From positions 1 through 57,387 of the forward strand of contig JAFSTN010000004.1 in the NCBI GenBank assembly GCA_017450485.1: a stretch of 57,387 bases of DNA, written 5' to 3'. Below are positions 1 to 57,387 of this stretch, piece by piece. The DNA is from Lachnospiraceae bacterium (GTDB lineage: Bacteria; Bacillota; Clostridia; Lachnospirales; Lachnospiraceae). Positions within the stretch are counted from its first letter, which is position 1. Each line of letters starts with the position of its first letter. Under the pieces are notes generated by a model, which worked only from the letters and a program-made list of their open reading frames with translations, ran no database searches and was not told where the DNA came from. The position numbers and the translations under genes are program-made.

Positions 1-137
1 ATCTTCGAGCAACTCATCAGCTCTAATCCTTTCTCACTCTGTACAAGCTCTATCACCCGTTTGATCTGGTATGACGTATTGGCCTGCACTCTCACATTTA
101 CGAGGTTTTCGGGAAACCTGCTCTCTCTGTAATCCAT
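1..137 (-). CDS. Partial hypothetical protein (N-terminus only)
   Basis: The first 45 codons of a gene that runs off the left edge. The start ATG at 137-135 follows a strong Shine-Dalgarno (GGAGGAG) about 10 bases upstream. The visible residues begin MDYRESRFPENLVNVRVQ and continue with a helix-like, charged stretch. I do not recognise the family. It lies downstream of the lysS terminator and of a possible short ORF whose stop codon touches this gene's ribosome-binding site, so the two may be cotranscribed. Confidence 0.6.
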   Translation of the reverse strand, partial: MDYRESRFPENLVNVRVQANTSYQIKRVIELVQSEKGLELMSCSK

Positions 138-153
138 TGCGATAATTCTCCTC

Positions 154-234
154 CTATGGCGATTTATTTTTCCGCAGGCTCATGTGATTTTTGTTGTGAC
201 GCAACAACACATGCACTATCGCTGTCCCATACAT
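154..234 (-). CDS. Possible 26-residue ORF with a strong ribosome-binding site
   Basis: An ORF of 26 codons starting MYGTAIVHVLL, preceded by AAAGGAGGAG about 9 bases before the ATG. Its TAG stop overlaps the GGAGGAG ribosome-binding site of the next gene, an arrangement typical of translational coupling or of a leader peptide. Part of it (around TGTTGT...ACAACA) can fold into a small hairpin. No family is recognised; it may also be chance, and the case rests only on the ribosome-binding site and spacing. Confidence 0.35.
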   Translation of the reverse strand: MYGTAIVHVLLRHNKNHMSLRKNKSP

Positions 235-352
235 ACGCGGTTTCTCCTCCTTTCCAACCTCAAAATCTGACCAATTTTGACCAAACTTCCCTCCGACACA
301 TGATTTCAATTGTCGTACTGCCGGAAAGCCGCCAAAACACCACAACAGAGAC

Positions 353-399
353 AAAAAAAGAGCACTTCCTTCGAATTTTCATTCTTAGAAAGTGCCCTT
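353..399 (-). terminator. Rho-independent terminator of greA-lysS
   Basis: Read on the minus strand, a roughly 10-bp stem (GGGCACTTTC pairing with GGAAGTGCTC, including two G-T pairs) with an inner GAAT/ATTC pair is followed by seven T residues. It lies about 145 bases after the lysS stop codon. Confidence 0.75.
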
Positions 400-543
400 A
401 AGCCTTACATTATTCTGTTGGTTCTTTGGTTTCCGAATGGCCGTATTTGGCTCATTTCGGGTCATTTGAGTGGATTATTTGTTGTATTTTTGTCGTACCA
501 TCCTGTTCCTACACCCCTCAAACCCTTGATATTACTGACTTTT

Positions 544-2172
544 TCAGCCGAGTGACTTAAGTGTCGGGAATGCGATCACGTCACGTATGGCCGGTGAATC
601 AGTCAGCAGCATGACAAGTCTGTCGATGCCGTATCCTATACCTCCCGTTGGTGGCATTCCGACCTCGAGCGCGTTTAAGAAATCCTCATCGGTATGCTCG
701 GCTTCCTCGTCACCTGCTGCCGCATTGGCATCCTGCATCGCGAAACGCTCGCGCTGGTCGATCGGATCGTTGAGTTCGGAATATGCGTTACACATCTCCC
801 ATGTATTGATGAAGAGCTCGAATCTCTCAACCTTGGTGGGATCATCAGGCTTCTTCTTGGTCAGCGGTGATATCTCGATCGGATGGTCCATTACGAATGT
901 AGGCTGAACCAGCTTCTCTTCACAATACTCCTCAAAGAACAGATTCAGGATATGTCCCTTGGTATGGAACGACTCGTACTCGATATGATGCTCCTTGGCC
1001 AGCTTCTTGGCTGCCTCGTCATCGGGTACCTGAGCGGGATCGTCAAAGTCGATGCCTGCATACTTCTTAACCGCCTCCGTCATCGTGATCCTTTCAAAAG
1101 GCTTGCCGAAGTCCAGCTCGATATCGCCGTACTTGAACTTGGTCGTACCCAGAACTGTCTGAGCCAGGTGTCTGAACATCTCTTCGGTCAGGTCCATCAT
1201 CCCGTGATAATCGGTATATGCCTGATAGAGCTCCATCAGTGTGAACTCGGGATTGTGTCTCGTATCCACGCCCTCGTTACGGAACACGCGGCCGATCTCA
1301 TATACTCTCTCGAGTCCGCCGACGATCAGTCTCTTCAGATAGAGTTCGAGAGAGATACGAAGCTTCATATCCTCATCGAGTGCATTGAAGTGTGTCTCAA
1401 AAGGACGTGCCGCAGCACCCCCGGGATTATATACGAGCATGGGAGTCTCGACTTCCATGAAGTCCTTCGCATCCAGGAATCTGCGGATCTCTGCGATGAT
1501 TCTGCTCCTCTTGATGAAGGTATCCTTCACATCGGGATTCATGATCATATCCACATATCTCTGACGATATCTGATATCGGTGTTGGTGAGTCCGTGGAAC
1601 TTCTCGGGAAGTATCTGGAGTGACTTGGTGAGAAGTGTCACCTCCGATGCATGCACGCTGATCTCGCCGGTCATGGTACGGAATACATATCCCTTCACGC
1701 CGACGATATCACCTACATCATATTTCTTATAGTCAGCGTAGGCATCCTCGCCTATGGCATCGCGTGCCACATAGATCTGGATGCTACCGCTCTTATCCTG
1801 CAGATTGGAAAAAGAAGCTTTGCCCATGATCCTCTTGCTCATCAGACGACCTGCTATGGTCACGTTGATGGGCTGAGCATCCATGATCGCACGACGCTCC
1901 TCGTAATCAGCCTTACGCTTCGGTCTGGCTTCTTCTTCCGGGAGTCCGGTCACATCTACCGGCGGACGATCCCCCAGCAGCTTCGCCTCCAGCTCCTCAT
2001 ATTCGGATGCAGCTTCGGAAGCGTGATATGTCACGTCATACTTGGTTATGACAAAAGGATCCTTGCCTGCTTCCTGCAGATTGGCGAGCTTCTCGCGTCT
2101 GACCTTCAGCAGCTGACCCAGATCCTGCTCCTCAGGCTGTTGTGTATTGTTATTCCCGTTCTGATTTCCCAT
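544..2172 (-). CDS. lysS: Lysyl-tRNA synthetase, class II
   Basis: Charges tRNA-Lys with lysine in the cytoplasm. The 542-residue product has the class II LysRS layout: an N-terminal OB-fold anticodon-binding domain (GRLMSKRIMGKASF near residue 110), motif 2 with the FRNEG and RHNPEF signature near 300, and motif 3 at the C-terminus (GIDRLVMLLTDSPAIRDV). A start four codons upstream (2184) is possible, but GGAG lies six bases before the ATG at 2172, so that start is preferred; an Asn/Gln-rich stretch follows it. The gene lies 66 bases after greA with a hairpin between them, and is probably expressed from the greA promoter. Length is slightly above the usual 490-510 because of the N-terminal extension and the linker around residue 70-90. 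Confidence 0.97.
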   Translation of the reverse strand: MGNQNGNNNTQQPEEQDLGQLLKVRREKLANLQEAGKDPFVITKYDVTYHASEAASEYEELEAKLLGDRPPVDVTGLPEEEARPKRKADYEERRAIMDAQPINVTIAGRLMSKRIMGKASFSNLQDKSGSIQIYVARDAIGEDAYADYKKYDVGDIVGVKGYVFRTMTGEISVHASEVTLLTKSLQILPEKFHGLTNTDIRYRQRYVDMIMNPDVKDTFIKRSRIIAEIRRFLDAKDFMEVETPMLVYNPGGAAARPFETHFNALDEDMKLRISLELYLKRLIVGGLERVYEIGRVFRNEGVDTRHNPEFTLMELYQAYTDYHGMMDLTEEMFRHLAQTVLGTTKFKYGDIELDFGKPFERITMTEAVKKYAGIDFDDPAQVPDDEAAKKLAKEHHIEYESFHTKGHILNLFFEEYCEEKLVQPTFVMDHPIEISPLTKKKPDDPTKVERFELFINTWEMCNAYSELNDPIDQRERFAMQDANAAAGDEEAEHTDEDFLNALEVGMPPTGGIGYGIDRLVMLLTDSPAIRDVIAFPTLKSLG

Positions 2173-2184
2173 TTCTTTCTCCAT

Positions 2185-2222
2185 AAAATAAATATAAAGG
2201 CAGAGGCCTGCCGGTCTCTGCC
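2185..2222 (-). terminator. Possible attenuator hairpin between greA and lysS
   Basis: On the minus strand GGCAGAG pairs with CTCTGCC across a 10-base loop and is followed by an interrupted T-rich stretch (TTTATATTTATTTT) that runs straight into the lysS ribosome-binding site. A partial terminator could lower lysS relative to greA. The T-tract is interrupted, so strength is uncertain. Confidence 0.4.
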
Positions 2223-2238
2223 CAAACTTACGTCCTGA

Positions 2239-2724
2239 TCAGTTTCTGTTGTGGATCTCAAGTACCTTGTATGAGATCACGCCAACCTGGGTCTCTACCT
2301 TGACCGTATCTCCCACTTTATGTCCGAGAAGTGCAGCGCCTACGGGTGACTCGTTTGAGATCTTGCCTCTGAGTGAATCGGCTTCGGTGGAACCTACGAT
2401 CTTAAATTCCATCTCTTCCTTGGCTGTCTTGTCCTGTACTCTGACCTGACATCCGATGTTGATGGTCTCTAGATCGATATCGCCTTCATCAACGACTTCA
2501 ACATTCTTGAGGATCTTCTCAAGTTCCTCGATCCTGGCCTCGTTATCCCGCTGCTCATCTTTGGCTGCGTCATACTCGGCATTCTCGGAAAGGTCGCCCT
2601 GCTCTCTGGCTTCCTTGATCTTCTGAGCTATCTCATGGCGTTTTACTTCCTTTAAGTAACTCAGCTCGTCCTCATATTCTTTCAGTCCCGCACTCGTCAG
2701 AAAGTTCTTCTTACTCTCACTCAT
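2239..2724 (-). CDS. greA: Transcription elongation factor GreA
   Basis: Rescues backtracked RNA polymerase by stimulating transcript cleavage through the secondary channel. The product has 161 residues, the usual GreA size. The N-terminal coiled coil (about residues 1-78) carries the tip signature GDLSENAEYDAAKDEQ near 43-58 with the acidic residues needed for cleavage. The C-terminal FKBP-like domain includes the GKISNESPVGAALLGHKVGD stretch. Ribosome-binding site AAGGTG lies upstream of the ATG, and a consensus promoter lies 50-80 bases upstream. It forms a pair with lysS. Confidence 0.97.
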   Translation of the reverse strand: MSESKKNFLTSAGLKEYEDELSYLKEVKRHEIAQKIKEAREQGDLSENAEYDAAKDEQRDNEARIEELEKILKNVEVVDEGDIDLETINIGCQVRVQDKTAKEEMEFKIVGSTEADSLRGKISNESPVGAALLGHKVGDTVKVETQVGVISYKVLEIHNRN

Positions 2725-2775
2725 CTCTACACCTTCTTATTATTCTTGTATGGCGCACTTCCGCGCGCGTGTACG

Positions 2776-2804
2776 ATTATACTAATTCCGTGGGGGGATG
2801 TCAA
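2776..2804 (-). promoter_or_regulatory. Consensus sigmaA promoter of greA-lysS
   Basis: Read on the minus strand: TTGACA (2804-2799), exactly 17 bases, TATAAT (2781-2776). Both hexamers are perfect matches to the housekeeping consensus. The start site would be near 2769, giving a leader of about 45 bases before greA. Confidence 0.9.
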
Positions 2805-2821
2805 TATAAAGGGGCGGGTGA

Positions 2822-3793
2822 TCATATATGCGCATGCCGATCATACAGTTCAGTTATCGCTTTCACGAGCTCGTCGTAGCTCTCCATCCCGTTGATGCGC
2901 CCGCGGAACGCCGCCGATCCCGGCACCCCTGCCGTATACCACGCAGTGTGCTTCCGCATCTCGCGTATCCCTATGTATTCTCCTTTATGCTCTATGAGCA
3001 TGCGTCCGTGCTCGAGTATCGTATCGATTTTCTCCTGTGCCGTCGGCGGTTCGGCATGAGAGCCCGTCTCGAGATATGTACGTATGTCCTTAAGCAGCCA
3101 GGGATTCCCCTGCAGGGCACGGCCTATCATCACTCCGTCACATCCGGTCTCCTGCTGCATGCGGACGAAATCTTCCGCGCTCCGGACATCTCCGTTCCCG
3201 ATCACCGGGATGCTCACCGCTGATTTCACCGCCGCTATCACATCCCAGTCAGCCTGCCCCGAGTAGTACTGTTCCCTCGTTCTGCCGTGGACACATACCG
3301 CGCTCGCTCCGGACTCTTCCAGGACGTGAGCCATCTCTACCGCATTTATATGCTCCGGATCAAAACCGGATCTGATCTTCACCGTGACAGGCTTGTCCGA
3401 CACACGGACTATTGTGTCCACTATCCTGCCCGCGAGCTGCGGATCCTTCATCAGTGCACTGCCCTCACCGTTGTTCACGATCTTCGGGACAGGACATCCC
3501 ATATTTATATCGAGGATGTGATACGGTCTGTGCTGTATCATGCGCACGGCTTCCGCCATGACCTCGGGCTCGCTCCCGAACAGCTGAAGCGATACATATC
3601 CCTCATCGGGACCGATCTCCATCAGAGCGGCGGTATTACGGTTGCGATATGTGATCGCCTTCGCACTGATCATTTCCATGCATTCCAGATCACTGCCGTA
3701 TCTCGCACACAGCAATCGAAAAGGCAGGTCACTGATACCTGCCATTGGAGCCGCTATTATTCCTTTGCCTATGTCAACACTGCCGATCCGCAT
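2822..3793 (-). CDS. dusB: tRNA-dihydrouridine synthase B
   Basis: FMN- and NADPH-dependent reduction of uridines in the D-loop of tRNA. The 323-residue TIM-barrel protein shows IIAAPMAGISDLPFR at the N-terminus, the catalytic cysteine motif NMGCPVPK near residue 100, the VKIRSGFD and VHGRTREQYYSG motifs, and IGNGDV plus GRALQGNPW in the FMN-binding half, followed by the helical C-terminal domain. The ATG at 3793 overlaps the stop of the preceding gene by one base (TGATG); a GTG one codon upstream is possible. It is the last gene of the run beginning with the sleB-like gene. Confidence 0.95.
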   Translation of the reverse strand: MRIGSVDIGKGIIAAPMAGISDLPFRLLCARYGSDLECMEMISAKAITYRNRNTAALMEIGPDEGYVSLQLFGSEPEVMAEAVRMIQHRPYHILDINMGCPVPKIVNNGEGSALMKDPQLAGRIVDTIVRVSDKPVTVKIRSGFDPEHINAVEMAHVLEESGASAVCVHGRTREQYYSGQADWDVIAAVKSAVSIPVIGNGDVRSAEDFVRMQQETGCDGVMIGRALQGNPWLLKDIRTYLETGSHAEPPTAQEKIDTILEHGRMLIEHKGEYIGIREMRKHTAWYTAGVPGSAAFRGRINGMESYDELVKAITELYDRHAHI

Positions 3794-4155
3794 CACTCTT
3801 CGCCATCCAGCAATCCGTCGATGCTTTCACCGCATATGAACACCCTGTAATACAGCTCCAGAGATTCCAGCAGTTCCGCACGGTTGCGCCTGATCTCGCC
3901 TATCAGCAGGCCACTCGATACTTCGTCATATGTGATATCGTATTCCTCAGCCTGTGTCTCGAATATGAGCTCACCTTCCTCATCGAACACGATGGTGAAG
4001 ATACCGCCCACTTCCTGTGTATACAGCACACAGATGATCCTCAGTTCATCCTGAAGCGACTGGGGTATCTTCGCAAACTTTTCATTAAAATAATACTTCT
4101 GCTCGTATGCATTGGCACCGCATACCACTATGCGCTCTCTTTTGACTTCGCTCAT
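3793..4155 (-). CDS. Conserved hypothetical protein, DUF6145-like
   Basis: A 120-residue protein, predicted soluble, starting MSEVKRERIVVCGANAYEQKYYFNEKF. From memory it resembles the DUF6145 family found in Lachnospiraceae between birA and dusB, which is exactly its position here. The central part alternates beta-like segments (IICVLYTQEVGGIFTIVFD) with an acidic stretch, and the C-terminus ends DGLLDGEE. Function is unknown. It lies 6 bases after the biotin ligase stop and overlaps the dusB start by one base, so it is cotranslated with both. The family name is recalled, not searched. Confidence 0.85.
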   Translation of the reverse strand: MSEVKRERIVVCGANAYEQKYYFNEKFAKIPQSLQDELRIICVLYTQEVGGIFTIVFDEEGELIFETQAEEYDITYDEVSSGLLIGEIRRNRAELLESLELYYRVFICGESIDGLLDGEE

Positions 4156-4161
4156 ATGACC

Positions 4162-5025
4162 TCACACATAACCATACAGTCCACGGACCGACACTTCGCC
4201 GGCATATACTCTGTGCAGCTCTCCGTCCGGTGTCTCCACCAGCAGCTCACCTCCGGCATCTATCCCTCTGGAGATCCCTGTATACTCTCCCTGAGGATCG
4301 AGGACCCTGACTTCCCTGTCGAGACTGACCAGCAGTTGTTCATACCGCTCTTTCATAAATCCCAGATCCCCCGCAGACAGGAATCTCTCGTACTCAGTCT
4401 CGAACCGCTCCATGACTGACGCGATCAGTTCACTGCGGTCGATCGTATGCCCGCACTCCAGCTTCAGACTCGTCGCCGTATCTCTGATCTCCTCAGGGAA
4501 AAGCTCCCGCTCGCCCTGATTCACGTTGATGCCCACGCCTACCGTCACGTCGCCTATACGGCCGTCATCCATATTCATCTCAGTCAGGATGCCGCAGACC
4601 TTACGTCCGTTCACTACGATATCATTCGGCCATTTGATACGTGCCTGCAGCATATCGTCGCCGGCGTTCATACCACGCAGCACATTCGTGCCGTCCGGCA
4701 CTTTCTTCCCGCCGGTCATCTCAGTGACCGCCTCACACACGGCGAGTGCCATGATGACCGTGATCATTGGTGCATCTGACGGATCGATATCCGGGCGTAG
4801 CAGCAGAGACATATATATGTTCATGCCGGGAGGCGATGACCATTCCCTGCCGCGCCTGCCTCTGCCCGCAGTCTGCATATCGGCTACCGCGAGCGTCCCC
4901 GTCGGTGCGCCCTCACCGGCCAGTTCCCTGATCCTCGCATTCGTCGAATCGGTCTCTTCATAATAATATAGACTCCGTCCCATATACTCAGAACGGAGTC
5001 TGTCTAATATCTCATCACGGGACAT
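4162..5025 (-). CDS. birA: Biotin--[acetyl-CoA-carboxylase] ligase lacking the DNA-binding domain
   Basis: Joins biotin to the lysine of biotin carboxyl carrier proteins through biotinyl-5'-AMP. The 287-residue product begins directly with the catalytic domain: biotin/ATP loop GRGRRGREW at 54-62 and KWPND at 131-135, with the lysine that contacts the adenylate. The C-terminal SH3-like domain covers about residues 230-287. The N-terminal winged helix of bifunctional BirA repressors is absent, and no remnant is seen between this start and the upstream gene, so it should be a monofunctional (group I) ligase that does not repress biotin genes. It begins 4 bases after the SPFH gene stop. Confidence 0.94.
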   Translation of the reverse strand: MSRDEILDRLRSEYMGRSLYYYEETDSTNARIRELAGEGAPTGTLAVADMQTAGRGRRGREWSSPPGMNIYMSLLLRPDIDPSDAPMITVIMALAVCEAVTEMTGGKKVPDGTNVLRGMNAGDDMLQARIKWPNDIVVNGRKVCGILTEMNMDDGRIGDVTVGVGINVNQGERELFPEEIRDTATSLKLECGHTIDRSELIASVMERFETEYERFLSAGDLGFMKERYEQLLVSLDREVRVLDPQGEYTGISRGIDAGGELLVETPDGELHRVYAGEVSVRGLYGYV

Positions 5026-5029
5026 AACT

Positions 5030-5950
5030 TTATTTAACGCTCTTCATACCCTCGGCAAGTACGGTACCTACGGAAGCAATACCCTGCAGTTCGGCGGGCA
5101 TCAGTATCGTGGTAGCCTGTCCGTCCGCAACTTTCTCAAATGCCTCGAGGCTCTTGAGCTTGAGTACGGCTTCATCCGCACCTGCTTCACGCAAGACTCT
5201 GATACCGTCAGCCTTAGCCTGCTGGATGCTCAGGATAGCCTGAGCCTCACCTTCGGCTTCGCGGATCTTCTTTTCCTTCTGAGCTTCCGCATGAAGTACG
5301 GTCGCCTGCTTCTCGGCCTCTGCCTTGAGGATCGCACTTTCTTTCATACCCTCTGCTTCGAGGATGGCTGCTTTCTTCTCTCCTTCCGCACGGGTTACGG
5401 CTTCACGTCTCTCACGCTCAGCCTTCATCTGCTTCTCCATCGCATTCTGGATCTCGGCAGGCGGAATGATATTTTTCAGTTCCACACGATTGACCTTGAT
5501 ACCCCAGGGATCTGTCGCCTCATCGAGGGAGGCACGCATCTTGGTGTTGATGACTTCACGGCTGGTCAGAGTCTGATCGAGTTCCATCTCACCGATGATG
5601 TTACGCAACGTGGTGGCTGTCAGATTCTCGATAGCCATGATCGGATTCTCGACGCCGTATGTAAAGAGCTTGGGATCGGTGATCTGATAGAACACTACGG
5701 TATCGATACGCATCGTAACGTTATCCTTGGTGATAACCGGCTGCGGCGCGAAGTCAACGACCTGCTCCTTCAGAGTTACCCTTTTTGCCACGCGGTCGAA
5801 TATGGGCATCTTGATATGGAGTCCCACAGACCATGTCTGCTGATATGCTCCCAGACGCTCGATAACGAAAGCATTTGCCTGGGGAACGACCTTGATACAT
5901 GTTACAAGTACCACAACTATGATCACTAACAGAGCTATTACTACAGGCAT
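5030..5950 (-). CDS. SPFH/band 7 (stomatin-like, QmcA-type) membrane protein
   Basis: A 306-residue membrane scaffold of the stomatin/prohibitin superfamily. Residues 3-19 form a single N-terminal membrane segment. The SPFH domain (about 20-180) includes VPQANAFVIERLGAYQQTW and the NIIGEMELDQTLTSRE motif. A long alanine/glutamate-rich coiled coil (about 180-260, repeats of the type AEGEKKAAILEAEG) follows, with a hydrophobic tail near 280-300. Ribosome-binding site AGGAGGG precedes the ATG. The partner gene immediately upstream encodes an NfeD-like protein; SPFH-NfeD pairs are a known unit thought to organise membrane microdomains. The exact substrate or role cannot be told from sequence. Confidence 0.93.
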   Translation of the reverse strand: MPVVIALLVIIVVVLVTCIKVVPQANAFVIERLGAYQQTWSVGLHIKMPIFDRVAKRVTLKEQVVDFAPQPVITKDNVTMRIDTVVFYQITDPKLFTYGVENPIMAIENLTATTLRNIIGEMELDQTLTSREVINTKMRASLDEATDPWGIKVNRVELKNIIPPAEIQNAMEKQMKAERERREAVTRAEGEKKAAILEAEGMKESAILKAEAEKQATVLHAEAQKEKKIREAEGEAQAILSIQQAKADGIRVLREAGADEAVLKLKSLEAFEKVADGQATTILMPAELQGIASVGTVLAEGMKSVK

Positions 5951-5989
5951 GATTATCCCTCCTTGACCGGAATCCTCCGGATGCTGTGA

Positions 5990-6448
5990 TTAACTGTTGA
6001 TACTGTGGTCCACACTGGGACGTACGATCAGCTTCACTCCGCTGATTGACAGGATCTCTACTACGGATCCCGCGGGAATCTTCACTTCATCAACGGAACT
6101 TCTGGCTGACCACTCCTGACCGCCCACATTTACGAGTCCGATGTTCTGCAGGTTATCGATCTCGCTCATCACTATGGCGATATGGCCGATCAGACTTTCC
6201 GCATTGGTCCTCACTCTGTCCTTATTGAAATACTTCACAGCTATGGGACGCGTGGTGAGGAGCAGGATGATGCTGACCACCAGAGCAGCTACGATCTGCG
6301 CCCAGAGAGGAACCCCTGCGAGAGCCAGGATGCATGCGACCAGAGAGCCGCCGGCGAACCATATCGTCGTGAGACCCATAGTCAGCAGTTCCACGAGAAC
6401 CAGTACAACCAGTATGACTATCCACATCATTACATAGGTTTCATTCAT
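5990..6448 (-). CDS. NfeD-like membrane protein
   Basis: A 152-residue short NfeD (no ClpP-like protease domain). Three membrane segments occupy about residues 5-25, 28-46 and 48-66, followed by a basic loop and a C-terminal OB-fold (about 85-148; IGHIAIVMSEIDNLQNIGLVNVGGQEW is its core, seen here only as a pattern of short beta strands). NfeD proteins of this size are encoded beside SPFH proteins and are thought to act with them in the membrane. Strong ribosome-binding site GGAGG; it begins 31 bases after the upstream hydrolase stop and ends 39 bases before the SPFH start. Confidence 0.9.
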   Translation of the reverse strand: MNETYVMMWIVILVVLVLVELLTMGLTTIWFAGGSLVACILALAGVPLWAQIVAALVVSIILLLTTRPIAVKYFNKDRVRTNAESLIGHIAIVMSEIDNLQNIGLVNVGGQEWSARSSVDEVKIPAGSVVEILSISGVKLIVRPSVDHSINS

Positions 6449-6479
6449 ACAGGCCTCCTTCTTTCATATCAGATAGCGA

Positions 6480-7574
6480 TCACCAGAATACATTACCGCC
6501 GATCACGATACCCTCGTGATTGCCCGCGCGTCTGAAGTGCGTAGCCGTGCCGACATTCGTCTGTCCGTTCACGGCTGCCTGCGCAGCTGCCATACACGAG
6601 TCGTATACTTTATTATTATACACCGCAGCGACCTTTCCGTTAAGCGCCGGCGTAAACTGTCCCGAAGCATAGATCACACCATAGATCGTGTTCGGATAAG
6701 CTCCGCTTCTGACACGGTTCATAACAACCGCGCCTACAGCCAGCATCCCCTCGGTATTATAAGCTCCTGCCTCACACTGTATGAGTGCAGCCAGCAGTTT
6801 GATCTCATTACCCTCGGCATCGACCTTGGCCTGCTGTGCGCGTAACATGGCCTGGCGCTTCGCCTCGGCTTCCTCTTCCTCACGCTTGCGGATCGCAGCC
6901 ATGGTCTCACCCGAATCTATGGAAAAAGTGATATCCACATACCTGGCGGCTACATATCCGGATTCATCCTCATATGCCACTTCAACCCAGTCGGGGTCGG
7001 AATCGTCGATAACCTCAAGCTCATCACCGTTGGCAATCAGCGCCAGTATATGTGAGTCCTCACTGGGCTCCTCGCGTATGCGGAGCGCATCGGTATTTAC
7101 AGTCAGGATCTTGAATCCGACATCATTGGCCAGAGCCTCCGCTTCTTCATCAAAGAGCAGATATTCATTGCTGACCCAGCCTACCAGATCACCGGACTGG
7201 ATACGTGTCCACTCATCACCGCGCTCGAGTATCCGCCCGCCGCAGTCCTTATACAGCAGGCCAGCCTTCTCGGATTCACTGTCGGGCTCCGTACGTACAT
7301 TCAGGGAATTGGTTACGTTCGCCATGAACAGAGTAGAGAGTTCCTCTTCCTCTTCGGGGGCATTTTCTTCAGCCAAAGCAGCGAGTTCGTCCATCGCTTC
7401 TTTGGACTGCTCGCTCTCTCTGCCGCCTGAACCCACGATATTGGTCACACCTGCGTTTATGCTGTTTAAGTAATCTCTGGTGGTGGTCGCTTCTTCCGCA
7501 TATACATTCATGCTGCCAAGCATCATGCATAAGGATACGGATATGGCGCCCACCCTCTTGACTGCGTCTGTCAT
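6480..7574 (-). CDS. Secreted cell wall hydrolase with two SH3 domains and a SleB/CwlJ-type C-terminal domain
   Basis: A 364-residue exported protein. The signal peptide covers residues 1-26 (cleavage after VYA). Two bacterial SH3 domains lie at about 82-145 and 150-215; both carry the GWVSNEYL / GYVAARYVDI type endings. A charged alanine/glutamate-rich coil (about 222-250) leads to the C-terminal Hydrolase_2 domain (about 255-364) with the LIQCEAGAYNTEGMLAVGAV motif, whose glutamate is the presumed catalytic residue of SleB/CwlJ lytic transglycosylases, and the THFRRAG ending. In spore formers this domain opens the cortex at germination, but with SH3 domains it may act on vegetative peptidoglycan. 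No perfect ribosome-binding site: AAAGG lies very close to the ATG, after a long hairpin. First gene of the run leading to dusB. Confidence 0.9.
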   Translation of the reverse strand: MTDAVKRVGAISVSLCMMLGSMNVYAEEATTTRDYLNSINAGVTNIVGSGGRESEQSKEAMDELAALAEENAPEEEEELSTLFMANVTNSLNVRTEPDSESEKAGLLYKDCGGRILERGDEWTRIQSGDLVGWVSNEYLLFDEEAEALANDVGFKILTVNTDALRIREEPSEDSHILALIANGDELEVIDDSDPDWVEVAYEDESGYVAARYVDITFSIDSGETMAAIRKREEEEAEAKRQAMLRAQQAKVDAEGNEIKLLAALIQCEAGAYNTEGMLAVGAVVMNRVRSGAYPNTIYGVIYASGQFTPALNGKVAAVYNNKVYDSCMAAAQAAVNGQTNVGTATHFRRAGNHEGIVIGGNVFW

Positions 7575-7588
7575 ACCTTTACTGCTAC

Positions 7589-7630
7589 ATTATTACGGAA
7601 TTTCATTCCCAAATGAAATTCTGTAATAAT
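7589..7630 (-). repeat. Long inverted repeat in the leader of the cell wall hydrolase gene
   Basis: Two arms of about 19 bases (ATTATTACGGAATTTCATT and its near-perfect complement, one G-T pair) separated by a four-base loop. There is no T-tract, so it is not an ordinary terminator. It lies in the predicted 5' leader, ending about 15 bases before the start codon, and could block translation or bind a protein. Confidence 0.75.
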
Positions 7631-7663
7631 CTAGTTATGTGAACTTGTTACAAATGTATTACG

Positions 7664-7692
7664 ATTTTATCAACATTCCGTGAAAATGTCAA
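7664..7692 (-). promoter_or_regulatory. SigmaA promoter of the cell wall hydrolase run
   Basis: Minus strand: TTGACA (7692-7687), 17 bases, TAAAAT (7669-7664), with an extended TG one base before the -10. The TGA inside the -35 hexamer is the stop codon of the upstream methylase gene, so the promoter overlaps that gene's end. The expected transcript start is near 7657. Confidence 0.85.
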
Positions 7693-8477
7693 AAAATTGG
7701 GGTTTTGCGCTGTCTGTGCGCTTCATACATCAGAACTGAAGCCGCGATCGCAGCATTCAGAGATTCAACTTCTCCCTCCATGGGGATATACAGACACTTA
7801 TCGGCAGCTTCGGCCACGGCATCACTGACTCCCGCGCCCTCATTGCCTATCACGAAAGCACAAGCCCCGCGATAGTCGCATTCAGCATAGTTCACCGCAC
7901 CGTGCAGATGAGCGGCATATACACTCACACCGCGCGCCTTCAGATCCGCGATCACTTCACACAGATCATCCGCATATATGAACGGCATACGAAAAAGGGT
8001 ACCCATAGTGGAGCGAATGCTCTTGGGATTATAGATGCTGACGGTTCCGCGGCTCATGATCACACCTGCTGCCCCCGCCGCTTCCGCAGTACGGAAAACG
8101 GTCCCGAGATTGCCCGGGTCCTGCAATCCGTCGAGGATCATATACATCGACCCTCTGTTTAAGATATCTTCCAGAGTGTATTCATAGTAGCGTACCAGAC
8201 ACAGCACACCCTGAGGTGTCATGGTATCGGACATTTTCTTCATCACATCATCCGATACCAGCTCATATCCGGTATGCGTCAGGCGGTCCCTGACGTCCTG
8301 TCCCGCGTGATCCAGGAAGCTCTCCGTCACATATACCGAATCAAGTCTCTGCTCCGGGACCTCCATATACATGCGGACGCCCTCGACGATGAAGAGTCCC
8401 TCTTCGCGCCTGGACTTATCCCGAGTCTGCAGAAGTACTATCCTCTTGACGGCGGCATTGGTCACGCTGCTGATCAT
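7689..8477 (-). CDS. SpoU/TrmH-family RNA 2'-O-methyltransferase
   Basis: A 262-residue SPOUT methyltransferase that should place a 2'-O-methyl group on an rRNA or tRNA ribose using S-adenosylmethionine. An N-terminal substrate-binding domain (about 1-100, of the SpoU_sub_bind/L30e type) precedes the knotted catalytic domain with motif 1 LDGLQDPGNLGTVFRTAEA (near 115), motif 2 (FVIGNEGAGVSDAV) and motif 3 (IPMEGEVESLNAAIAASVLMYE, quoted as pattern). This layout resembles RlmB/TsnR but the target base cannot be assigned. The ATG overlaps the pfkA stop by one base (TGATG), so it is cotranslated with pfkA. Confidence 0.92.
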   Translation of the reverse strand: MISSVTNAAVKRIVLLQTRDKSRREEGLFIVEGVRMYMEVPEQRLDSVYVTESFLDHAGQDVRDRLTHTGYELVSDDVMKKMSDTMTPQGVLCLVRYYEYTLEDILNRGSMYMILDGLQDPGNLGTVFRTAEAAGAAGVIMSRGTVSIYNPKSIRSTMGTLFRMPFIYADDLCEVIADLKARGVSVYAAHLHGAVNYAECDYRGACAFVIGNEGAGVSDAVAEAADKCLYIPMEGEVESLNAAIAASVLMYEAHRQRKTPIF

Positions 8478-9448
8478 CAGCTTAAGATCCTCGCTACCTC
8501 ATAGTGGTATTCGGGTATCTCCTTGGTCATGTTGAGGGCTTCCTCTATATCGAAGTCCACACACTCACCGTGTCTGATACCGACTACCCGGTTACTCTTG
8601 CCCGAGCAGAGTATATCAGCCGCATATGCTCCCATGATGGAAGCGTAATATCTGTCCTTACATGTGGGTGATCCGCCGCGCTGCATGTATCCGAGTATGG
8701 TCGCTCTGGTCTCGATGCCTGTAGCGGCTTCGATACGTCTCGCCATGGACGTGGAGTGGCCGATGCCCTCGGCATTGATGATGATATGGTGTGTCTTGCC
8801 GCGCTTGCGGTTATTGATGATGTTATTGATGATATTCTGCTCGTTGAAATCATATTTCTCGGGGAGAAGGATATCCTCGGCACCGTTCGCTATGCCGCAC
8901 CACAGCGCTATATATCCGGCGTTACGTCCCATGACTTCTATGATCGAGCATCTCTCGTGAGACGAGGATGTATCACGAACCTTGTCGATAGCCTGCATCG
9001 CAGTGTTGACTGCGGTATCGAAACCTATCGTATATTCGGTGCACGCTATATCCAGGTCGATCGTTCCGGGGATACCTATGGTATTGATACCGAGTCTGGA
9101 GAGAGCCTGAGCTCCGCGGTATGATCCGTCACCGCCTATTACCACCAGACCGTCTATGCCGTGTTCTCTGCAGATCGCTACACCTTTCTTCTGACCTTCC
9201 TCGGTCTTGAACTCCATGCATCTGGCAGTGCCCAGTATCGTGCCGCCGCGCTGGATCGTATCGGATACATGCCATCTCTCCAGGTCTATGATCTCTTCAT
9301 TCAGCAGACCCTGATAGCCTTTCTTGATGCCCTTGACCTTCACACCGGCTGCCATTGCCTTACGCGCAACCGCTCTGATGGCCGCATTCATGCCCGGCGC
9401 ATCACCGCCGCTGGTCAGTATACCTATTGTTTTGATCTCGTCACTCAT
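8477..9448 (-). CDS. pfkA: ATP-dependent 6-phosphofructokinase
   Basis: Phosphorylates fructose 6-phosphate to fructose 1,6-bisphosphate in glycolysis. The 323-residue protein is the usual size. It shows the ATP loop TSGGDAPGMNAAIR (12-25), GGDGS (105-109; the glycine marks ATP rather than pyrophosphate use), and the catalytic loop PGTIDLD (127-133) with D131 as the base. The residue after D131 is leucine where E. coli and Bacillus have asparagine; I believe the variant is common in Clostridia. EVMGRNAGYIAL and the sugar-phosphate arginines follow. Strong ribosome-binding site (GGAGGAAC). It lies 33 bases after dnaE, so dnaE, pfkA and the methylase form one transcription unit. Confidence 0.97.
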   Translation of the reverse strand: MSDEIKTIGILTSGGDAPGMNAAIRAVARKAMAAGVKVKGIKKGYQGLLNEEIIDLERWHVSDTIQRGGTILGTARCMEFKTEEGQKKGVAICREHGIDGLVVIGGDGSYRGAQALSRLGINTIGIPGTIDLDIACTEYTIGFDTAVNTAMQAIDKVRDTSSSHERCSIIEVMGRNAGYIALWCGIANGAEDILLPEKYDFNEQNIINNIINNRKRGKTHHIIINAEGIGHSTSMARRIEAATGIETRATILGYMQRGGSPTCKDRYYASIMGAYAADILCSGKSNRVVGIRHGECVDFDIEEALNMTKEIPEYHYEVARILS

Positions 9449-9481
9449 ATTGTTCCTCCTGTATCGGACTATCCTATCTTA

Positions 9482-12400
9482 TCACTTTTTAGGATATGTG
9501 ACCTCAATATTCTCTCTGCCGAATCTTCCGTATAGGCGTTCCAGCAGTTCCCGGCTGATGCCCACGCTCATGGAGGCGGGCAGAGTTACTATCTTTTCAT
9601 CGGCTTTAATGTACTCTTTTACGATACTGTGTCCGTCGCTGTCATGCAATATGGCATCCAGGTCGGCACTTGATGAATCGGCCTCGGCCTGATCCATGAA
9701 CCTTATCCACAGCGTGCTCGGTTTGTCCGAGAATCTCTCGATCTTATCGCAGATGAGCTTCATGTCCCTGTCGATCTCTTCGCTGACGCGTCCGCTGATG
9801 AACACTTTCTCATTTTCGACCAGACAGTCACGATACTGCTCGTAACTCTTGGGGAAAACGATGACCTCCACGCTCCCCAGCATATCCTCGAGGGTAACGA
9901 AAGCCATGATCTTGTCGTTCTTCGTGTACTTGATCTTGCACTCCTCGATTATGCCTCCGATGGTCACCTTCTGGTCGCCGTGGAGTCTGTCGATCTGCTC
10001 CGCACCCGCATCACCGCCTTCGGATATGGGATTGAAGTTGATGTCGAGAGGGATATTCGCGAGGTCGGCGGGATCACCGTCTTCGTCACCTGCCGGGACC
10101 GCCACCTTGAAATCAGCCGTGGTATTGGTGATGTGTGTCTCCCAGAGTTTCTGGTACTCCTCGATCGGATGGCCGCTTAAGTATATCCCGAGTACTTCTT
10201 TTTCATATTGAAGAAGTTCTTCCTTGGGAAGCTCGCTGACCGGCGGGAGCTTGATCCCGAGCAAAGTGGTGTCCGTGCCGCCGGTGAGATCGAACAGGCT
10301 CATCTGGCCGGCTGCGTTCTTTTTTCTGTCCTTCTGGACATCATCCATCACGGACTCATATATCATCAGCATCTGACGACGGTTAGCCTCGAATGAATCG
10401 AGCGCTCCGGCCTTGATCAGATTCTCAACCACACGCTTGTTGAGTTCGCCGCCTTCACCGACACGCACGAGGAAATCCTTGAAGTTCTTGTATGGTCCGC
10501 GCAGAGTACGCTCGTCGATGATCCTCTGAATGATGGGACGTCCGACGGACTTGATCGCGGTCAGCGTATAACGGATATGCCCGTCCCTGGCCGTGAAACC
10601 TATACCGCCTTCGTTTACATCCGGCGGCAGGATATCTATGCCCATATCGCGGCATGTCATGATGTACTGGGCTACCTTGTCAGGCCTGCCCACTACCGAA
10701 GTCATAAGTGCTGCCATGAACTCGGTCGGATAGTAGCATTTGAGATATGCGGTCTGCATGGATACCATGGCATAGCAGGCGGCATGAGACTTGTTAAAAG
10801 CATATTTCGCAAAGTCCACCATCGAATCGTATATCCGGTTGGCTGCAGATTCGGATATGCCTCCGGCCACGCATCCGCGGATATTCCTTTCAGGACTTCC
10901 GTGTACAAATATGTCCCTGTTCTCATCGATGACGTACTGCTTCTTCTTCGACATCGCCTTACGGATGTTATCGCTGTCACTCATGGAATAGCCGGCGAGA
11001 TTACGCACTATCTGCATGACCTGCTCCTGATATACGATACAGCCATAGGTCGCCGAAAGTATCGGCTCCAGCTCGGGCGTGACATAAGATATCTCTTCCG
11101 GATGCTCTTTTCCCCGGATATATTGCGGAATGAAATCCATCGGTCCGGGGCGGTACAGCGAGATACCGGCAATGACGTCCTCGAGACTTCTGGGCTTTAA
11201 CTCCTTCATGAAGCTCTTCATACCGGCACTCTCAAGCTGGAATACACCCTCGTCATTCCCGCTGCCTATGAGATCGAGCACTTTGCGGTCATCATAATCT
11301 ATATGATCAATGTCTATGTGAGTGCCGTAATTTTCCTCGACCATCTCACATGCATCCCTGATCACTGTCAGCGTGCGCAGTCCCAGGAAGTCCATCTTGA
11401 GGAGTCCCAGCTCCTCCACCGTATCCTTGGTAAACTGTGTGTTCACCGGGCCGTCTCCGCGGCATGCGAGCGGAACGAATTTCTCCGCATCATCGGGGCA
11501 TATGACGACGCCCGCCGCATGAGTGGAGGTGTTTCTGGGCAGTCCCTCGAGACGCATGCACATATCCAGCAGGTGATGTACCTGGTCATCGGAATTATAG
11601 AGTTTGTTGAGGTCGGGATTCATCTCCAGCGCCTTCGCCAGAGTGATGCCCAGCTCCATCGGAACCATCTTTGCCAGATCAGACGCATAGTTATAGGGCA
11701 GGTCCATGACTCTCGCCACGTCTCTGATCACGCCCCTGGCAGCCATGGTGCCGAAGGTGCCTATCTGTACCACGTGATCGCGCCCGTATTTCTCCGAGAC
11801 ATAATCAATGACGTCCTCGCGTCTGTCATCGGCGAAGTCCACGTCTATATCGGGCATGGATATACGCCCGGGATTTAAGAATCTCTCAAACAGCAGATCA
11901 TATCTGATGGGGTCTATATCGGTAATATGCAGACAGTATGATACTATGCTGCCGGCTGCGGATCCTCTGCCCGGGCCGACAGGGATGTCGTGGGTCCTGC
12001 AATGGTTGATATAATCCCACACTATAAGGAAATAATCCACGAAGCCCATCTTCTCGATGACACCGAGCTCATAGTTGAGCCTGTCCCTGATCTCATCACC
12101 CGCATCGGGATATCTCTCAGCCAGGCCGTCATTGCACAGTTTCACCAGATATGACTTCGAATCATATCCTTCGGGCACTTCGTAGTGAGGCAGCTTATAA
12201 TTGCCGAACTCGATCTCCACATGGCATCTGTCTGCTATGCGCTGTGTATTTTCCACAGCCTCCGACGCAAAAGGAAACAGCTTGTGCATCTCCTCTTCGC
12301 TTTTCACATAGTACTGGCCGCCGACATATCTCATGCGGTCTTCATCGGACAGTTTCTTGCCGGTCTGCAGGCACAGCAGTATGTCATGAGGCTCCGCATC

Positions 12401-13039
12401 ATCAGCATAGGTATAGTGGATATCGTTCGTCACCACGAGCTCTATGCCGAGCCGCTTGCTCATGCTCATCAGGGCCATGTTCACGGTGGTCTGCTCGCTC
12501 ATGCCGTGATCCTGCATCTCGAGAAAGAAATTGCCGTGTCCGAGGATCTCATCGAGCCGGAGTGCGGCAGCATCCGCCTCGTCCTGCATCCCGCGCATGA
12601 TCGCACGCGGTATCTCTCCGGCGAGACACGCCGATAAACCTATCAGCCCCTCATGGTTCTCGCGAAGGAGCTCAAGGTCGATCCTCGGCCTGTAATAGAA
12701 TCCTTCCGTATATCCGCGGCTGACTATCTTCATCAGATTGCGGTATCCGGTATCATTCTCTGCCAGCAGCACGAGGTGATAATACCTGTCGTCACTGTAT
12801 GAACTTTCTCTGGAAAATCTGGAATCGGGCGCCACATAGACTTCGCACCCTATGACGGGGTTAATGCCCTCCTTCATGCACGCACGGTAGAAATCGATCA
12901 CACCGAACATGTTGCCGTGATCTGTGATCGCCGCGGCGTTCATACCCAGTTCTTTAACACGCCTGACATAGTCATCAATCTTGTTGGATGAGTCCAGTAA
13001 CGAATATGCTGTATGCGCATGCAGGTGTACGAAAGACAT
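9482..13039 (-). CDS. dnaE: DNA polymerase III alpha subunit (DnaE type)
   Basis: A 1185-residue replicative DNA polymerase. Domains in order: N-terminal PHP domain (HLHAHTAYSLLD and the TDHGNMFG motif), the polymerase core with GPGRGSAAGSIVSY and the catalytic aspartates in MPDIDVDFADDRR, a helix-hairpin-helix region near residues 830-900, and a C-terminal OB domain (VTIGGIIEECKIKYTKNDK region). It lacks the 3'-5' exonuclease insertion of PolC, so it is the DnaE partner enzyme expected beside PolC in Firmicutes. The ATG at 13039 is chosen because GGAGG lies 8 bases before it; a longer reading upstream would start inside a hairpin. The ribosome-binding site is buried in the stem of the metK terminator. 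Confidence 0.97.
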   Translation of the reverse strand: MSFVHLHAHTAYSLLDSSNKIDDYVRRVKELGMNAAAITDHGNMFGVIDFYRACMKEGINPVIGCEVYVAPDSRFSRESSYSDDRYYHLVLLAENDTGYRNLMKIVSRGYTEGFYYRPRIDLELLRENHEGLIGLSACLAGEIPRAIMRGMQDEADAAALRLDEILGHGNFFLEMQDHGMSEQTTVNMALMSMSKRLGIELVVTNDIHYTYADDAEPHDILLCLQTGKKLSDEDRMRYVGGQYYVKSEEEMHKLFPFASEAVENTQRIADRCHVEIEFGNYKLPHYEVPEGYDSKSYLVKLCNDGLAERYPDAGDEIRDRLNYELGVIEKMGFVDYFLIVWDYINHCRTHDIPVGPGRGSAAGSIVSYCLHITDIDPIRYDLLFERFLNPGRISMPDIDVDFADDRREDVIDYVSEKYGRDHVVQIGTFGTMAARGVIRDVARVMDLPYNYASDLAKMVPMELGITLAKALEMNPDLNKLYNSDDQVHHLLDMCMRLEGLPRNTSTHAAGVVICPDDAEKFVPLACRGDGPVNTQFTKDTVEELGLLKMDFLGLRTLTVIRDACEMVEENYGTHIDIDHIDYDDRKVLDLIGSGNDEGVFQLESAGMKSFMKELKPRSLEDVIAGISLYRPGPMDFIPQYIRGKEHPEEISYVTPELEPILSATYGCIVYQEQVMQIVRNLAGYSMSDSDNIRKAMSKKKQYVIDENRDIFVHGSPERNIRGCVAGGISESAANRIYDSMVDFAKYAFNKSHAACYAMVSMQTAYLKCYYPTEFMAALMTSVVGRPDKVAQYIMTCRDMGIDILPPDVNEGGIGFTARDGHIRYTLTAIKSVGRPIIQRIIDERTLRGPYKNFKDFLVRVGEGGELNKRVVENLIKAGALDSFEANRRQMLMIYESVMDDVQKDRKKNAAGQMSLFDLTGGTDTTLLGIKLPPVSELPKEELLQYEKEVLGIYLSGHPIEEYQKLWETHITNTTADFKVAVPAGDEDGDPADLANIPLDINFNPISEGGDAGAEQIDRLHGDQKVTIGGIIEECKIKYTKNDKIMAFVTLEDMLGSVEVIVFPKSYEQYRDCLVENEKVFISGRVSEEIDRDMKLICDKIERFSDKPSTLWIRFMDQAEADSSSADLDAILHDSDGHSIVKEYIKADEKIVTLPASMSVGISRELLERLYGRFGRENIEVTYPKK

Positions 13040-13080
13040 AAAAAAACCTCCGCATTCAATAATAACATAAATGCGGAGGT
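13040..13080 (-). terminator. metK terminator that contains the dnaE ribosome-binding site
   Basis: On the minus strand an 11-bp perfect stem (ACCTCCGCATT with AATGCGGAGGT, arms at 13080-13070 and 13056-13046) and a 13-base loop are followed by seven T residues. The GGAGG in the downstream arm is the Shine-Dalgarno of dnaE, whose ATG comes right after the T-tract. The same element can end metK transcripts and, in read-through RNA, hide the dnaE ribosome-binding site. Confidence 0.85.
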
Positions 13081-13136
13081 CATGAAGTCTGTTTTTGATC
13101 CTCACAGATCGGATCGGGGATCCTTAAAGTTGTATA

Positions 13137-14318
13137 TTACAGATACTTCTTCAGTGCATCAACCTTGTCGAGCTTCTCCCAGGGAAGATCGAGATCGTTA
13201 CGTCCGAAGTGTCCGTAAGCGGCTGTCTGCTTGTAGATCGGACGGCGCAGGTCGAGCATCTTGATGATACCTGCGGGACGGAGGTCGAAGTTCTCGCGGA
13301 TGATCTCGATGAGCTTCTCATCAGAGAGCTTGCCGGTACCCTGGGTATCGATATTGATGGAAGTGGGCTCTGCTACACCAATAGCATAGGAGAGTTGGAT
13401 CTCAGCCTTATCGGCCAGGCCTGCTGCCACGATGTTCTTCGCTACATATCTGGCTGCATAAGCCGCGGAGCGGTCAACCTTCGTGCAGTCCTTACCGGAG
13501 AAAGCTCCGCCGCCGTGACGTGCATATCCACCGTAGGTGTCTACGATGATCTTACGTCCGGTCAAACCTGCATCACCGTGAGGTCCGCCGATAACGAAAC
13601 GTCCTGTAGGATTGATGTAGAACTTGGTCTTGTCATCGATCATCTCCTTGGGAAGGACGGGATCGAATACATACTTCTTGATATCCTCGTGGATCTGCTC
13701 CTGAGTCACATCCTCATCATGCTGGGTAGAGAGAACGACTGCCTCAAGTCTTACGGGCTTGCCGGACTCATCGTACTCTACACTCACCTGGCTCTTGCCA
13801 TCGGGACGCAGATACTTCAGTGTGCCGTCCTTACGAACCTTGGTCAGCTGGAGAGCGAGCTTGTGAGCGAGAGAGATGGGATACGGCATATACTCATCCG
13901 TCTCATTGGTGGCATAACCGAACATCATACCCTGATCGCCGGCACCTGTATCCAGGTCATCCTTGAGCGCGCCTTCTTTTGCCTCAAGCGCCTTGTCCAC
14001 ACCCATGGCGATGTCTGCGGACTGCTCGTCGATAGCTACGAGCACTGCACAGGTATTCGCATCGAATCCGTACTCCGACTTGGTGTAACCTATCTCGGCT
14101 ACTGTTTCTCTGACTACCTTCTGCATATCTACATATGCGTTGGTTGTGATCTCACCGGTAACCAGCACGAAGCCGGTGCAGCATGCTGTCTCGCAGGCAA
14201 CACGGCTCATCGGATCCTGCTCCATGCAGGCATCGAGGATCGCATCGGAGATCGCATCGCAGACTTTGTCGGGATGGCCTTCGGTAACCGACTCTGAGGT
14301 AAATAACCTTTTTTCCAT
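13137..14318 (-). CDS. metK: S-adenosylmethionine synthetase
   Basis: Makes S-adenosylmethionine from methionine and ATP. The 393-residue product is of standard length and has the signatures [21 protein letters not shown] (N-terminal ATP site), [13 protein letters not shown], the [19 protein letters not shown] phosphate loop and the C-terminal [19 protein letters not shown] segment. The ATG at 14318 has AAAGGAG 7 bases upstream; an in-frame ATG five codons earlier lies before this site and is rejected. Expression is controlled by the SAM-I riboswitch upstream, giving feedback by its own product. A terminator separates it from dnaE. Confidence 0.98.
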
Positions 14319-14338
14319 ATAAACTCCTTTCATGTGGC

Positions 14339-14354
14339 GAGACCATAAGGTCTC
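14339..14354 (-). repeat. Small hairpin just upstream of the metK ribosome-binding site
   Basis: GAGACC and GGTCTC flank a TTAT loop between the riboswitch terminator and the Shine-Dalgarno of metK. It is not part of the standard SAM-I fold and may only affect RNA stability. Confidence 0.5.
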
Positions 14355-14363
14355 TTACGACGT

Positions 14364-14388
14364 AAAAAATCCGCTTGCAACAAGCGGA
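14364..14388 (-). terminator. Riboswitch terminator of metK
   Basis: Minus strand: TCCGCTTG, loop TTG, CAAGCGGA, then TTTTTT. It is the expression platform of the SAM-I riboswitch and should form when S-adenosylmethionine is bound. Confidence 0.9.
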
Positions 14389-14408
14389 CCCGAATTGATA
14401 ATCAAATC

Positions 14409-14515
14409 CTCTTATTGTTCAAATAAATTGCTCAGGTTGGCACCTTCCTTCGGTCTTCCTCCGGGGTTGCCGTGGTTTCACAGGTCCTATGTACCTCCAC
14501 CACTCTGAATAAGAG
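14409..14515 (-). promoter_or_regulatory. SAM-I (S-box) riboswitch aptamer
   Basis: On the minus strand the RNA opens with CTCTTATTCAGAGTGG and continues with the conserved S-box core GGTGGAGG, then GTGAAACCACGGCAACC, and closes with AATAAGAG pairing with the first bases as helix P1. The conserved GAAACC and GGCAACC segments are in place. It binds S-adenosylmethionine; bound, it allows the terminator at 14364-14388 and stops metK. Confidence 0.95.
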
Positions 14516-14550
14516 TATTAAACAATATTGAATTGTCATATCTAACGAAT

Positions 14551-14579
14551 ACAGTACACTGATACAGGGTGGCTGTCAA
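14551..14579 (-). promoter_or_regulatory. SigmaA promoter of metK
   Basis: Minus strand: TTGACA (14579-14574), 17 bases, TACTGT (14556-14551). The start site near 14544 would place the full riboswitch inside the leader. Confidence 0.8.
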
Positions 14580-14606
14580 GATAAAAAATACAGGAACGGT
14601 TCCGCC

Positions 14607-14632
14607 ACGTTTAGCACTCACGTTTAACGCTC
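14607..14632 (+). repeat. Two 13-bp direct repeats upstream of the HD-GYP promoter
   Basis: ACGTTTAGCACTC is followed directly by ACGTTTAACGCTC; 10 of 13 bases match. They end four bases before the -35 hexamer of the HD-GYP promoter, and an 11-base palindrome GGAACGGTTCC lies at 14593-14603. The position suits an activator or repressor site between two divergent promoters. Confidence 0.5.
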
Positions 14633-14635
14633 TAT

Positions 14636-14664
14636 TTGACATAACATTTGATAATATTTATAAT
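14636..14664 (+). promoter_or_regulatory. Consensus sigmaA promoter of the HD-GYP gene
   Basis: TTGACA (14636-14641), 17 bases, TATAAT (14659-14664): a perfect housekeeping consensus with optimal spacing. The leader would be about 42 bases. Confidence 0.92.
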
Positions 14665-14712
14665 TTAATACACACTTTTCAAGTGTAGATTTTTAATGGG
14701 GTTACAGCTTAT

Positions 14713-15780
14713 ATGAGAAGGATCCATTCCAGAGATGTCAAGCCCGGCATGACCGTGGCCTCCGATGTTTTTGCTCTCAATAATCAGCTCGTCATACCTA
14801 AGGGTGTGGTTCTGAATAACAAAACCATATCCAAACTCAGCTTTTATTCCGTTCCTTTCATTCAGATCGAAGATGAGATAATCAACGAGGAGACCAAAGC
14901 TCCCCAGACTTATCATGAAAAGGTACAGAACGACCCTCAGTTCCAGGCTTTCAAGGCTAAATTCGAGCAGGAGGTCGATTCCTTCAAGAATCAGCTGAAC
15001 GATGTGGTAAACCAGAACGAGCCCCTTGATCTTGATTCACTCCTCGAGCGCAGTAACAATATCGTTAATTCCGCGCCCGATTCTATCGGCATATTGACGC
15101 TCCTGTCCAATATGCACTCCTATGATGACGAAACATTCGCTCATAGCATGAACGTGAGCCTGATATGCAATCTTTTCGCCAAGTGGCTGCACTTAAGCGA
15201 AGATGAGATCAACAAGGCTACGCTGTGCGGGCTGCTGCATGATATCGGCAAACTGACGATCCCCGGAAACATACTCCGCAAGCCCGGTAAGCTGACGGAT
15301 CCCGAATATACCAAGATCAAGGAGCACTGCCGTGCCGGCTATCAGATACTGAGAGATAACAATATCGATCCGCATATTTGCAATTCGGCACTGATGCATC
15401 ACGAAAGAAGCGACGGATCCGGCTATCCACTCCGCCTTAAAGACGCACAGATCGATCCTTATGCGAAGCTCGTCGCCATTGCCGATGTGTATGACGCAAC
15501 CACATCACCGCGTGTTTACCGCGGTCCCATGTGTCCTTTTGAAGTCATCAGCATATTCGAGCGCGACGGATTACAGAAGTACAGTCCCGAATATATACTC
15601 GTTATCCTGGAAAATATAGTGAATACCTATCTGCTGGAAACGGTGAAGCTCTCCGACGATCGCGAGGGACAGGTCATATATATCAACAAGAATCATCTGG
15701 GAAGACCCACCGTCAAGATAAAAGATGTTTATCTGGATCTGTCGACCACCAAAGAGATAAACATCGTAGAGATAATCTGA
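14713..15780 (+). CDS. HD-GYP domain cyclic-di-GMP phosphodiesterase
   Basis: A 355-residue, predicted cytoplasmic protein. Residues 1-50 form a small beta-rich N-terminal domain (RDVKPGMTVASDVF...LVIPKGVVLNN) often seen before HD-GYP domains in Clostridia; a charged helical linker covers 60-120. The HD-GYP domain (about 140-310) has the metal ligands in HDIGK (176-180) and HHE (229-231), the DGSGYP signature (234-239) and IADVYDATTSPRVYR. A C-terminal beta-strand tail of about 45 residues follows. Such enzymes hydrolyse cyclic di-GMP and thereby alter motility and surface behaviour. No sensory domain is obvious. It is the only plus-strand gene and is transcribed alone between metK and a bidirectional terminator; GGGG precedes the ATG. 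Confidence 0.93.
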   Translation: MRRIHSRDVKPGMTVASDVFALNNQLVIPKGVVLNNKTISKLSFYSVPFIQIEDEIINEETKAPQTYHEKVQNDPQFQAFKAKFEQEVDSFKNQLNDVVNQNEPLDLDSLLERSNNIVNSAPDSIGILTLLSNMHSYDDETFAHSMNVSLICNLFAKWLHLSEDEINKATLCGLLHDIGKLTIPGNILRKPGKLTDPEYTKIKEHCRAGYQILRDNNIDPHICNSALMHHERSDGSGYPLRLKDAQIDPYAKLVAIADVYDATTSPRVYRGPMCPFEVISIFERDGLQKYSPEYILVILENIVNTYLLETVKLSDDREGQVIYINKNHLGRPTVKIKDVYLDLSTTKEINIVEII

Positions 15781-15817
15781 TACGATCACGGAGATCGCCT
15801 GATACGGCAAAGAAAAC

Positions 15818-15843
15818 GGGGTTGCTTACGCAACCCCCTTTTT
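15818..15843. terminator. Bidirectional terminator between the HD-GYP gene and murA
   Basis: GGGGTTGC, loop TTAC, GCAACCCC followed by CTTTTT on the plus strand; the minus strand reads GTTTTC after the stem. It separates convergent genes. Confidence 0.88.
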
Positions 15844-17137
15844 AACTCACTTCTTCGAAATGGTATCTCGCGGCTTCACGGTCTGTCCGGACCTTCTCTA
15901 TATGAGCCCCGAGGCCTTTCAGCTTCGCAGGGAAATCCTCATACCCACGCTCCACATATTGGACATTCTCAACTGTCGAATATCCGTCGGCTGTAAGCGC
16001 GGCAAGCACCAGTGCCGCTCCGGCTCGTAGGTCAGGTGCCGACAGATCGGCTCCCTGATAGCCTTCCACGCCATCTATGATCGCGCTGTTTCCCTCGACC
16101 TTGATATGTGCTCCCATTTTGCTGAGCTCATCCACATATTTGAATCTGTTCTCAAACAGAGACTCCGTCACTATGCTGGATCCGTTGGTAAGTCCCAGCG
16201 CCACGGTGATCTGAGGCTGCATATCCGTCGGGAATCCGGGATATGGCAGTGTCTTCACATTCGTGCGCTTAAGCGGCTTGGATGCCACTACTCTGACCCA
16301 GTCATCTCCCTCTTCGACCTCGCATCCCATCTCTATCAGTTTCGCACTGATGGACTCCAGATGCTTCGGGATCACGTTCTTGACTACCACATCACCCTTG
16401 GTCACGGCTGCGCCGAACATATATGTACCGGCTTCTATCTGATCCGGTATGATGGTGTACTCCGTGCCGTGGAGACGCTGCACACCCTTGATACGCACCA
16501 CATCGGTACCCGCACCTCTGATGCTTGCACCACAGCTGTTTAAGAAGTTCGCCAGGTCAACTATGTGCGGTTCCTTGGCTGCATTCTCGATGATCGTAGT
16601 GCCCTCGGCCATTACCGAAGCCAGGATCACGTTCATCGTAGCACCCACACTTACCACGTCCATATATATATGTCCGCCTGTCAGCTTATCCGCATATGCA
16701 TATACACGTCCGTGGGGGAGCTCGACCTCGGCACCCAGTCCCTGAAAGCCCTTGATATGCTGGTCAATCGGACGCAGACCTATATTACATCCGCCGGGAT
16801 ATACCACTTCCGCCTTGTGTATCTTGCCGAGGAGTGCACCGAGCAAATAATAGGATGCTCTGATTTTCTTGATATAATCACCGTCGATACGATAATCGGA
16901 TATACCGGACCCGTTGATCTTGACCGTATGGCGATCCACACGGGTAACCTGTGCACCCACGCTCTCTATGGCAGTGAGTATCGCATGTATGTCCGTTACG
17001 TCGGGGAGATTCTCTATAAGTACCGTTTCATCCGGCATTATGGCGGCTGCCAGGATAGGGAGTGCGGCGTTCTTTGCACCCGATATATCCACCTCTCCTA
17101 CGAGAGGGTTACCGCCCTTGATTACATATTGATCCAT
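15842..17137 (-). CDS. murA: UDP-N-acetylglucosamine 1-carboxyvinyltransferase
   Basis: First committed step of peptidoglycan synthesis: transfers enolpyruvate from phosphoenolpyruvate to UDP-GlcNAc. The 431-residue protein shows ISGAKNAALPILAA with K22 and N23, and the catalytic cysteine C117 in YPGGCNIGLRP, which indicates a fosfomycin-sensitive type. R/D residues of the active site follow in FPTDMQPQ and DLRAGAALVLAAL. Firmicutes often carry two copies; this could be either MurA1 or MurA2. It has its own promoter upstream and follows the LysM-M23 peptidase gene by about 120 bases. Confidence 0.97.
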   Translation of the reverse strand: MDQYVIKGGNPLVGEVDISGAKNAALPILAAAIMPDETVLIENLPDVTDIHAILTAIESVGAQVTRVDRHTVKINGSGISDYRIDGDYIKKIRASYYLLGALLGKIHKAEVVYPGGCNIGLRPIDQHIKGFQGLGAEVELPHGRVYAYADKLTGGHIYMDVVSVGATMNVILASVMAEGTTIIENAAKEPHIVDLANFLNSCGASIRGAGTDVVRIKGVQRLHGTEYTIIPDQIEAGTYMFGAAVTKGDVVVKNVIPKHLESISAKLIEMGCEVEEGDDWVRVVASKPLKRTNVKTLPYPGFPTDMQPQITVALGLTNGSSIVTESLFENRFKYVDELSKMGAHIKVEGNSAIIDGVEGYQGADLSAPDLRAGAALVLAALTADGYSTVENVQYVERGYEDFPAKLKGLGAHIEKVRTDREAARYHFEEVS

Positions 17138-17158
17138 TTAACCGTCTCTTTATACATT

Positions 17159-17174
17159 GCGGATAATGATCCGC
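17159..17174 (-). repeat. Short hairpin in the murA leader
   Basis: GCGGAT and ATCCGC flank a four-base loop about 22 bases upstream of the murA start. No T-tract follows; its role, if any, is unknown. Confidence 0.4.
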
Positions 17175-17193
17175 TTCTGTAAACATCCTACTA

Positions 17194-17222
17194 AATATAT
17201 ACGTCATCGTGGCCTGTGTCAA
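17194..17222 (-). promoter_or_regulatory. SigmaA promoter of murA
   Basis: Minus strand: TTGACA (17222-17217), 17 bases, TATATT (17199-17194). Start site near 17187, leader about 50 bases. Confidence 0.85.
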
Positions 17223-17260
17223 TCGAACAAATATACTAATGTTCCGTGCCAAACCACTCG

Positions 17261-18841
17261 TCAGTTTAGATAATTTAGCGGATTTACCTGCGATCCGCCT
17301 ATCAGGATTTCGAAATGAAGGTGCGGTCCGGTACTTACACCGGTGTTTCCGCTGAGTGCGATCCTCTGACCCTGGCTGACAGACTGGCCTGCGCTGACAA
17401 GCACACGGCTTAAGTGTCCGTATCTGGTCTGGCGTCCGTCGGGATGGTTGATGTATACCACATATCCGTATCCGCGACCCCATCCGGCTTTGGCTACGAC
17501 ACCGCCCGATGAAGCATATACGGGAGTGCCCGTTGCAGTAGCCCAGTCTACACCCTTGTGGTAGGTGCTGGCTCCGGCCTTGGGAGCACGGCGCCTGCCG
17601 AATCCCGACGTCAAACGTCCGCCGGAGATAGGCTTGATATAGGTCGGAGGTATCTTGGTACCCCTCTCCACGATCTTGGCCACGGCTTCATATGTCACTT
17701 CTTCCTTCAGATACTCCACTCCGGCCTGATCGTCGTTTACATATGTGATCTGGGCCATGACATTGTGGTGGCCTGCAGAAGGCTCCTGCAGAGTCTTCAT
17801 ATCGGTCGTATACCACTCATCATTATCCACATAGATGATATCCGCCTCGTAATCCTCCTCGTAGTACACCTGCTCGATGCGACTTACCGCAAGCTTCGGC
17901 TTGGGGATCGTAATGGTCAGCTCCTGACCGATCTGCAATACGGAGAATTCGTTCTGAAGCGAGTCATTCATCGCAATGATGTCATCCATGGGGATGTTGA
18001 CTTTCTCCGAGATCTCACTCAATGTATCCCCGGAAGCTACTTCGTATATGGTAGGAGTAGCCTTATCCCTGGTCACTTCGTCTATGGCAGCATCGAGCGT
18101 CGTGATGTCGGAGGCAGGCAGATAACACTCGACCACTTCTATATAATCCTTGAAATCCATGCTCGTGATGCCCTGCTCATAGTCATCGAAGTCTTTCTCC
18201 ACCGCGGGCTCTACTGCCGCGAATACTTCTTCGAGAAAAGAAGCAATGCCGGCCTGAGCATTCGTATTTAAGATACCTCGCAGAGAATCGTCCTCTTCCC
18301 CGGTCTCTTCCACATACACCGTCGGTGTAAGAACAGCCAGCTCACGGTTATTATCAAACCCGAGCACCGGGGTATATCCCTCGTCATCCTGGTATTTATC
18401 CAGAGCCGCCTGCAGAAGCTCGGTCACTTCGTCCGTGGATGCGAGATTGATTGAATACTGCCCTATCTTTACCGTATAAGCGCGCTCCATGGTCTCACGT
18501 GCGTCTCGCTTTAAGACTGCGCACATTGCATCTATGACATCTTTTTCATCGGAGACAGTACCGCATATCTCCTCTCTCCCTTCATAGGTCAACTCGGTAC
18601 TGACGAGAACGAGCTCCCCTGAATCCGCGTTCACACGTCGTCTGGCTTCGCGAAGGCATTCATCTGCTGTTGCCGGATCATCCAGGCTGCCGACATATGT
18701 ACCGTTCAGGCTTATGTCATAGGTATTGTCCCCTGTGCTCTCAAGCCTCTGATATGACGGAAGGAGCATAGCACAAAAAAGTATGACTAAAAAGCCATAC
18801 TTCATGCACGCTAATGATTTTCGCGGGGATCGGGAAGTCAT
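17261..18841 (-). CDS. Membrane-anchored M23 peptidase with LysM and G5 domains
   Basis: A 526-residue cell wall enzyme or SpoIID/DipM-type activator. Residues 13-28 form an N-terminal signal or membrane anchor. The long extracytoplasmic part (about 40-260) has no clear domain but contains alpha-helical repeats. A LysM domain (about 262-312, VASGDTLSEISEKVNIPMDD) and a G5 domain (about 320-400, ending KIVERGTK) precede the peptidase M23 domain (about 415-520). The zinc site looks complete: H428 and D432 (HKGVD), H476 (GHLS) and H507/H509 (GPHLHFE). It would cut peptide cross-links of peptidoglycan. The start overlaps nothing; it follows the coiled-coil gene by two bases, so the two are cotranscribed. 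Confidence 0.93.
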   Translation of the reverse strand: MTSRSPRKSLACMKYGFLVILFCAMLLPSYQRLESTGDNTYDISLNGTYVGSLDDPATADECLREARRRVNADSGELVLVSTELTYEGREEICGTVSDEKDVIDAMCAVLKRDARETMERAYTVKIGQYSINLASTDEVTELLQAALDKYQDDEGYTPVLGFDNNRELAVLTPTVYVEETGEEDDSLRGILNTNAQAGIASFLEEVFAAVEPAVEKDFDDYEQGITSMDFKDYIEVVECYLPASDITTLDAAIDEVTRDKATPTIYEVASGDTLSEISEKVNIPMDDIIAMNDSLQNEFSVLQIGQELTITIPKPKLAVSRIEQVYYEEDYEADIIYVDNDEWYTTDMKTLQEPSAGHHNVMAQITYVNDDQAGVEYLKEEVTYEAVAKIVERGTKIPPTYIKPISGGRLTSGFGRRRAPKAGASTYHKGVDWATATGTPVYASSGGVVAKAGWGRGYGYVVYINHPDGRQTRYGHLSRVLVSAGQSVSQGQRIALSGNTGVSTGPHLHFEILIGGSQVNPLNYLN

Positions 18842-18843
18842 TA

Positions 18844-19437
18844 TTACAGATATCCTAAAGTAAGCATTACATTGATGGCCAGCTCACCCAGGAGAACGAC
18901 AAGCATAACTATCTGGATGGGAAGAAGCGCGCGGTTACGGATAGACTTCTTAACCGACTCTTCCATTTCATTAAGCTGGGCCGCCATACCGGATACGGCC
19001 TGACCCTGGCTCTTCTGCTGCTCGTTCAGAGTCTCGAGCATAGCGGAAAGCATATCGGTCTTATTCTTGAGTTCTTCAAATATAAGCTGGTTGTTCGTGC
19101 TGATCTGCTCGTTAACCTGCTCAGCCTGCTTACCCAGCTCATCGGTCAGAGCGGCCTGCACGTTACGGTATACACGGACATTCTCTTTATGGATATGGGT
19201 TTCAAGCTTGTCGGAGATACCTCCGAGCTGATCGGTCAGACCGGATAAATCCACCTCAGCGGGAGCAGCTGCTCCTACCTCGCCGAACTTATCCTTCATA
19301 TCCTCCAGGCTGGCTACAAGTCTGCGTACGTCATTCTGCAGCTTTTCTATCTCGGTCGCCTCGGCCTGTGAATTTGCATTGATCATATCGTGTGATGATG
19401 CAAAATGCTGTGATAATTTGTCGCTGAATCCGTCCAT
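18844..19437 (-). CDS. Coiled-coil protein with C-terminal membrane segment, unknown function
   Basis: A 197-residue protein that I do not recognise. About residues 20-160 are predicted alpha-helical coiled coil rich in Glu, Gln, Lys and Asn, with two short breaks (an alanine/proline stretch near 55-62). Residues about 172-193 are a single hydrophobic segment (IQIVMLVVLLGELAINVML), placing the coil in the cytoplasm as a tail-anchored protein if no signal is present; none is seen. The stop lies two bases before the M23 peptidase start and the gene has its own promoter, so it leads that unit. A structural role linking the membrane to cell wall enzymes is only a guess. GGGGAGA precedes the ATG. 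Confidence 0.85.
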   Translation of the reverse strand: MDGFSDKLSQHFASSHDMINANSQAEATEIEKLQNDVRRLVASLEDMKDKFGEVGAAAPAEVDLSGLTDQLGGISDKLETHIHKENVRVYRNVQAALTDELGKQAEQVNEQISTNNQLIFEELKNKTDMLSAMLETLNEQQKSQGQAVSGMAAQLNEMEESVKKSIRNRALLPIQIVMLVVLLGELAINVMLTLGYL

Positions 19438-19491
19438 TATCTTCTCCCCATACAGTTCATATGAAAACTCTTAACAGATAAAAGCATTGAA

Positions 19492-19520
19492 AGTATATCA
19501 AATACGCCCCTCATTCGCAA
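19492..19520 (-). promoter_or_regulatory. SigmaA promoter of the coiled-coil/M23 unit
   Basis: Minus strand: TTGCGA (19520-19515), 17 bases, TATACT (19497-19492), with an extended TG one base before the -10. Leader about 50 bases. Confidence 0.8.
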
Positions 19521-19523
19521 CTG

Positions 19524-19542
19524 TTTGTGCATATTGCACAAA
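19524..19542. promoter_or_regulatory. Operator-like palindrome upstream of the -35
   Basis: TTTGTGCA, spacer TAT, TGCACAAA: perfect 8-bp arms three bases upstream of the -35 hexamer at 19515-19520. Dyads of this size and position are typical of dimeric regulators; the regulator is unknown. Confidence 0.55.
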
Positions 19543-19674
19543 TTTGAGGTTGCTTTTTTTATGCGTTTGGTTATTTTACCGATTAGTTACAACACGTTCA
19601 TATTTTATTCATATTTAGAACGTATCGTATTCTTATACAAAGAAGACTTCAAGCAGATGAATTTTTTCATAATA

Positions 19675-19700
19675 GCCCGGGCGCCGCGAGGTGCCTGGGC
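19675..19700. repeat. Strong GC-rich hairpin without a T-tract
   Basis: GCCCGGGCGCC, loop GCGA, GGTGCCTGGGC on the plus strand: 11 pairs including two G-T pairs, closed by a GNRA tetraloop. It lies 42 bases after the alarmone synthetase stop. Neither strand has a run of T after it. It may still end the upstream transcript or protect its 3' end. Confidence 0.65.
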
Positions 19701-19741
19701 ACTCCTCATTTATGGAGCTTTTATCCACCTGCTTTATCCGG

Positions 19742-20398
19742 CTATTTTTTGTATCCCGACTGCTCGGATATCTCCTGGATCTCGTTGTTCAGCTCCAGCA
19801 TCTTCTCATCCAGCTCACTGACCATCTGTGCGCACTCTACCAGCTCCAGGCTGATACGATCCGGCGCATTACCCTCGAACTTATAGTTGATCTTGTGCTC
19901 CAGGCTGGCCCAGAAGTCCATCGCTACAGTACGTATCTGGATCTCCACCTTGACCTGATCGCATCTGCTGGACAGATATACCGGCACCGTCACGATCAGA
20001 TGATAGCTCTTATATCCGCTGGGCTTCGGATTAACGATATAATCCTTGACCGACAGCACCGTGATATCGTCCTGCGCGCTGATCATCTCGGCTATCCTGT
20101 ATATATCCGATGTAAAAGAGCATATGATCCTGACTCCTGCTATGTCGTTACAATACTCGATCATGTTGTCGAGAGTGGATTCCACTCCGTGACGGCGGAG
20201 CTTCTTGACTATGCTCTCGGGCGTTTTGATCCTGCCCTTGATATGTTCGATCGGGTTGTATCTGTGTACCTCCTGCAGCTCGTCATTAAGTATCTCAAGA
20301 CGTGTCATGACCATCTTAAGCGCCGCGCTGTACCTGAGTTTCAGAGCTTCATAAGAGTCAACATCCCAATCTCTGTTATTATCGTTACCCCCATCCAT
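19742..20398 (-). CDS. Small alarmone synthetase (RelQ/YjbM-like GTP pyrophosphokinase)
   Basis: A 218-residue single-domain RelA/SpoT synthetase that makes (p)ppGpp from ATP and GTP or GDP. It has the substrate motifs in order: GRIKTPESIVKKLRR (near 55-70), DIAGVRIIC, the G-loop VNPKPSGYKSYHLIV, and VEIQIRT followed by AMDFWASLEHKINYK. There is no HD hydrolase, TGS or ACT domain, so degradation must be done elsewhere. The C-terminal helices are acidic and resemble the tetramer-forming tail of RelQ. GGGGG lies upstream of the ATG at 20398. It follows the small conserved protein gene by 38 bases and is the last gene before an intergenic hairpin. Confidence 0.93.
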   Translation of the reverse strand: MDGGNDNNRDWDVDSYEALKLRYSAALKMVMTRLEILNDELQEVHRYNPIEHIKGRIKTPESIVKKLRRHGVESTLDNMIEYCNDIAGVRIICSFTSDIYRIAEMISAQDDITVLSVKDYIVNPKPSGYKSYHLIVTVPVYLSSRCDQVKVEIQIRTVAMDFWASLEHKINYKFEGNAPDRISLELVECAQMVSELDEKMLELNNEIQEISEQSGYKK

Positions 20399-20436
20399 TA
20401 TGCAATACCCCCTGTTGTTGTGCCTTTACGGACACT

Positions 20437-20703
20437 CTAGTCCTCTTCGATGACCTGGATCTCCAGAAAATCGAAATCTATGTCTTCCACGAAACTGTCA
20501 CTCCCGAATCTGGTCTTGGATACACTCTTAAACTCAGCTATGTTCGAATCCAGCCATATCGGTTTAGCAAGATCGAATCTGACGCAGGCCTCCCCCAATG
20601 CATCAAAGATCTTGTGTGTGCGCGTATCTGCGCTGTCGATCTCAACCACGGTATCGCGCAGCATATGATTATCCCTGAATACTTTGGCCCACAATCTGAA
20701 CAC
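20437..20703 (-). CDS. Conserved small protein of unknown function
   Basis: An 88-residue predicted soluble protein beginning MFRLWAKVFRDNHML and ending QVIEED, acidic overall. I recall closely similar proteins throughout Lachnospiraceae (same start, the THKIFDAL and PIWLDSNIAEFK segments and the IEED end), always annotated hypothetical. The predicted GTG start at 20703 has no clear ribosome-binding site; an in-frame ATG 13 codons later has AGGG 8 bases upstream, but family memory favours the longer form. Its neighbour is the alarmone synthetase, with 38 bases between. Function unknown. Confidence 0.85.
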   Translation of the reverse strand: MFRLWAKVFRDNHMLRDTVVEIDSADTRTHKIFDALGEACVRFDLAKPIWLDSNIAEFKSVSKTRFGSDSFVEDIDFDFLEIQVIEED

Positions 20704-20734
20704 TGTCGTTCACGCTTATCCTATAGTTTGACGG

Positions 20735-20802
20735 CTGCGTCTGCTGTCTGCGTCCTACAGCTCGATGCCTGCGTCTGCTGTCTGCGTCCTACAGCTCGAT
20801 GC
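20735..20802. repeat. Perfect 34-bp tandem repeat at the end of the UDP-sugar pyrophosphorylase gene
   Basis: Two identical 34-base units (20735-20768 and 20769-20802) starting CTGCGTCTGCTGTCTGCGTC on the plus strand. The unit contains the last codons (Ile-Glu-Leu) and the TAG stop of the gene plus 19 bases beyond, so the stop codon context is duplicated downstream. Confidence 0.95.
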
Positions 20803-22036
20803 CGTTAAGCTTGCACAGCTCTCTGGCGCTCTCCACCGAATCGATGCCGGTCTTGTTCTTGATCGGAGCAAACTCTTTCTCACGAACCACCTCATAAGGC
20901 AGGCACGATGCCAGCTGATGTATCATATCGAGAACCAGCTGCTCAAACTTATATCCGTTCGGCTTATCGGGCTTGATCAGCTCACCGTTCTCATCCAGAC
21001 ATGGTATCTTCTTCTCAACCACATGCATGGGCAGCGACTTCGAGAGGATATCCTCCAGAGCCGATACCTTGAACAGATAATTGAGGATAACTCCGAAACG
21101 GTATGCCGGCTCGCCCTTATCATTCTTTGCATGCATGATCTCATCAGTCATCTCATAGTACTCTACGATCGACGGTCTGCCGTCCTCGAGGCACATTACG
21201 CCGATGGCTTCATCGGGCGCGGCTTTCGCGACCACTTTGGCACCGACTTCCACATCGCGTTCGATGCACGCTCCCACGAATGCAGGGTCGGCGATGCGCT
21301 GAAGCACGTTATCCACTGCGAAAATATTCAGATACTCGATGCCCTGCTCATGTACGCCGTCAAGCAGTCCCGCATTCACAAGGGACTTGAACCAGCCGGC
21401 ATTTCCGTTGGGCGAAGTGGCGATACGGCTCTTACTCTCCAGATATACCTTGCCGTTTCTGTCTGTCGCGGGAGCCATATCCTGCTTGAAGAAGTGTACG
21501 AAGTCTTTATTGTATCCGAAGTAGTTCTTCTCCTCGAAAAAGCCGATCGTAGCGTCGTTGTTTTTCTCACTGGTCATGATATAGAAGGGGATCCAGATAT
21601 CGTCACGGCCTGCTGCAGCGTTGGCTGCGCGGATAACGTCCATCGTGTTCTCGATCAGACGCTGGAAAATGAACACCTCATGTGTCAGGCCGATATCGTA
21701 CATTCCCTTCGGATTATCCGATCCGAGTCTCGTGCCCATACCGCCGGCCAGAAGAACGGCGCCGACACGGCTGTGCGCTATCGCATCCAGACCTATGGCT
21801 GTGAATTCATCCTTATGTGCCTCGATCTCGGGCAGTTCCATGCATTCGAGCGGGCTGATCACTCCCTTCTCTGCTCCGTGCTCACCCTGGCTGATATAAT
21901 CGATGACGCTGAAATCGGTCTCATCTATCTGTGTGAGCAATGCCTGCTGTTCTTCGGCACTCAGAGTGTCGTAGTACCGCAGGATCTGAGTCTGTCCTAT
22001 CTTATCAAGTTTCTCATACGCTTCCCGGTAGTTCAT
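20789..22036 (-). CDS. UDP-sugar pyrophosphorylase of the eukaryotic UAP1/UGP family
   Basis: A 415-residue nucleotidyltransferase that should make a UDP-sugar (most likely UDP-N-acetylglucosamine or UDP-hexose) from UTP and the sugar 1-phosphate. The nucleotide-binding loop LAGGMGTRLG (96-105) with the following lysine (K110, in NPKGMYD) is intact. FKQDMAPA, SPNGNAGWFKSLV and IFAVDNVLQRIADP are typical of the UDPGP family rather than of bacterial GalU or GlmU. GlmU-type acetyltransferase domain is absent. AAAGGACC precedes the ATG. It may feed the surface-polymer genes upstream. Its stop codon lies in a tandem repeat. Confidence 0.9.
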   Translation of the reverse strand: MNYREAYEKLDKIGQTQILRYYDTLSAEEQQALLTQIDETDFSVIDYISQGEHGAEKGVISPLECMELPEIEAHKDEFTAIGLDAIAHSRVGAVLLAGGMGTRLGSDNPKGMYDIGLTHEVFIFQRLIENTMDVIRAANAAAGRDDIWIPFYIMTSEKNNDATIGFFEEKNYFGYNKDFVHFFKQDMAPATDRNGKVYLESKSRIATSPNGNAGWFKSLVNAGLLDGVHEQGIEYLNIFAVDNVLQRIADPAFVGACIERDVEVGAKVVAKAAPDEAIGVMCLEDGRPSIVEYYEMTDEIMHAKNDKGEPAYRFGVILNYLFKVSALEDILSKSLPMHVVEKKIPCLDENGELIKPDKPNGYKFEQLVLDMIHQLASCLPYEVVREKEFAPIKNKTGIDSVESARELCKLNGIEL

Positions 22037-22111
22037 AATGTTGGTCCTTTCTCTTGAAGTAATATATTGGTCGGCCGGATAACGTAATAAGCAAATATCC
22101 GGTCGGGTATA

Positions 22112-22858
22112 TCAATATCTGCGCACACGGCCCTCGCCCTGCAGGATACGCCGTCGGTCCGTAGGAGCCACATCGACGATATGGCCTGTGCGGTCATACT
22201 GCGTGAGCAGATCGGAGTTCTTGGCCAGACGTCTGCCGCCGTAATCGACCAGAAAAGCGGAGACGTCGTCCATTTTGTCCGCGGAAGAGCGTGTTGCACC
22301 GGCAGCCGTCATGCTTCCGGCGGTATCCGCAGCTGTTCGGGTGGATTCCGTGGTGCTTGCGTCGATGCCGGCGGTCTGCGCGCTTTCCGTGGATTCCGTG
22401 GCTTCGGCCCCCGGTGCTGCGGTTCCGGCACCGGATGCTTCGGTTCCGGCTCCCTTCTCGGCTTCCTCGTTTCCTCCGTTCCAGATCGACAGGAAGAAAT
22501 TCACGATGGAACGCCAGGTATCCCTGAATATGTCGGCTATAGACTGCTCTGCCGGTTTCTCCTGCCGCTGAACACCGTCCGTGGACAGCTCCACTGCAAC
22601 TCCCGGTCCGTCGAATCTGCTGTGCAGATTGGCCCGTGCGGCTTCTTTCTCCTCCTGTGCTATCTCCTCACGTATCTGGGCAATAGTCTTGGTTTCCTCG
22701 GTCGGAGCCCTGCCGGGCTCATATATCACGCCCTCGGCTTCTTCCGACAGAAGTCTGAATCCGCTGTCATCCTTGCTCGCATCGGCATCCTGCACTCTGC
22801 GGCTGATCGTATTATTATCATACGGAGTGGTTCCGTTTATCCTGTCTATGCCGGCCAC
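22112..22858 (-). CDS. Low-complexity protein with conserved ends, unknown function
   Basis: A 248-residue protein, no signal peptide. The N-terminal 90 residues are charged, a short amphipathic or hydrophobic segment (SIVNFFLSIWN) lies near 117-127, and residues about 135-195 are Ala/Thr/Ser/Glu-rich low complexity. The last 45 residues (FLVDYGGRRLAKNSDLLTQYDR...) look conserved; I recall a similar C-terminus in other Lachnospiraceae proteins. A GTG start at 22858 follows GGAGG by 7 bases. It lies between the SGNH-like gene (98 bases) and the UDP-sugar pyrophosphorylase (75 bases). Function unknown. Confidence 0.8.
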   Translation of the reverse strand: MAGIDRINGTTPYDNNTISRRVQDADASKDDSGFRLLSEEAEGVIYEPGRAPTEETKTIAQIREEIAQEEKEAARANLHSRFDGPGVAVELSTDGVQRQEKPAEQSIADIFRDTWRSIVNFFLSIWNGGNEEAEKGAGTEASGAGTAAPGAEATESTESAQTAGIDASTTESTRTAADTAGSMTAAGATRSSADKMDDVSAFLVDYGGRRLAKNSDLLTQYDRTGHIVDVAPTDRRRILQGEGRVRRY

Positions 22859-22905
22859 TCGATTCCTCCGTTACCGTCCGGCAGCCTGCCTGTGCCGCCG
22901 GTGTG

Positions 22906-22948
22906 CTGCCTCTCCTGCCGGAGACTGCTCTCTCTGCCTCTCCTGCCG
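22906..22948. repeat. 15-bp direct repeat, 28-bp period, after the SGNH-like gene
   Basis: CTGCCTCTCCTGCCG occurs at 22906-22920 and 22934-22948 in the short gap between two genes. It lies 8 to 50 bases beyond the stop codon of the upstream gene. Confidence 0.85.
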
Positions 22949-22956
22949 TCCGCCCT

Positions 22957-24039
22957 CTACCTGTACAGGTCCAGCAGCCCATCATAATCAAACCCTACGG
23001 CGATCTCCCTCATATGGCTGATATGAGCTTCCAGATCCGAAGCGTCTCTCACCCGGTCGGTGCCGTCGGCGAAGTACTGCACCATCAGAGAGTTATACCG
23101 CGGATGGTAGTGCGTATAATCCGCATAGTTGTTCAGATCTGTTATGATATCCTCTTCATCGGCGAAAAAGAATATCTCGCAATTATCATATTCAAGCAGC
23201 ATCCGCGATATCACATCATATTCATGAAGCGTAGCCTCGACTTTGTTCTGATTGACGCAGTCGTTCCAGAACAGGATGCTGTAAGGCGGATAAAAGACCA
23301 CAAACCGGGTATCGGGATGCGCCTCTATATATGGAAGTATATTCTCTTTCATATTAACACAAATCTGCTCCTCAAAGTAGTCTTTGGGAAGCTCCGAGGG
23401 ACGCGGGATCATTTCCTCATAATCGGCCATATAGTTAGGCATCACGTAGTTGATATTGTAATATTCATCGGTCCACCAGCTGTGATACACGGTCGCCATA
23501 TCCGTGGGATCCGGCGAGATCATGGGTTTGATCACGTAGTTGAGCACTACATCCTTATTCAACACATAATTGATATCGTTCACGCAGCTGTCGTCATACA
23601 GGTATTCGGGCAGCGGGAACTTGATCTGATCCGTATCGGATGAGTAATTGATCACGTCTATGCCCAGAAATACGGTATCCGTATCCGGATGAGTCTCAAA
23701 TATGATCTTCATGATATTGGATATGTCTCTCGGATAAGCACCGGAATAGGGCAGCTTGATGGTATTCAGTCCCAACTCCTCAGCGAAATCGCGCGTATCG
23801 AAGTTTACTGTCATGGACGAGCCGAGGATCACGGAATCATAGTCCATATGCGCAGCCATGCCGGGGTTCTGGGAGAGCTGATTGTCTACCTCGTAGGGAA
23901 AGCCTTCGAGCGGAGCATGATAATGGAAAAAGGGATCCACGACAACCACCAAAACAGCACAAACAAGCGCCAGAGCTGCTCCGGCTGCCAGGAGAATGAT
24001 TATATATTTTTTAAATCCTGATTTATTTTCTTTGCCCAT
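22957..24039 (-). CDS. Membrane-anchored SGNH-like protein, probable partner of the MBOAT acyltransferase
   Basis: A 360-residue protein with one N-terminal membrane segment (about 12-34) and an extracytoplasmic domain. The GSS motif in VILGSSMT (73-75) and a DxxH-like ending in ADYTHYH (about 305-312) resemble the SGNH hydrolase/acyltransferase fold used by AlgJ/AlgX/DltD-like partners of MBOAT proteins. It follows the MBOAT gene by 29 bases, which supports that pairing: the MBOAT would carry the acyl group across the membrane and this protein transfer it to a surface polymer. The polymer is not known. The ribosome-binding site is weak. The catalytic triad needs an alignment to confirm. Confidence 0.8.
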   Translation of the reverse strand: MGKENKSGFKKYIIILLAAGAALALVCAVLVVVVDPFFHYHAPLEGFPYEVDNQLSQNPGMAAHMDYDSVILGSSMTVNFDTRDFAEELGLNTIKLPYSGAYPRDISNIMKIIFETHPDTDTVFLGIDVINYSSDTDQIKFPLPEYLYDDSCVNDINYVLNKDVVLNYVIKPMISPDPTDMATVYHSWWTDEYYNINYVMPNYMADYEEMIPRPSELPKDYFEEQICVNMKENILPYIEAHPDTRFVVFYPPYSILFWNDCVNQNKVEATLHEYDVISRMLLEYDNCEIFFFADEEDIITDLNNYADYTHYHPRYNSLMVQYFADGTDRVRDASDLEAHISHMREIAVGFDYDGLLDLYR

Positions 24040-24068
24040 TTTAATTCAACTGATAAACCGGTCTCATC

Positions 24069-25634
24069 CTAGAAGTTAAAGTACAGGAAAGTGCTGACCT
24101 CAGATAACGACAGCACGCACCACAGGCCGAGAGCACCGAGAAGAACGGCATTCAGGACTCTCGGCTTCATCCTCCGCACGCACTTATCCGCATTCGGAAG
24201 GACCGATACCGTGACCAGAGCCGCGATCGTAACCGCGATCATGACCAGGTTGTGGGCCAGCGGGAAATTGTACCCCGGCAGTCCGGAGAACTTCACTATA
24301 TACCACAGCTCATCTATCTCGACAAACTTATCGGCCAGAGTGTAGTTCACGTTTTTCCAGGTTCCGGTGAACATCCTGCGTATGAGTTCGGTCCCCTGGG
24401 ATATACTCTCCGCACGGAAGTATATCCATGCAAAACTGACATATAAAAAAGTAATGATCCTGCCGGCTGCCCGCAAGGCGGTCCTGACGATGCTGCCCGG
24501 TGCAGGTCGGCGTCCGTCATCATCCGGTGTCTGTCCGGCTCCTGCCTTTTCTGTAGCCCCCGCTGCTTCTTTATTGCGGCGCATATGCCTCTGAACTGTC
24601 CTGACCAACGCATACGCCACCCCGTGCAAAGCTCCCCAGAGTATATAGTTCCAACCGGCACCGTGCCACAGGCCGCTCAGGAGATACACTATCAATATGT
24701 TTACTATGGTCCGGACCTCACCGCATCTACTTCCGCCCAGCGGAATGTATACATATGCTGTGAAGAATCTGGTCAGAGTCCTGTGCCATCTGTGCCAGAA
24801 ATCGGTTATATCATCCGCCTGATAGGGCGAATCGAAGTTCACCGGCAGTTCAAAGCCCAGCATGCACGCCAGTCCGCGAGCCATATCGCAATATCCGCTG
24901 AAATCAAAATAAAGCTGCAGCGCGTACCACACCATGACAAGAAAGCTGTCCAGACCACCCAGCTGCGGTATCATATCGTATCCCGCATCCACGGCACGCC
25001 CCAGCGAGTCGGCTATGAGAGTCTTCTTGGATAATCCGAGTATAAAAAGCGACAGCCCGCGGGCTATCTTCTCTGCTTCGGGTTTACGGCCTCTGATGGT
25101 CTTAAACTGCGGCAACATCTCGGCCTGAGTGACTATAGGACCTGCCACCAGCTGCGGGAAGAGCGAAACAAACAGCGCATAATCAATGAAGCCGACCCGG
25201 TCCGCTTCGCCTCTGTACGTATCTGCCAGGAAACCGATCTGCTGGAATGTGAAGAAACTGATCCCGAGCGGAAGGAGTATTCCCCTCAACGGGATATCTG
25301 TCTTAAAAATAAAATTAAGATTTGATATTGTGAAGTCCAGGTATTTGAAATAGCCGAGCAGTCCAAGGTTTATAATAACGCCTGCGATCAATATGGCCCT
25401 TTTTCCGGTTTTTTTATCCGTTCGATGCATGAATTGAGTTAAAAGATAATTTAGCAGAATGGAAACGGCCATGATGATCAGATAGGCAGGGCTGAAAAAG
25501 CCGTAAAACCAAAGGGAAAATCCAATCAGCCAGATTCGGGCAGGCACATCACGATCATGTCCGGCCAGGAGATAAAAACCGGTTATACACATGGGAAAAA
25601 ACAGGAATATGAAGATGTATGAATTAAACAACAT
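24069..25634 (-). CDS. MBOAT family O-acyltransferase (AlgI/DltB-like)
   Basis: A 521-residue multi-pass membrane protein with about ten hydrophobic segments. It carries the conserved features of the family: a FFTFQQIGFLADTYRG type stretch near 130, the YCDMARGLACMLGFELP loop, TDFWHRWHRTLTRFF near 285, and the catalytic histidine in LSGLWHGAGWNYILWGALHG (near 325). A basic cytoplasmic loop follows. Such proteins transfer acetyl or other acyl groups from inside to outside for modification of polysaccharides or teichoic acid. It starts 3 bases after the membrane protein upstream and is followed by the SGNH-like partner. Confidence 0.94.
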   Translation of the reverse strand: MLFNSYIFIFLFFPMCITGFYLLAGHDRDVPARIWLIGFSLWFYGFFSPAYLIIMAVSILLNYLLTQFMHRTDKKTGKRAILIAGVIINLGLLGYFKYLDFTISNLNFIFKTDIPLRGILLPLGISFFTFQQIGFLADTYRGEADRVGFIDYALFVSLFPQLVAGPIVTQAEMLPQFKTIRGRKPEAEKIARGLSLFILGLSKKTLIADSLGRAVDAGYDMIPQLGGLDSFLVMVWYALQLYFDFSGYCDMARGLACMLGFELPVNFDSPYQADDITDFWHRWHRTLTRFFTAYVYIPLGGSRCGEVRTIVNILIVYLLSGLWHGAGWNYILWGALHGVAYALVRTVQRHMRRNKEAAGATEKAGAGQTPDDDGRRPAPGSIVRTALRAAGRIITFLYVSFAWIYFRAESISQGTELIRRMFTGTWKNVNYTLADKFVEIDELWYIVKFSGLPGYNFPLAHNLVMIAVTIAALVTVSVLPNADKCVRRMKPRVLNAVLLGALGLWCVLSLSEVSTFLYFNF

Positions 25635-25637
25635 ATG

Positions 25638-26456
25638 CTATTCCATGTAGAGGGTGCCCTTGAGTACTTCACGGACATGTTCGGCGGCAACCTCATCCTT
25701 GTATAAAATATAACCGTTATTCTTCGAAATCATAGTCAGTCCGTGAGATGCCGGATCGGAATCCATGGCCCGCCCCTCGGGTACCACGAAGTATGTTGCG
25801 ACACCTATGCCCCTCTCGGGAGCTCTGGTGAGTTCCAGCACTTCTCCCCAATCCAGTGTCTCCGCCAGCTCATATGCTTCATAACACGGATCGTAATAGC
25901 CCCAGACCGGCTCAACGGCTTCACGGCCGTAGATCAGGCACAGGCTTGCATCATATTGGCGCGCATAGAAAAGCATCTCAAGCGGAACACATGCATAAAC
26001 CTCGACACCTTCTATATCCTGCGTCATCTGATCACAGAGATCACATACATATTGCGGGATATGATAGGCATTTTCCGCACGTGCCGATTCAACAGCGGTA
26101 TAGGTGAATCTGCCGCACAGTACCAGCACCGCGCACACTGCCACCGCTCCTATACGCCTGTGAGCGTTTATAGCCTTGCAGCCCGCATATACCACAGTCA
26201 CGGCTATCGGGACCATCCACAGATTGCGGTAATATGTCCCTACGGCATCTATGCCCAGCACATATATACGGTAATACACCGGACTGATGTATATGAGAAG
26301 CAACGCGAGCGGAAGGTAGCATACCAGGAACCTGTTACGCTTATCTCTCTCAGTGATGAACAGGTAGACGAGCGCAACGAGATAAAGCACGAGCAAAAAG
26401 CCCGAACCCCGATACTGCCATATGACTCTGAATACATCCTTGATATTATCTACCAT
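25638..26456 (-). CDS. Membrane protein with C-terminal extracytoplasmic domain, unknown
   Basis: A 272-residue protein. Four predicted hydrophobic segments lie in the first 120 residues (RGSGFLLVLYLVALVYLFI, the LPLALLLIYISPVYY stretch, WMVPIAVTVVYAG and AVAVCAVLVLCGRF), then a soluble domain of about 150 residues. I recall similar proteins in Lachnospiraceae encoded just after DUF6077 genes; they share an IPQYVCDLCDQM-like stretch and a YGREAVEP motif. No function is known. It is 49 bases after the DUF6077 gene and 3 before the MBOAT gene, so it belongs to the same unit. Confidence 0.85.
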   Translation of the reverse strand: MVDNIKDVFRVIWQYRGSGFLLVLYLVALVYLFITERDKRNRFLVCYLPLALLLIYISPVYYRIYVLGIDAVGTYYRNLWMVPIAVTVVYAGCKAINAHRRIGAVAVCAVLVLCGRFTYTAVESARAENAYHIPQYVCDLCDQMTQDIEGVEVYACVPLEMLFYARQYDASLCLIYGREAVEPVWGYYDPCYEAYELAETLDWGEVLELTRAPERGIGVATYFVVPEGRAMDSDPASHGLTMISKNNGYILYKDEVAAEHVREVLKGTLYME

Positions 26457-26505
26457 AGCTCTGTCGGCATCACTGCCATATGTCTCCCGACACCGGGAAG
26501 CCTGT

Positions 26506-27594
26506 CTATCTCCACCCGAAATAGGTATAGTACAGATACAAAATCATATATATAAGCCCCGGAACACAGCACACGCAGGCCCATATGAACGGCCTGATCC
26601 TGCGTTTCATGATCGATATGACCAAACCTCCGGCGCCTGTCATCACGCATACCAATACCACCGCCAATGAGCTGAATATGCCTGCAGACGCATTGACCAG
26701 AAGCATGGGAAGCCATGTCACGAACCCGCCGTCATCATCTGACAGCAACCTGTCGGACATGATCATATACGTAAGGATCAGCGTCGGGAGCAGAATATTG
26801 GCTGCTACAGCTTTACCCTGCCATGTCCTTGCCATAAGAAATGCCTCGGGGGTATATATGGACACACGTCCGAAGAGAATGAATACTTCCGTAAAGATCA
26901 CGAAATATCCCCACATCACCCTTTTACCCTTAAGCAGTCCGGCCCCTGTCTGGCCGTATATAACGATGGTCAATGGGATAAATATAAGAGGGAGCACGCT
27001 GTGACACAGCACTGTCGTGTGTATGCCCGTTAATCTCCCCACATACGAGATCCACATGGTGAAAACCGCCAGCGCATGTCTCATATCTATAGCCGCCGCG
27101 CGTCCCGTATAGGGATTAGACGAATACATCGCGCCTTTTTGCTGTGCTATGAGTGATTGAGCCACATAATAGGCATCATCTCCGTCGAATATGACTCTGA
27201 CAGATACCAGAACCAGCATCACCGCCAGTATCACGATTGCAACGAACCAGACTATGATCTGCTCTCTGTCATGAAAGATATCACTCAGCTCGTCCTTCAG
27301 GCGGTCATTCGCCTCGCCGATGCATCCGGTCCTGCAGGCACGGATCACACCGACAGCTGATAAGGTCAGCATCAAAGGAGTATATATCCAAATCACATAG
27401 CGGAAATTATTGTAATCACTGAGCAAAAGCACCGGCACGGTCACAAGCTCGAAACTCGTCATCATGACCAGATAGCCGTATGTGAGCGCAAGAGGCCACG
27501 TCCTGCACTTTAAGCCGCTCACAACCGCGAGCCCCATACATACAGGTACTGCCACAAGGATCAATATGGACATTATTATCTGAAAAATGATCAT
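26506..27594 (-). CDS. DUF6077-like multi-pass membrane protein
   Basis: A 362-residue hydrophobic protein with about nine or ten membrane segments. The stretch FDGDDAYYVAQSLIAQQKG followed by NPYTGR near 135-165 is what I associate with DUF6077 proteins, which often lie in surface-polysaccharide clusters of Lachnospiraceae and may be glycosyltransferase-like (the acidic loop after a membrane helix recalls GT-C enzymes). The family name is recalled, not searched. It begins 5 bases after the DUF6020 gene stop. No enzymatic activity is known. Confidence 0.82.
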   Translation of the reverse strand: MIIFQIIMSILILVAVPVCMGLAVVSGLKCRTWPLALTYGYLVMMTSFELVTVPVLLLSDYNNFRYVIWIYTPLMLTLSAVGVIRACRTGCIGEANDRLKDELSDIFHDREQIIVWFVAIVILAVMLVLVSVRVIFDGDDAYYVAQSLIAQQKGAMYSSNPYTGRAAAIDMRHALAVFTMWISYVGRLTGIHTTVLCHSVLPLIFIPLTIVIYGQTGAGLLKGKRVMWGYFVIFTEVFILFGRVSIYTPEAFLMARTWQGKAVAANILLPTLILTYMIMSDRLLSDDDGGFVTWLPMLLVNASAGIFSSLAVVLVCVMTGAGGLVISIMKRRIRPFIWACVCCVPGLIYMILYLYYTYFGWR

Positions 27595-27599
27595 ATAAG

Positions 27600-29384
27600 T
27601 TACCCGCTATGCGTTCCGTCGGTATGTACGGGGTGTGCTCCGGCATGTGAAGCCGGGATCATCGGAAGTATCACAAGCAGCATAAAAGGATACATATATC
27701 TGACCAAAACCGCCGGTCCCAGTAGGATCGTGAGAAATACCATCATTGGATAGAGCAGTATCGTCCCCGTCACGCGGTCACAGCGTACAATACTTACATA
27801 AGCATATGCCGCAAGGATCCACACATACAAAGCCGGTGCGAACAGAAAACGGATAAGAGGTACTTTCTCAAAAGCATTATCGCTCACCAGGCTCTCCATC
27901 GCATTTCTCACTCCGGGCAGATGGCTGTGTGGGATCACTTCAAATCCGGGCGGCATACTGCGTGTGTCAGTGGACAGATAACCGAATCCGGATGCCCTGC
28001 CCTCTCCGTAGATACGGTTTACCGAAGTATCTCCGATATACCATGCTCCCTCTGACGTGTAGAGCCATGCATCCAGATAATCTCCGGGCCACCTCAGTCC
28101 CAGCCCGATCCAGGTTTTGACAAAGCCTGCGGGGTCGTCCAGGGATATGTCACGCTTCACCGGATCCGCCAGATGCTCATTATATCTGGAGGATAATTCA
28201 TCACTGCTGCCGTTCATCACTTCAGCCAGCGTTTCTGCGCTGTCGGCCGGTATCTCATCTGCATGGAGTACATATACTCTGGCCATCTGCTGTATCGGAA
28301 CGGCCATGGCCTCTCTCGGGCTGCCCATGGATGCGTGAAGTGCGGCTTTCATCCCGCCGCTTATGAGGCATCCGGCTATACATCCGATCAGGATCGCTAC
28401 GACCGGCCGAAAAGGGATCCGGGAATCGTCCGTTACACCCGAAGCTGTCCGGGGGCTGCCGGACATGCTCCTGTGTTTTGCGATGATGCCTATCGTCATC
28501 ACGATCATCACCGATACAAGCGCATACAGTGCATTATTCCTGAAAAGGACCATAAATGTGGCAACAGGTATCATTTGCAGATAGCTTTTTTTGTCTGATC
28601 CCTCGCACAGGTACCTGCGCATAAGCAACACAAAAACCGGAACCAGCCCTGAAAATACCACATCCTTGGTCGTGGAGATGGCCAATACGGGATTCACGGG
28701 GAAAAAAGCGCAAAAAGCACCGTATAAACAAAGCAGCCAGCGTCGCGTCCCAAGCCTGTATGCTTCGGCAATGATCCACCCCAGAACAGCAGCCAGAAAC
28801 AGCATCTGCAGAACGGCGTACAAAACCATCCCCGCTTCAATGCCTCCCACATCCCACATCAGATTCATGCAGGCCCCGAGGATAAGCGTGTGCAGAAGCG
28901 GATGATGGGTGGAGTAGGTCTGAGATATCACCTGCCCGAGCTGTGCCTCGGCATCATATGCAAAAACAGCCGGATAGTAGGCCAGCCATACCGGTATCCA
29001 GGCAAGCAAAATACCCAGAGAGGCAATAAGCCATATCTTCGGGCTGACGGTGACGGAACGGACCTGAATCCGCGAATTCCTGCCGGCATCACAAGCCGCC
29101 TCCGGCGGATCCTCTCCGGTAGCACCGACCGTCGCCTGAGCCTTCGACCGTCGCCATGTCCACATACACATCATCACAGCCGCCAATACGCTCCCGCACA
29201 GCAGACTCAAACCTATGCCCGGGATCAGATACTTTGATGCCGAGCCGAACCTGTCCAGGCACCGGCCGCATATCAAGCACAAAAAAAAGCAAAAACCGAA
29301 CCCCTCCGATAACAGAAGGGTTCGGATAAAATCGGATCTGTCAGTATCAATCCAGTTCTTCAGACTGTTCGGTAGACTCTTCAT
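27600..29384 (-). CDS. DUF6020-like multi-pass membrane protein
   Basis: A 594-residue membrane protein with about 12 hydrophobic segments. The extracytoplasmic loop with ...[26 protein letters not shown] near residues 165-190 and the [12 protein letters not shown] motif fit DUF6020, a Firmicute family thought to be GT-C-like glycosyltransferases. An acidic aspartate in the first loop (VFAYD) would be the catalytic candidate. The ATG at 29384 is used because the longer start at 29417 (which has the better AAGGA site) would overlap the FAD gene by 71 bases instead of 38. Part of the seven-gene cluster. Confidence 0.82.
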
Positions 29385-30921
29385 GATATTCTTCTTCTGT
29401 ATTAACACTCCATACATTATCCTTGGAGGTCACACCGGAGAGGATATTTTTAACAGCCTCAAATGATGTGCACATACTATGATCGATATTGTTGTATCTG
29501 TGCTGTCCGTTACGTCCTACACAGTATAGGTTGTCTATGCCTTTCAGATATCCTACGAGCTCGTCTATGCGGTCATATGTATCAAAGTATGCGGGATATG
29601 CTTTTTTCACGCGCTCCACATGAGTATCGATCACATCATCAGCCGAATCTATCAGACCGAGCTCAACCATCTCCTTCACTGCGAAATCGGAGAATTTATC
29701 ATCGGGCATCGTCCAGAATTCATCACCTTCATTAACGAAGTACTCCAGACCGACCCATACGGTGTTCTCGATGTCCTTGATCATGTAAGGTGACCAGTTG
29801 TTGTATATCTGGAATCTGCCGAGCTTAACCTTGCGCTCCTGGACATATACCCAGCAGTCGGGCACTATATTCGATACAGTCTTGATGTCGGTCTTGTTCT
29901 CAAGGTTCAGCTTCGGAACAAGCACACCCAGAGTCATGTAATCTCTGTAGGGAAGTCCGGCTGCTATTTCCGACTGAGCAGCAGGAACATCATTCATGCC
30001 GCCAATGAGATCCTTCAGCGGCATAGATGAGATGATGATGTCGCCATCCAGCTCATGCTCGGATCCTTCAGCCACATATGTCAGGCCTGTCAGATGGTTA
30101 TCGGCATTCTTATGAACCTTCGTCACCTGAGAGTTCATCAATATGGTTCCGCCCATTTTGCGTACTTCATCGGCGGCTACCTCCCAGAGCTGGCCGGGAC
30201 CGAGCTTGGGATACTTGAACTCCTCTATGAGAGAAGTATTGACCTTACGATTCTTGACTTTAAACAGTCTGCCGAGATAATCCTTAATGATACCGAAAAT
30301 GGAGAGGCCCTTGGTCCTCTGCTTGCCCCATGAGGCATCTATCTCGCTGGGATGCCTGCCCCACAGATTCTCGGTATAGTACTCAAAGAACATGGCGTAC
30401 AGTTTTTTGCCGAAATTGTTGATATAGAGATTCTCGAGATTGTCCTCGGGCCTCTTGTGAAAAGTGGAAGCCAGATAAGAGAATCCGACCTTCATCGTGG
30501 TCATAAAGCCAAAGTTCTTGAAGGTCTCGGGCTTAAGTGATATCGGATAATCATAGAATTTCGAATCAAAGAGGATCCTGGATACCCTGTGTCTGGTCAG
30601 CATGACACGATCGACCTGCTCCGGATCCGGTCCGCCATCCTTTAACGGCATCTCGCGGCCGAGCTTCTTATCGTCCCATGTAGGCGATCCCTGAACCGGC
30701 AGGATACTGTCCCACCAGGCGTTGACCTCGGGAATCTTGGAGAAGAATCTGTGACCGCCCATATCCATGCGGTTGCCCTTATACTCTACGGTCTTCGATA
30801 TGCCTCCGATGTAGGATGATTCCTCAAGGACAGTGACATCATATCCTTTATCGGCCTTGAGAAGCTCATATGCAGCTGTCAGACCGGCAGGGCCGGCACC
30901 TATGATCAATACTTTACTCAT
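29347..30921 (-). CDS. FAD-dependent oxidoreductase, UDP-galactopyranose mutase-like
   Basis: A 524-residue flavoprotein. The N-terminal dinucleotide-binding GAGPAG (8-13) and the [17 protein letters not shown] loop match the amine-oxidase/UDP-galactopyranose mutase superfamily. [19 protein letters not shown] (near 185) and the C-terminal [16 protein letters not shown] (near 480) are conserved in a bacterial clade usually annotated NAD(P)/FAD-dependent oxidoreductase. Substrate unknown; in a polysaccharide cluster a nucleotide-sugar or lipid substrate is a reasonable guess. AGGAGG lies 12 bases before the ATG at 30921. The last 20 residues are Glu-rich and overlap the start of the DUF6020 gene by 38 bases. 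Confidence 0.88.
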
Positions 30922-30951
30922 CCGCGGATAAATCCTCCTGGTTTTCGTCAC

Positions 30952-31932
30952 CTATTTCTGACTGAGCGACTGCTTTGCCCCGTGCAGAACCGTGGAATGA
31001 TTAAGCTCATCCTGCACGGCAACCATACGCAGCCCCGCATCTATGAAATCGCAATGCTTACAAAAAGAATAATTCTGCCTGCCGTTCCTTAAGTCTTCAC
31101 GAAGCTTGCGGTATTTCTCCGAATTCCATCCGGCTTTCACACCCACTTCGCGGATATCGGCCAGATCAGTCACCTCGAAGTTATCGCAGCAGCATATTCC
31201 CATTTTGCCGTTAGGCATGATCCACATATCCGTATATGGCATCAGACAGGTCTCGGTGATGATCTTCTCTGTGGCCTGCTTATTCGGAGCCGATCCGGCA
31301 CGGTTCGTCAGAACCTCCTGCAGGTATCTCATCTGGATCAGGATCTCGACATCATCGAATTCTTCGGGATGAGCCTTTACGTAATCATATATCTCCTGTA
31401 TGTTGTCATGCAGCTTCATGTCCATGCAATAGTTGTTGATGATGAGCTGATCGACATACTTCTTGACTTCCTGCACGGTCTCAAGCTTCAGTATCAGACC
31501 GTTCGTCGACATGAATATGAATGCATCGGGCAGTTTCTCCCTGGCATACTTATGGAACTCGATGATACGGGGATCGAGCAGCGGCTCATTATTGCCGTAC
31601 AAGGTCAGATGCCCCTTATATCCCCAGTCCGCCAGCTGATCGATGATGGAGTAATAGAGATCATCGTCGATCTTCATGAGCGGCCTCTTCTCCGCATATA
31701 TATTCGCAGTACAGAATGCGCATGTGGAATTACACCTGTTAATCGTCTCGATGTTTACAACGAGCGGTTTCGGGGGTTCTTCCGAGCTCAGGAAATACTC
31801 TATATACTGATCCTGAAGTTTACGTCTGCGTGAGAACTGGAGTTTCAGATAAGCGTTAGATGACAGCTGGGGAAAGTACTTACGCATATTCCATCCCAGC
31901 TTGCCCATAAAGTTATGTATCTTGATAGACAT
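30952..31932 (-). CDS. Radical SAM protein with SPASM-like C-terminus
   Basis: A 326-residue enzyme. The [4Fe-4S] motif CxxxCxxC is at C67, C71 and C74 (CNSTCAFC), followed by LTLYGNNEPLLDPRI, which is typical of radical SAM folds. The C-terminal part has a second cysteine set (TCLMPYTDMWIMPNGKMGICCCDN and FCKHCDF) that resembles the SPASM or twitch auxiliary cluster domain. It makes a radical modification on an unknown substrate; in the same unit as surface-polymer proteins it might modify a sugar or lipid intermediate, but peptide maturases have the same layout. First gene of the cluster; GGAGAGG precedes the ATG. Confidence 0.9.
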   Translation of the reverse strand: MSIKIHNFMGKLGWNMRKYFPQLSSNAYLKLQFSRRRKLQDQYIEYFLSSEEPPKPLVVNIETINRCNSTCAFCTANIYAEKRPLMKIDDDLYYSIIDQLADWGYKGHLTLYGNNEPLLDPRIIEFHKYAREKLPDAFIFMSTNGLILKLETVQEVKKYVDQLIINNYCMDMKLHDNIQEIYDYVKAHPEEFDDVEILIQMRYLQEVLTNRAGSAPNKQATEKIITETCLMPYTDMWIMPNGKMGICCCDNFEVTDLADIREVGVKAGWNSEKYRKLREDLRNGRQNYSFCKHCDFIDAGLRMVAVQDELNHSTVLHGAKQSLSQK

Positions 31933-32011
31933 GATTACCTCTCCGTTATGTATCTATATGATCAACACTAATCAGTATACCGCAAAACAGCGGCAAAGTA
32001 CACTCGTCAGT

Positions 32012-32914
32012 TCACCTGACGGCACCGATCAGTTCATTGATATCGGCTACATTATGAGCTCGCATATACGCTTCTATACCGTCGATCACGCGAACTGTGG
32101 TCTCGGGATCCACGAAATTCATCGCTCCGACTGCGACCATAGTCGCACCGGCAAGTATGAACTCCAGAGCATCCTCGGCCGAGGCGATCCCACCCATGCC
32201 TATGATCGGTATTTTCACGGTCTGCGCACACTGATAGACCATGCGGACAGCCACCGGGCGTATGGCGGGCCCGGACAGGCCGCCTGTCTTATTAGCCAGC
32301 GCAAAAGTCCTGCGCTCGATATCTATCTTCATGCCTGTGATGGTATTGATCAGCGATATCGCATCTGCACCTGCTGCCTCCGCAGCACGAGCCATCTCGG
32401 TTATATCCGTGACATTCGGGCTGAGCTTCATGATCACAGGCTGTTTCGCTTTCGCCTTGATCCTGCTTGTGATATGCTCCAGTGCCTGAGCATTCTGTCC
32501 GAAGGCGATCGCGCCTTCTTTTACATTCGGACAGGAGACATTGATCTCCAGCATATCCACGGGCTCATCCGCCAGTCTCTCCACGACCGCTTCATACTCT
32601 TCTTCGGTCTTACCGCAGACATTGACAATGATCCTCGTATCGAACTGCTTAAGAAAAGGGATATCACGCTCGCAAAATACATCTATACCGGGATTCTGCA
32701 ATCCGATGGCATTGAGCATACCGCTGTATACCTCACACACGCGCGGTGTGGGATTCCCCTCCCACGGCACAGGAGCCACACCCTTGGTAGTGACCGCTCC
32801 AAGCCTCGCAAGATCAACGAAATCACTGTATTCCATTCCCGAACCGAAGGTCCCCGATCCCACAGTAACTGGATTCTTGAAATCAACTCCGGCTATCGTA
32901 ACTTGAGTATTCAT
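32012..32914 (-). CDS. pyrD: Dihydroorotate dehydrogenase, class 1B catalytic subunit
   Basis: Oxidises dihydroorotate to orotate with FMN in pyrimidine synthesis and passes electrons to PyrK. The 300-residue protein has NPVTVGSGTFGSGME near the start, the catalytic cysteine C128 in EINVSCPNV, KLSPNVTDI and IGMGGI, and the AVGAMNF ending. The ATG at 32914 has AGG 7 bases upstream; a longer frame extending to 33043 overlaps pyrK and looks non-coding, so it is rejected. It is encoded next to pyrK, as usual for the 1B type that uses NAD+. Confidence 0.96.
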   Translation of the reverse strand: MNTQVTIAGVDFKNPVTVGSGTFGSGMEYSDFVDLARLGAVTTKGVAPVPWEGNPTPRVCEVYSGMLNAIGLQNPGIDVFCERDIPFLKQFDTRIIVNVCGKTEEEYEAVVERLADEPVDMLEINVSCPNVKEGAIAFGQNAQALEHITSRIKAKAKQPVIMKLSPNVTDITEMARAAEAAGADAISLINTITGMKIDIERRTFALANKTGGLSGPAIRPVAVRMVYQCAQTVKIPIIGMGGIASAEDALEFILAGATMVAVGAMNFVDPETTVRVIDGIEAYMRAHNVADINELIGAVR

Positions 32915-32931
32915 AATTATACCTGTATATG

Positions 32932-33753
32932 TCACAGCACCAGATCGTCGGCATCGAAGACCGGACCGTCCGTGCATATGCGCGCATTGTGAACGTGTGT
33001 ATGAGAATCTATATCGTGTGTGCGGGTAATGCAGCCGAGACATGCGCCTATCCCGCAGGCCATACGTTCTTCAAGAGACACATATGCTTTGATCCCTTTC
33101 TCACGTGCATATGCGGCTATCGCCCTGAGCATCGGCATGGGACCGCAGGCAAGGATGACATCACACTCGATCCGGCCTTCTCCCTGAGCGGATGCGGAAT
33201 CCCTCATCACATCCAGCACATTGCCCTTCGTTCCGACGGATCCGTCCTCCGTGGCGATATACACCTTCGAGACATCTCTGAAAAATTTGTCGAGAAACAG
33301 ATCACTGTCACGATAACCGAGTATGGATGTGATCTGTGCCCTGCCCTGATAAGCTTCGTCCAGTTCCTTGGCCAGACCGAGCATCGGCGGGATACCGATA
33401 CCGCCTCCCATGATAACGGGATGACTGAAGTTATCCGCTATCATCCGTGTATCATATCCGTTGCCGAGGATACCTATGATGTATACCTCATCTCCGGGTG
33501 TCAGATGGGATATCTCCTCGGTGCCCGTGCCGGGGCCCGTGACACGATATACCAGTCTGAGCATCCCTTCATCCCGGTCATACTCGCATATCGAGATCGG
33601 ACGGGGCAGAAGTTTAGATCTGTCGCTCGTATATATGCCGATGAACTGACCGGCATGTGCATCGCGGGCCAGATCCGTGCCCAGTCTCAGGTCATATATA
33701 CCTTCCTGAAGTTTTTTCTGAAGTATTACTTTTGCTTTGGTTTTTCGTTTCAT
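32932..33753 (-). CDS. pyrK: Dihydroorotate dehydrogenase electron transfer subunit
   Basis: The FAD and [2Fe-2S] subunit that passes electrons from PyrD to NAD+. The 273-residue product has the FAD motif RPISICEYD (51-59), the NAD-binding GGGIGIPPML stretch (116-125) and a C-terminal plant-type cluster site with C233, C238, C241 and C260. The order is pyrC-pyrK-pyrD with short gaps (19 and 17 bases), so the three are cotranscribed. Confidence 0.96.
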   Translation of the reverse strand: MKRKTKAKVILQKKLQEGIYDLRLGTDLARDAHAGQFIGIYTSDRSKLLPRPISICEYDRDEGMLRLVYRVTGPGTGTEEISHLTPGDEVYIIGILGNGYDTRMIADNFSHPVIMGGGIGIPPMLGLAKELDEAYQGRAQITSILGYRDSDLFLDKFFRDVSKVYIATEDGSVGTKGNVLDVMRDSASAQGEGRIECDVILACGPMPMLRAIAAYAREKGIKAYVSLEERMACGIGACLGCITRTHDIDSHTHVHNARICTDGPVFDADDLVL

Positions 33754-33772
33754 TTGCCTAATTTTATCATAT

Positions 33773-35086
33773 TCAACAGCTAAACACTATCTCGCCGCGG
33801 CATACGGTCATGCGTACCCTCCCGCGAAGAGTCCTGCCGACGAACGGCGTATTGGATGATCTGGATGCAAATCTGTCGGTCACGATCCAGTCATCGTCCG
33901 GATCAAACAGCACGAGATCCGCCGGTCCGCCTTCATATATACGTCCGGCATCGAGACCGTACAGCCTCGCCGGGTTAACCGTCATCCTGCGCAGCAATTC
34001 GATCAGCGTAAGCGCTTTTTCCTTATGTACCAGAGTGGTTATCCCGAGTGCAAGTGAAGTTTCCAGTCCGATTATTCCGCTGGGTGCTTCGGTAATGGGC
34101 CTGCTCTTCTCCTCGATGGTATGAGGAGCATGATCCGTGGATATAAGCTCTATCGTGCCGTCACGGAGACCCTCTATGATCGCCTGCCTGTCCGCCTCCG
34201 TACGCAGCGGAGGATTCATCTTCGCCATGGATCCATACTTGATCAGTGCATCCTCGGTCAATGTGAAGTGATGCGGGGTTGCTTCGGCATGTATATGCGG
34301 ATCGGTCTTACGCGCTTCCCTGACCAGCTCCACGCCCTCCGCCGTGGATATATGCTGTATGACTATATCCGGCACATCCGGCATCAGCTCCCGTGCTATC
34401 TCAATGTCGCGGCTGATCATGGATATCTCTGCCTGCCGCGGTGAACCCCCGACGCCGTAATACTCGGATGCGGCCCCGGCGTTTATCCCGTTGTTCGAGA
34501 TATATGCGGGATCCTCTTCGTGGAAGCTGAGAGGCTTGTGCACCCCTGCCGCCTTGATCATCGCCTGCCTGCATATCCCGGCGTCACGGATCGGTATGCC
34601 GTCATCGGTGAATCCCACCGCACCCAGTCCCGCCAGGCGCTTCATGTCTGTGATCTCCTCTCCGTGCAGATCCATGGTAATGTCTGCGCAGGTGTAGACA
34701 TGGATGGGCTGCTTCGCCGCCTTATCCAGGACGTAATGCAGCGTGTCTTCATTATCGATGGCGGGGCTCGTATTTGCCATCATCACGACAGATGTAAATC
34801 CACCTGCCGCCGCGGCGCGGGCACCCGTCTCTATATCTTCCTTGTAAGTAAATCCGGGATCGCGGAAATGTACGTGTACATCCACAAGGCCGGGGGCACA
34901 GACAAGACCTGTACCGTCGATAGCGTTATCGTCTTCTGCATCCGAAGTCCCGGTCCGACTCTCCTTCGGGAGCGCATCACCGGTCACTATCGACTCTATC
35001 CTGTCTCCTCTGATGATCACATCCCCGATCTCGTCCATTCCCGAATCCGGGTCTATGATCCTGACATTACGTATAATCATATCCAT
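33773..35086 (-). CDS. pyrC: Dihydroorotase
   Basis: Closes carbamoyl-aspartate to dihydroorotate in pyrimidine synthesis. A 437-residue class I enzyme with the metal ligands H71 and H73 in HVHFRDPG, the ANTSPAIDN motif, FHEEDPA, the second histidine pair in ATPHHF and D in STDHAPH. AAAGGGAT precedes the ATG. It lies 53 bases after plsC. No PyrR-type attenuator is seen in the gap, and pyrB, pyrE and pyrF are not in the window. Confidence 0.96.
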   Translation of the reverse strand: MDMIIRNVRIIDPDSGMDEIGDVIIRGDRIESIVTGDALPKESRTGTSDAEDDNAIDGTGLVCAPGLVDVHVHFRDPGFTYKEDIETGARAAAAGGFTSVVMMANTSPAIDNEDTLHYVLDKAAKQPIHVYTCADITMDLHGEEITDMKRLAGLGAVGFTDDGIPIRDAGICRQAMIKAAGVHKPLSFHEEDPAYISNNGINAGAASEYYGVGGSPRQAEISMISRDIEIARELMPDVPDIVIQHISTAEGVELVREARKTDPHIHAEATPHHFTLTEDALIKYGSMAKMNPPLRTEADRQAIIEGLRDGTIELISTDHAPHTIEEKSRPITEAPSGIIGLETSLALGITTLVHKEKALTLIELLRRMTVNPARLYGLDAGRIYEGGPADLVLFDPDDDWIVTDRFASRSSNTPFVGRTLRGRVRMTVCRGEIVFSC

Positions 35087-35139
35087 TTTCCGATCCCTTT
35101 AATTCCTGTCCGGGGAAGTTATGCCTCAGATCCCGATAT

Positions 35140-35865
35140 CTATGCCTCTACCCCCATCGCATTCGCGATCACTCGTCTCGTATATGCTCCGATATGCTTC
35201 AGATCCTCGGGATCGAGTTTATCGGGATATATCGGATCGAGATACTCCATCTTCACTGCACATCTCCGTATGAAAGGCAGATGATCCTCGAACACATTTC
35301 CCGCTCCGGTAATGGCTATGGGCACTATCGGTATGCCGGTCTTGGTCGCTACCTTGAAGCTTCCCTCATGAAAAGGAAGCAATGTCCCCTCATCATGATT
35401 TCTCGTGCCCTCGGGGAAGATCGTGATCGAATACCCGTCCTTAACCAGATCGATGCATTTCAGTATACACTGAAGTCCCTGCTTCACATCCTTGCGATCC
35501 AGGAACTGACAGTGCATCAGAGACATCCAGATACTCATGCCGGGCACCTTACGGGTTTCCTTTTTCGCCAGATATGCAGTGGGACTGATAATCTGGGAAT
35601 ATGTAAATACCGTATCGAAGAAGCTTCGGTGATTGCCGATGAAAAGAACGGGAGTATCACGCGGAATGCGTTCCTTGCCGACTATGGTCAGCTTCGTTCC
35701 GGCCAGAAATGTCACTACCTTAAATGCCCCGGCTACCAACGGATACGAAACCTTATCCGGGGCCTTCGGCCACTTCAAACCGATCAGCCAAAGCACAAAC
35801 TGAACGGGCAGTGACAGTATCAGAAACACAACCAGGAACAAAGCACACAGTATTAATCTGATCAT
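35140..35865 (-). CDS. plsC: 1-acyl-sn-glycerol-3-phosphate acyltransferase
   Basis: Makes phosphatidic acid from lysophosphatidic acid in phospholipid synthesis. The 241-residue membrane protein has an N-terminal hydrophobic anchor (residues 3-30), the catalytic HX4D motif H79/D84 in NHRSFFD, and the FPEGTR and PIAITGA motifs of the family. It follows the GH9-like gene and precedes pyrC. Confidence 0.95.
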   Translation of the reverse strand: MIRLILCALFLVVFLILSLPVQFVLWLIGLKWPKAPDKVSYPLVAGAFKVVTFLAGTKLTIVGKERIPRDTPVLFIGNHRSFFDTVFTYSQIISPTAYLAKKETRKVPGMSIWMSLMHCQFLDRKDVKQGLQCILKCIDLVKDGYSITIFPEGTRNHDEGTLLPFHEGSFKVATKTGIPIVPIAITGAGNVFEDHLPFIRRCAVKMEYLDPIYPDKLDPEDLKHIGAYTRRVIANAMGVEA

Positions 35866-35900
35866 AGATAAACCAAGCCTTTCAGAACAATAAAAAAATA

Positions 35901-37493
35901 TCAGCCTGTAACTCCGGACAGCAGGAGGATGAAGTATGCATCCTGCTCGGGCTGTCTGAGTATATCACGGCCCGCTTCGGTATCCGAGATATTCACGCTT
36001 CCGTACTGCCCCACATAGCAGGTATTGTACGGATTGCATCCCAGGAAATAGTGCAGGTACTTCTCCATGATATTCTCATATTCGTTGCTGCTGATGATAT
36101 AATTCGCAACAGTCAGTCTGGCGATCTCCGACAGCAGAGTCGCATTTTCGACCGTCTTCGTCTTCTCTCCCATCAGGTACAGCGCATCACGGCGCTCGGA
36201 CGACATTTTCTCTGCATATGAACGCAGATTCGCCATCATCACATCACAGATGGAGTTGTTGGTCTTCTGCTTCGTGGCCAGATAAGTTACAGTTCCGATG
36301 AAAACCACATTATCGGACATATTGTATTCCGTACGCTCCGCGCAGTAGCTCTCCACGATTGTACGATATGTGTAGTAGCCGGTTGCCCGGTAGAGCATCG
36401 CCGCCGCTTTGAAATACTCATCATCATTCACGGTATCGGTGAACTTCGCAACATACTTCATGGCGCGGTCGGCAGCCTGCAGACACTCGGTCGCATATGC
36501 GTTATCAACAGTCTGGTATATATAGCTGAAGTATCCGAGAGCTGACGCAAACGCAAGTGTGGCATCCATGTCTATCGCCATCACGTGACACGGATTATCC
36601 AGGCCTTTTCCCTGGTCCGTACTCACGATGCCTTCATATACGGCACCGGTGGACGGATCCTGCATCTTGAGCAGCCAGTCGGTCTCCACCCGGATCTCAT
36701 TCAGGATATCGGGGATCCCGTCCCCGCTCTCCGGAAGTCCGGCTTCATCCGAGAAAACCTCCGTATTATACTCATATGCGATCAGCAGAGCCTCTATCGT
36801 GTTGCACCCGCGTACCACATCGCGGTCACCGGACTGGTTGATGTGCCAGCCACCGGTCACGTCCATCGATACGTTCACATCCTGCTGAAGAGTGATCGGA
36901 TCCGTGTGGCACGCGCTCCTGGCGCTTTCTCCGGCATATTTATCGGTCAGAGATGTTCCGCAGCGGTTCAGATAGTACTGTCTGAGCGCTACGCTCTGCA
37001 TATCGGCGTATATATCCTCACTTATCGAGAAAGGATATGAATAACCGATCACATCCGTGCGAACATAATATGTGCCCTCGGAAGTCAGCTCCGAGAAATC
37101 TCCGTAATAAAAGGTCTCTCCGCTCGTAGCCTCTGTCTTGGACTTGATCTCACCCGTGTATACCACATCCTCTGTGTCCGCAGATACTATGTAGAACCGG
37201 TCGTCCAGTTCATCCCCGCGGAAAACGGCCATCTTGCGGCTGTCGGGCAGGTACCCCAGCTGATCGATCTCGATATGCGCTTCGATCACGGGGCGGTCAT
37301 AGTCCAGGTCGGGTGTGAGTCCCAGACTCGTGATCTGATCCTCATCGGATGAACCGGACTGCGGCTGAAGCCCTCCCGCAGGCCACCATGGCATATCCTG
37401 CGGAGAACATGCGCTCAGCATCACGGACGAGACGACAAGCATGACCATGAGCTTTAAGGCGCATTCATTTTTCTTAGATGTTCGGTCGCTCAT
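35901..37493 (-). CDS. GH9-like lipoprotein with an altered active site
   Basis: A 530-residue lipoprotein: lipobox LSAC with Cys29, then an acidic linker, a cellulase-type Ig-like domain (about 65-165) and an alpha/alpha toroid similar to glycoside hydrolase family 9 (about 170-530). Where GH9 enzymes have the DAGD motif with the catalytic base, this protein reads [17 protein letters not shown], and the usual C-terminal region after [11 protein letters not shown] is unusually short. It may be a binding or structural protein, not an active glucanase. I recall close relatives in Roseburia-like Lachnospiraceae with the same change. The ATG overlaps the aconitase stop by four bases (ATGA), so it is translationally coupled to it. 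Confidence 0.82.
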
Positions 37494-39853
37494 ACACGAT
37501 TATAGTTGATCAGACATCCCTTCAGAATAATCTCGCGTTCCTCGTCGGTCAGATCGCCGAGATGAAGAACGAACTCGCTGATCTGCGGATCATACTCTGC
37601 TTTATCGTCCGCAGCATCCTGTGCTCTCCTGACAGCATAAGCTCGGATATCGTCGATCTTCTCCTGTACGGCACGGCGCACTCCGGGGATGAATATATAA
37701 TCAAGATTTGCAAAAGGCAGACCGGTCGGCTCTCCGTCAGCCCCGTCATCATAGGTAAAAGGAAGCATACCCCAGTTGATCAGGTTGGAGCGGTACCGCT
37801 TGGTCGCATACTCACGCGCGATGTTAGCCCATCCTCCGAGAACCTTCTGGCAGCTGGCTGCCTGCTCGCGCGCCGAACCGTCACCCGGTTTAACGGCATA
37901 TATGGTCGAGCCGATACCGGTGTTGGAAACATCTATCGTCGTTTCCGCATCCGAAGGTACCGACGAGGAATTCAACACCGCAAGCACAGCCGAGATCTCC
38001 GCATCGGAAGTGAACGGATCCTCTCCGTTCTCTCTGGCTTTCTCGGATCTCTGAACCTCTTTGGCTCTGCCGACATAAGCCGGATCCTTACGGCTGAGTG
38101 CGAACTCCGCCAGGCCTAAAGGATTCGAACGGTATGAACTCGTCTCTCCGCTGGGGATCAGCTCATCCGTAGTGGTCACGGGATCGTGTATCTCAGATAC
38201 GACCTTCAGCAGAAGATTGTCCGTAAGCGCAGGCATCGACGGCCAGTCCTTGATGTTGGGACCGAGTACGATCTCCGTGTCGGGATCGGCCACACCGTGT
38301 GAATCAAATACACGATTCTCATATATCGCAGCATCGAAATGATATGCATAATCCCTGAACTCACCGGTGAACTCGGTAGCTGCGGTGAGCACTCCGCGGT
38401 TGGCTGCCGTAGCGGCGATCGATCTGGCATCCATGAGAGCCACGGATGATATCTGACCGTTCTGGAGCTTGGAGCCCTCACGGTTAGGGAAGTTGCGTGT
38501 CGAATGTCTGATGGAGAAAGCGTTGTTGGCAGGTGTATCGCCCGCTCCGAAGCAGGGACCGCAGAAAGCTGTCTTGAGCACGGCTCCGGTCTCGAGGATA
38601 TCGGCTGCGATGCCGTTGCGGATGATCTCCATATAGATCGGCATGGATGCGGGATATACGCTCAATGTAAATCCGTCCGAACCGATGGAAGAGCCTCTTA
38701 AGATATCTCCTGCAGCACAGATGTTCTCAAATCCGCCGCCCGCACATCCTGCAATGATACCCTGATCCACATGGAACTCTCCGTTCACGACCTTGTCCTG
38801 AAGTGAATAAGGCACCTGACCGTCGAGCGATACTTTGGCTCTCTCCTCGACATCATGAAGGATATCCTTAAGATTTTCCTTAACCTCCGCGATGGTATAT
38901 GTATTACTCGGATGGAAAGGCATGGCGATCATGGGTTTGATCTGAGACAGATCGACCTCGATCACGCCGTCATAGTAAGCCACTGCTCCGGGTTTGAGTT
39001 CTTTATAATCCGCCGAACGCCCGTGTATATCGTAGAATTCACGGATGCGGTCATCAGTCTCCCAGATCGAACTCAGGCAGGTGGTCTCTGTAGTCATGAC
39101 ATCGACGCCTATACGGAAGTCCGCGCTTAACGAAGCCACACCGGGGCCTACGAACTCCATGACTTTATTCTTCACATAGCCTTTTTCAAATACCGCTCCT
39201 ATGATAGCCAGGGCCACATCCTGAGGACCTACACCCCGGGCAGGCTCACCGGTCATATATACCGCTATCACATCGGGACGGCGTATGTCATAGGTCTGGC
39301 TGAGCAGCTGCTTCACCAGCTCGGGGCCGCCCTCGCCGACTGCCATCGTACCCAATGCTCCGTATCTCGTATGAGAATCCGATCCCAGTATCATTCCTCC
39401 GCCTGTAGCCAGCATCTCACGTGCGAACTGGTGGATAACGGCCTGATGAGGAGGCACATACACGCCGCCGTACTTCTTCGCGCAGCTCAAGCCGAACATA
39501 TGGTCATCCTCATTTATGGTACCGCCTACCGCGCACAGTGAATTGTGGCAGTTGGTGAGCACGTAGGGGATGGGGAATCTGGTCAGTCCCGATGCACGTG
39601 CTGTCTGGATGATGCCGACGAACGTGATGTCATGGCTGGTCAGTTTATCGAATCTGATCCGAAGCTTCTCCATGTCTCCGGAAGTATTATGCGCCTTGAG
39701 GATCGAGTATGCGATGGTAGCCTGACGTGCCGTATCACTGTCCTGTACTGCCACTCCCGCACTGCTCAGCTGCGCCGCAGCCTCGGGTCCGTCGAAGACC
39801 AGACTGCTGCCGTCTACAAGATATGCTCCTCCGTCACTAAGCTTGATACTCAT
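37490..39853 (-). CDS. Aconitate hydratase
   Basis: Interconverts citrate and isocitrate in the cytoplasm. The 787-residue protein has the [4Fe-4S] ligands in GCAGGG (near 365) and CGPCFG (near 425), the substrate site [11 protein letters not shown] (near 160), [12 protein letters not shown] and the swivel domain ending in [14 protein letters not shown]. It differs from E. coli AcnA and AcnB and matches the form I recall in Lachnospiraceae of similar length. AAGGAG lies before the ATG. The window contains neither citrate synthase nor isocitrate dehydrogenase. Confidence 0.93.
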
Positions 39854-39885
39854 ATGTTTCTCCTTACAATCTCTTTACATTATGC

Positions 39886-39906
39886 GAGGGCGCATATAGC
39901 GCCCTC
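39886..39906. repeat. Hairpin between glycogen phosphorylase and aconitase genes
   Basis: GAGGGCGC, loop of five, GCGCCCTC. It lies in the 95-base gap after the glgP stop and before the aconitase start. No T-tract follows on the minus strand, so it is either a weak terminator or an RNA processing site. Confidence 0.5.
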
Positions 39907-39949
39907 ATTATGTTCTTCACTATCCTGTGCGAACTCCGTCGACAGGAGA

Positions 39950-42460
39950 TCACAGTTTTACTTTATCCAGATGCCAGATATCATCGACGTATTCCTGGAT
40001 CGTACGGTCGGATGAGAACTTGCCGCAGTGTGCCATGTTCAGGATGGCACTGCGTGCCCAACCGGCTTCGTCGCGGTACATGGCCTCGATCCTCTTGTGA
40101 GCTTCCGCATAGGATCTGAAATCCTTGAGGATGAAGTACGTATCTGCCTTGGATGTGCTTAAGGTATTGAGCAGTGAGTTGTACAACGGTCTGAACAGAT
40201 CCGGGTTGTTCGGCTCGAACGTACCGTTGATCAGCTGCATCAGAACCCTGCGCACATCGGGATCGTTATTGAATATCTCGTTCGGATCATATCCGCCGAA
40301 GTTCTCGTAATGGATGACTTCATCGGAGCTCAGGCCGAATATAACGGCATTCTCCTCACCTACCTCCTCTACGATCTCTACATTTGCTCCGTCCATGGTA
40401 CCCAGTGTAATGGCACCGTTTAACATGAACTTCATGTTAGATGTACCGGAAGCCTCCTTGGAAGCCGTGGAGATCTGCTCGGAAACATCGGCTGCCGCGA
40501 ATATCCACTCTGCGTTTGATACACGGTAGTTCTCGATGAATACGACCTTCAGCTTGCCATTAATGGAAGGATCGTTATTGACCACATCCGCTACGGAGTT
40601 GATCAGCTTGATGGTCAGCTTCGCATTGGCATAACCTGCAGCTGCTTTTGCTCCGAAGATGAATGTTCTGGGATAGAAGTCCATCTCGGGATGCTCTTTT
40701 AACTCGTTATACAAATGCATCACGTGCAGTATGTTCATAAGCTGTCTCTTGTATTCATGCAGACGCTTAACCTGTACGTCGAAAATGGATCTGGGGTCAA
40801 CCTCGATACCGTTATGCTCGAGGATATACTTGGCCAGCCGTACCTTGTTCTGATACTTGATGTTCATGAACTCATGCTGAGCCTTCTTATCGTCGGCATA
40901 GATAGCGAGCTTCTCCATGGCCGGCAGATCGGTGATCCACTCGTCTCCGATATGGTCGGTCACCCACTTCGCAAGCAGCGGGTTGCCGTGGAGCAGGAAA
41001 CGACGCTGGGTGATACCATTGGTCTTGTTATTGAACTTCTCGGGCATCATCTCGTAGAAGTCCTTGAGCGTCTCTTTCTTCAGGATCTCCGTATGCAGAC
41101 GTGCCACACCGTTTACCGAGTATCCGGCAGCGATGGCAAGGTGTGCCATCTTGACCTGACCGTCGTAGATGATGGCCATCTTCGCGATCTTTTCCTGATT
41201 ACCGGGATATTCGGTCTCAATCCGCAGGACGAATCTGCGGTTGATCTCCTCGATGATCTGATATATACGGGGCAGAAGTCTGGAGAAAAGCTCGATGGGC
41301 CATTTCTCAAGAGCCTCAGCCATGATCGTGTGGTTGGTATAAGCACAAGTCTTCGTGGTAACATCCCATGCCTCATCCCATGTCAGATAATACTCATCCA
41401 TCAGGATACGCATCAGTTCCGCAACCGCAACTGTCGGATGGGTATCGTTGAGCTGGAATGTAACTTTCTCATAGAACTTACGGACATCCTTATGCTTGCG
41501 CATATACTTCTCTACAGCTTCCTGTACGGAGGCGGAGATGAAGAAGTATTGCTGCTTGAGTCTCAGTTCCTTACCTGCATAGTGGTTATCGTTGGGATAG
41601 AGCACCTCGGTGATGTTGCGCGCGAGGTTCTGCTGCTCTACGGCCTTCTGATAGTCGCCCTTGTCAAAGGAATCGAGCGAGAAGCACTCTACGGGTTCCG
41701 CATCCCATATACGAAGGGTATTTACGATGCCATTGCCGTAACCGACTACAGGCATGTCATATGGAATAGCCGTAACCGACTGATATCCTTCCTGATGGAA
41801 GTTGTTTCTGCCGTTCTCGTCCACATCCACAGCTACATATCCGCCGAACTTAACGGTCTTCGCATATTCGGGACGTCTGAGTTCAAAAGGATTGCCGTTC
41901 TCAAGCCAGTGATCCGGAACCTCTACCTGATAACCGTCCCTAATCTCCTGCTTGAACATACCGTAGTGATATCTGATACCGCATCCGTATGCCGAATAAC
42001 CGAGAGTTGCCAGCGAATCGAGGAAACATGCCGCAAGTCTTCCCAGACCGCCGTTGCCCAGTGCCGGATCGGGCTCCTGGTCCTCTATCAGATCCAGATC
42101 AAGTCCGAGCTCATCAAGCGCTGCTCTGACTTTATCGTCAGCCTTCAGATTGATGATGCTGTTACCCATCGTACGTCCCATCAGAAACTCCATCGACAGG
42201 TAATATACGGTCTTCGGATCCTGCTCCTCATACGCCTTCTGTGTGGTCATCCAGTGATCTATGATCGCATCCTTCAGTGCATATGCAACCGATGCATACA
42301 GCTGCTGAGGTGAAGCTTCCTCCAGAGACTTACGGAACAGAGTCTTGACATTGTAGATCACGCTCTGCTTGAACATCTCCTTGTCGAATCTGGGGGTGGA
42401 AGTCGCAGTCATGCGTGCTGCGCTCTTGGTTGCAGTGGTTTCACTTTTCTTTGTGGGCAT
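39950..42460 (-). CDS. glgP: Glycogen/alpha-glucan phosphorylase
   Basis: Releases glucose 1-phosphate from glycogen or maltodextrin. The 836-residue protein has the pyridoxal phosphate motif EASGTSNMKFMLNGA (near 680) with its lysine, NGGLGRLAACFLDS near 125 and the LVKRLHEYKRQ-like segment VKRLHEYKRQLMN. The ATG at 42460 follows AGGAGG; a longer reading 13 codons upstream passes through this ribosome-binding site and is rejected. It starts 25 bases after ileS, so the two are cotranscribed. Confidence 0.96.
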   Translation of the reverse strand: MPTKKSETTATKSAARMTATSTPRFDKEMFKQSVIYNVKTLFRKSLEEASPQQLYASVAYALKDAIIDHWMTTQKAYEEQDPKTVYYLSMEFLMGRTMGNSIINLKADDKVRAALDELGLDLDLIEDQEPDPALGNGGLGRLAACFLDSLATLGYSAYGCGIRYHYGMFKQEIRDGYQVEVPDHWLENGNPFELRRPEYAKTVKFGGYVAVDVDENGRNNFHQEGYQSVTAIPYDMPVVGYGNGIVNTLRIWDAEPVECFSLDSFDKGDYQKAVEQQNLARNITEVLYPNDNHYAGKELRLKQQYFFISASVQEAVEKYMRKHKDVRKFYEKVTFQLNDTHPTVAVAELMRILMDEYYLTWDEAWDVTTKTCAYTNHTIMAEALEKWPIELFSRLLPRIYQIIEEINRRFVLRIETEYPGNQEKIAKMAIIYDGQVKMAHLAIAAGYSVNGVARLHTEILKKETLKDFYEMMPEKFNNKTNGITQRRFLLHGNPLLAKWVTDHIGDEWITDLPAMEKLAIYADDKKAQHEFMNIKYQNKVRLAKYILEHNGIEVDPRSIFDVQVKRLHEYKRQLMNILHVMHLYNELKEHPEMDFYPRTFIFGAKAAAGYANAKLTIKLINSVADVVNNDPSINGKLKVVFIENYRVSNAEWIFAAADVSEQISTASKEASGTSNMKFMLNGAITLGTMDGANVEIVEEVGEENAVIFGLSSDEVIHYENFGGYDPNEIFNNDPDVRRVLMQLINGTFEPNNPDLFRPLYNSLLNTLSTSKADTYFILKDFRSYAEAHKRIEAMYRDEAGWARSAILNMAHCGKFSSDRTIQEYVDDIWHLDKVKL

Positions 42461-42485
42461 ATACAATCCTCCTGATACGTATGAC

Positions 42486-45400
42486 TTATACTTTCTCAAT
42501 ACATATAGTTGCTTTTTCGCCGTTGATGCTCCACTCTTTACTGATGCTCAGAGTTTCGTCCGATGTGATGGACTCAGCGAGTACCTTGGTGGAAATAGCT
42601 TCGCTGTTCTTATCAACAATACCGTATATGTGCGCGTTGCCGCAGATCGATACACGGATATGATCCATGACCTCGAGTCCGCTGTCGCGGCGCATGGTCT
42701 GTATCTTGGATATGACCTCGGCCACGAAGCCTTCCTCGATCAGTGCATCGTTCAGATTGGTATCGAGTACCACGGTCACATAGTTGTCAGCTTCAGTCAC
42801 CAGACCGGCCCTGGCTGTGACTTCAATCAGCAGATCCTCCTCGGCCAACTCGATATCCACACCGTCTACACTGAACTTAAGCGCTCCCTCCGACTTAAGC
42901 TGAGCCATGGCAGCGGCACCGTCGACATTGGTCAGGTACTCGCGTATACCGTTCAGCTGCTTGCCATACTTGGGACCGACTGTCTTCAACTGAGGCTTGA
43001 AGCTGTATCCGGCCATATCGGACAGATCGTCCTTGAATACGACCTCCTTAACATTCAGTTCTTCCTCAATGATGCGCTTGTAATTCTCATCCAATACACG
43101 CTCGGCCTTTACATACATAACCGACAGAGGCTGTCTGTTCTTGATCGATGCTTCGTTACGCGCCGCGCTGCCCATGGCCTTGATGTGGAGTATCTCGTCC
43201 ATCACCGCCTCGAGCTCGCTGTCGATGAAGCTCTCATCGGCTTTCGGGTAATCGCACAGATGTATCGACTCAGGTGCCGAAGGATCCACGCTGCGGACCA
43301 GATTCTGATATATGCTCTCGGTAATGAACGGTACCAGAGGAGCTGCGGCCTTTGCAGTCTCCACGAGGACGGTATAGAGAGTCATGTATGCATTGATCTT
43401 GTCCTGCTCCATGCCTCCTGCCCAGAATCTCTCACGTGATCTGCGGACATACCAGTTACTGGTCTCATCCACGAGTTCGTCAAGAACACGGGCTGCCTCG
43501 GGGATACGATAATGATCGAGGTGATCGTCCACGGTCTTGATCGCAGTGTTGAGCTTCGAGAGCATCCACTTATCCATAACGGTCAGTGAATCGCGATCGA
43601 GCAGATGCTTCGTGGGATCGAACTGGTCGATCTCGGCATAGAGCACATAGAAGTAATATGTATTCCAGAATGTTCCGAGGAACTTGCGCTCTTTCTCCTG
43701 TACGGCCTTGCCGTCAAATCTGTTCGGCAGCCAGGGAGCCGAATTGATATAGAAATACCATCTGACTGCATCGGCTCCGTATGTAGCCAGTGCCTCAAAA
43801 GGATCTACCGCATTGCCCTTGGATTTACTCATCTTCTCGCCGTTCTCATCAAGTACGAGACCGAGCACGATGACATTCTCATAGGGCGACTTGTTGAAGA
43901 GCAGTGTGGACTCAGCCATCAGCGAATAGAACCATCCACGTGTCTGGTCAACCGCCTCGGATATGAACTGAGCGGGGAACTGCTGCTCGAAGAGATCCTT
44001 GTTTTCAAAAGGATAATGGTGCTGCGCGAAAGGCATCGCGCCCGAATCGAACCAACAGTCGATAACCTCGGGTACTCTCTTCATGGTGCCGGAGCAGTCC
44101 GGACATGGAACCGTCACTTCATCGATATAAGGACGGTGAAGCTCGACTCCGGATGCATCTGCGCGTCCGCTCAGCTCTGCAAGCTCGGCTCTGGATCCGA
44201 TGCATATCTGCTTGCCGCAGTCCGGGCACTCCCAGATGTTGAGCGGTGTACCCCAGTAACGGTTACGTGATACACCCCAGTCCTGAATGTTCTCAAGCCA
44301 GTTACCGAATCGGCCCTCACCTATCGACGGAGGTATCCAGTTGACTGTCTTGTTATTTGCTACCAGATCATCTCTGACCGCGGTCATCTTGATGAACCAT
44401 GACTCTCTGGCGAAGTACAGGAGCGGAGTATCGCATCTCCAGCAATGAGGATACTCATGCTCAACCTTCGGAGCTGAGAAAAGCAGTCCGCGTGCATCGA
44501 GTTCCTTCAGTACCTCAGGGTCACAGCTGACTGCACCCGCCTTTACCTCAGCCTCTGTGGGTTTGCAGCGCATGCCCGCAAAAGGAGTCTCATCCTTCAT
44601 CACGCCATGCTCATCTACCATCTGTACGAAAGGTGCATCATATTTGCGGCCAACTCTCGCATCATCCTCACCAAAAGCAGGTGCGATGTGTACGATGCCG
44701 GTACCGTCTGACATGGTTACATAGTCATCGCAATATACAAAGAATGCTTTCTTGTGCTGCTTTTCCACGGAATCGGCAGCACACTGATAGAGCGGTTCAT
44801 ATTCCTTATACTCGAGGTCACTTCCCTTATATGTCTCAAGCACTTCGTATGCGGGTGTGCCCTCGGGACGCTCAAGTCCGCCGAGCACACTGTCGGCCAG
44901 GGCCTCAGCGAGGATATATGTATTACCGTCGCACGCTTTTACACGTACGTATGTGTCGTCGGGATTCACGCACAGAGCGATATTGGAGGCAAGAGTCCAG
45001 GGGGTGGTGGTCCATACGAGGAAGTACGCGTCATCATCCTTAGCCTTGAAACGGACGATAGCGGTACGCTCCTTCAGAGTCTTATAGCCCTGAGCCACCT
45101 CATGGGATGATAGCGGAGTACCGCAGCGCGGGCAGTAGGGCACGATCTTGAATCCCTTATAGAGCAGGCCCTTGTTCCATATCTCCTTCAGAGCCCACCA
45201 TTCGGACTCGATGAAATCATCGTGATAGGTCACATAGGGATCGTCCATGTCGGCCCAGAAGCCTACCGTTCCGGAGAAATCCTCCCACATGCCCTTATAA
45301 TTCCACACGGATTCCTTGCACTGCCTGATGAAAGGATCCAGACCGTACTCTTCGATCTGCTCCTTGCCGTCGAGGCCGAGCTTCTTCTCAACTTCAAGCT

Positions 45401-45677
45401 CTACGGGCAGTCCGTGCGTATCCCAGCCGGCCTTACGGGGTACGTAATAACCCTTCATGGTACGGTATCTGGGGATCATATCCTTAATGACACGGGTAAG
45501 TACGTGTCCTATATGCGGCTTGCCGTTTGCGGTCGGAGGGCCGTCATAAAATGTATATACAGGCGCTCCTTCACGGATCTTCAGGGATTTATTGAAGATG
45601 TCATTGTCTTTCCAGAATTGCTCGACTTCCTTCTCTCTGCCGGTGAAGTCGAGATTGGTGTCAACCTTGCGGTACAT
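42486..45677 (-). CDS. ileS: Isoleucyl-tRNA synthetase, long (IleS2-like) form
   Basis: Charges tRNA-Ile with isoleucine and edits mis-charged valine. The 1063-residue enzyme has PHIGH (near 55), the editing domain (CP1, about 190-400), the KMSKS motif (GEKMSKSKGN, near 610) and zinc-type CxxC pairs in CPDCGK and CPDCSG. Its length and the zinc pairs fit the eukaryote-like IleS2 form, which tends to be less sensitive to mupirocin; that is inference. The ATG at 45677 has GGAGAG 7 bases upstream. No T-box leader is visible in the 79-base gap upstream. Confidence 0.96.
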   Translation of the reverse strand: MYRKVDTNLDFTGREKEVEQFWKDNDIFNKSLKIREGAPVYTFYDGPPTANGKPHIGHVLTRVIKDMIPRYRTMKGYYVPRKAGWDTHGLPVELEVEKKLGLDGKEQIEEYGLDPFIRQCKESVWNYKGMWEDFSGTVGFWADMDDPYVTYHDDFIESEWWALKEIWNKGLLYKGFKIVPYCPRCGTPLSSHEVAQGYKTLKERTAIVRFKAKDDDAYFLVWTTTPWTLASNIALCVNPDDTYVRVKACDGNTYILAEALADSVLGGLERPEGTPAYEVLETYKGSDLEYKEYEPLYQCAADSVEKQHKKAFFVYCDDYVTMSDGTGIVHIAPAFGEDDARVGRKYDAPFVQMVDEHGVMKDETPFAGMRCKPTEAEVKAGAVSCDPEVLKELDARGLLFSAPKVEHEYPHCWRCDTPLLYFARESWFIKMTAVRDDLVANNKTVNWIPPSIGEGRFGNWLENIQDWGVSRNRYWGTPLNIWECPDCGKQICIGSRAELAELSGRADASGVELHRPYIDEVTVPCPDCSGTMKRVPEVIDCWFDSGAMPFAQHHYPFENKDLFEQQFPAQFISEAVDQTRGWFYSLMAESTLLFNKSPYENVIVLGLVLDENGEKMSKSKGNAVDPFEALATYGADAVRWYFYINSAPWLPNRFDGKAVQEKERKFLGTFWNTYYFYVLYAEIDQFDPTKHLLDRDSLTVMDKWMLSKLNTAIKTVDDHLDHYRIPEAARVLDELVDETSNWYVRRSRERFWAGGMEQDKINAYMTLYTVLVETAKAAAPLVPFITESIYQNLVRSVDPSAPESIHLCDYPKADESFIDSELEAVMDEILHIKAMGSAARNEASIKNRQPLSVMYVKAERVLDENYKRIIEEELNVKEVVFKDDLSDMAGYSFKPQLKTVGPKYGKQLNGIREYLTNVDGAAAMAQLKSEGALKFSVDGVDIELAEEDLLIEVTARAGLVTEADNYVTVVLDTNLNDALIEEGFVAEVISKIQTMRRDSGLEVMDHIRVSICGNAHIYGIVDKNSEAISTKVLAESITSDETLSISKEWSINGEKATICIEKV

Positions 45678-45756
45678 GGAATCTCTCCTCATAAAATAAT
45701 ATTAACGTCCGGGAAAACCCCAAACACAAACAGTTTACTACAAAATCAGCTTTCCG

Positions 45757-46746
45757 TCATCTCATTCCGCATTGCTTCATGAGCTCCAGCAGGCCCTCTT
45801 CGTATCCTTTTTTGTCAGATACATAAGAAAATGTGTGCTCAGCTCCGGGTACAGTCAGCATATCACGGTACGGAGCGTGCGTGGTGGCGCGATAGAGCCG
45901 GCGTCCCATCCAATACGGAACCACAGAGTCCGCATCACCGTGAACAAAAAATATCGGAAGCCTCATATCCGAAGCAACGAAAAGCGGAGCGGCCTCGTTC
46001 AGGCTGAAAGCGCAGAAAACCGTGCAAAGCGGTTTAAGGAACTGGAGTACATACCACAGTATCACCTTCGGAAGCTTACTGACTGCCTGAGCCTCATTCA
46101 GAAGCTGTGCCTCGGACACGGCATATCCGCAGTCAAATACCACTCCTCTGACCTGGGGAGCGGGATGATCCGCAGCAGCCAGATACACTGTAGCGGCGCC
46201 CATGCTCCAGCCGTGAAGCAGAATGCGGCAGTCCTGTCCGGCCATCTGTATGACCTTATCCACCCACAGCTTCATATCCTCATGTTCGCGAGCGCCGAAT
46301 GTGATATACTGTCCGTCACTGCGGCCGTGGGTTCTCTGATCGATGATCAGGATATCATAGCCCTCTTTGATATAGAAATCCGAAAATACGGCCAGATCCT
46401 TGTAACCTGTTCCGCCGTACCCGTGTGAGAGTATCACGACATTCACCGGATCTCCGGGCAGCCTGCCGGATTCGATGTTATGCACATAGTGGCCGTGCAG
46501 GAGCAGTCCGTCACGTGATGTAATGCCGATCTCCTCAATATCCTGACGCTGTATGATACTGATGGACTTGCGTCGCAGATAGTCCATGTGCATATCATCC
46601 ACGGTCTCGATCTGACCGGGGTTGGTTTTATGAGGTTTGCGTCTGGTAAAATATCCCCGGATCAGGGCCCAGGCAGCGCCGGTCATGACCGCGCTCATTC
46701 CAAGGACGGTTCCTCCCAGGAGCATGCCCACATCCTTCTTTTTCAT
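45757..46746 (-). CDS. Membrane-anchored alpha/beta hydrolase
   Basis: A 329-residue protein with one N-terminal membrane segment (about 7-30) and an alpha/beta hydrolase domain. The nucleophile elbow GWSMG (near 180), the acid in HGDADSVVP (near 270) and the histidine in GAEHTFSY (near 308) form the expected triad. The IDQRTHGRSDG loop is typical of the family. Substrate unknown; the extracytoplasmic or cytoplasmic side cannot be told. It starts 12 bases after the SecA-like gene with AGGGAGG upstream. Confidence 0.9.
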   Translation of the reverse strand: MKKKDVGMLLGGTVLGMSAVMTGAAWALIRGYFTRRKPHKTNPGQIETVDDMHMDYLRRKSISIIQRQDIEEIGITSRDGLLLHGHYVHNIESGRLPGDPVNVVILSHGYGGTGYKDLAVFSDFYIKEGYDILIIDQRTHGRSDGQYITFGAREHEDMKLWVDKVIQMAGQDCRILLHGWSMGAATVYLAAADHPAPQVRGVVFDCGYAVSEAQLLNEAQAVSKLPKVILWYVLQFLKPLCTVFCAFSLNEAAPLFVASDMRLPIFFVHGDADSVVPYWMGRRLYRATTHAPYRDMLTVPGAEHTFSYVSDKKGYEEGLLELMKQCGMR

Positions 46747-46758
46747 AATATCCTCCCT

Positions 46759-49700
46759 CTACTCATAGTCATCTTCATCATCATACTGCGTCAGCCTCGA
46801 CAATCTGGTCGAGCGTTTGCGGGACAGTGCCCATTCGCTCGCAAGTGATGGTGCTGGTGTATTGTACTGTATCACAGAGCCGGCAGATTCGACATTCTGT
46901 ACGGCTACGATGGTCTCGGCTCTCTGAGCTGCCATGGCGGCTTCGGCATTCTGTACCGCTATGCTTGCTGCGGGAGTATCGGGCGACAAAGGCTGTCCCG
47001 ATTCATCCGTGAGCTGACCGTTTTTGATCCGCGTGATCTGCTTATGCAACCTTTCGGACACGACCGATGCCACAGCATTTGCATGCTCCGGACGAGGCGA
47101 TGTCTGGCCGGGCCTGCACGCCGCGGGCTTTGGATCGAAAAGAGGGCTCGCAGGCTTGGAGGCCACGGGTTCGGGCTCCGGCTCCGGTTCAGGTGCCCTG
47201 ATGACCACATCCAGTCTCTCCGCCTTGGTCCGTGTATCAATCTCTCCCTCCGGATTCTGCGGCCGGTTCTTCAGATCCTCCTTGGAGCCTTTCTCCATCT
47301 GGTCGACGATCCTGGCCACGTGCTCACGCTTGGCCTCGCGTCCGAATCTCGCACGGTACAGAATATATATCGTATCCTCTCTGATACCGCGGATCATCTC
47401 ATCAAACATATCATATGCCATGAACTTATAGGCGACAAGGGGATCCTTGCCGGAATAGCTCTGCATGCTGATGCCTGCTTTCAACTGATCCATATCCTCA
47501 ATATGCCTCGTCCACTTGGAGTCCATGCACTTGAGCATTACGACCTTTTCTATCTCCTCGACATTATCGGTATGCCCAAATTCGCCGATCTTATCTTCAT
47601 ACAGGTTAAGCGCTTCCAGCTTCAGCTGTATCTCAAGGGCCCGCCTGTCCTCTCCGTCAAATCTCGAAAGTGATATGGGCTTGAGCGGAATGATCGGGAG
47701 TATCAGCGAATTAAGCTCCGCAAAGTCCCACATCTCCGGCTTCATATCATCTCTGACAACCATATCAATCGCATCGATGATAACATGTTCTATCAGACGG
47801 CATATGGCCGGATGAATGTTTTCTTCCGTCAGGATACGCTCGCGCTCTTCATATATGATCTCGCGCTGTTCATTCATTACTTTATCGTATTCAAGTACGT
47901 TCTTACGCTGTCCGTAATGATTGTATTCGACCTTCGCCTGTGCCCGCTCGATCGTGTGATGAAGCGACTTATGCTGAAGCCTCTCACCCTCTTTGAACCC
48001 CAGCTTGTTATACAGCTCGATGAAGCTCTCGTTGCCGAAGTGCTTCAGTATGTCATCCTCAAGGCTGATAATGAACTGGCTCTCGCCCACGTCACCCTGA
48101 CGTCCGGAGCGGCCTCTGAGCTGATCGTCGATACGCCTGGATTCATGACGTTCGGTACCTATGACCTTAAGCCCGCCTGCTGCCCGTGCCTTCTCATCTA
48201 TCTTGATATCGGTCCCTCGTCCGGCCATGTTCGTGGCAATGGTCACGGCTCCGCATTCTCCGGCGTGAGAAACGATCTCCGCCTCTGCTTCGAGATACTT
48301 GGCATTCAGTACGTGGTGAGGGATATTTTCCTTTTTCAGGAGTTCACTGATCTCTTCAGATCCCTCCACCGAAACCGTACCGACGAGTACCGGCTGATCC
48401 TTGGCATGAGCTTCCTTGATCTCTTCTATGACGGCATGCACTTTCTCTTTATGGGATTTGTATACGGCATCGGGATAATCTATACGCTGGATGGGGCGAT
48501 GCGTGGGCACGGTGACTACATCCATGAAATATACGTCACGGAACTCCCTCTCCTCGGCGCGTCCCGTACCGGTCATGCCTCCCTTCTTCCTGTATTTATT
48601 GAAAAAGTTCTGGAAAGTGACGCTTGCGATCGTGATGGATTCCTGATTGATCTTCAGACCCTCTTTTGCCTCAAGCGCCTGGTGGAGTCCGTCGGAAAAC
48701 TTACGTCCCGGCGTAGCGCGTCCCGTGAACTCGTCTATGATCAGCACTTCCCCGTCCTTGACCATATAGTCGACATCACGCTCCAGCAGATAATTCGCAC
48801 GCAGTGCAATATTGATATGATGTATGATCTCGAGGTTCTCGGGGTCCGCCAGATTCTCCACATGGAAGAATTCCTCGGCCTTTTGGACACCCTGAGAAGT
48901 CAGGCTTATGATATGGTCTTTCTCATTGGCATAATAATCGCCGGTCTCCTCGGCGGCACCGTCCAGGAGATACTCAAGCTTCGACCGTTCCTCGGGGATC
49001 TCGCCGCGCTCAAGTCCCAGTACGAATCTGTTCGCGGGCTCATAGAGACTTAAGTCCTGATCGTTACGTCCGGAGATACGCAGAGGCATCCTCGCCTCGT
49101 CGATGAGTACCGAATCGACCTCATCTATAATGCAATAATGCAGATCACGAAGGACCTGCTCTTCTTTATAGATGGCCATATTGTCGCGCAGATAATCAAA
49201 CGCGAGTTCATTGTTGGTCACGTAAGTGATATCACATGCATACTGGGCTTTACGCTCTTCCTGCGGGGTATCCTTGGTCACGCAGCCAACTGTCAGGCCC
49301 AGGGCATTATGAACCAGAGCCATCTCCTCGGCATCTCTAGCGGCCAGATAGTCGTTACATGTCACGACATGTACGCCCTTTCCTTCGAGCGCATTGAGGT
49401 ATGCGGGCAGCAGACAGGTCTGTGTCTTTCCCTCGCCGGTACGCATCTCAGCGACACGCCCCTGGTGCAGTATGATGCCACCCATGAGCTGCTCCAGATA
49501 GTGACCGGTATGACGCACACGGTTGGTAGCTTCGCGCACAACTGCAAAAGCATCCACAAGGATATCATCGAGAGTCTCACCATTAGCAAGCCTCTCTTTG
49601 AACTCGAGATGCTTATTCTGCAGATCCTTGTCGCTGATCATGGCCGTCATAGGCCGGAGCACATCGATCTTATGCACGATCGGAAGAAGCAGTTCTATCT

Positions 49701-49767
49701 CCCTCTTGCTGTGCTGGGTCATCGACACGGTATTCGGTTTGGGTGGTTTTGTGTTCGGCGTCTTCAC
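46759..49767 (-). CDS. Divergent SecA ATPase without the zinc-binding C-terminus
   Basis: A 1002-residue SecA-type translocation ATPase. Walker A GEGKT (111-115), DEVDSVLIDEAR (Walker B region), ATNMAGRGTDIK and DQLRGRSGRQGD are intact, and a helical wing domain (MDSKWTRHIEDMDQLKAG) is present. Compared with housekeeping SecA, the N-terminal amphipathic helix is missing, GMTGTGRAEE replaces the usual GMTGTA..TE, and SEC-C zinc motif (CPCGSGKKYKKC) is absent. Instead about 135 residues of Pro/Ala/Glu-rich low complexity (EPEPEPEP near 880) end in DDEDDYE. It may be a SecA2-like paralogue or a diverged main SecA. The GTG start overlaps the lipoprotein stop by four bases (GTGA). Confidence 0.9.
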   Translation of the reverse strand: MKTPNTKPPKPNTVSMTQHSKREIELLLPIVHKIDVLRPMTAMISDKDLQNKHLEFKERLANGETLDDILVDAFAVVREATNRVRHTGHYLEQLMGGIILHQGRVAEMRTGEGKTQTCLLPAYLNALEGKGVHVVTCNDYLAARDAEEMALVHNALGLTVGCVTKDTPQEERKAQYACDITYVTNNELAFDYLRDNMAIYKEEQVLRDLHYCIIDEVDSVLIDEARMPLRISGRNDQDLSLYEPANRFVLGLERGEIPEERSKLEYLLDGAAEETGDYYANEKDHIISLTSQGVQKAEEFFHVENLADPENLEIIHHINIALRANYLLERDVDYMVKDGEVLIIDEFTGRATPGRKFSDGLHQALEAKEGLKINQESITIASVTFQNFFNKYRKKGGMTGTGRAEEREFRDVYFMDVVTVPTHRPIQRIDYPDAVYKSHKEKVHAVIEEIKEAHAKDQPVLVGTVSVEGSEEISELLKKENIPHHVLNAKYLEAEAEIVSHAGECGAVTIATNMAGRGTDIKIDEKARAAGGLKVIGTERHESRRIDDQLRGRSGRQGDVGESQFIISLEDDILKHFGNESFIELYNKLGFKEGERLQHKSLHHTIERAQAKVEYNHYGQRKNVLEYDKVMNEQREIIYEERERILTEENIHPAICRLIEHVIIDAIDMVVRDDMKPEMWDFAELNSLILPIIPLKPISLSRFDGEDRRALEIQLKLEALNLYEDKIGEFGHTDNVEEIEKVVMLKCMDSKWTRHIEDMDQLKAGISMQSYSGKDPLVAYKFMAYDMFDEMIRGIREDTIYILYRARFGREAKREHVARIVDQMEKGSKEDLKNRPQNPEGEIDTRTKAERLDVVIRAPEPEPEPEPVASKPASPLFDPKPAACRPGQTSPRPEHANAVASVVSERLHKQITRIKNGQLTDESGQPLSPDTPAASIAVQNAEAAMAAQRAETIVAVQNVESAGSVIQYNTPAPSLASEWALSRKRSTRLSRLTQYDDEDDYE

Positions 49768-51797
49768 AAATCTATGTTCAAACGGTCATAGGGTATTTTC
49801 ACTTCTATGTAGCCTGCAGCATAGGATCCCATATCATATGGAGGATAGTATACGGTCACACCCTCCTCATCAAACTCGATGTTCGGATTATCAAACGAAG
49901 CCTCATCATAAGCCTGGTTATACACTTCATTGCTGTCATTTGAGAAATAAGGAGAGTTCTCATACGTATAGCTTAGGAAGTCCTCCTTGGTCGCCTCTGC
50001 CACGATCCTCTTATATTCCTCTTCGGTGCCTTTATAGAGATCGCCTATCGTGATCCGCTCCCCGCCGGCGGTGTCAAACAGATACTGCTCCCTGTTCGGA
50101 TAGCCGTGAGCGCCTCCGCCGTACCAGTATCCTGACATGCTGACGACCAGATATTTGCCGTCGGCCAGCATCTCCACATTGCCGACATTCAGATCATCGG
50201 TGATACAGTTCTGCACAGGATATTCGAGATGGTACTCGCAGTCGGAATCATCAACAGGCGCATAGTCACTGTTCTCCATCTCCCCGAAGAACTCATCTCT
50301 CCTGTGTCTCAGGAAGTCCGTGATCTTAGCGGCGTTCGGTGAATACTCGTCATCAAGTACGAAGTTCTCGGCATAATATCTGAAAAGGGTGGTGTCGCAA
50401 TACGGGCACTTGGACTCCTCCGATGAGCTCTCTACATCGCCGTATTTGAAGGCATTGATCTCCTCTTCGGTGCATCCGGTCGATTTATACGCTTCATCAG
50501 GTGTACGAGCATCGGTGCTGACCCACTCGAGACTGCCGTCATCGAAAGCGATATAGTAGATCCTGTCTCCTATGATCCTGAAGCCCTCGATGCCCGGTCC
50601 AAAATGTGCGCCCGGAACGGAATCGGCTTCATACATCTTCTCGCTGCGCGCCTCACCGCCACGGTATGAATATATCGTGTTGTGCGGATATCCGTATGTT
50701 TCAGTGGTTTGGATAGAATAATAGACAGCACCGTCCAGATAACCCAGAACGGTCACCTCTTCGTCAGGCAGCGTGAGTGCTCGTGCTCTCTCCCTGCCCA
50801 CATCATAGTAATACAGGATATGTGCATTGCTGTCGCTGTTCCAGCAGGTGAAATAGATATAGTTGTCATCGTAGGTCGCTACATAGGGATAGCCGTCTTC
50901 CCAGAGCGGTTTGATCGATGTAAACTGACCGTCCGCAGTGACCTTTCCATACTCCCCGTCTTTCATGACCAGCACCCAGCCGACTTCGTCCAGTACATGG
51001 GCAAAGCACTGCCTGGAATCCGTAAAATAGCCCACCCGGTCCTGCACGTTGTAATCCATGGCTACCGCTTCATCGAACACGGCTTCAAGTCCCGCACTCG
51101 ACTCCGTGAACTTCTGTCCCGCCTCGTCGAAGGTGTAACAGTTTTCCATGCGTTTGGTCAGATGGCCGTCCGCGCCCCTGCTGTAATTGACCGAGATATG
51201 AAGTGCACCGTCGTAGTACTCGGCTCCGTCGATATATCCTCCGTCACCGGGTTCCGACTTCCAGAGAAGATACGGCTCATAATCCTGTGTATCGACAGCA
51301 TATACGACATAGCAGTAATCGGTATCGCTGCCGTACATCTCGTATGCCTTGAAATACAGGAAACGACCGTCATAAGCGATCAGATCATCCGTATACCATC
51401 CGTTCTGCTCGTCATACAGCCTGACATAATCTTTGCCGCGACTGCCAACCATGGCTTTGATCTCATTGCGGTCATATGAGCCGGTCATGTTGCCGGAAGT
51501 ATCTATGGTGTAGAAACGTTGTGAATTCTGAGATTTGGAGAGGATATATTGATCATCGTCTGATTCAGCATCCGCCTCGTCGGACTCCTCGCTGTTCACC
51601 CCGCGCAGTTTCTCCAGCAGAGCCTTGGCAGCTTCATCGGTTCCGCCCTGCTCCTGAGTCGGCTCTGTCTGAGTCTCCGTCACTTCATCTGTGGCTTCCG
51701 CATCCTGCGCGTCCGGTGTATCACCGCTTCCGGTACAGCCTGCCAGAGTCAGGACCATGACCGTAGTGAGTATTGTAGCGATCAATCTATTTTTCAT
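49764..51797 (-). CDS. Large lipoprotein with propeller-like region and DUF3298-like C-terminus
   Basis: A 677-residue lipoprotein (lipobox LAGC, Cys21) followed by an acidic linker (25-90). The middle (about 90-470) consists of repeated beta strands of the YYSIQTTETYGY / IYYIAFDDG type, suggesting a propeller as in DUF5050-like proteins. A CPYC motif near 490 lies before the C-terminal domain (about 505-677, GGGAHGYPNREQYLFD), which resembles DUF3298/RsiV-like domains that bind surface ligands. The ATG at 51797 follows GGAAGGG by about 11 bases. The stop overlaps the SecA-like start, so the two are translationally coupled. Confidence 0.85.
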   Translation of the reverse strand: MKNRLIATILTTVMVLTLAGCTGSGDTPDAQDAEATDEVTETQTEPTQEQGGTDEAAKALLEKLRGVNSEESDEADAESDDDQYILSKSQNSQRFYTIDTSGNMTGSYDRNEIKAMVGSRGKDYVRLYDEQNGWYTDDLIAYDGRFLYFKAYEMYGSDTDYCYVVYAVDTQDYEPYLLWKSEPGDGGYIDGAEYYDGALHISVNYSRGADGHLTKRMENCYTFDEAGQKFTESSAGLEAVFDEAVAMDYNVQDRVGYFTDSRQCFAHVLDEVGWVLVMKDGEYGKVTADGQFTSIKPLWEDGYPYVATYDDNYIYFTCWNSDSNAHILYYYDVGRERARALTLPDEEVTVLGYLDGAVYYSIQTTETYGYPHNTIYSYRGGEARSEKMYEADSVPGAHFGPGIEGFRIIGDRIYYIAFDDGSLEWVSTDARTPDEAYKSTGCTEEEINAFKYGDVESSSEESKCPYCDTTLFRYYAENFVLDDEYSPNAAKITDFLRHRRDEFFGEMENSDYAPVDDSDCEYHLEYPVQNCITDDLNVGNVEMLADGKYLVVSMSGYWYGGGAHGYPNREQYLFDTAGGERITIGDLYKGTEEEYKRIVAEATKEDFLSYTYENSPYFSNDSNEVYNQAYDEASFDNPNIEFDEEGVTVYYPPYDMGSYAAGYIEVKIPYDRLNIDL

Positions 51798-51835
51798 TAA
51801 AATCAAATCCCTTCCTCACAGATCACTTGGTTAAC

Positions 51836-51860
51836 ATCCTGCCCGCAAAACCGACAGGAT
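51836..51860 (-). repeat. Hairpin in the lipoprotein leader
   Basis: ATCCTGTC pairs with GGCAGGAT across a nine-base loop about 40 bases upstream of the start codon. Role unknown. Confidence 0.4.
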
Positions 51861-51868
51861 ATCTTATT

Positions 51869-51877
51869 ATTATAGCA
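51869..51877 (-). promoter_or_regulatory. Extended -10 promoter of the lipoprotein/SecA unit
   Basis: TATAAT (51874-51869) preceded by TGC, an extended -10. No clear -35 is seen at 17 bases. Leader about 65 bases. Confidence 0.6.
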
Positions 51878-51918
51878 TATTTCAGGTGCAAAAGCCGCAT
51901 TGCGGAGATGATATCACG

Positions 51919-52001
51919 GGTGCACCGGCGGGGCTGGGAATAATATCAGCGACACACCGGCAGGGCCGGGAATAATATCAGCGACACACCGGCAGGTCCG
52001 G
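51919..52001. repeat. 32-bp tandem repeat at the end of the oxidoreductase fusion gene
   Basis: A complete unit at 51951-51982 (GACACACCGGCAGGGCCGGG plus 12 bases), a preceding copy at 51919-51950 with five mismatches, and a partial copy at 51983-52001. The unit spans the last codons (Leu-Pro-Val-Cys-Arg) and the TGA stop of the gene at 51978-51980. Confidence 0.9.
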
Positions 52002-53816
52002 ATGCTCACCCGACCAGCCGCGCTCGGGCAGACAAGACAGGAATGACATATCCTCAGCCGATATCGCGAAATCAAATATATCGAGGTTCTCTCGCATCCG
52101 CTCCGGTGTTGATGCTTTCGGTATAACCGGAATACCGCGCTGAAGGAGGAATCTGAGCAGGATCTGAGCAGGTGTTCGGCCGTATTTCTCAGCCATCCGA
52201 ACCACATGTTCGTCGCCCATGACTCCGCCACGTCCCATCGGGCTCCATGCCTGAGGCAGGATTCCCTCGGAACGCAGATAGTTGAGCGCATACTCCTGCA
52301 TATAGCCGATATGAAGTTCGAGCTGATCCACCATCGGAAGGATGCGGGCAGTTTCGAGCAGCGGGCGGATATGATGCGGCAGGAAGTTGGAAAGACCGAT
52401 CGCACGGATCCTACCCTGCTCATACAGATCCTCCATCACAGCCCAGCTCTCTCTGACCTTAGTCACCCAGTCGGGATCATCCGCATCCTCTTTAGGCCAA
52501 TGGATCAGATACATATCCAGATGATCCGTACGCAGCTTACGACAGGATTCCTCGAATGAAGCAAGAGTCTTATCACGTCCGAGATCCGTCCTCCACACCT
52601 TGCTGCACAGGAATATCTCGTCTCGGTCTATACCGGAATCGGCTATGGCCTGACCTATCTCTTCCTCGTTGCCATAGAAGCTGGCGGTATCTATATATCT
52701 GTATCCGGTATCGAGTGCATCTCTGATAGCCTGTATGCCTTTTCCCTCCGTGGACAGATACGATCCGTAACCCACGGCAGAGATCGATATGCCGTTGTTT
52801 AAGATGTATTCCGGTCTGGCATCGGCATATCCCACGATGTCCAGTATGTGGTCGAGCAGGCGCATATTCTTAAGAGAAAACTCTTCTGAGATATGAGGAG
52901 CCGCTTCACCTCTGATGCAGCTGTTCAGCTGCTCCAGCTCAAGCGTGTAGTTGGACTCAGACTTAACGGATCTGATGCTCTGGGTGCGCTCACCGTTTGC
53001 ACCTTTTACCGTTACGGAAAACTCAAGTTCGCCCTCCTGGTTGTATTCGACATCGGATCGGATATAGCCTTTTGAGCCGTGTATAAACAGTCTGTCGTAT
53101 CTGTCACTGGTATCGATCCCCAGCGCCATGCCGACATCAAATGTCGCCCTGCAGCCATTCCGGAACTTAAGCATGACTGAAGCCATATGATCGACTCCCG
53201 TCCGGTCAAGCTCGGCATTCGCTTTGATGTATTCAATGGGTGAATCGATCAGCGACAGGATCATTGTGGTGCAATAACATCCGACATCATAGATGCCACC
53301 GCCTCCCAGCTCCTTATGGAGCCTGAAATCGCTGGAATAATCCTGCGTCAGAAAAGCTGTATCGATGTAGTCGACATCTCCGATCTCACCGCTCGATATG
53401 ATATCCTTAAGCGCCTGCACATAAGGGCTGTGAAGATAAGCATAAGCCTCCATCAGGATGACACCGTTCTCGCGGGCCGCTGCATACATGACGCGCAGCT
53501 CCGACTCGTTCATCGCGATCGGTTTTTCGCACAGCACATGCTTGTGTGCCCGGAGTGCCTTGACCACCCACTCACAGTGGATATCGTTCGGCAGCGGCAC
53601 ATATACGGCCTGTACTTCAGGATCTGCCAGCAGAGCATCATAACCCTCGTATGCTTTGGTGAATCCGAACCTTTCTTTAAATGATTCTGCCTTGGCCAGA
53701 CTGCGACCGGCTATCGCATACAGTTCACAGCCATCCGCCCGGATCATGCCCGGGATCGTACAGCTTGCAGCTATACCCGAAGTTCCGAGAACCCCCCATT
53801 TGATCTTATCTGACAT
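51978..53816 (-). CDS. Fusion of a Gfo/Idh/MocA oxidoreductase and an aldo/keto reductase
   Basis: A single 612-residue ORF with no break. Residues 1-335 form a Gfo/Idh/MocA-type NAD(P)-dependent oxidoreductase: GVLGTSGIA (8-16) and the EKP motif (97-99). Residues 337-612 form an aldo/keto reductase beginning YILNNGISISAVGYG, with the complete tetrad D376, Y381, K406 and H439. Both act on sugars or carbonyls with NAD(P)H, so the fusion may channel one intermediate. The substrate cannot be assigned. AAGGGGGG precedes the ATG; a terminator separates it from the upstream cation carrier gene, and its last codons lie in a tandem repeat. Confidence 0.92.
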   Translation of the reverse strand: MSDKIKWGVLGTSGIAASCTIPGMIRADGCELYAIAGRSLAKAESFKERFGFTKAYEGYDALLADPEVQAVYVPLPNDIHCEWVVKALRAHKHVLCEKPIAMNESELRVMYAAARENGVILMEAYAYLHSPYVQALKDIISSGEIGDVDYIDTAFLTQDYSSDFRLHKELGGGGIYDVGCYCTTMILSLIDSPIEYIKANAELDRTGVDHMASVMLKFRNGCRATFDVGMALGIDTSDRYDRLFIHGSKGYIRSDVEYNQEGELEFSVTVKGANGERTQSIRSVKSESNYTLELEQLNSCIRGEAAPHISEEFSLKNMRLLDHILDIVGYADARPEYILNNGISISAVGYGSYLSTEGKGIQAIRDALDTGYRYIDTASFYGNEEEIGQAIADSGIDRDEIFLCSKVWRTDLGRDKTLASFEESCRKLRTDHLDMYLIHWPKEDADDPDWVTKVRESWAVMEDLYEQGRIRAIGLSNFLPHHIRPLLETARILPMVDQLELHIGYMQEYALNYLRSEGILPQAWSPMGRGGVMGDEHVVRMAEKYGRTPAQILLRFLLQRGIPVIPKASTPERMRENLDIFDFAISAEDMSFLSCLPERGWSGEHPDLPVCR

Positions 53817-53860
53817 AAATCATCCCCCCTTGTTTTGAACACATCCCACATATATATACA

Positions 53861-53882
53861 AGCCCGCCGATAAGGACGGGCT
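53861..53882 (-). terminator. Possible terminator after the cation efflux gene
   Basis: AGCCCGTC pairs with GGCGGGCT across a six-base loop (minus strand), followed by TGTATATATATG. The T-tract is interrupted, so it is moderate at best. Confidence 0.5.
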
Positions 53883-53917
53883 GTGTAACATAAAACTCAT
53901 CTGAGCAGACACTTCAC

Positions 53918-55030
53918 TCAGTCCGAAATATCCACATCCGGAGAAATATAGACCGTATAGTCCGGATATGCTTCACTCACCTCACGTGTAAGGATCTCTA
54001 TCGCCCTCGCCGGTGTTTCTCCGAAGTTGATGACCGCATCGAAGCGCATGGTCTTTTTCTCCTGATCCAGGTAGAATCCATGCATCTGCAACACGAAATC
54101 ATGCGATGCCACTATCCGGCGTACGTTATCTCTGATCGTAGCCGCCTCGTCATCATGCGTGTTATATGAGTACACACCTACTCCGGTAAGGATAACCGCC
54201 GTTTCGGAGTAGACGCGCTCCTCAAGTCTCCTCGTCAGACTGTCCACCTCAGCCACAGTCATCGTATCCGGCAGTTCGACATGCACGGAGGCGATGTTCT
54301 TATTCGGTCCGTAATCATTGATGACCAGATCATAAGCTCCGCGGACTGCTTCTTCTTCGCTGATCAGCTTTTTCACTTTCAGAGTAAGCTCTCTGTCTGC
54401 CCGCTGTCCGAGTATGTCGTTCAGCGTTTCGATGAGCATCTCCACGCCTGCCTTGATGATGAAGACCGCGATGATCACACCGACGAAAGCCTCAAGAGAG
54501 AGTCCGAAAAAGATGAAAACAAGTGCGGATACAAGCACAGATGCGGAAAGGATCGCATCAAAAAGCGCATCCGATCCGGAAGCGGTGAGAGCACCGGATT
54601 TAACCTGCTCACCCTTTTTCTTCACATAAGTTCCGAGAACCAGCTTCACGACCACGGCTACCGCTATGATCACGATCGAGACCATTGAATAATCGGCTTC
54701 GACAGGATGTATTATTTTTTTAACGGATTCAACGGCTGATGTGATACCCGCATACAGAACGATCGATGCGACCAGCATGGATGTCAGGTACTCGATACGC
54801 CCGTATCCCAGCGGATGCTTCTTGTCAGGAGCCTTACCCGCAAGATATGCGCCGACGATGGTGATCACACTCGATAGTGCATCCGAGAGATTATTAACGG
54901 CATCCAGGATCACGGCGATCGAATTGGATATGATGCCCACCGCCATCTTGAATATCACCAGCAGGACATTCGTTACGATCCCGAACACGCTCGTCCCCAC
55001 TATGATCTTTTTGCGTTCCGCTTCATTCAT
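53918..55030 (-). CDS. Cation diffusion facilitator family transporter
   Basis: A 370-residue proton-coupled metal exporter. Five or six membrane segments lie in residues 10-210, then a soluble C-terminal domain (about 215-370) that is longer than usual and may bind metal. Putative transport-site residues are N46 and D50 (TM2, NNLSD) and D154 and D158 (TM5, SDALFD). Zinc members usually have a histidine in place of D154, while N/D-xxx-D with D-xxx-D is found in manganese carriers, so manganese is the best guess. It precedes the fusion gene on the same strand; a TATAAT box lies at 55065-55070 but no good -35. Confidence 0.9.
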   Translation of the reverse strand: MNEAERKKIIVGTSVFGIVTNVLLVIFKMAVGIISNSIAVILDAVNNLSDALSSVITIVGAYLAGKAPDKKHPLGYGRIEYLTSMLVASIVLYAGITSAVESVKKIIHPVEADYSMVSIVIIAVAVVVKLVLGTYVKKKGEQVKSGALTASGSDALFDAILSASVLVSALVFIFFGLSLEAFVGVIIAVFIIKAGVEMLIETLNDILGQRADRELTLKVKKLISEEEAVRGAYDLVINDYGPNKNIASVHVELPDTMTVAEVDSLTRRLEERVYSETAVILTGVGVYSYNTHDDEAATIRDNVRRIVASHDFVLQMHGFYLDQEKKTMRFDAVINFGETPARAIEILTREVSEAYPDYTVYISPDVDISD

Positions 55031-55064
55031 AATGTTTTCCTCTGTAGTTTTTTATTGTTTTTGC

Positions 55065-55070
55065 ATTATA
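55065..55070 (-). promoter_or_regulatory. Possible -10 element of the cation efflux gene
   Basis: TATAAT read on the minus strand, about 35 bases upstream of the start codon. No convincing -35 lies 17 bases before it, so activity is uncertain. Confidence 0.4.
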
Positions 55071-55153
55071 CACTAAACGAAGCCTTAAAAGAAGTATCCT
55101 CAGATAAGAATATCTCCTATGGTCTTCTCATAGTCAGCATCGATCAGGGTGAT

Positions 55154-56758
55154 CTATTCTCCGAATTCGGTAAGCTTTTTTGACATAAAAAGGAGCAGAT
55201 CGTCGTCGTTAACGCAGGGCGCATACTGATCCAGCACTTTGTTCCGATACCAGACTCCGCTTCCGTCGGGGATATATCCGCGTTTAACATAGATACGCTG
55301 CGCGGGCCCGTATCCGGAGTGGACCCCGACAGCAAGAAATACCGTGTCCGACAGCCTGGCGGCCTCGCTTTCCGCCACATCGAGGAGCCTGCTTCCGATA
55401 CCTTTGCCATGGATGTCAAAGAACACCGTCAGATCGACGATCTCCGGAATGTTCTTACCGCCCCAGGGGCCTTCAGTCGGATGAAGGACAAGCGTGCACT
55501 GGCCTTTCACCGCTCCTTCATATTCGGCAACGAATACAAGCCTGTCACCTGCTTCCTGCTCCTTATAATAATCCTCATAGATCTTTATCTGCGGATGCCA
55601 TCCATAGGAAAAATATGTGTCATAAAGTATCTTTGCATCCTCCGGCAGCATGCTTCTGATCTTTAAGGTCCCGTCGTCATAATATGTTTTCATTTTTCCC
55701 GGATCATCGTTTCCTGAGGTATGCCGCTCCCACACCATAATGTATTCTTCATCGTTTTCATCGACAGTCTTAAAACCGACATTTTTATACATGCGTACCG
55801 CATAATTGGCTTTCTGCACCGCCAGAGATGCCCGTTCATACCCCTGCGATCCGAGCAGATCAAGCATCCCGACCATCAGCTGTGATCCGATGCCCTGTCC
55901 CCTGTATTCGCTGTACAGAGAGATCGCAAATGACGGAGTCTCATCATCGATATGACCGTAATCATTCATGATACGAGTCCAGACAGCACCCACAACTCTG
56001 CCGTCAGCTTCCGCCACCAGACAGTTATCTCCCGGATGTGCGCCGAAATCGTCCGTATAGACTCTCAGTTCCGGCTTCTCAACGATATCCCTCGCCGGAG
56101 CCTCTACACCTTCGGGAATAAAGATCGCTTCGTACAGAAAATCCTTAAGCAGAGCCGTTTCATCTGCCCTCATTTTTCTGATGATATATGACAGACCGTC
56201 TGGAGTTTTGCTGAGATCTCCCCGGATGGCGCCATGCCAGACTACGTCATGTATCCCGAGATTGTTTTTTCCTGCCTGCCGCAGGATGCCTTCCCGTGTC
56301 ATGCCGGCCTTATCCATCACGCGTCCGGATCTGGGATTATCCACATCATGGCAGGCAGCGACGCGGTTAAGTCCCACAACGTCGAACAGATAATCCATTA
56401 CCCGCCTCAGGGCTTCGCTCATCAGCGCCTGTCCCCAATACGCTCTGCTCATGCAGTATCCGATGTCCGCAGCTTCGATATCTTCATGAAGTTTGACCAC
56501 GGATATGTTACCGATGACCTTTCCGCTCTCCTTATACTCCATGACCCAGTTAAAGTATCCGCCATCCTCATAGTCGGAGATCCATTCCGCAAGAAGGCTC
56601 CTTGTCACCTCAACTTCCGGGTGCGACGGCCAGGTCAGAAATCTGGTCACTTCAGGATCCGATGCCCAGTTATTGAACATGTCATCGGCATCCTCTATCC
56701 TGAATCTGCGCAGGATCAGCCTCTGTGTTTCTATTGTCTGCGTTCCGGTTTTGTTCAT
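55154..56758 (-). CDS. Triple GNAT acetyltransferase fusion
   Basis: A 534-residue protein with three GNAT acetyltransferase domains in series. Domain 1 (about 8-180) is RimJ/RimL-like (ETQRLILRRFRIEDA). Domain 2 (about 185-350) carries the acetyl-CoA loop in YRGQGIGSQLM. Domain 3 (about 360-532) carries HGKGIGSRLLDVAESEA. Each would transfer acetyl from acetyl-CoA to an unknown amine. GAGG lies about 10 bases before the ATG. The TAG stop is followed in frame by 17 sense codons and then TGA, so the gene may once have been longer. Confidence 0.9.
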   Translation of the reverse strand: MNKTGTQTIETQRLILRRFRIEDADDMFNNWASDPEVTRFLTWPSHPEVEVTRSLLAEWISDYEDGGYFNWVMEYKESGKVIGNISVVKLHEDIEAADIGYCMSRAYWGQALMSEALRRVMDYLFDVVGLNRVAACHDVDNPRSGRVMDKAGMTREGILRQAGKNNLGIHDVVWHGAIRGDLSKTPDGLSYIIRKMRADETALLKDFLYEAIFIPEGVEAPARDIVEKPELRVYTDDFGAHPGDNCLVAEADGRVVGAVWTRIMNDYGHIDDETPSFAISLYSEYRGQGIGSQLMVGMLDLLGSQGYERASLAVQKANYAVRMYKNVGFKTVDENDEEYIMVWERHTSGNDDPGKMKTYYDDGTLKIRSMLPEDAKILYDTYFSYGWHPQIKIYEDYYKEQEAGDRLVFVAEYEGAVKGQCTLVLHPTEGPWGGKNIPEIVDLTVFFDIHGKGIGSRLLDVAESEAARLSDTVFLAVGVHSGYGPAQRIYVKRGYIPDGSGVWYRNKVLDQYAPCVNDDDLLLFMSKKLTEFGE

Positions 56759-56911
56759 ACCCTGATATCCTCAGCATTTCCGCCAGTTCCGTAGTATTAT
56801 CGATTATCTCCTTTTCGATCACATATAATTATCCTGTTTCTGATACTTTCATGATAATTCTCTATAATTATATATACTACTGCTACAGATATAATTGCCT
56901 CAGTATATGTG

Positions 56912-57175
56912 TTATAGCATAGATTGGACAATACGAAGCAGTTGCTCTGTGTTGGCGACATCAGTTAATCGCATTTTTCCATCCTGAGCTGTCATTTTCA
57001 ACTGGTGACAATTTGTCACCAGTTGACTTCCCTCTTCTTTTAGTCTCTGTTTTAGTTTGTTCCAATACTTTCTAGCTTTTTCGTAATCAATTTGCTCCGT
57101 AAGAACTCCAACAACATCGACAACCGAAAAATACCATTCTTCCTCATCCTCTACCCATCTCATACACTTTTTCAT
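56912..57175 (-). pseudogene. BRO-N domain fragment
   Basis: An 87-residue ORF matching the BRO-N domain of phage and mobile element proteins: WYFSVVDVVGVLTEQIDYEKARKYW, the SQLVTNCHQLKM motif and the GKMRLTDVANTEQLLRIVQS ending (quoted as patterns). The usual continuation (PSPKAE and the rest) is absent because a stop follows at once, and the N-terminus lacks the normal beginning. So it is a broken remnant, not a working gene. Upstream lies a 102-bp direct repeat of its own middle part. Its base composition is lower in GC than the rest of the window, as expected for mobile DNA. Confidence 0.75.
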
Positions 57176-57387
57176 ATGTATCTATACCAAAGATTGCATT
57201 TGCAGTTTGCTTTTCGGCAATGACATTATTGCATATTTTGTATCCTATCTTCTTATATGTTCTAAGGCGTTTATGATACATTTTTTCACCAGTTGACTTC
57301 CCTCTTCTTTTAGTCTCTGTTTTAGTTTGTTCCAATACTTTCTAGCTTTTTCGTAATCAATTTGCTCCGTAAGAACTCCAACAACAT
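57016..57387. repeat. 102-bp perfect direct repeat within the BRO region
   Basis: 57016-57117 and 57286-57387 are identical over 102 bases, starting TCACCAGTTGACTTCCC. The offset is 270 bases and the second copy is cut by the window end. It suggests a tandem duplication of a BRO-N fragment; the true extent is outside the window. Confidence 0.9.
57144..57335 (-). pseudogene. Gene debris between BRO repeats
   Basis: An ORF of 63 codons. Its first third lies in the repeat and reads the BRO sequence in a different frame, so that part is not meaningful. The last part, ending ANAIFGIDTYEKVYEMGRG, has coding-like composition but I do not recognise it. Treated as remnant sequence. Confidence 0.4.

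Follow-up and report, generated by a model that had tools for sequence, protein, structure and literature searches.

A conserved seven-gene unit in Lachnospiraceae joins a BtrN-like radical SAM protein and a UGM-like flavoenzyme to a putative route to an acylated surface glycopolymer

The window analyzed here, positions 1-57,387 of the forward strand of contig JAFSTN010000004.1 from Lachnospiraceae bacterium (GCA_017450485.1; 57,387 nucleotides in all), carries seven open reading frames at 22957..31932, all on the minus strand. They encode, in order, a radical SAM protein, an FAD enzyme, a DUF6020 protein, a DUF6077 protein and its partner, an MBOAT acyltransferase, and an SGNH-like protein. 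With the likeliest starts, successive genes are separated by 30, -38 (an overlap), 5, 49, 3, and 29 bases. These frames and their spacing confirm the compact cluster of the original prediction, which had also placed a UDP-sugar pyrophosphorylase downstream. That gene (20789..22036, minus strand) indeed matches the UDPGP family (PF01704), and a single gene without an assigned function (22112..22858, minus strand) lies between it and the unit. The intervening gene adjoins the unit in all five genomes of the genus with sequence there, while the UDPGP gene keeps its position in the four that have sequence at that point.

The full seven-gene order is present in five of the six other genomes of the genus, and in the sixth it is interrupted by a contig end within the MBOAT gene; the arrangement is therefore more than chance. 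Among 80 related Lachnospiraceae-type loci, the six families other than DUF6020 occur together in 33, a count that becomes 29 of 48 for loci of at least 19 kb. DUF6077 is found at all 80 loci when all overlapping reading frames are counted, and DUF6020 at four, which places it outside the widely conserved core. The expectation that the same seven families would recur as neighbors elsewhere thus holds in full within the genus and for a six-family core more widely, but not for DUF6020. Genes for GtrA (13 loci), family-2 glycosyltransferases (16), and an RmlB-like dehydratase (42) lie nearby in the related loci, bearing out the predicted glycopolymer-type setting of one conserved unit. Many gut and rumen Lachnospiraceae keep most of the genes together at loci of this kind. 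At the phylum level, the radical SAM protein has matches in just 3 of 398 genomes at E up to 1e-50, and the flavoenzyme in 5 of 398 at E up to 1e-120; the window genome and a second genome of its family (G207) are included in both counts.

The radical SAM protein (30952..31932, minus strand; 326 residues) matches PF04055 and PF13186, and its best solved match is BtrN (E 5.7e-15). C67, C71, and C74 form the CxxxCxxC radical SAM motif. C229, C247-249, C291, and C294 align with the four auxiliary-cluster cysteines of BtrN, and R211, within TNRAG, aligns with the arginine at position 152 of BtrN (LSNRGG), which we take to have a functional role there. All of these residues are invariant across 37 sequences. 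The radical SAM/SPASM assignment made originally is upheld and can be sharpened: judged by its sequence, the protein is BtrN-like, BtrN being a radical sugar-alcohol (aminocyclitol) dehydrogenase, and it is linked to the flavoenzyme described below. Diverged cousins directly adjoin family-2 glycosyltransferases in two other genomes (G022 and G037).

Two other functions were weighed for this protein. Many SPASM proteins modify peptides, and a peptide or protein maturase lying in a glycan locus by chance would fit the similarity to AlbA and further maturases that was seen below threshold. We regard this as very unlikely, because BtrN is the best solved match by nine orders of magnitude, no short gene resembling a precursor was noticed in the unit by eye, and in all 18 genomes the protein is linked with the UGM-like flavoenzyme. 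A sugar epimerase, which would abstract a hydrogen and return one on the opposite face, is also unlikely, though less so. Aminoglycoside pathways include radical SAM sugar epimerases, which offer a precedent, and the four twitch cysteines and the extra ones at C247-C249 are all invariant; the nearest solved match, however, is a dehydrogenase that shares the NRxG arginine.

The FAD enzyme (29347..30921, minus strand; 524 residues) is of the PRK07208 type (NF005546, 774 bits). We placed its start at ATG 30921, which is preceded by AGGAGG, rather than at GTG 30951 of the mechanical reading frame. Its best solved matches are UDP-galactopyranose mutases (UGMs), and it carries the FAD motif, GGH motif, and diphosphate-binding arginines of the UGM superfamily. 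H57, R202, R369, R470, Y476, and N478 show no variation among 46 sequences and presumably have the roles of the UGM active-site residues to which they correspond. The Pfam GLF domain (PF03275) is absent from the 16 Pfam families that match at E up to 1, and we therefore class the enzyme as UGM-like rather than as Glf. That absence, together with lower-scoring NCBIfam hits on families of phytoene desaturases and of protoporphyrinogen oxidases, would suit an enzyme acting on an isoprenoid or other lipid, as do desaturases and oxidases of the broader family, instead of on an NDP-sugar. Such a substrate seems improbable given that UGMs are the best solved matches and that the aligned active-site residues do not vary. 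The UGM-like assignment accordingly stands, but galactofuranose as the product does not follow from these data and is weakened, since the same genome encodes a canonical Glf elsewhere (G000:C27:35503-36129), as do 137 of 150 genomes of the family.

The two enzymes are linked beyond this locus. The flavoenzyme is present in all 18 family genomes with a close relative of the radical SAM protein, compared with 55 of 299 overall, and in 12 of these 18 the two genes lie at most 250 bp apart. The pair is retained across three gene arrangements. The flavoenzyme is not in the locus at 4 of 41 radical SAM loci, and 37 of the 55 flavoenzyme genomes have no close radical SAM relative. An ordinary variable polysaccharide locus, in which co-located genes serve separate routes with no common product, would explain why neighbors differ between genera and why DUF6020 at this position is limited to the genus. 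We consider it unlikely, as the core recurs in 33 of the 80 loci and the pair persists in three arrangements. A shared product remains our working interpretation.

The DUF6077 gene (26506..27594, minus strand; PF19554, 1.4e-100) and the gene that follows it (25638..26456, minus strand; 272 residues) had been listed as separate membrane proteins. This needs correction: DUF6077 matches the N-terminal half, and its partner the C-terminal half, of fused relatives, and the two are halves of one protein that is fused elsewhere, which explains where DUF6077 ends. The partner reaches no curated cut-off in Pfam or NCBIfam. Its reading as a frameshifted or pseudogene C-terminus was rejected, as at each of 30 loci inspected (that of the window plus the 29 best-scoring others, a sample that leans to the split form because fused forms are among lower-scoring relatives) a separate open frame with its own ATG lies after DUF6077. 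Hydropathy predicts nine helices in DUF6077, and three in the partner ahead of a soluble C-terminal domain. The D137-G-D-D140 motif of DUF6077, invariant in 73 sequences, falls in the loop at 132-193, which is predicted to face outside; in a GT-C glycosyltransferase one would look for numerous helices and for acidic residues in a sizeable external loop near the N-terminus. A PgfM2 match far under the cut-off hinted at a YfhO identity, which profile comparison did not support; against YfhO or PMT_2 profiles, DUF6077 and its partner showed no relation (probability 1, 20, 60, and 4).

DUF6020 (27600..29384, minus strand; PF19484, 1.6e-31) is a multi-pass membrane protein with about ten predicted helices and a candidate glycosyltransferase; its frame is open from 29417. 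Comparison with PMT_2/YfhO profiles gave weak similarity at best, with a probability of 81 for PMT_2 across 73 columns and of 56 in a second comparison across 191 columns. With profile evidence this faint or absent for both DUF families, the GT-C-like character originally suggested for them is tentative. Near its 5' end the DUF6020 frame contains a 13-bp hairpin (29296..29325, minus strand), 21 bases past the FAD enzyme stop, in which 13 of 13 pairs are kept in all seven genus genomes. This hairpin is possibly an attenuator.

The last two genes encode an MBOAT acyltransferase (24069..25634, minus strand; PF03062, 4.5e-31) and an SGNH-like protein with a single N-terminal helix (22957..24039, minus strand). 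The MBOAT protein ends in FLYFNF, and at least 97% of 56 sequences retain its H324, Y518, N520, and F521. The SGNH-like protein matches no Pfam family at E up to 1 and reaches no curated cut-off, yet G73-S-S and D307-x-x-H310, providing the SGNH catalytic serine and Asp-x-x-His, are conserved to the same extent (at least 97% of 56 sequences). A C-terminal tyrosine hexapeptide is expected of MBOAT proteins in envelope acyl shuttles, and the motifs of both proteins match the acyl-tyrosine mechanism given in PMC12148441. The predicted MBOAT-SGNH pairing is supported.

Taken together, we think it probable that the unit serves to synthesize and acylate a glycopolymer of the cell surface, or a side branch of one, with a radical SAM sugar step. 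The original proposal of a surface glycopolymer keeps its footing in the conserved unit, the MBOAT-SGNH pair, and the UGM-like enzyme, with galactofuranose weakened as the product. In the scheme we infer, which extends to the substrates, step order, lipid carrier, DUF glycosyltransferase activity, acyl donor, and nature of the polymer, the radical SAM enzyme would oxidize a sugar hydroxyl in the cytoplasm, or epimerize via a sugar radical, and the flavoenzyme would interconvert pyranose and furanose forms of an NDP-sugar, both serving a single route to one unusual sugar. This sugar would cross the membrane, perhaps carried by polyprenyl phosphate, and be transferred by membrane glycosyltransferases, a role that would fall to DUF6077 with its partner half and, within the genus, to DUF6020 as well. 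The MBOAT protein would load an acyl group onto its own C-terminal tyrosine, and the SGNH protein would hand it to the polymer.

More tentatively, the radical SAM dehydrogenase and the flavoenzyme could yield a keto sugar or rare furanose not described before, and the putative split membrane glycosyltransferase would build it into an acylated surface glycopolymer widespread in gut Lachnospiraceae. A literature search, with most subscription papers beyond its reach, returned no publication on PRK07208, nothing on DUF6077, DUF6020, or Arg152 of BtrN, and nothing joining radical SAM, BtrN, and polysaccharide; the matches listed for radical SAM with surface polysaccharide, cell-wall glycopolymer, or UDP-galactopyranose mutase appeared unrelated. 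If correct, radical SAM carbohydrate chemistry of antibiotic pathways would also shape the glycan coat of a bacterial family abundant in gut and rumen, with a bearing on host and phage recognition, and the DUF6077 and DUF6020 families would gain a testable role.

Several known systems resemble parts of the unit. With the envelope acyltransferases PatA/PatB and DltB/DltD it shares an MBOAT and SGNH gene pair and a C-terminal hexapeptide with tyrosine, whereas the SGNH partner here lacks a Pfam family. Three-component (Gtr/YfhO-type) systems have large membrane proteins in common with it, and their GtrA and family-2 genes appear among the related loci (13 and 16 of 80); the window unit itself contains neither, adds the radical SAM protein and the flavoenzyme, and has a DUF6077/partner protein that is not demonstrably YfhO-related. 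Eukaryote-type UGM (PDB 3ute and others) shares FAD fold motifs and aligned active-site residues with the flavoenzyme, which is instead of the PRK07208 type without a GLF domain, the canonical Glf being separate in the same genome. Finally, BtrN, the 2-deoxy-scyllo-inosamine dehydrogenase of butirosin biosynthesis (PDB 4m7s, 4m7t), shares the radical SAM core, four twitch cysteines, and NRxG arginine, but the window protein has a longer N-terminus, with about 50 residues ahead of the match, and is encoded in a glycan locus rather than an antibiotic cluster.

All seven minus-strand reading frames of the unit (22957..31932) are present at the positions originally predicted, encoding a radical SAM protein, a UGM-like flavoenzyme, DUF6020, DUF6077, a 272-aa membrane protein (the partner), an MBOAT protein and an SGNH-like protein. 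The family assignments held for five of them, while the partner and the SGNH-like protein fall below every curated cut-off. Taking the most probable start codons, consecutive genes are separated by 30, -38, 5, 49, 3, and 29 bases. The window corresponds to contig C37 in a draft genome of 2.6 Mb, and the close named relatives of this genome are rumen and gut Lachnospiraceae. Together these conserved genes probably synthesise and acylate a surface glycan, by a route that includes an unusual radical SAM step; we infer the polymer, the substrates, and the glycosyltransferase activity. Two further DUF6020 genes lie elsewhere in the genome, and a GH9 cellulase-type protein (PF00759, PF02927) is encoded upstream of the unit, among housekeeping genes (35901-37493, minus strand).

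The original prediction treated the seven genes as one unit, and the full gene order indeed recurs in five of the six other genus genomes (G041, G299, G300, G301, and G302); in the sixth, G303, it is identical up to a contig end inside the MBOAT gene. In G300, a second MBOAT gene separates pyrD from the radical SAM gene. All four named genus loci (L124-L127) have an acyltransferase-3-type gene immediately before the radical SAM gene, assigned to PF01757 in L124 and alike by eye in the others; pyrD, rather than this gene, occupies that position in the window.

Inside the DUF6020 frame, near its 5' end and 21 bases downstream of the flavoenzyme stop, is a 13-bp hairpin with a T-rich tail (29325-29296, minus strand). 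Each of its 13 pairs is conserved across all seven genus genomes, with 4 of 30 columns variable in the hairpin versus 67 of 96 immediately after it. Substitutions are one-sided in these genomes, and compensatory changes were not seen. The peptide encoded across the hairpin is likewise conserved, so protein constraint contributes to this conservation. Lying where the soluble enzymes give way to the membrane proteins, the hairpin is possibly an attenuator.

To describe the core more widely, we used the best 80 of 489 loci from a DUF6077-alignment scan, most titled Lachnospiraceae or Butyrivibrio, retaining all ORFs of at least 80 aa, including short contigs, and applying score thresholds; the counts therefore apply to loci with DUF6077 and not to genomes in general. 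The partner occurs in 77/80, MBOAT in 68/80, SGNH in 61/80, the flavoenzyme in 51/80, and the radical SAM gene in 41/80. DUF6020 occurs in four, all from the window's genus; in other genera, different large membrane proteins lie in the vicinity, among them DUF6044 (21/80) and a 400-530-aa protein (20/80). The six remaining families stand together in 33/80 loci and in 29 of the 48 that span at least 19 kb. The same 80 loci (L124-L203) also encode an additional SGNH/GDSL-like membrane protein of ~340 aa (61/80; Pfam match below cut-off), whose gene often follows the SGNH gene in convergent orientation. Further products are a large protein that combines acidic repeats at its N-terminus with a glycosyl hydrolase 25 domain (40/80) and a small EamA-like four-helix protein (18/80), which we take to be a possible lipid-linked-sugar flippase.

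Within these loci, the flavoenzyme accompanies 37 of 41 radical SAM genes, tail-to-tail in 30 and in the same direction in seven, with gaps of 20 to 4793 bases (≤300 in 14/37); the four exceptions (L147, L160, L192, and L198) are all titled Butyrivibrio. Among 299 family genomes, 18 have a close radical SAM relative (at least 59% identity). All 18 encode the flavoenzyme, versus 55/299 overall (hypergeometric 4e-15, ignoring kinship), and 17 have a DUF6077 match, versus 115/299. By coordinates, the pair lies within 250 bp in 12 of the 18. Three arrangements occur: either the radical SAM gene or the flavoenzyme gene leads, or the two stand tail-to-tail. It is 5.8 kb apart in G207, 41 kb apart in G290, and on separate contigs in G060, G100, G213, and G256. 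None of the genomes with diverged radical SAM relatives only (G022, G023, G037, G082, and G225) is among the 55.

The best solved match of the radical SAM protein is BtrN (E 5.7e-15), followed by NifB (E 1.2e-5). The BtrN alignment pairs three radical SAM cysteines, four twitch cysteines, and the NRxG-motif arginine, all invariant in 37 radical SAM sequences. Counted from the alignment, this arginine is position 152 of the BtrN chain, which we take to be catalytic. The diverged cousins in G022 and G037 directly adjoin family-2 glycosyltransferases, their remaining neighbours being glycan genes by eye. A second paralogue (33% identical; G000:C29:26563-27327, L208) lies in the window's own genome, with neighbours that are glycan-related by eye.

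Among solved structures, the PRK07208-type flavoenzyme matches eukaryote-type UGMs best. H57, R202, R369, R470, Y476, and N478, invariant in 46 sequences, align with H63, R182, R327, R447, Y453, and N457 of A. fumigatus UGM (counted along the printed alignment), which are active-site residues of that enzyme. Because a Pfam search gave no GLF-domain match in the flavoenzyme and the genome also encodes a canonical Glf, UGM-like chemistry on a different sugar is the natural inference.

Each of 30 loci, the window and the 29 best-scoring others, has its own open frame after DUF6077 (194 to 336 codons, the smallest truncated by the locus end), in a sample that leans towards split forms. Two relatives of 609 and 627 aa, each encoded by a single ORF, match both profiles in turn: DUF6077 at columns 32-340 (probability 99.7) and the partner at 366-623 (probability 99.2). 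DUF6077 and the partner are therefore two halves of one protein; the two genes originally predicted stand, but as parts of a protein that is fused in relatives. DUF6077 D137, G138, D139, and D140, invariant in 73 sequences, sit in a long loop (132-193). Compared by profile to YfhO and PMT_2 proteins, DUF6077/partner gave weak matches or none, and DUF6020 matched PMT_2 weakly (probability 81, 73 columns). A GT-C role for DUF6077/partner and DUF6020 appears plausible.

With respect to acylation, the last six residues of the MBOAT protein are FLYFNF; its Tyr518 and His324 are conserved, and the SGNH partner retains G73-S-S and D307-x-x-H310. According to the PatA study, the C-terminal hexapeptide tyrosine of PatA carries the acyl group to its SGNH partner, a mechanism its authors extend to other MBOAT-SGNH pairs, with acyl-CoA used by pairs without a carrier protein (PMC12148441). 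The unit resembles the PatA system in that its MBOAT protein likewise has a tyrosine in the C-terminal hexapeptide and is accompanied by an SGNH partner.
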